IMG/VR virus record: IMGVR_UViG_3300031278_000016
Coordinates: 1-21,960 of that record
Reading direction: 5' to 3' (one strand)
DNA from: a virus
DNA: 21,960 nt
A program made the translations under genes and the position numbers. The notes below the pieces were generated by a model. That model had not been told where the DNA came from. It did no database searches and worked only from the letters and a program-made list of their open reading frames with translations. The stretch's first letter is position 1. Every line of letters begins with the position of its first letter. Shown piece by piece: positions 1 to 21,960 of this stretch.

Positions 1-100
1 CAGCGAACTCTACAAAACCTACCGTGAAGAGGTGAGTGACCTTACGATGCCAAGAGGGAAGCGTCCTCCAGGAGGGATCCTTTTGACTACCAATAACTAA
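1..100 (+). CDS. C-terminal end of an unidentified protein (partial)
   Basis: The reading frame starting at base 2 is open from the window edge to a TAA at 98-100 and gives about 32 residues ending in PGGILLTTNN. It is followed 11 bases later by the next start codon on the same strand, as expected in a phage operon. The segment is basic and proline/glycine-rich near its end (PRGKRPPGG) and shows no domain I recognise. It is too short to assign a function. The alternative is that it is non-coding leader, but the other two plus frames close earlier or lack context. Confidence 0.45.
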   Translation, partial: SELYKTYREEVSDLTMPRGKRPPGGILLTTNN

Positions 101-111
101 TTGAAGGTTTT

Positions 112-324
112 ATGTTTGTTGTAATGCGCAGTGATTTATCATCAATTCTAATGTCAAATGGAAAAATAATGACATGGAATAGCTTCGGTTTAGCTGAAAA
201 ATCTGCGAAGAATTTTAATGGTTATGCTGTCTCATATGAACTAGCTGTAAAACTTCTTGACCTCCAACAAAGCAATCCAGCCGACAGGCTAACGCCTGCG
301 CCTGATCGCTGCGAATATAGATGA
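112..324 (+). CDS. Small hypothetical phage protein, 70 aa
   Basis: A 70-residue ORF with an AAGG ribosome binding site five bases before the ATG. Its composition is ordinary for a soluble protein: the middle (around residues 14-50, with NGKIMTWNSFG and a Lys/Ala helix) could form a small alpha/beta fold that includes a helix rich in Ala and Leu (SYELAVKLLDL). I do not recognise the family. It ends six bases before the methyltransferase start codon, so the two are probably co-translated. Small accessory ORFs of this kind are common upstream of phage methyltransferase genes, but no role can be inferred. Confidence 0.6.
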   Translation: MFVVMRSDLSSILMSNGKIMTWNSFGLAEKSAKNFNGYAVSYELAVKLLDLQQSNPADRLTPAPDRCEYR

Positions 325-330
325 ATTAGA

Positions 331-759
331 ATGACCCTTTATTACCAAGATAATCACATTACGATTTTAAATGGCCATGTCCTCACAGAGTTAAGAGGCC
401 TCCCCAGTGAGTCGATACAGTGTGTTTGCACATCGCCACCTTACTGGGGCCTAAGAGATTATGGCCTTGAACCGCAGATATGGGATGACCCAGGGGGATG
501 TGAGCACGAGTGGGTGGCCACCGAAGCTCCCGGTGGAAATGGGTCTGGAACTTCCTTTCATCGTAATAAAGAACATGCCGCCCGAATCCGTGGAGGCCTC
601 CAGCCTGGATTTTGCCTCCATTGCGGAGCCTGGCGTGGCTCCCTGGGCCTCGAACCAGTACCGGACTGTGGAAGGCCATTTATGGAATTAAAACCAGATT
701 TAACAGAAAAAGAAAGAGAATATGTAATGGATGAATTAAAGAAAGCGGGGTTGATTTAA
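331..759 (+). CDS. N-terminal half of a split DNA methyltransferase (beta-class N4/N6)
   Basis: This ORF carries the catalytic motif IV TSPPYWGLRDYG at residues 34-45, typical of amino-methyltransferases that modify N6 of adenine or N4 of cytosine. A Cys/His cluster follows (CEH near residue 57, then CLHC) and then WRGSLGLEPVPD, a segment that in phage methylases of this type is normally followed closely by a helix like the one at residues 31-48 of the downstream ORF at 1417. Here the ORF instead runs 26 further residues (FMELKPDLTEKE...) and stops at a TAA whose TTAA palindrome is also the stop of the antisense HNH gene. The AdoMet-binding motif I is missing from this half and found in the ORF at 1417-2436. 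The gene is therefore split by the HNH insertion; whether the two halves assemble into an enzyme is not known. Confidence 0.85.
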   Translation: MTLYYQDNHITILNGHVLTELRGLPSESIQCVCTSPPYWGLRDYGLEPQIWDDPGGCEHEWVATEAPGGNGSGTSFHRNKEHAARIRGGLQPGFCLHCGAWRGSLGLEPVPDCGRPFMELKPDLTEKEREYVMDELKKAGLI

Positions 760-1376
760 CGTGGAATCTTTGGCTTTTTCATGCCCTTATGTGCTTTTTG
801 ATGACATGGTTTACAAAGAGTTATTCCATTATCAAGATCATAGGCAAGGTCAGGTCTTTCCCAATAATGTATTTTATGGTGAATTTGAAGGACAATCTTT
901 TTTCCATTTCCATTCTTTGCACCACATTTTTGGCAAGTATAATTATCCCTTACAAGGCATTTATCATGCCATTCAATATACTCAGGCTCTTTGTAGCGAG
1001 CTTGCCTTGATTTTGCAAGACCACCTTTCCACATGGGATGATCTGGGCCTGATTTGCGTGGAGCATTTTTCATTCCCTCGACCCAAGCATTTATTACTTT
1101 TTGAGAAGGTTTCCTGCCTGTTGGTTTACCCTTCAATGCTTTGGAAATTCTTCTTTTCTTTTTTTCAGGGCATGGCACACCTAATGAGGTTGGTTTCCCT
1201 TTCCTTGATTCAGAAATCTTTTTACGGGCTTTATCAGATTTTGCAGGGTTGCGAAGAGGGTTATTTCTATAAGCCATTTTACACGCAACAGAACAAAACT
1301 CTTGGTCTTCACGCATACGCTTTGAAAATTCTTGGCCACATTGTTTACAAATTTTCGTTCTTATTCGATAAACCAT
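756..1376 (-). CDS. HNH homing endonuclease with NUMOD3-like repeats, antisense, splitting the methyltransferase gene
   Basis: A 206-residue protein on the minus strand. Residues 10-32 hold a Cys4 zinc knuckle (C10, C13, C28, C32). Residues about 47-67 and 72-92 are two NUMOD3-like DNA-binding repeats (SESRKGKPT and SKALKGKPTGRK). Residues 148-196 are the HNH nuclease: CQKC, the IHHK catalytic pair (H166, H167), N183 and a closing CKPCHQKAH. This order is typical of phage homing endonucleases. An AGAGG ribosome binding site precedes the ATG on the minus strand. The gene ends at the TTAA shared with the stop of the upstream methyltransferase half, and only about 40 bases separate its start from the downstream half. 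I see no group I intron core around it, so it looks like a free-standing endonuclease inserted in a gene rather than an intron-borne one. Confidence 0.9.
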   Translation of the reverse strand: MVYRIRTKICKQCGQEFSKRMREDQEFCSVACKMAYRNNPLRNPAKSDKARKKISESRKGKPTSLGVPCPEKKKRRISKALKGKPTGRKPSQKVINAWVEGMKNAPRKSGPDHPMWKGGLAKSRQARYKEPEYIEWHDKCLVRDNYTCQKCGAKNGNGKKIVLQIHHKIHYWERPDLAYDLDNGITLCKPCHQKAHKGMKKPKIPR

Positions 1377-1416
1377 TTTTAACCTCTAACCCTAAGTTAC
1401 CATATAAGGTGTTTTA

Positions 1417-2436
1417 ATGCAAGAAAAAATTGTACTCCCATCATATAAAGTTCCACCTCATTTACAAAAGTATTTTCAAACAAAATTGGATAATTGCTAT
1501 GTCTGTCATTTAGTTAGCATATTCAGAGAGGTCAAACGAGTGTTACGAAAGGATGGGACGCTTTGGTTGAATTTGGGGGATAGTTATGCTCGAAGTCCAT
1601 CAAAGGGCGTTAAGTTTCAAGCTGGCCCTTCCACTTATCTCAAAAATCAACAAGCAGAAGAACTAAACAGAGACCCGGAAGTTCCAGCTGGGTTAAAAGA
1701 AAAGGATCTTTGCATGATCCCAGCCCGTGTCGCCCTGGCCCTTCAGGCCGATGGTTGGCATCTCCGTTCTCAGATCCCATGGGTCAAGCGAAACTGTATG
1801 CCCGAGAGCACCAAGGATCGACCTACTTCGGCAATCGAATATTTCTACCTCCTCACCAAAAGTAAAAAATATTTCTACAATTACGAGGCAGTCAAACTGC
1901 CGGCATCCCCTGACACCCATGCCCGGTATGCCCGCGGGAGAAGCGACAACCATAAAAAGCCTAGCGGTTGGGATATAGACCCAGGACACCACGGGGCTTT
2001 TCATCGAAAAGGCAGGGCACCGGGAGTAAACCCGAAATGTACAAAGTCGGGATCCGGCATAAAGCAGAATGAATCCTTTTCCGGTGTTGTCAAGGACGTT
2101 GTGCAAACGAGAATGAGAAGAAATTCCGATTGGTTTTTTGAATCGTTTCAGGGCCTCTTATTAAACGAAGAAGAGGAGCCTTTAGCTTTTATTGTGAATT
2201 CCAAGGGAACGAAAGAGGCTCATTTTGCCACCTTTCCGGAGAAGATAGTAGAGCCCTGTATCAAGGCAGGATCCCAGGCAGGAGATACTATACTCGACCC
2301 CTTCAGTGGCAGTGGTACGATCGGGATTGTGGCTAAAAGGTTAAATCGTAAAGCCGTATTGATAGAACTAAAAAAAGAATATTGCGATATGCCATTATGC
2401 AAACTGGCACAGGAGAAAATGTTTTGGGGTCAATAG
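1417..2436 (+). CDS. C-terminal half of a split DNA methyltransferase (AdoMet-binding part)
   Basis: A 339-residue ORF continuing the methyltransferase begun at 331. Residues about 27-57 contain the conserved stretch CYVCHLV...FREVKRVL and then DGTLWLNLGDSYA. The middle holds the IPWVKRNCMPES and RPTSAIEYFYLLTKSKKYFYN segments seen in phage DNA methylases. Residues 294-300 are motif I DPFSGSG, the AdoMet-binding loop, near the C terminus, which gives the beta-class order (motif IV before motif I). AAGGTG six bases upstream of the ATG could allow separate initiation. The first 25 residues look protein-like and probably belong to the original gene, so the HNH insertion seems to have left both flanking coding parts intact. 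Together the halves would give about 480 residues. Confidence 0.85.
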   Translation: MQEKIVLPSYKVPPHLQKYFQTKLDNCYVCHLVSIFREVKRVLRKDGTLWLNLGDSYARSPSKGVKFQAGPSTYLKNQQAEELNRDPEVPAGLKEKDLCMIPARVALALQADGWHLRSQIPWVKRNCMPESTKDRPTSAIEYFYLLTKSKKYFYNYEAVKLPASPDTHARYARGRSDNHKKPSGWDIDPGHHGAFHRKGRAPGVNPKCTKSGSGIKQNESFSGVVKDVVQTRMRRNSDWFFESFQGLLLNEEEEPLAFIVNSKGTKEAHFATFPEKIVEPCIKAGSQAGDTILDPFSGSGTIGIVAKRLNRKAVLIELKKEYCDMPLCKLAQEKMFWGQ

Positions 2437-2465
2437 TCTACCATTTCCAGAGAGAGCCATATAAT

Positions 2466-3332
2466 ATGAACATCAATCTCGTAACAGACGCTAAATATCA
2501 TAACCTAGCCCTTATGAGGCTCTCGAAGCATTACAAAGAGCGTGGGCATCATATTTTTTTAAATGGTGTAGGAAAATTTGAGCTTACCTTTGGATCATGG
2601 CTTTTTACGTGGAGCCAAAAACAACCGTGCGATATTGAAGGTGGCCCTGGTATAGATCCTGCTTTAACACTCGAAAATCAACTACCTTACATCAATTTCA
2701 ATGGGAAACCTGATTACTCTCTTTTCAACCTCAATTACTCTCTCGGCTACACATGGTCATATTGTCCCCGCAAATGCCCTTTCTGCATAGTGCCTCTTCA
2801 AAACAATCCCAAAGATCATCATTCAATATGGGAGTTTCACGATATCCGGTTCAAAGAAATTTGTCTCCTAAACAACAATACTTTTTCGGACCCCCAATGG
2901 CGAGAAACCTTCCAGGAAATATGGGAAACAGATCTCATTTTGAACGATGAAAATGGATATGATTTAAGGTTTTTGGATGATGAAAAAGCAGACGCCCTTA
3001 AGAGAACGAAATTTAAAAATAATCGTATCTATTTTGCCTGGGACCGAATGCAGGATGAAAAGGAAATAATTGCTGGTTTTGAGATCTTAAAGAAGTTCAA
3101 ACTTGCTCGGCATGATACCGTTATTTATGTACTTGTAGGATTTGATACTACAGAAGAAGAGGACTTTTATCGGCTTCAAAAGATCCACGATTATGGCATG
3201 AGCCCTTATGTAATGCCGTTTAGAAAGAATGATAGACATCTCTATGCGTTGAAACGATTTATTGATCAAAGAGCTTACCGGCAATATTCAACGATAAGGG
3301 AAGCGTGGAAAGCATATCGGTATAAAGAATAA
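2466..3332 (+). CDS. Radical SAM protein
   Basis: A 288-residue protein. The start at 2466 is chosen because it clears the methyltransferase stop and begins a conserved-looking segment (NLVTDAKYHNLALMRLSKHYKERGH), which resembles the cobalamin-binding-like N terminus of some radical SAM proteins. C100, C104 and C107 form the CxxxCxxC iron-sulfur motif (CPRKCPFC, with an aromatic before the last Cys) that cleaves S-adenosylmethionine to start a radical reaction. Later strands (ICLLNNNTF, RIYFAWDRM, VIYVLVGFDTTEEED) fit the radical SAM barrel. It follows the methyltransferase, so a role in modifying nucleic acid or nucleotides is possible but not shown. The substrate cannot be told from sequence. 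The upstream ribosome binding site is weak. Confidence 0.88.
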   Translation: MNINLVTDAKYHNLALMRLSKHYKERGHHIFLNGVGKFELTFGSWLFTWSQKQPCDIEGGPGIDPALTLENQLPYINFNGKPDYSLFNLNYSLGYTWSYCPRKCPFCIVPLQNNPKDHHSIWEFHDIRFKEICLLNNNTFSDPQWRETFQEIWETDLILNDENGYDLRFLDDEKADALKRTKFKNNRIYFAWDRMQDEKEIIAGFEILKKFKLARHDTVIYVLVGFDTTEEEDFYRLQKIHDYGMSPYVMPFRKNDRHLYALKRFIDQRAYRQYSTIREAWKAYRYKE

Positions 3333-3353
3333 CATCTAACAAAGGAGGCTTTC

Positions 3354-3884
3354 ATGGGAGAAGCATCGACAAGTTTTCAAGGTTATGAAGGCGAGGGCGA
3401 AAGCAACATCGTCAGAAAAACTACATCTAAATGGCTGAAGCACCACTTCACCACCGAGGAGCGATCTGATCTGGTGGAAACAATGAGTGAGGGAGTGATC
3501 GAGCTTAATTCCCTCCAAGAAGAGAAGAAAACTGTGGTATCTCAGTACCAGAGCAAGATCAACGAGGTACAGGCCAAGGTCCATACGGCAGCCCAGAGGC
3601 TAAGCAGCGGCTTTGAGATGCGGATGCAGGATTGCGAAATCGTCTACGACTATGATCATAAGACCGTGGAAGTTTTTCAACTGGATCCGCTGGATCTGAT
3701 CGAAGAGCGCACCATGACCGCACAGGAGTTACAGATGGCCATGGATTTTGACCGGGAGCAAAAACCCGAGGAGACATCAGAGGACCAAGAAGAAGGCCAA
3801 AGAGAAGGTGAAGGCCAGGGTGAAATAACATTTGATACCGGGGGAACTACTGCGGTCCAAGACGAGGAACCAACCGATGGATAA
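3354..3884 (+). CDS. Conserved phage coiled-coil protein, 176 aa
   Basis: A 176-residue protein with a perfect AAAGGAGG ribosome binding site. Residues about 36-85 are a long helical segment with Glu/Lys-rich heptads, predicted to form a coiled coil. The segment after it (SSGFEMRMQDCEIVYDYDHKTVEVFQLD..., ending in EERTMTAQELQ) resembles a widespread phage family of unknown function in which a coiled coil precedes a short beta hairpin. The C-terminal 40 residues are acidic and low complexity. It is the first gene of the overlapping operon that leads to the replication-type protein. I do not know its function; a role in early takeover or recombination would be speculation. Confidence 0.75.
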   Translation: MGEASTSFQGYEGEGESNIVRKTTSKWLKHHFTTEERSDLVETMSEGVIELNSLQEEKKTVVSQYQSKINEVQAKVHTAAQRLSSGFEMRMQDCEIVYDYDHKTVEVFQLDPLDLIEERTMTAQELQMAMDFDREQKPEETSEDQEEGQREGEGQGEITFDTGGTTAVQDEEPTDG

Positions 3885-4200
3885 AAATGATTTTCTATGG
3901 GGTAAAAGGATTACCTTCCGTCTGGGGCGGCCTGTTTCGAGGTTCGGGTTTGAGATGTTAATCCATACTGTTGATCAGGCAGAGATTGTCCGGCCAATAG
4001 CATTGGAAAAATTAAACAAAGGGGAATTTGTTGAACCTACTCTCTGTTTTGAAACTGAGGGAGCACAGATTCTGATGGATGAATTATGGAGGCTTGGAGT
4101 GAGGCCATCCCAAGAAGGAAGTACAAGCCAACTTGCAGCCATAAAATATCATCTTGAGGATATGAGAGCTATCTTGAAGAAAAAAGGAGTCCTGGAATGA
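3877..4200 (+). CDS. Conserved small phage protein, 107 aa
   Basis: The start at 3877 overlaps the previous stop by eight bases and is preceded by GAGGAA at suitable spacing; an upstream in-frame ATG at 3832 lacks this support. The protein has an N-terminal strand-rich part (FTFR-like ITFRLGRPVSRFG) and a C-terminal helical region with ILMDELWRLGVRPSQEG followed by QLAAIKYHLEDMRAIL. That C-terminal pattern (a helix, then GxRPxxG, then LxAxxxHLEDMR) is one I know from many phage proteins of unknown function. It overlaps the next gene by four bases (ATGA). Role unknown. Confidence 0.75.
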   Translation: MDKNDFLWGKRITFRLGRPVSRFGFEMLIHTVDQAEIVRPIALEKLNKGEFVEPTLCFETEGAQILMDELWRLGVRPSQEGSTSQLAAIKYHLEDMRAILKKKGVLE

Positions 4201-4403
4201 ATGATACATATGTCCAACCCATCAAGGCGCGGCTGATTTTCCATAATCTCACTAAGAGACAAAAAGACCACTTGAAGCAGGCTCAGCAGCATCTGGCTTT
4301 TGCCGGCGTGCATTTCACGAGCCACTATGAGGCTTCTGTCAGTTCTTATGTGTGGGAATTGGATACGTTGAAGGGGGCGGTGTTGGTGGAGAAGGAATAT
4401 TAA
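4197..4403 (+). CDS. Small hypothetical protein, 68 aa
   Basis: A 68-residue ORF coupled to its upstream neighbour by a four-base ATGA overlap and ending directly before the next ATG at 4404. It contains a helix (NLTKRQKDHLKQAQQHLAFAG) followed by two probable strands ending in a short hydrophobic tail (WELDTLKGAVLVEKEY). I do not recognise a family. The tight spacing on both sides supports it as a real gene of the operon. Confidence 0.65.
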   Translation: MNDTYVQPIKARLIFHNLTKRQKDHLKQAQQHLAFAGVHFTSHYEASVSSYVWELDTLKGAVLVEKEY

Positions 4404-4946
4404 ATGAGATCCCCCTGCTTAAATTGTGAGCATCTCACCGAGAGCAAAGATAACGAACGGTGTCAGAATTGCCCTGATCGGATTCGCTATGCCATTGAGT
4501 GTGGGGATTTACCCAAGGACGTGTTGAATACATTAGATGAAAGTCAGCCTGGAAAAGTGCCAAGGGAGAAAACTGTTGAACCAAAGAATAAGGAAAAAGA
4601 AGATTCGATCCCGTCCGTAAAGCTCTGCAAGGAGTGTCATAAGGAACCGGCTACGATAAAGGATATGTGTAAGAAATGCTACATGAGAAACTATATGAGA
4701 GGAAGAAAGAAAGAGGATAAGTCTATGGCAAAAAAAGTATCTCCAAAAATCGAAGATGAGAATGAGGAAAAAACTTTTTCCGATAGTAGGATGAGTGTGA
4801 AAATCAATTTCGCAAGGCCTTACAAGCAGGTTTATCTTGATCTTCAAGAGATAGCTGAAAAGGAATTGAGGCCCATCAACAATATGGCGCGGTATTTTAT
4901 TGTGCGTGGAATCGAACGGTATAAAACGGGGAAACAGAATGCCTGA
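4404..4946 (+). CDS. Zinc-binding protein with a ribbon-helix-helix-like C terminus
   Basis: A 180-residue protein with two cysteine clusters: CLNC...CQNC within residues 5-23, and CKEC...CKKC near residues 73-91, each a likely zinc site. After a Lys-rich linker, the last 50 residues read SVKINF, then a helix (QVYLDLQEIAEKEL), then NNMARYFIVRGIERY. This strand-helix-helix order resembles the ribbon-helix-helix fold used by phage DNA-binding regulators. A transcription regulator that recognises DNA through the C-terminal part is a reasonable inference. It sits in the operon immediately ahead of the replication-type gene and overlaps it by eight bases. Confidence 0.65.
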   Translation: MRSPCLNCEHLTESKDNERCQNCPDRIRYAIECGDLPKDVLNTLDESQPGKVPREKTVEPKNKEKEDSIPSVKLCKECHKEPATIKDMCKKCYMRNYMRGRKKEDKSMAKKVSPKIEDENEEKTFSDSRMSVKINFARPYKQVYLDLQEIAEKELRPINNMARYFIVRGIERYKTGKQNA

Positions 4947-5802
4947 GGATATCAGATTGCTTACCTCTTGGCGAGGTCACAGGAAACAAAGAAAGCTTAG
5001 GCGCCTTCTCGGATATGAAGGTGAGATACATTGGATTTATTTGCTTTTGTCGGTACGAGAGAATAAGCCTGATGGAAAGCTCACCAATATGACGAATCAG
5101 GATATAGCAGATGATGCAGATTGGGAAGGTGATGCCAATGAGTTTGTTCGGGTTCTGTGTGATGAATGCAGGCTTTTGGACAGAGGAGAAAATGGGGATT
5201 ATAGGGTACATGATTGGGAAGACCATAATCCGTATGCGTTCCATAGCAAAGATAGATCGGAAAAATCGCGTAGGGCAGCGCTTATTCGGCATGGGGTTAT
5301 AAATAAAGATGATCCTCTGCCCGATGATGCCAGTAGCAAGCCAAATAGTGCCAAGCGCATGCCCGATAAGAATTTAGCATGCCAAGAAAAAAACGGGGAT
5401 GCCCCTTCTCCTTCCCCTTCTCCTTCTCCTATTCCTTTATCCTTTCAGGATAAAGGACGCAACTCGGCTCCCTCCTTTTTCGATATTGAAGAGGTCAAAA
5501 ACCTCTGCCAAGAGCTCAGGGAATTCTACCGCATCCATCCAAAAGCGACTTGCAGGAAATTCGACCCAGGGGAATTCATAGGCACAAATCTCAAAAACAG
5601 AAAGACAGTCGCTCACCCAGGAGCATTGCTCCATGCGTTGCGAAGGTTGAACAAAGAGAAAGACGTGATCAGAGGGGACCCCCGGGCCTATGTGCAGAAA
5701 ATATTCAACAGCGAGAACCCGAAATACACCAAACAGCAAGCGGATGAAAAGAGCCAGCGGTATAAGAATGAGCTTATAGCATTCGTTGAGAGGATGAAAT
5801 GA
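4939..5802 (+). CDS. Phage replication-type winged-helix protein (initiator or helicase-loader candidate)
   Basis: A 287-residue protein; the start at 4939 follows a GGGGAA box and begins MPEDIRLLTSW. Residues 1-100 resemble the N-terminal winged-helix part of phage replication proteins: a segment LGYEGEIHWIYLLLSVRENKPDGKL, then the helix NQDIADDADWEGDANEFVRVLCDECRLLDR and a strand-turn-strand hairpin. A Ser/Pro repeat linker (about residues 155-165, bases 5400-5440) separates it from a C-terminal helical region (about 180-287) with FREF-like helices and DPRAYVQKIF. This two-domain design with a flexible linker is common among phage replication initiators and loaders. The neighbouring HTH and zinc proteins fit an early module. 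The assignment is by architecture, not by a catalytic motif. Confidence 0.6.
   Translation: MPEDIRLLTSWRGHRKQRKLRRLLGYEGEIHWIYLLLSVRENKPDGKLTNMTNQDIADDADWEGDANEFVRVLCDECRLLDRGENGDYRVHDWEDHNPYAFHSKDRSEKSRRAALIRHGVINKDDPLPDDASSKPNSAKRMPDKNLACQEKNGDAPSPSPSPSPIPLSFQDKGRNSAPSFFDIEEVKNLCQELREFYRIHPKATCRKFDPGEFIGTNLKNRKTVAHPGALLHALRRLNKEKDVIRGDPRAYVQKIFNSENPKYTKQQADEKSQRYKNELIAFVERMK
5400..5440 (+). repeat. Short CCTTCT-type microsatellite coding a Ser-Pro linker
   Basis: Bases here alternate CCT and TCT/TCC codons and encode alternating Ser and Pro residues inside the replication-type gene. The repeat is in frame and sits exactly between the two apparent domains. Such tracts can change length by slippage in 6-base steps, altering linker length without breaking the frame. 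Confidence 0.6.
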
Positions 5803-6062
5803 ATGAGGATTATTGGATTACCGGTTATAAGCATCTAGGCCTGTATTTGGGTGTAAATGCTAAAACAGCCTACCGCTACGTCCGGTATTTTGGCCTTCCT
5901 GCTCGTCGGCATGGTCCGGGTAAACTCGTGAGAGTTTTGAAGTCTGAAGTGGATATTTGGATTGATCGGTTTGACTATTATAAAAAAAATGAAGGTGTCC
6001 ACAAAAAGGGTAAACTAAGTATACAAAACGACCACAAAACGACCAAACTTGTCCATTCTTAG
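5799..6062 (+). CDS. Excisionase/MerR-like helix-turn-helix protein, 87 aa
   Basis: An 87-residue protein whose start overlaps the previous stop by four bases (ATGA). Residues 6-58 follow the pattern of small DNA-binding proteins of the excisionase and MerR type: a first helix (GYKHLGLYLGVN), a recognition-type helix (AKTAYRYVRYFG), a wing with basic residues (LPARRHGPGKLVRV), and a closing hydrophobic helix (SEVDIWIDRF). The tail is Lys-rich. It probably binds DNA as an early or architectural regulator. No integrase lies in this window, so excision itself is not established. Confidence 0.7.
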   Translation: MNEDYWITGYKHLGLYLGVNAKTAYRYVRYFGLPARRHGPGKLVRVLKSEVDIWIDRFDYYKKNEGVHKKGKLSIQNDHKTTKLVHS

Positions 6063-6067
6063 TGAGG

Positions 6068-6097
6068 TTGACAAACCAAAATGGAGTAATTCATACT
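6068..6097 (+). promoter_or_regulatory. Candidate sigma70 promoter
   Basis: A perfect -35 box TTGACA at 6068-6073 is followed after 18 bases by CATACT (6092-6097), a four-of-six match to the -10 box. It lies in the only intergenic gap between the early-type operon and the genes that lead into the packaging module. Transcription would run into the ORFs at 6129 and 6342. It rests on two short motifs only. Confidence 0.45.
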
Positions 6098-6128
6098 TAT
6101 CTCAATCTTTTAAATCCCTATCGCTATC

Positions 6129-6326
6129 ATGAAAAAAGATCAATTTGATCAGATATGCGAAACGGTACGAAGCTACACCATGGAACTTGAATCGATACTC
6201 CACCACAATTACGCAAACCATCTATATGATGATATTCCGGCAGAATTACTCATTGATGAGTTGCTCAGCAAACAGCAGAGATTTACCGTTCGCATAAGAG
6301 AGCTACGATCAAAACTAAAAATTTAA
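6129..6326 (+). CDS. Small hypothetical protein, 65 aa
   Basis: A 65-residue, mostly helical ORF (DQICETVRSYTMELESILHH, then AELLIDELLSKQQRFTVRIRELRSKL) that ends 16 bases before the next start. There is no clear ribosome binding site ahead of the ATG, which weakens the call. No family recognised. The helical, charged pattern would allow a small dimeric coiled-coil protein. Confidence 0.5.
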   Translation: MKKDQFDQICETVRSYTMELESILHHNYANHLYDDIPAELLIDELLSKQQRFTVRIRELRSKLKI

Positions 6327-6341
6327 ACAATGGAGGTCGAG

Positions 6342-6797
6342 ATGAAGAAAGTTAGCTATTTCAACAGAATGCTGATTGTGTTGGCGGTGGTTGCGGTATT
6401 TGCGTTGCTGATGCCGCAGCTGGCTGTATCGGCTCCTCAATCAGTGGAAACGGTGGAGCTTTCAAATCTTCTATTCAACGGCCAACCTAGCGGGATTGTC
6501 GTGCCAAAGGAGTGCGGGGATTTTTCGTTGTTTCCAGGTCATGATTTTATATTGATTGGTGAGGAAACCGTTATCTACGAAAAAATTGATGTCCAGAACA
6601 AGAGGGCTTTTACGCTGCTGTTGTTGATGGAGTGTCCCAAAGCGCTTGTGCTCCAGGTTTATAACGGTAAAACAGAAATTGCTGAATTCTGGCTGTATGA
6701 TAGCGAAGGTTTACCCCACAAGATTTCAAAAGCAGAGGCCAATAAAGTGTGGCTTGGCGAACCTCATTTATTGTGTGCTAAGGATTATAAAACATAA
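6342..6797 (+). CDS. Exported hypothetical protein with signal peptide, 151 aa
   Basis: The start at 6342 is chosen over an in-frame ATG at 6330 because GGAGG lies at the right distance only for 6342. Residues 1-30 form a classic signal peptide: a basic start (MKKVSYFNR), a hydrophobic core (MLIVLAVVAVFALLM), and a possible cleavage after AVS at residue 30. The mature part looks beta-rich (IVVPKECGDFSLFPGHDFILIG, ALVLQVYNGKTEIAEFWLYD) with three cysteines, which could form disulfides in the periplasm. It lies just upstream of the terminase genes. A membrane- or periplasm-acting phage protein, for example in exclusion or host modification, is possible but unproven. Confidence 0.75.
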   Translation: MKKVSYFNRMLIVLAVVAVFALLMPQLAVSAPQSVETVELSNLLFNGQPSGIVVPKECGDFSLFPGHDFILIGEETVIYEKIDVQNKRAFTLLLLMECPKALVLQVYNGKTEIAEFWLYDSEGLPHKISKAEANKVWLGEPHLLCAKDYKT

Positions 6798-6828
6798 TCT
6801 GATTTGGAATTTAGGTTAAGTTAAGCCT

Positions 6829-7251
6829 ATGGCTATAGACGACCAAGAAGCAGGCAGACGAGCAGGTGAAGATGCACGGCAAGCTACCCTTGATGCCTTG
6901 GAAAAAGAGGCGAAGGAGCGGGGGGCTGACTCCTATCTGGATTATGTGGTCAAGAAATTCTACGATCTAAGCGGGGCCAAGAAAGTGCTCACCGCTTCAT
7001 ATCAAGGAGACATCATCTCAGAGGAAACGGACTACGATGACGCCCGTACTCAATTAGAAGCTACGAGAGAGCTCGCTCGCATGGGTGAGGCCATGTATGC
7101 CCCAAAAGAGATATCCGGGCCGGGAGGGGGACCGGTTAGTCATCTTATCCAGTTAAGCGATGAAGACAGAAAACTCATAGGCGATCTCAAAGAGAAGATA
7201 AAGGATGCAATTCTTACAGAACATCTCGAATCTATTAAGCCCGGAGATTGA
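6829..7251 (+). CDS. Putative terminase small subunit
   Basis: A 140-residue acidic, helical protein directly upstream of the large terminase gene and overlapping it by 47 bases. Position and size fit a terminase small subunit, which recognises the packaging site in phage DNA. The sequence has a charged N-terminal helical region (QEAGRRAGEDARQATLDALEKEAKE), a centre that looks like a connector (DYVVKKFYDLSGAKKVLTASYQGD), and a C-terminal helix after a Gly-rich break (GPGGGPV). A helix-turn-helix is not obvious, so the assignment rests mainly on synteny. The ribosome binding site is weak. Confidence 0.55.
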   Translation: MAIDDQEAGRRAGEDARQATLDALEKEAKERGADSYLDYVVKKFYDLSGAKKVLTASYQGDIISEETDYDDARTQLEATRELARMGEAMYAPKEISGPGGGPVSHLIQLSDEDRKLIGDLKEKIKDAILTEHLESIKPGD

Positions 7252-8797
7252 GGCAGCGATCCAGGCTGACGATCCGTGGTATTGGGCACTAAAAAGCCAA
7301 ATACGGCTGGTCCCCGGGCCCTTTTCTCTCATGGGGCACGAGTTCCAGGTCCGGCCTATGTCTATGCATCCCCCGGTCAAGGTGTTCCGTAAGGCTACTC
7401 AGATGACCGTCACCGAAAGCGAGGTTTTGAATGTCCTCCATGGCATGATCTATGGTAAATATCCAGTGGGCGTATATTACCTCTTTCCGAATAAAGACAA
7501 GGTTTCCGAGTTCTCCAAGTCTCGATTTAAGCCTCTCATTAACGATAATCCTGAGACTATAGGCGCTTATATACGTGATACCGATAGCGTCAATATCAAA
7601 CGGATAGGGAGCGGCTTTCTCTACTTCCGGTCCGGTCGGCTAGCTCAGGAGATCGAAGGGCAAATGAAAACCTCTGCCAACCTCAAGGGAGATCCTGCAG
7701 ACCATGCTGTGCATGACGAATACGACGAGATGGACCCCAAGATTGATGAGTTCATTGATGGCAGGCTCGCAAAGTCCAGAGTACAAACAAAGTCATACTT
7801 AGCAAACCCTACCCTCCCTGACTATGGAATTGATAGGAAGTTCCAGGAATCCGACCAGGAATATTGGTTCATAAAGTGTCAGCACTGCGGTCATTGGACA
7901 TGTCTGGATTACGAGGAAAACTTCCCGAAACTCTTTCATGAGCAGCGAGATGGTACTGTAATACGGGCCTGTGAAAAGTGCGGGAGGGCTCTTGATCCCC
8001 GGTTCGGCCAGTGGGTAGCCAAAAGACCTGAAATCACGGATGTTATTGGTTTCACCATAGGGCATCCCTCGGCCCATTGGATCAATCCCAAAAAACTCCT
8101 GCAGCAGTTTAGGAAGCCTCACCTAGACCTGGCCAACTTCACGCGACTCCAGCTCGGGAGGGCCTACATCGAGGCAGAGCACCGGCTCAGCATTGAGGAA
8201 GTGCTCTCTCTCTGTAGCGACAAAGGTATAGCGAGTTCCTCCGACAAACCATGCACCATGGGCGTCGATGTCGGGAATGCCCTTCATGTGGTTATCGGCA
8301 GGAAGCATCCTCGAGCCTTTGGTGAGATTGTCCATATCAACGATTACAGGGATTTTACCAACCTGGATCGGCTTATGGAGGCGTTTCACGTATCTCTGTG
8401 TGTGATTGATGCGCTCCCTGAAACTAGAAGTGCCCGGGCCTTTGCTGAACGCCACAAAGGGAAAGTTTATCTTAACTACTACAATGAGCACCAGAAGGGC
8501 TCGTACGCCTGGAATGAAAAGGAATACATCGTTCAATGCAACCGGACCGAATCACTCGATGCGAGCCATACGGAGATTGCTGAGGAAAGTGTCATCCTCC
8601 CTAAGCGATGCGCGATAACCGAGGAGTTTGCCGATCATATCCATAATGTTGCGAAGAAGCTTGAAGAAGACCCTGAGACAGGCAGTAAACGTTATGTCTA
8701 CATCAAACTGGGACCGGATCATTACCGACATGCCTATAACTATGAATGTATGGCGAGGCAGAATGCACCGGAGTATGTCTTTGATGAGCTCCATTAA
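7205..8797 (+). CDS. Terminase large subunit, GpA-type
   Basis: A 530-residue packaging motor protein. The N-terminal ATPase part shows the family segment VFRKATQMTVTESEVLN (residues 60-76) where a Walker A loop would be; the loop is degenerate, without GKT, but this agrees with podovirus-type relatives as I recall them. YLFPNKDKVSEFSKSRF (92-108) and the Walker B-like HDEYDEMD (170-177) follow. A Cys4 zinc site (C225, C228, C256, C259) precedes the C-terminal nuclease, which begins TMGVDVG at 351-357 with D355 as probable metal ligand. The enzyme would cut concatemeric DNA and pump it into the prohead through the portal encoded at 10120. The start overlaps the small terminase candidate. Confidence 0.9.
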   Translation: MQFLQNISNLLSPEIEAAIQADDPWYWALKSQIRLVPGPFSLMGHEFQVRPMSMHPPVKVFRKATQMTVTESEVLNVLHGMIYGKYPVGVYYLFPNKDKVSEFSKSRFKPLINDNPETIGAYIRDTDSVNIKRIGSGFLYFRSGRLAQEIEGQMKTSANLKGDPADHAVHDEYDEMDPKIDEFIDGRLAKSRVQTKSYLANPTLPDYGIDRKFQESDQEYWFIKCQHCGHWTCLDYEENFPKLFHEQRDGTVIRACEKCGRALDPRFGQWVAKRPEITDVIGFTIGHPSAHWINPKKLLQQFRKPHLDLANFTRLQLGRAYIEAEHRLSIEEVLSLCSDKGIASSSDKPCTMGVDVGNALHVVIGRKHPRAFGEIVHINDYRDFTNLDRLMEAFHVSLCVIDALPETRSARAFAERHKGKVYLNYYNEHQKGSYAWNEKEYIVQCNRTESLDASHTEIAEESVILPKRCAITEEFADHIHNVAKKLEEDPETGSKRYVYIKLGPDHYRHAYNYECMARQNAPEYVFDELH

Positions 8798-9473
8798 CCA
8801 AACCGCAAGGAAGGATATCTTCTCCATCCTCCAAGGAAAACACCTGAGCGTGGTGAAGCCGGATCCGGAGAGCGAAAGTGGCCAGAAGATCATCCCCTGT
8901 CATGATATCAGGGGGGCGTTGGTCTGGCCGACCGAGAAGAAGCCGGCCTATTATTGCCTGTTCGGACAGCGCACCGATATCAATAATTACGGTAAGCTGC
9001 CCTTGCTGTTTGTAATCGAGAGGACCGCTGAGTGGCCTAGGGAGCTCTTCATGCGGATGTTGATGGATTCCCGAGTCTATCAATGCCGCCTCTGGTATAA
9101 CGACATGAAGCCGGAGAACATGGATTTGATGAGCCTATTCTATGACTTCTGCCGGTATCAAAAGGCCAACGATATCGAGATCGATAAGGCGCCAATCGTA
9201 GGTAAATTCCATATCGGGATCCGGTTCATCAAGGAGTGGATGAAAACGAAATCCATCGAAGGCTTAGAGCCTGGCACGATCTTATATCGGCATTTGTATA
9301 ACCTCGCGCGGATGGATTTAGGGGAGAACCCAGAGGAGAAATACTACGCCCTCGTTGCTATGCAGTATATCGTGGCCAGTATCGAAAAGACGCCTTGGAA
9401 CAGACTGAGCGCAGTAACGAGCGGGAGCTATCAGAGATCCAGGGAAAGAGCTCATCCAGATGGCTGGACATGA
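8784..9473 (+). CDS. Unknown phage protein following the terminase, 229 aa
   Basis: The start at 8784 is preceded by GGAG at nine bases; in-frame ATGs further upstream lie inside the terminase gene. The protein has an N-terminal alpha/beta region (IIPCHDIRGALVWPTEKKPAYYCLFGQ, LPLLFVIERTAEWPRELFMRMLMD) and a helical C-terminal half (FYDFCRYQKAND...FIKEWMKTKSIEGL). I do not recognise a family. It overlaps the terminase end by 14 bases, so it is translated with the packaging genes and may be a head or packaging accessory factor. Confidence 0.65.
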   Translation: MSSINQTARKDIFSILQGKHLSVVKPDPESESGQKIIPCHDIRGALVWPTEKKPAYYCLFGQRTDINNYGKLPLLFVIERTAEWPRELFMRMLMDSRVYQCRLWYNDMKPENMDLMSLFYDFCRYQKANDIEIDKAPIVGKFHIGIRFIKEWMKTKSIEGLEPGTILYRHLYNLARMDLGENPEEKYYALVAMQYIVASIEKTPWNRLSAVTSGSYQRSRERAHPDGWT

Positions 9474-9504
9474 AATTCAAATATAAAATATGGAGGTAGA
9501 GGAT

Positions 9505-9744
9505 ATGTCTGTAAAAATCAAGAAAACAGAAGGTGATCTCAAAGATAAAGAGAATGTCCGGGTTGAGATCGAGGAGGAGAAAACGTCAAAACAGACCAAG
9601 ACGGTCTCTCTACGTAGTCTTCGTGGAAGGAAGGCTGATTTGGACCGTCGTATCGCAGATCTCCAGGTCCAGAAAGCCGATGTTCAAAAGGCGATTATGG
9701 AGATCGAGAAGGCACTGAGTTCTTCTAGTGCTGAGAAACAGTAA
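9505..9744 (+). CDS. Small coiled-coil protein, 79 aa
   Basis: The start at 9505 is used because the GGAGG box precedes it at nine bases; an in-frame ATG at 9490 overlaps that box. Residues about 30-72 are a continuous charged helix with Leu/Ile spacing (LRGRKADLDRRIADLQVQKADVQKAIMEIEKAL), strongly suggesting a coiled coil. It is a tiny, charged protein ahead of the portal gene, in a position where phages often carry small head or scaffolding accessory genes. Function unknown. Confidence 0.65.
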   Translation: MSVKIKKTEGDLKDKENVRVEIEEEKTSKQTKTVSLRSLRGRKADLDRRIADLQVQKADVQKAIMEIEKALSSSSAEKQ

Positions 9745-9771
9745 ATCTTTAGACATCAGAGGAGGTGCAGC

Positions 9772-9906
9772 ATGCCTAAACGCGACAAAACAGGACCACC
9801 AAGCGGTGCAGGTGGCAAAAAAGATGGTGGCGGCGGTGGCCAGGGCAGGGCCCCGGGTAGAGGAACTGGCCGCAAAACAGGTGGTAAAAAGGGAGGATGT
9901 AAGTAG
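9772..9906 (+). CDS. Small Gly/Lys/Arg-rich protein, 44 aa
   Basis: A 44-residue protein with a perfect GAGGAGG ribosome binding site. It is made almost only of Gly, Lys, Arg, Pro and Thr (GKKDGGGGGQGRAPGRGTGR) and ends in KKGGCK. Such small basic proteins occur near the structural genes of several tailed phages; nucleic-acid binding is a plausible guess. It was too short for most gene callers, and the strong ribosome binding site is the main support. Confidence 0.55.
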   Translation: MPKRDKTGPPSGAGGKKDGGGGGQGRAPGRGTGRKTGGKKGGCK

Positions 9907-9934
9907 CCGAGCATAAAGGAAGGAGAGCTAATAC

Positions 9935-10045
9935 ATGCCAGCACCCAAAGGATCAAAAGCAGAGCGCTGCAGGATGCAGCGGGCCCTTTTCAGCAGTGAT
10001 CCAGAATATGCCAAGGAGTGGGTAAAAGAGTTCGGGGACCAGTGA
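9935..10045 (+). CDS. Small hypothetical protein, 36 aa
   Basis: A 36-residue ORF preceded by AAGGAAGGAG. The sequence has a basic start (PAPKGSKAERCRMQR) and a short helix (PEYAKEWVKEFG). It lies between the Gly-rich gene and the portal gene, on the same strand. It may be a small accessory protein; no family is recognised. Confidence 0.5.
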   Translation: MPAPKGSKAERCRMQRALFSSDPEYAKEWVKEFGDQ

Positions 10046-10119
10046 ACTGGTATAACTATGAAAGCCACTCGGAGAGGGGCTAAGAACGGACGGAAGAAGG
10101 AAAAGTAAGGGAGTGAATA

Positions 10120-12216
10120 ATGCCGCTAGCAGTACCAGAACGTACAACCGGATCGTTGGGCATAGGTTCATCACGCGGGCTCGTACAGGTGCTCAGCAAC
10201 AGGCAGATCTCCGATATGGAGGATGCTGAGCGAGCCAAGTTCGAGGCCCAACAAGAACAGCAGAAAGAACCCATGCTCAGACTCGCTGATCATATCACGG
10301 GCTGCTGGCAGGCTGCCCAAAATTCCAAGATCGAAATGGAGCAGCGACTGCTCAAATGCATGCGGCAGCGCAACGGGGTCTATGACCCGGATGACCTTGC
10401 AAAGATCAGGAAGCATGGTGGTTCAGAGATCTATATGATGCTGACCAATATGAAATGCCGGGCTGCCGAGGCGTGGATCAAGGACGTGATGATCCCCGCG
10501 GGCGAACGACCATGGTCTTTCGAGCATACTCCTATCCCTGATCTGCCCGAAGAGGTATCTGCCAATATAGAGAAGGTGGTTTCCCTCGAGGCATACCGCG
10601 CCGTGCGGGAGATCGGCCCAGAGGCTCTGTCACCTCAGGGAATCAGTAAGATTATCAAGCGGCTCAAGGATGAAAAGCTCAAAGAAGAGATAGAGTTGGC
10701 CAAGCAGACGGCCGCGAACATGGAACGCTACGTTGAGGATCAGCTGGTAGAGGGCAAATATTACCATGCGCTCAGCGAGTTTATCACCGACCTGGTGACC
10801 TATCCGGCGGCCTTTATGATGGGCCCAGTAGTGAAGCAGCGCAAAAGTTTGGTGTGGACCAAAAACGATTTTGGCCAGCCGGTACCGTCAGTCGGTAAGA
10901 AGCTCAAGCGGGAATATATCGATGTATCACCCTTTGATATATATCCATCCCCTGGCGCCAAGCATGTTCAGGACGGCTATCTGATCCACCGACTCAAATA
11001 CCGGAGAAGCGACCTCGAATCGTTGAAAGGAGTGCCTGGGTTCAGCAGTCAGACGATCGATGCGGTGCTTCTCGACTATGGCCGAGGAGGACTCAAGGAT
11101 TGGTTATGGACTGATCAGCAAAGGGCAGAGGGGGAAGCAACCCCCCAGGAGTATATTGACCCCGAACCCATCTTCCATGTGCTCCTCTTCTGGGGACAGG
11201 CTCAAGGAGATATGCTCAGGGAATGGGGCATGACCGAAAAGCAGGTACCAGACCTTACCAAAAACTATGACATCTCGGCTATGCAGATCGGCCGCTATCT
11301 TATTATGGCAAGGCTCAACGAGAGCCCCCTGGGGATGAGGCCATATTACTCCGCATGCTACGAGAATCAGAATAATAGCATATGGGGCAAGGCCCTGCCC
11401 GAGCTCATGCGGGATATCCAGCGCTTATGCAATGCTACTGCCCGGGCTCTGGTCAACAACATGGGCATAGCCAGCGGGCCGCAGGTAGAAGTGCAGATGG
11501 ACCGCCTGGAAGCGGGCGAGGACGTAGAAGACATCTATCCGTGGAAGGTTACTAAAACAAAGAGCGATAAACAGGGCAGGAATCGTCAGGCTATCTATTA
11601 TTACCAGGCGCAGATGAATGCCGAGCCCCTGATCCACGTTTACGATTATTTCTTCAAGCAGGCCTCTGAGGTAACCGGAATACCTGCCTATATCTACGGT
11701 TCAGAGAATGTTGGCGGTGCTGGCAAAACCGCGTCAGGATTGAGTATGCTCATGAATGCGGCAAGCAAAACAATGAAGGGAGTCGTTTTTCATGTAGATC
11801 AAGGGGTAATCATACCATCGGTAACATACCATTGGGTGCACGTTATGCTTTACGACAAGAATATCGACAAAACCGGAGATATCAACGTACGGGCCAGGGC
11901 CAGCGACCATCTCATCATGCAGGAGCAGCTGCAAATGAGGAGAGGCGAATACCTCAATAGCACCAATAATCCTACGGACATGGCAATCATTGGTCTCAAA
12001 GGTAGGGCTGCTATGCATCGAGAACAAGTAAAATCCTTGAAAATGGCTGTCGATGAGGTTGTGCCGACCAAGGAAATGATGGAGCAGCGGGAGATTGCAG
12101 AACAGAAAGCGCGGGCAGAAGCTATTCCTGGAGGTCCCGAGGCTACACCACTCAATCCCGATGGATCGCCTAAGGGCAGAGAACCGGGGAGGACAATGCA
12201 GAATGCTGCTGGATAG
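10120..12216 (+). CDS. Portal protein (head-tail connector)
   Basis: A 698-residue protein preceded by an AAGGGAGTG ribosome binding site. Its size, its place after the terminase, and its sequence (for example LPELMRDIQRLCNATARALVNNMGIASGPQVEV near the middle, and the segment SEVTGIPAYIYGSENVGGAGKTASGLSMLMNAASK) fit podovirus-type portals. Dodecameric portals form the ring through which the terminase packages DNA and to which the adaptors at 20464 and 21124 attach. The N-terminal 60 residues are Gln/Glu-rich, and the C terminus ends in a Pro/Gly-rich tail (PGGPEATPLNPDGSPKG). The gene overlaps the next start by 14 bases. Confidence 0.85.
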   Translation: MPLAVPERTTGSLGIGSSRGLVQVLSNRQISDMEDAERAKFEAQQEQQKEPMLRLADHITGCWQAAQNSKIEMEQRLLKCMRQRNGVYDPDDLAKIRKHGGSEIYMMLTNMKCRAAEAWIKDVMIPAGERPWSFEHTPIPDLPEEVSANIEKVVSLEAYRAVREIGPEALSPQGISKIIKRLKDEKLKEEIELAKQTAANMERYVEDQLVEGKYYHALSEFITDLVTYPAAFMMGPVVKQRKSLVWTKNDFGQPVPSVGKKLKREYIDVSPFDIYPSPGAKHVQDGYLIHRLKYRRSDLESLKGVPGFSSQTIDAVLLDYGRGGLKDWLWTDQQRAEGEATPQEYIDPEPIFHVLLFWGQAQGDMLREWGMTEKQVPDLTKNYDISAMQIGRYLIMARLNESPLGMRPYYSACYENQNNSIWGKALPELMRDIQRLCNATARALVNNMGIASGPQVEVQMDRLEAGEDVEDIYPWKVTKTKSDKQGRNRQAIYYYQAQMNAEPLIHVYDYFFKQASEVTGIPAYIYGSENVGGAGKTASGLSMLMNAASKTMKGVVFHVDQGVIIPSVTYHWVHVMLYDKNIDKTGDINVRARASDHLIMQEQLQMRRGEYLNSTNNPTDMAIIGLKGRAAMHREQVKSLKMAVDEVVPTKEMMEQREIAEQKARAEAIPGGPEATPLNPDGSPKGREPGRTMQNAAG

Positions 12217-12478
12217 GCTGAAAGGTAAATATCTGGATGCAGCGGCCCGGCTGCAGTCCGACCCGGATTATGCTGAATTGATGAATTGGCTCAATGCACA
12301 ATCCACGCAGGTCGCTATTTCCTGTGCCCGAGAGAATGATGTCAATATGACCATACGTTTGCAAGGCGCCTTCCAGGGCCTTGATGAGCTCGTTGAAATA
12401 CTTCTGGCCGCCAGGAAGGATTTGGAAGCAAAAAAGCGGCTGGATGAGAATAAACGGAATCGCCAAGCGGGGCACTGA
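12203..12478 (+). CDS. Small helical protein after the portal, 91 aa
   Basis: The start at 12203 overlaps the portal end and follows GGGGAGGA at about ten bases. The 91 residues are almost all helical: LLDRLKGKYLDAAARLQSDPDYAELMNWLNAQ, then LVEILLAARKDLEAKKRL. The protein shows no recognised domain. Small helical proteins in this position are common in podovirus-like genomes and may help head assembly. Confidence 0.6.
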   Translation: MLLDRLKGKYLDAAARLQSDPDYAELMNWLNAQSTQVAISCARENDVNMTIRLQGAFQGLDELVEILLAARKDLEAKKRLDENKRNRQAGH

Positions 12479-12541
12479 CGGGCAGAGCCCCAAGAGGATC
12501 ATGGGGATCCAAGAGGCATTCCACAACAGGAGGATTTAGGT

Positions 12542-13504
12542 ATGAGATACGAACAATTAGATGTAGGGGAGCTCACCGTAGATAAAATTATAGGTGGGGG
12601 TGTTGGTGATCTGCTCGCAAAGGGCATGGGCGATGAATTCTTCATCAATGCTGCTTTGGGTAGCACAGGCAATACCGGCAAAACCAAGGACAAACCTATA
12701 ACCAGTTTAACGGGCGCTTATGGGATGGCTAGATCAGGATATAATGATGTCATCCATTTGCAGCAATCGACCAGTTCCGTCAGCCTAGCAAGCAATCTCG
12801 CGTGGGCAAAGAACATGGCTCATCTGATCGGTGTATGGCCGGGGAGTTGTGAGCATGCCAGATCAAGGATCGGCATGAGTACCGCTTTCAGTCCCTTTAT
12901 AACCGTATCTGGCTATGGCAATCTTTTTGCCAATCTCTATACCATGCACGGTACGGCAGAGGCCGATTACGTTGGATGGAGCATTTCGGGAGCCCGGAAC
13001 AGGTTCCGGAATGTTCATTTTGGAGGCCCTTTTAACGAAGACCAGGCTGATCATACATCCTATGTTGGCGTTGACCTGACCGGGACCGAGAATGTCTTTG
13101 ACGGATGCATATTTGGCGATAGCTCCATTGCCAGGAATGCTGCAAACTACAATGTGCAATTGGCCGCAGGCGTGACTGCGCATTTCCACAATTGCCTATT
13201 CAGGATGTTTGTGGATGGTGCTGATTCGATGTTCGTTAACTTCAAGAACAGCTCGAGCGTAACGCTTGCATACTTCCACAACTGCACATTCTTGGCGTTG
13301 AGCTCGAACCTGGCAACCAGCATTGATGAGGCATTTAATTTCACTGGCGGCAACACTGCTCTTGCGTTACTCGATCCTATGTGTAACTTCGTGAAAGTTA
13401 CCAGGATCGCGGCTGCTGCGAAAGATCAGTATGTATATATGCCGAGAATGCATGTGACCACCACAATCGATGAAGGCAACATCGCCGAGGTGTTGGTAAG
13501 CTAA
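12542..13504 (+). CDS. Beta-helix-like structural protein, 320 aa
   Basis: A 320-residue protein with an AGGAGG ribosome binding site. Repeated short elements of the form (F/H)HNCxF or FxxCxF occur at intervals (FDGCIFGDS, FHNCLFRMF, FHNCTFLAL, plus RNVHFGGP), as in right-handed parallel beta-helix proteins where each rung contributes a similar strand. The N terminus has a Gly/Thr-rich patch (GSTGNTGKTKDKP). It lies between portal and scaffold genes, so it may be a capsid decoration or fibre-type protein. The fold is inferred from the repeats; no enzymatic motif was seen. Confidence 0.6.
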   Translation: MRYEQLDVGELTVDKIIGGGVGDLLAKGMGDEFFINAALGSTGNTGKTKDKPITSLTGAYGMARSGYNDVIHLQQSTSSVSLASNLAWAKNMAHLIGVWPGSCEHARSRIGMSTAFSPFITVSGYGNLFANLYTMHGTAEADYVGWSISGARNRFRNVHFGGPFNEDQADHTSYVGVDLTGTENVFDGCIFGDSSIARNAANYNVQLAAGVTAHFHNCLFRMFVDGADSMFVNFKNSSSVTLAYFHNCTFLALSSNLATSIDEAFNFTGGNTALALLDPMCNFVKVTRIAAAAKDQYVYMPRMHVTTTIDEGNIAEVLVS

Positions 13505-13518
13505 ACAAAAAATTTAAC

Positions 13519-13556
13519 CGGGTAGGGTGCGGGAGTTTGGTTCCGTACCCTGCCCG
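13519..13556 (+). promoter_or_regulatory. Strong RNA hairpin after the beta-helix gene (not a terminator)
   Basis: Bases 13519-13532 and 13543-13556 pair over 14 positions with two G-U wobbles and a ten-base loop. No U tract follows, so classical termination is unlikely. It sits between the stop at 13504 and the ribosome binding site of the next gene. It could block exonucleases or set an RNA processing point. Confidence 0.55.
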
Positions 13557-13573
13557 CTGAAAAGAGGAATGAT

Positions 13574-13945
13574 ATGCCTACTTCAACAGACTTGGTAAAC
13601 GCCATCAATCAAGAAATAGCTAAGCAACCAAAAGGACATGTTGCTCGCTCAATTTTCAATGTAGAAGCAATGAAAGAAACATATGATTTTGGTCATTTTA
13701 TTAGATTTGTAAGTATTTCTGAGGATGGAAATGCTAACAAACAAATTGCATTTAAATTGAAGTCTTTTTTATCGCCGTTATACGCAGCTTTTGCATCAGC
13801 TCCCGAAGTTGAAGAGAAGTTTATGTTCGATGAATCATTTAAACAAGAAGTAATGGCTCAAATTTATGAAAAACTAAAAAACGCATGGATACAAGACAGA
13901 AAAATGTGGGGACAGGGAGGGGACAACATTCTGAAAAAGGATTGA
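13574..13945 (+). CDS. Hypothetical protein, 123 aa, AT-rich
   Basis: A 123-residue ORF with a GAGG ribosome binding site. It is noticeably more AT-rich than its neighbours (many AAA, TTT and AAT codons), which suggests separate acquisition. A helical start (TDLVNAINQEIAKQ) leads into a mixed region (FNVEAMKETYDFGHFIRFVSISEDG) and a helical C terminus (QEVMAQIYEKLKNAWIQDRKMW). No family is recognised. It begins an accessory block lying between the structural genes. Confidence 0.6.
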   Translation: MPTSTDLVNAINQEIAKQPKGHVARSIFNVEAMKETYDFGHFIRFVSISEDGNANKQIAFKLKSFLSPLYAAFASAPEVEEKFMFDESFKQEVMAQIYEKLKNAWIQDRKMWGQGGDNILKKD

Positions 13946-13948
13946 ACG

Positions 13949-14353
13949 ATGGCTAGAGACATCACCATAGGCGAGATGAAGGCATACGACATCGACAATC
14001 TTGAGCATGTACTCAAGCAGGCCGAGGAGCATAGATTTTCCAGTCATGCCGAGGCAACAGGATTTGTGCATGCTTGTCTTTTCACGACGCTTGAGAAACT
14101 CGGTGTCATTGTCAACGAGCGCATTGATCCTGCTCTTGTGGATAAGATGCTCAACGATCATCACGTAAAGGTGGAGTCCAGGCGTTATGATGAAGAAGAG
14201 GACAAATGGCGTGAAGGGATCTATATCTACAAGACCGATGAGGATGATATCGAGCGGGAAATCGTGGGGTTTATCTCCGCTATCAGGTCTAAGGAGTCGA
14301 GCGTATTAGTCGCCCCCGAGGTATTTACGGTAAGGACAAATAGCAAGTCATGA
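13949..14353 (+). CDS. Hypothetical protein, 134 aa
   Basis: A 134-residue acidic ORF beginning four bases after the previous stop. It has helical segments (AYDIDNLEHVLKQAEEHR, EATGFVHACLFTTLEKLG) and a strand region (HVKVESRRYDEEEDKWREGIYIYKTDED), and its C terminus ends SSVLVAPEVFTVRTNSKS. It overlaps the next gene by four bases (ATGA). I do not recognise it. Confidence 0.6.
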   Translation: MARDITIGEMKAYDIDNLEHVLKQAEEHRFSSHAEATGFVHACLFTTLEKLGVIVNERIDPALVDKMLNDHHVKVESRRYDEEEDKWREGIYIYKTDEDDIEREIVGFISAIRSKESSVLVAPEVFTVRTNSKS

Positions 14354-14772
14354 ACGAAATCTTCCCAGAGCAGGTTTACGGATATGCCGAACTAAGATCA
14401 TGGTTTGAATTTGATGGGGAAAAACTCATAGGAATGGGCAGTAAAAAAAGATTCGATAGACAGGGAAATCTCATTGACTATGAAGAATCCCCTACAGGCA
14501 TAACTTTAACATGGGAAACCCGGAATATGGCTATTCCTGATTATGACAGTCCTTTCGTGCCAGAGTTATGGGGAAAGTCAATACTCAAACATTATCAAGA
14601 GCAAGAGGCTATTGCATTTGAGCATCGTTTCCCGCGTCCAGCAGTAAAAATAACGAGATGGATGAAAGTGAAGTCCTGTTTTAAGGAGATCCGCTGCCGC
14701 TGGAAAGCTATCATCAGGATTGTGCGAGGTAAACAAGACTGTTCTTCATGCGATGAACGAATATGGTTTTGA
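14350..14772 (+). CDS. Hypothetical protein, 140 aa
   Basis: A 140-residue ORF coupled by a four-base overlap to the gene before it. The N-terminal half is beta-rich (GEKLIGMGSKKRFDRQGNL and TGITLTWETRN), and the C terminus carries basic and Trp-rich stretches (ITRWMKVKSCFKEIRCRWKAIIRIVRG) ending in a CSSC pair. Its function is unknown. It belongs to the accessory block and differs in base composition from the structural genes around it. Confidence 0.5.
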   Translation: MNEIFPEQVYGYAELRSWFEFDGEKLIGMGSKKRFDRQGNLIDYEESPTGITLTWETRNMAIPDYDSPFVPELWGKSILKHYQEQEAIAFEHRFPRPAVKITRWMKVKSCFKEIRCRWKAIIRIVRGKQDCSSCDERIWF

Positions 14773-14780
14773 GTTATGTT

Positions 14781-14879
14781 ATGAACATTGACGCCAGAAA
14801 AGTCCTTATTGCAGTGACCCGAGCTCTCAAGCTCTTGGTGACATTGTTCGAGAAGATTATCCGGGGAGAGGAGATATGA
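14781..14879 (+). CDS. Very small ORF, 32 aa
   Basis: A 32-residue ORF starting after the gene at 14350 and ending in the ATATGA that also contains the next start. It reads as one hydrophobic-charged helix (VLIAVTRALKLLVTLFEKIIRGE). Its last codons are inside the first copy of a 30-base direct repeat. Coding status is uncertain because there is no strong ribosome binding site; a short membrane-associated peptide is possible. Confidence 0.35.
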   Translation: MNIDARKVLIAVTRALKLLVTLFEKIIRGEEI

Positions 14880-14880
14880 A
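14850..14880 (+). repeat. Direct repeat copy 1 (30 bp)
   Basis: This 31-base segment reads GAGAAGATTATCCG followed by G-GGAGAGGAGATATGA and matches the segment at 15126-15156 except for one G/A change over the first 30 bases. The spacing is 276 bases. It contains a ribosome-binding-like AGAGGAG and the start codon of the ORF at 14876. Confidence 0.85.
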
Positions 14881-15127
14881 AATGCCAGTTGCATTTCAAG
14901 AAAAACGAAAAACAGGATGTGGTTTTAAAATAAGCCTCAAAAACCGTATTGGCCTTTGGATCGGGAAGAAACTCTTAGGTGTTGAACAGTATCGTTATTC
15001 TATTTCAGTGCCTCACAGAGAAGTTATAAACGGTAAAGGCTTATTTATGGATGATCAAACTCAAACCGCTATTCAATCGCTTTTGAATAGTGAAGGACCA
15101 ACTTTTAGCATCTTTAAGAAAATCTGA
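14876..15127 (+). CDS. Hypothetical protein, 83 aa, between direct repeats
   Basis: An 83-residue AT-rich ORF whose start lies at the end of the first 30-bp repeat, with AGAGGAG just ahead. The protein is basic in its first half (QEKRKTGCGFKISLKNRIGLWIGKKLL), and its second half is mixed. It ends at the beginning of the second repeat, so repeat, ORF and repeat form one unit. I do not recognise it. The arrangement suggests that the ORF arrived with a tandem duplication or an insertion that copied the boundary. Confidence 0.5.
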   Translation: MKMPVAFQEKRKTGCGFKISLKNRIGLWIGKKLLGVEQYRYSISVPHREVINGKGLFMDDQTQTAIQSLLNSEGPTFSIFKKI

Positions 15128-15156
15128 GAAGATTATCCGAGGAGAGGAGATATGAG
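15126..15156 (+). repeat. Direct repeat copy 2 (30 bp)
   Basis: Second copy of the repeat at 14850-14880. Its ATG at 15151 is followed by AGG and then TAA, so it no longer opens a useful frame. It is a ribosome-binding and start remnant, as expected if this was once the gene boundary before the 276-base unit was gained. Confidence 0.8.
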
Positions 15157-15228
15157 GTAAGTAATTTCACATAACGGTGCAGCAGCGGCACTAAGCCCAC
15201 ACCTGCACTAAGCCAACGCGCTTTGAAG

Positions 15229-15275
15229 AAGCCCCATTGGATAATTTTAAAAGATTATTCGTGGGGCTTTCTTTT
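15229..15275 (+). terminator. Rho-independent terminator, plus strand
   Basis: AAGCCCCA (15229-15236) pairs with TGGGGCTT (15262-15269), and an AT-rich inner stem (ATAATTTT with AAAAGATTAT) extends it. A T-rich run follows. It would end transcription arriving from the accessory genes. The right arm also covers the last codons of the antisense HNH gene. Confidence 0.65.
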
Positions 15276-15767
15276 TAGTGAATTTAGATCAAGGAGGACA
15301 TCTCCTTTGCCAGCATTGCATTCAAAACAACTTGTAATGAGGCTTTCTTCAATGGTCTCCCCACCCTTTGAAAAAGGGACTATGTGGTCAACAACAAGTT
15401 TTGCACCATCTTGTGGAGTTCTACCACAATATTGGCATGTAAAGTTATCCCTTTTGAGGATTTTAAACCGAAATGCCAAATGGTTTTTAGAGCTATTTAT
15501 CCGTTTATGTTTGAGTTTCTTTTTCCTGACAGGATTTTCAAAATGGAACAAATGGTCGGGATTAGCAGAACCGCTTTCTACCAAAGGAAGCCCAGCTAAT
15601 GTCATTGCCTTCGCAAATGTCCCAAAATGGTTACGGTATGCTCCTCTTGATGGAAAATTCGACAGCCTTTTTGAGTCCCGTTCGCTTGGGCTATGGCCTA
15701 ATACTTCAGAGGCTTCAACCAATTTAGATAGTAAATATGCTTTCGTAAAACCAGTTTTAGTTCTCAT
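15255..15767 (-). CDS. HNH endonuclease with homing-endonuclease-associated repeat, antisense
   Basis: A 170-residue minus-strand protein; ATG at 15767 is preferred, with an in-frame TTG at 15773 as alternative. Residues 8-60 (KAYLLSKLVEASEVLGHSPSERD...FGTFAKAMTLAGL) match the small helical repeat found at the N terminus of some homing endonucleases. Residues 111-155 are a compact HNH nuclease: CQYC, DHIVPFSKGG with D127 and H128, and closing CFECNAGKGD. It is the second of three antisense HNH genes here and belongs to a different subfamily from the other two. It stands alone between two terminator-like hairpins, in an intergenic gap rather than a gene. A ribosome binding site is not obvious. 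Confidence 0.85.
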   Translation of the reverse strand: MRTKTGFTKAYLLSKLVEASEVLGHSPSERDSKRLSNFPSRGAYRNHFGTFAKAMTLAGLPLVESGSANPDHLFHFENPVRKKKLKHKRINSSKNHLAFRFKILKRDNFTCQYCGRTPQDGAKLVVDHIVPFSKGGETIEESLITSCFECNAGKGDVLLDLNSLKRKPHE

Positions 15768-15810
15768 ACTCAAATTCTATAGGGGCTTTATTTGTAAGTC
15801 AATTAAATTA

Positions 15811-15843
15811 ATGACAAAAAGCCCATTAATATGGGGCTTTTTT
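15811..15843. terminator. Bidirectional terminator-like hairpin
   Basis: AAAAAGCCC(A)T pairs with AT-GGGGCTTTTT around a TAAT loop at 15815-15842, with A runs on the left and T runs on the right, so it can act in both directions. It is just upstream of the HNH start on the minus strand and would insulate that gene from the scaffold transcription unit. Confidence 0.65.
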
Positions 15844-15933
15844 AATGCTCCGGATCCGTAGACCGGCGATAGGCGTCAGGCACGGTGAAGGACCAATGCG
15901 AAGACCGTAAAGGCGGCTCGCGGGAGGATTGTC
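15844..15933 (+). promoter_or_regulatory. Scaffold-gene leader (GC-rich, ribosome binding site)
   Basis: This 90-base GC-rich stretch has no ORF. ACGGT near 15880 can pair with ACCGT near 15905, giving a small hairpin, and GGGAGGATT just before the ATG is a strong ribosome binding site. No convincing promoter boxes are visible; transcription may come through from elsewhere. Confidence 0.35.
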
Positions 15934-17091
15934 ATGGCAGAGGAGAAAAAGACAGACCAAGAACTGGAAGGCATGCCTTCAAACGTCACAGCACAGGGCG
16001 AGAAGGCAGATGAGCTTCAACAAGGGCTCATCAACGGGAAGACCGGGGAAGGCTCCGAGACTCCACCGGAGACCCCTGCTCAGGCTCCCAAGGAAGGCGG
16101 AGAGGGAAAGCCCGAAGAGGAGAAAAAGGAGTTTACCTGCCAAGTATGCGGAAAGTCATTCGGCTCCCAGCAGGCGCTTGCAGCGCACTCACGGGTACAC
16201 GCTGAAAAGCCTGAAGAGGAGAAAGCCAAGGGAGAAGGAGACTTCAAGCAGAAATACGAGGTGCTCCAAGGCAAATACGATGCTGAGATACCACGGTTCC
16301 GTCAACAGAATGCAGAGCTAAGAGTCGCACTCGACAGTGCCAATGAGACCATATCCAACCTGAATACCATCGTGAAAGAGCTCAAGGGCGCGCAGCACGG
16401 AGAGGAAGCCCCCCCGGAAGACGGCAAGGCCACACCTGCGCAAGCGGGGAGCGGCCAGCTAGCTCCGACACAGAAGCTCAATCCAGAGGATTTCGAAGGA
16501 TATGGCGATGAGATGAAAAACTTAGTCAGTTCGTTCAACGCCCTCGTCAACGAAAACGCCCAGCTCAAAAATCTTGTAGGCGGCGTTTCGCAACGAGTGT
16601 TGGTGAGCGACAAGGACCGCTATTACGACAAACTCGATAAAGCGGTCAAGGACTGGGAAACGATCAATAAAACCCCTGAGTTCGTTCAATGGTTGGATGA
16701 CGTTGATCTCATGAGCGGTCGAACACGCGATTCTCTCCTGCAGGAAGCGGATAAGAAGATGGACTCCCAGCGCGTAGTCAATATCTTCAACGCCTTCAAA
16801 AAGGGAAAAGGCATGCCTCTTGGTGGCAACGGTGGAGGATCTTCTGCTGAAACACCCCCTACGGAGACCCCTAAGGCTGAAACCCCCTCTGGTATGGAAT
16901 CGGAGCTTCTGCCAGATGAAAGCGGAGGGGAATCGGCTATTCCCACAGAAAAACAGCCCATATTGCCAGAGACGATATCGAAGGCAGCCAGGGACTACGT
17001 GGACGGGAAGATAACAGAGGAAAAGTACAACGAGATAACCAATGAATTTCAAAAGCAACAACTCAATCCCCAGCCGGCGGGTCGCAGATAG
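15934..17091 (+). CDS. Scaffolding protein with an embedded C2H2 zinc finger
   Basis: A 385-residue acidic protein directly before the major capsid gene, where podovirus-type phages encode the scaffold that shapes the prohead. Low-complexity Glu/Pro/Gly stretches, a central coiled coil (about residues 105-150, EVLQGKYDAEIPRFRQQNAELRVALDSANE and onward) and a second helical part (about 185-220) fit that role, as does the helical C terminus (AARDYVDGKITEEKYNEITNEF). Unusually, residues 69-89 are a complete classical zinc finger: C69-x2-C72-x12-H85-x3-H89, with conserved F and L between. Scaffold assignment is by position and composition; the zinc finger is read directly. Confidence 0.75.
   Translation: MAEEKKTDQELEGMPSNVTAQGEKADELQQGLINGKTGEGSETPPETPAQAPKEGGEGKPEEEKKEFTCQVCGKSFGSQQALAAHSRVHAEKPEEEKAKGEGDFKQKYEVLQGKYDAEIPRFRQQNAELRVALDSANETISNLNTIVKELKGAQHGEEAPPEDGKATPAQAGSGQLAPTQKLNPEDFEGYGDEMKNLVSSFNALVNENAQLKNLVGGVSQRVLVSDKDRYYDKLDKAVKDWETINKTPEFVQWLDDVDLMSGRTRDSLLQEADKKMDSQRVVNIFNAFKKGKGMPLGGNGGGSSAETPPTETPKAETPSGMESELLPDESGGESAIPTEKQPILPETISKAARDYVDGKITEEKYNEITNEFQKQQLNPQPAGRR
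16138..16200 (+). other. C2H2 zinc-finger coding segment in the scaffold gene
   Basis: These 21 codons encode CQVC, then GKSFGSQQALAA, then HSRVH. The spacing C-x2-C-x12-H-x3-H and the F and L positions match the eukaryotic-type finger, and the QQALAAH part resembles the QALGGH signature of plant fingers. The finger lies between acidic low-complexity linkers. Confidence 0.85.
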
Positions 17092-17145
17092 ACTCTCTTG
17101 TAGGGCTACGTTGCGGGGCGCTGATGCTGGGAGGAGGAATTTATC

Positions 17146-19130
17146 ATGACTATAAACGCAGCATCTGGATCCCCGCAGTATAGCGGGACATTCATACCGG
17201 AGATTTGGTCCGGTAAGTTATTGGTCAAGTTCTATGCGGCTACGGTCCTGGCGGCTATCGCCAATACCGATTACGAGGGTGAAACGGAATGATCTTGCCC
17301 TCGTTAAACGCCTCTAATTGCTGGAACACCCTAAAGCTCACGCTCCACAGCGTGGCCGGTAACGGCGTGCGCGAAGGATTGAAAAGTCGTGTGATGAGAC
17401 AATGGGCAATCAGCAGCCAAACGGCCTGGAAACGGGTTGAAGGTTCAACGACTAGGGTAAGTACCCTTCTCGCCAAAGCGATGGGAAAAACCTCACGAAT
17501 GGGGCGTATTTTTCTGTTTGTATTTGCGTTTTTGGCTACGTTTCAGATCGGCATGAAGACGAATATGATCAGCGTTGCTATTCAGCAACATCAGATTCTC
17601 GATTCGATTATCCGAGGTATCCCCGTTGATATGGTGGACTACCTCAGTTCGTTTCAATCTTCTACCGATGTGTCCTTCCATCACCAGCCTATGCAACATC
17701 ACGTAACCCTTAGTCCCAGCATCAGGATGGTCTGGCCGATACCCCATTATATATCCTCCGTGCTTGGCAAAGCCGGAATGATAAGGGTCATCGACCTTCA
17801 CTCCGGCCTGTTTCGCCAATTTGCGGATCCACGTTGGAGTTACTTCGAAGATCTTCGCAATCTGTTGAGTGGACAGTCCATTCATCGCCATTTTGACAAT
17901 GATGTCAACAGGAGGAGTCTTGCGTTTGTTCCTCTCAATCCCGAAACGCTTCATATATCGGAGTACAAGTTTCTTGGAAACTCCATACTTACTGGCGATT
18001 TTGACAGACGATCCAAGCTCTTCGTAGTCATGCCGCAATTCATCCTTGGTGATAGAGAATTTTCGAGGGATGCTTTTTACGCGAGCGATATTGTACTTTT
18101 TCATCCAAGAGAGAATCGTCAAACGCTTCGCGCCGTATTTTTTGGCCAACTTATAGAGGGACTGCAACTCTGCGTAATCCCGGCGCAAAGTCTCTTTACC
18201 GATAAGGAAGGTACGCTTGGCTGGCATGAACGATACTTTATCACCATCAAAACAAAAACGCAACAGAAAAATAATGATATAGTCTGGCCTTGTGGGAAAC
18301 CACAAGAGGACAGGATAAAGAACCTGTCGATAACATCAAAGGAGATCAAGAATAAGGGCGACAAGGTGATCATTCGGCAGACCCCTGATATCACCATCCG
18401 CGATTACTCCAAAGGTCAAACCCTCACGATCGAGCGGCCGGAGAGCCCGACTATAGAAATGGAGATAGACAAGGCGAAGTACTTCAATTTCATCTGCGAT
18501 GATATTGATCGGCACCAGAGCGATATCAAGCTCATGGACAATTGGTCCGGGGATGCGAGCAAGCAGATGAAGATCACCGTCGATGAAGGTGCACTCGCCG
18601 ATTTCTACTCCGATGCTCATGCCAGCAATAAAGGTATCGCTGCTGGTGCAAAGAGCGGTGACATCAACCTAGGTACCACTGCATCGCCTGTGGTGATAAG
18701 CAAAACTATTATCCTGGAGAAGATCGTGGATATCGGGACAGTCCTCGACGAGCAGAACGTCCCAGACGAAAGCAGATGGCTGATTATCCCTCCATGGGTA
18801 AGTGGCATGATCAAAAAGTCCGACCTCAAGGATGCCTCTCTCACCGGTGACGGTCAGAGCATCCTGCGAAACGGTCGGTTGGGGGGAATCGATAGATTGA
18901 CCTTATACCTCAGCAACCTGCTTACCAGTGTTTCCGATACCGGATTTACCTGCTGGCATATCATCGGCGGTCAGCGAAACGGCTTATCCTTTGCCGCCCA
19001 GATGACCGAGATGGAGACCCTCAGGGCCGAAAGCACGTTCGGCAACCTGGTGAGAGGGCTCAACGTATATGGCTATAAGGTTCTCAAGACTGAGGCCGTC
19101 GTAGACCTGTACGTGCGCAAAGGCCAATAG
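17146..19130 (+). CDS. Major capsid protein, interrupted by a group I intron (join 17146-17280, 18342-19130)
   Basis: Exon 1 (45 codons, after a GGGAGGAGGAA ribosome binding site) and exon 2 (262 codons plus stop) join in frame at GGT|GAG to restore [13 protein letters not shown], a conserved capsid segment. The spliced protein has 307 residues. Features of this podovirus-type capsid family are present: [18 protein letters not shown] at the start, [14 protein letters not shown] and [22 protein letters not shown], then [22 protein letters not shown] with [21 protein letters not shown], and the C-terminal [22 protein letters not shown]. It forms the shell around the scaffold. Without splicing, translation would stop after 48 codons at 17290-17292, so intron removal is needed for any capsid. 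Confidence 0.9.
17281..18341 (+). ncRNA. Group I self-splicing intron in the major capsid gene
   Basis: Pairings can be read directly. P1: exon ACGAGGGT (17273-17280) with GCCCTCGT (17297-17304), eight pairs ending in the U-G at the 5' site. P10: intron GATCTT (17291-17296) with exon 2 GAGATC, six pairs. P, Q, R and S lie near 17316-17337, 17401-17421, 17443-17457 and 18275-18286. P4 is TTGCTG with CAGCAG; P7 is GACTA (17450-17454) with TAGTC (18280-18284). P3 is probably CGCCTC (17309-17314) with GGGGCG (17501-17506). Two hairpins between P7 and P3 (GGGTA/TACCC and CGC/GCG) suggest subgroup IA. P9 is CTTGTGG-GAAA-CCACAAG, followed by GACAGG/CCTGTC. The intron ends in G at 18341. An antisense HNH gene fills the P8 region. 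Confidence 0.92.
17493..18227 (-). CDS. HNH homing endonuclease in the capsid intron, antisense
   Basis: A 244-residue minus-strand protein. The ATG at 18227 is chosen because an earlier in-frame start (18305) would place codons across the intron's P7 and P9 elements. Residues about 14-50, 63-99 and 105-142 are three successive helix-turn-helix-like repeats ([20 protein letters not shown]..., [20 protein letters not shown]..., [27 protein letters not shown]). The C-terminal HNH part (about 172-226) reads [28 protein letters not shown] with H198, H199 and N201, DNRIENL, then H221 and H225. The DNA-binding part precedes the nuclease, the reverse of some phage intron enzymes. Its last codons overlap the probable P3' strand. 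It would spread the intron by cutting intronless capsid genes. Confidence 0.9.
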
Positions 19131-19148
19131 CGATTAACCAATAACATA

Positions 19149-19177
19149 TCCGGGCGGGGGGCAGCCCCCTGCCCGGA
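19149..19177 (+). promoter_or_regulatory. Very stable RNA hairpin after the capsid gene
   Basis: Bases 19149-19161 pair with 19165-19177 over 13 positions (one G-U) around a three-base loop, nearly all G-C. There is no U tract, and the ribosome binding region of the next gene follows within 15 bases. It may protect the capsid message or lower read-through. Confidence 0.6.
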
Positions 19178-19194
19178 CAACATGGAGAACTATT

Positions 19195-19719
19195 ATGTCA
19201 ACATATCATTATTACAAAGAAGGTTATGCGGTGCCGTATGATGCCTTTGGTAACGTACTCTTGAGGAGACATCTGGATGTTCCGGCATTGATCGCGGAAA
19301 GTGGTCATTCCTCATTGGCGGTTAGTGGGGATAGAACATTGCTCCCCGCAACTGGCTTTGCCGCCGCAGATATCTTGCAACTCTGGAGAGTTCCAGCAGG
19401 AATTTTACTCTTGGGCGGCGGGATACGGGTCACTACCGGAGGCTCTTGCACTACCATTGATTTGGGACATGCAAGTGCAACGGCAACTCAAGAGGAAACT
19501 GCGGAGGCTGATCGATGGCTCGATGCCTGCGATGTCGGCACGGATGACTCATACATCAACTTCGATACCGAAGACGGAAATGAATGGACTGCCTTCGATG
19601 GCAATTACGGAGCGCAGACCCTTTCCATCGGAAATCTGTCCATCGATGTCACCTTCAACGGTGCAGCCGAATCAACCTTGATTGCCGATTTCTGGATGTA
19701 TGGGTTCAAGGTATTCTAA
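19195..19719 (+). CDS. Probable head structural protein, 174 aa
   Basis: A 174-residue beta-rich protein directly after the capsid gene. Alternating strands and turns dominate (LLLGGGIRVTTGGSCTTIDLGHASATATQ, then NYGAQTLSIGNLSIDVTFNGAAESTLIADFWMYGFKVF). Position and fold suggest a capsid decoration or minor head protein in the structural operon. No enzymatic motif is visible. The ribosome binding site is ATGGAGAAC seven bases before the ATG. Confidence 0.65.
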   Translation: MSTYHYYKEGYAVPYDAFGNVLLRRHLDVPALIAESGHSSLAVSGDRTLLPATGFAAADILQLWRVPAGILLLGGGIRVTTGGSCTTIDLGHASATATQEETAEADRWLDACDVGTDDSYINFDTEDGNEWTAFDGNYGAQTLSIGNLSIDVTFNGAAESTLIADFWMYGFKVF

Positions 19720-19723
19720 CCCC

Positions 19724-19778
19724 CCTGCCTCAGGCAGGCCAACAGTTGTGAGGATTTGCCTTCTCGGCAGTCCTCACA
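19724..19778 (+). promoter_or_regulatory. Two adjacent RNA hairpins between structural genes
   Basis: CCTGCC-TCA-GGCAGG at 19724-19738 and TGTGAGGA...TCCTCACA at 19747-19778 (13 pairs with one bulge) lie between the stop at 19719 and the next start. No U tract follows either hairpin. This is the third gap between structural genes with this design. Confidence 0.55.
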
Positions 19779-19806
19779 GCCTATCAACCTTAAAAGGAGT
19801 ACAGTC

Positions 19807-20388
19807 ATGACACGTATAGTGCGGTATTTAATGCAACACCCTAGCGGGTATATCTATGCTTGGACCGAAGTGCTTTCTCTACGCAAGGATATGTCGGAAA
19901 TTGCACCGGAGGAGGCCCTAAAGCGATTGGCGAGCCAAGCAAAGGGCAACGTAATCCCTGCGCCTACGGCGGTACCGATAGGGAAAGTAGATGTAGAAGG
20001 TGTGGCAGATCAGCTCGAAAAACTCAGGGAACAGCGCGATAGGGCTCTGGCCCTGCTGGGAATGAAACCCGGAGATCTGTTTAAAGATGAAACCCCTCCC
20101 GAGGGCAGAGTGATCATGGATGTACCCTCAAACGAAGGGGAATCAGCTGAAGAAACACCGGGGCCCTCTGTTGATGGTTCTAATCATGTATCACCGTCCG
20201 ATATCATCGGGCAGCTCGATAAGATCCGTAAAGAGGGAAGGGGCAAGGTCCAGGTAGAAAACATGATGCGGGAGCATTTCGGCTATGAGGTAGACCGCAG
20301 GGAAAAGCTGGATACCATCGTAGAAAAAGCGATTGGGTATATCCAGTCCCAGGTTCCGCAGCATGCCGAAGAGGCGACGGCAGGGTAA
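19807..20388 (+). CDS. Hypothetical structural-operon protein, 193 aa
   Basis: The start at 19807 is used because AAAGGAG precedes it; an upstream in-frame ATG at 19756 lies in the hairpin. The N-terminal 30 residues form a small compact unit (MTRIVRYLMQHPSGYIYAWTEVLSLRKDM), the middle is a helix (VEGVADQLEKLREQRDRALALLGM), an acidic Pro/Glu linker follows, and the C terminus is helical (DIIGQLDKIRKEGRGKVQVENMMREHFGYEVDRREKLDTIVEKAIGYI). No family was identified. Its place between head genes suggests a head or assembly accessory role. Confidence 0.6.
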   Translation: MTRIVRYLMQHPSGYIYAWTEVLSLRKDMSEIAPEEALKRLASQAKGNVIPAPTAVPIGKVDVEGVADQLEKLREQRDRALALLGMKPGDLFKDETPPEGRVIMDVPSNEGESAEETPGPSVDGSNHVSPSDIIGQLDKIRKEGRGKVQVENMMREHFGYEVDRREKLDTIVEKAIGYIQSQVPQHAEEATAG

Positions 20389-20413
20389 AATTCCTCCTTT
20401 TTGTGCATATATA

Positions 20414-20454
20414 CCGAATTTACGCATTTTTGCGCATAATAGCGCACTATTCGG
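20414..20454 (+). promoter_or_regulatory. Inverted repeat overlapping a ribosome binding site
   Basis: CCGAAT (20414-20419) is complementary to ATTCGG (20449-20454), with smaller inner stems (CGCA/TGCG). The right arm runs into the GGAGG used by the gene at 20464. The hairpin could hide that site and tune translation, although it is only six base pairs. Confidence 0.35.
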
Positions 20455-20463
20455 AGGGAAGCT

Positions 20464-21120
20464 ATGGCTACCGTAACCATCGGCCACATCATCGAGAACT
20501 TGGTCCAGGTAGCCCTCAACGATACGGAAGGGGATACTTGGGCTCAGGAAACCCTGCTGGATTGGGCAAACCAGGGGGAAAGAGATATCGTTTCCTTGGT
20601 ACCGCAGGCCAACCCGGTCATTGAGTCCGTACAGCTCAGTGCCGGAGTTAAACAGACTCTTCCCACCGGAGGGATAGCCTTCATCAATGTCCTGCGCAAT
20701 ATGGGCACCGATGGAGAAACACCAGGCCGAGCGATTACCTTGACCAGCCTCCAGGCCTTGGCCGTATTCGCCCCCAACTGGAGCTCGGAAACCGAGGTAG
20801 CATCTATCTACAACGCTATGCCCGATCTCAAGGACCCTACTACGTACTACGTTTCTCCCCCTTCGGACGCCACCGGCTATGTGGATCTGGAATATGCCAA
20901 GACTCCTACCCCCATTGACTACGATGAACTTGGAGCATGGAAGAATGACTACCTCACAATCAAAGAGAACTACTACAACGCGCTGATCAACTATATCCTC
21001 TATCGTGCATTGAGCCAGGATTCGGGGATTCAGGGGACGAGGCAGCGGGCCCTTGATGCGTATAACGCCTTTTACCGGGATCTCGGATTGCAACCCCCTG
21101 CACAGGAAAGGGAGGGATAG
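20464..21120 (+). CDS. Head-tail adaptor (DUF6682-like)
   Basis: A 218-residue protein after a GGAGGG ribosome binding site. The N terminus (TIGHIIENLVQVALNDTEGDTWAQETLLDWANQGERDIVSLVPQANPV) matches the phage adaptor family where a short helix pair, then RW/TW, leads to LLDWLNxGQRxI and a Pro-rich turn. Later segments SVQLSAGVKQTLPTGG and KTPTPIDYDE fit the beta part. The C-terminal helix (YNALINYILYRALSQDS) precedes a short basic tail. It would bind below the portal ring and is followed, four bases later, by a second connector-like gene. Confidence 0.65.
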   Translation: MATVTIGHIIENLVQVALNDTEGDTWAQETLLDWANQGERDIVSLVPQANPVIESVQLSAGVKQTLPTGGIAFINVLRNMGTDGETPGRAITLTSLQALAVFAPNWSSETEVASIYNAMPDLKDPTTYYVSPPSDATGYVDLEYAKTPTPIDYDELGAWKNDYLTIKENYYNALINYILYRALSQDSGIQGTRQRALDAYNAFYRDLGLQPPAQEREG

Positions 21121-21123
21121 ATC

Positions 21124-21804
21124 ATGACAACCAAAGCATTGACGGAATGGTGGAATGAGGTGGCTCCTGATGTAGTTGCGGTACCCATGCCGGCTGTTGA
21201 AAACGCGGTCAGGAATGCCTGCATCACATTCTGTGAGCAAACGCTTTTATGGAAAGAAGAGTTAGATAGGATCAATGTGGTTGCCGATCAGAATAACTAT
21301 ACCCTGACTGCCCCTGAAAACTCGGTGATCATCTCGGTTGACGACGTGAAATATAAGCAGGACGGGGAAGATGACGATCAGTTTAAGACCCTGGATCCTG
21401 CCTCGGAAAACCAGTTAGATCTGCATGATACGGGAAGCTGGAAATACCGGACTGCAACGACGCCCAGCAAATATTGGGTAGACAAGGACCGGGTGCTCTA
21501 CTTGGTAAATACACCTACCGAGAAGAGCGATGAGGGCCTGCTGGTACGGGTGAACCTCAAACCTGCCCGATCATGTACAACAATCGAGGAGTTTCTTTAT
21601 AACGATCACTTCAAAGCCATCGGCCATGGGGCTAAGGCAGATCTCCTGAGTAGGAAAGCAATGTCCTGGTATGCCCCGAAGCTCGCCCTGGAGCATGAAA
21701 CACGGTTCCAAGAGCTCATCGATAATGCCAAGGGCATAAAGACCGACGGCTATACCAAGCGTCCTCGACGCGTGAAGATGAGGGATTTCCTGGGAGGAGC
21801 ATAA
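21124..21804 (+). CDS. Probable tail/connector protein, 226 aa
   Basis: A 226-residue protein starting four bases after the adaptor stop. An N-terminal helical segment (PAVENAVRNACITFCEQTLLWKEELDRIN) leads to strands typical of tail-tube or connector proteins (VVADQNNYTLTAPENSVIISVDDVKYKQDGE and RVLYLVNTPTEKSDEGLLVRVNLKPA). A helical bundle with KADLLSRKAMSWYAPKLALEHETRFQELIDNAKG closes it, and the tail is basic (KRPRRVKMRDFLGG). The architecture resembles tail tubular A-type proteins. It is assigned by position and fold pattern. Confidence 0.6.
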   Translation: MTTKALTEWWNEVAPDVVAVPMPAVENAVRNACITFCEQTLLWKEELDRINVVADQNNYTLTAPENSVIISVDDVKYKQDGEDDDQFKTLDPASENQLDLHDTGSWKYRTATTPSKYWVDKDRVLYLVNTPTEKSDEGLLVRVNLKPARSCTTIEEFLYNDHFKAIGHGAKADLLSRKAMSWYAPKLALEHETRFQELIDNAKGIKTDGYTKRPRRVKMRDFLGGA

Positions 21805-21808
21805 GATT

Positions 21809-21960
21809 ATGGCCAATATAGAACATAAAGACTTGGGCTATGCCGAACAGCATGTCATCCATTTCAAGGAATATGCTGACTCAACCGCTCGAGAAGAGGC
21901 GAGCGGGCTTACGGAAGATGATAACGGAAAGGTGGCTCTTCAAACGGATGAAGGTTCATA
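21809..21960 (+). CDS. Probable fibre or decoration protein, N terminus only
   Basis: An ATG at 21809 with GGAGG nine bases before it opens a frame that runs off the window edge (50 complete codons). The N terminus reads ANIEHKDLGYAEQHVIHFKEYADSTAREEASGLTEDDNGKVALQTDEGS. The pattern of a short leader, then ADSTAREEASGLT and DNGKVALQTDEGS, resembles the start of phage fibre or decoration proteins. Only a fragment is seen, so the call is tentative. Confidence 0.5.
   Translation, partial: MANIEHKDLGYAEQHVIHFKEYADSTAREEASGLTEDDNGKVALQTDEGS

Follow-up and report, generated by a model that had tools for sequence, protein, structure and literature searches.

The window, a 21,960-nt stretch of viral DNA (positions 1 to 21,960 of the IMG/VR virus record IMGVR_UViG_3300031278_000016), carries a phage head module, the features of which are listed in Table 1. 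An ORF encoding a 385-aa protein lies downstream of the gene for a SU10-like portal protein and directly upstream of the major capsid protein (MCP) gene, and thus occupies the scaffold position. The MCP gene is interrupted by a group I intron, which holds an HNH ORF on the minus strand (17493-18305), giving an endonuclease in antisense orientation to the intron. A second HNH endonuclease gene (15255-15773, minus strand), containing a homing-associated repeat (PF18780), is located directly upstream of the scaffold-position gene, and the product of an ORF at 756-1376 (minus strand), with two CxxC-type motifs and an HH pair, also looks HNH-type. A 123-aa ORF without a PHROG match (13574-13945) lies in a stretch that is absent from the near-identical contig L001 (junction 13568/13949).

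Table 1. Head-module features in the window and the evidence for each
Feature	Coordinates	Strand	Evidence
Portal protein (SU10-like)	10120..12216	+	Pfam PF23899, 48 bits; phrog_332, E 1.1e-45; phrog_1216 (portal), 6.1e-15
Scaffold-position protein with predicted finger, 385 aa	15934..17091	+	ORF; phrog_13678, E 8.8e-24
Variable K/E/P-rich disordered arm with predicted finger, residues 35-100	16036..16233	+	AlphaFold2 pLDDT ~40; varies in homologues
Predicted C2H2 zinc finger, residues 67-89	16132..16200	+	Pfam PF13912, AlphaFold2, Foldseek
Conserved D-[FW]-x2-K-Y-x-VLQGKY, start of long helix, residues 103-155	16240..16398	+	Alignment, AlphaFold2
MCP exon 1, 45 codons	17146..17280	+	Read from sequence, matched to the uninterrupted MCP of L002
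Group I intron in MCP gene	17281..18341	+	Rfam RF00028, 64 bits; splice ends inferred from reading frame, matched to L002 MCP
MCP exon 2	18342..19130	+	phrog_267 (major head protein), E 1.8e-42; 46% identity to Rhizobium phage MCP

The 385-aa protein matches phrog_13678 over most of the family length (85.7 bits; residues 14-294 on profile positions 6-230 of 300). Homologues of this family include L002, L131-L158 and a protein of Rhizobium phage RHph_TM3_14A (QIG67478.1), and the family stands directly before the MCP in L002, L003 and the Rhizobium phage. In the AlphaFold2 model, a short N-terminal helix is followed by a long disordered arm, a helix (residues 103-155), a helical domain (residues 192-292) and two C-terminal helices, and residues D103, Y108, L111 and G113 are near-invariant in a 24-sequence alignment. 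From its position and this predicted helical architecture, we infer that the ORF encodes the scaffold protein. The first-pass annotation had spoken directly of a phage scaffold gene, a label that is borne out by the location between portal and MCP genes and by the predicted helices, but that should be read as 'probable scaffold', phrog_13678 being annotated 'unknown function'. This annotation would also suit some other internal head protein, with the finger described below serving that other role; however, the placement directly upstream of the MCP, kept in homologues, and the extended helical architecture with disordered linkers make such a carrier improbable.

The predicted finger and its absence from homologues

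Residues 67-89 of the protein (FTCQVCGKSFGSQQALAAHSRVH) contain the four putative zinc ligands C69, C72, H85 and H89, with C69 starting at position 16138 and H89 ending at 16200. The standard C69-x2-C72-x12-H85-x3-H89 spacing, with the core residues F76 and L82, is exactly as the first-pass annotation gave it, and the segment matches Pfam zf-C2H2_6 (PF13912) with 31 bits (E 2.4e-7), where the gathering cut-off is 25; the zf-C2H2 profile (PF00096) scores 22.9 bits on the same finger, slightly below its cut-off. The motif occurred in none of 200,000 shuffles of the 385-aa protein. Structure prediction of the finger segment, proposed in that annotation as a check, yielded the beta-beta-alpha fold of the C2H2 class: the AlphaFold2 model of residues 60-96, built from an alignment made with other phage fingers, consists of two short strands and a helix (fragment positions 20-31), with core pLDDT above 90. 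In the full-length model the finger is unfolded and residues 35-100 are unstructured, because no homologue in its alignment has the finger. The best Foldseek matches of the fragment are C2H2 fingers of known structure, among them the QALGGH finger of Arabidopsis SUPERMAN (1njq), with E-values that are weak because the fragment is short. The window finger reads QALAAH, departing from the strict QALGGH helix motif of plant EPF/SUPERMAN proteins. On profile and model evidence, the protein carries a genuine C2H2 finger that is predicted to bind zinc.

Two artefactual or local origins were considered and rejected. A frameshift is contradicted by the open frame, the normal start, the in-frame PF13912 match and the presence of the finger in a second contig. 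The HNH protein encoded immediately upstream (15255-15773, minus strand) contains a zinc knuckle, FTCQYCGR, similar to the first half of the finger; derivation of that half from the HNH gene was discarded, the DNA agreement amounting to about four shared codons and being attributed to coincidence.

The finger is known only in the window record and in contig IMGVR_UViG_3300031368_000024, which has 99.7% DNA identity in this region. Between the two ORFs there are two differences, one synonymous and one nonsynonymous, the latter changing a single residue; both fall outside the finger, and they are too few to gauge selection. A profile search retrieved 30 loci, and the finger was found in none of the ~23 distinct homologues (19-33% identical, sister contig aside), most of which are without cysteine. 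A separate search by MCP retrieved 80 loci, 76 of them with an upstream ORF in scaffold position, of which none carries the finger and 74 are cysteine-free. The search for the pattern in other scaffolds that the first-pass annotation had proposed came back empty for related scaffold-position proteins other than that of the sister contig. Loss of the ligands in close relatives, which it regarded as an argument against the finger, applies in part: the only close relative keeps all four ligands, and the next, at 33% identity or less, are without them. C69 and C72 are the only cysteines of the window protein. The finger occupies the segment that varies most within the family, directly ahead of the conserved DFxxKYxVLQGKY motif. 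Since the homologues and the MCP-upstream ORFs are without it, the finger is, on this sequence comparison, an insertion specific to one lineage.

A neutral or recent passenger, dropped by recombination into a permissive disordered arm and doing nothing needed, would be expected to have just such a narrow distribution (two near-identical contigs) and to sit in the most variable segment. Against this, the four ligands, F76 and L82 are all preserved, the Pfam score is of full strength and the fold is predicted with confidence; the scaffold-position family is otherwise almost cysteine-free, and similar fingers are repeatedly placed in head modules (see below), suggesting use. A functionless passenger accordingly has a low probability.

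Related fingers in uncultivated phages

C2H2 fingers are best known from animals and plants, and most accounts treat them as regulatory domains of eukaryotes. In 14 well-known control genomes there was no match to PF13912, which makes an impression of rarity understandable in anyone accustomed to model organisms. The statement in the first-pass annotation that it is rare in phage proteins is nevertheless wrong for uncultivated phages, as two IMG/VR pattern scans each returned at least 119 stretches. The first scan used the pattern C-x2-C-G-K-x-F-x5-L-x2-H-x3-H, with all listed matches open in frame, and the second required A-L before the first histidine and recovered the sister contig of the window as a positive control; this second pattern is in part responsible for the alanine at helix position 3 across the finger set. 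In isolated phages, a tblastn search with the 32-aa finger, a very short query, gave 12 weak matches (best E 0.9), and three carriers (L209, L182 and L234) had no tblastn match.

The matches listed fall largely into two groups. One family, with N-terminal fingers and mostly 305-340 aa in length, accounts for 135 of the 221 distinct matches listed, and one of its members matches the ERCC4-type nuclease family phrog_3490. Most copies in this nuclease family (L011-L129, e.g. L089:1406) are flanked by neighbours of ~350 and ~610 aa, which we take to resemble the recombination gene pairs of T4-like phages; one such neighbour, when scanned, had no PHROG match. Most of the other 86 matches listed are short proteins that end in the finger, preceded by a linker that is acidic or flexible. 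The 20-residue linker ahead of the C-terminal fingers has a mean net charge of -2.5, compared with -0.1 ahead of the nuclease fingers, while the finger cores average +2 in C-terminal carriers and nucleases alike (all among the matches listed).

Among the matches listed, the fingers nearest to that of the window are from other phages, with 52-58% identity over the aligned segment (58% to L209 and L202, 55% to L123). The GC and GC3 contents of the finger (0.58 and 0.61) are close to those of the remainder of the gene (0.53 and 0.58), and give no sign of foreign origin. Both observations speak against direct transfer from a eukaryote, which is highly improbable; it draws on the absence of PF13912 from the control genomes and on the animal origin of the top-scoring solved relatives, the latter because C2H2 structures come from there. 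The suggestion in the first-pass annotation of a transferred module therefore survives in one sense, that of a module acquired by a lineage whose homologues are finger-free and nearly cysteine-free, but not in the sense of a recent eukaryotic transfer.

To place the C-terminal carriers in context, those of 60-420 aa among the matches listed were sorted by sequence, after masking of the finger, into 22 families, and their neighbours were scanned against PHROGs. In 15 of these 22 families the carrier gene is adjacent to the MCP gene or no more than a few genes away from it, or is located between those for terminase and portal (14 of 21 if L234/L240 and L207/L249, which look like one family by eye, are merged). 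The carriers after the MCP belong to families L209/L123, L251, L108/L246, L234/L240, L207/L249, L183/L227, L177, L233, L197/L247 and L223, and those between terminase and portal to families L182/L023, L032, L112/L188, L231/L181 and L168; L256 and L102, too short for the 22-family set, also follow the MCP. Five families (L036, L098, L160, L194 and L238) have no recognised head neighbour, and two (L164 and L237) have too little context. The MCPs beside the carriers belong to at least nine PHROG families (1005, 1357, 1328, 133/4523, 267, 422, 25898, 29, 212 and 9953). As a side observation, L112, L188 and L242, in the terminase-portal gap, combine an N-terminal CxxC-type zinc motif with the C-terminal C2H2 finger.

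Double CPxCG zinc-ribbon proteins, taken from the matches listed in a third pattern scan, served as a control; a neighbour could be called for 11 of their families, one of which is located in a head module. The difference from the finger carriers (Fisher exact p 0.0024, or 0.009 when only shared-pipeline neighbours are counted for the fingers) is to be read with the small size of the control, a slightly different neighbour rule, unequal neighbour effort and the post hoc nature of the pattern. These data strongly suggest that finger carriers favour head-module placement. The same finger type is a recurrent C-terminal tail of short head-module proteins in many unrelated uncultivated phages. Set beside a proposed class of head-module C2H2 tail proteins, the window protein shares the single finger, the flexible acidic linker and the head-module gene, and departs from it in that the finger is internal (residues 67-89 of 385) instead of C-terminal on a short protein.

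Possible role and origin

The account that we put forward, with an even chance of being correct, is that the finger serves as a docking knob, folded around zinc and movable between proteins, that acts at the procapsid and packaging stage and was captured by the scaffold gene through head-module recombination. In the most economical version, recombination within the head module, and not a eukaryotic source, would have brought the finger into the scaffold-position gene. Tethered on the flexible arm, the finger would be shown in many copies inside the procapsid, and would bind one partner additional to whatever the helical core binds. The idea in the first-pass annotation that the finger could anchor the scaffold to capsid, portal or nucleic acid is plausible, and agrees with the location of similar fingers in the head modules of other phages.

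Two kinds of partner may be envisaged for this docking knob. A protein (portal, coat or packaging protein) is slightly favoured, at somewhat below even probability, given the acidic linkers that bear the fingers and the small residues at the helix contact positions. Alternatively, the finger may bind DNA, capturing incoming or host DNA inside the procapsid and thereby assisting the onset of packaging or giving the signal for scaffold exit. The finger-carrying head modules, whose MCP families are unrelated, have DNA and nothing else as a shared partner. The window finger is similar to single fingers of the QALGGH class, which bind DNA (1njq was matched), its core has a net charge of +2, and the phi29 scaffold gp7 reportedly binds DNA. 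However, single-finger DNA binders usually need basic flanks, and the flanks of these fingers are acidic or neutral (-2 on each side in the window protein); moreover, the window finger, with S, Q, A and A at helix positions -1, 2, 3 and 6, small residues of low specificity, would make few base contacts. DNA binding is therefore considered somewhat less likely than docking to a protein.

Beyond the window, the recurrence of these fingers could reflect a strategy of head assembly shared by many uncultivated tailed phages, whereby various head-module proteins carry a single C2H2 finger, on a linker both flexible and acidic, to recruit a common partner; this generalization is tentative. Under such a strategy, the finger hosts would be post-MCP proteins, terminase-portal gap proteins and, here, a scaffold, acting in capsid assembly or packaging, a division of hosts that is put forward just as tentatively. 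The finger family itself is already known; within the data searched, its occurrence in a protein at the scaffold position had no precedent, and its repeated presence across head modules seems not to have been described before. A literature search for zinc fingers in phage scaffolds or as head-module tails found no description, which, with its open-access coverage, is weak evidence of novelty.

Phage scaffolds and small capsid-adjacent proteins are poorly understood. If the finger works in head assembly, it would offer a clean handle on scaffold-arm binding, through zinc chelation or ligand substitution, and a sequence signature for assembly factors in never-cultured phages. Finger tails beside MCP genes could likewise help to identify new head proteins.

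Comparison with known systems

The closest structural parallels of the window finger are PF13912 and the plant QALGGH fingers (SUPERMAN, 1njq), with which it shares the C-x2-C-x12-H-x3-H spacing, the F and L positions, the predicted beta-beta-alpha fold, and Q-A-L ahead of small residues and the first histidine. It differs from the plant fingers in having ALAAH in place of ALGGH, acidic or mixed flanks and a phage scaffold-position host. The carrier protein resembles the other members of the phrog_13678 family (e.g. RHph_TM3_14A QIG67478.1) in its DFxxKYxVLQGKY motif, central helical domain and location directly before the MCP, but among the members examined it is the only one with a finger, and most members are cysteine-free.

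Among phage proteins, the short head-module proteins (L209, L251, L234, L246, L112, L182 and others) likewise have a single finger of the same type and a flexible linker; however, theirs is C-terminal and on a separate protein, whereas the window finger is internal to a scaffold-position protein. The ERCC4-type nucleases (phrog_3490) also carry a single phage C2H2 finger of similar spacing, but within their first few residues, with a flank that is not acidic and no head-module neighbour identified.

The P22 and phi29 scaffolding proteins, as internal, helical and transient assembly chaperones, provide a comparison of how such proteins work, the tools used having detected no sequence relation between them and the window protein. 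We know of no zinc finger in either scaffold. Both phi29 gp7 and the C-terminus of the P22 scaffold have helix-loop-helix folds (review, PMC3185693). In Patience-like phages, a putative zinc site is present within the HK97-fold coat protein itself (PMC10635136), a different use of metal in the capsid from the scaffold-borne finger proposed here.
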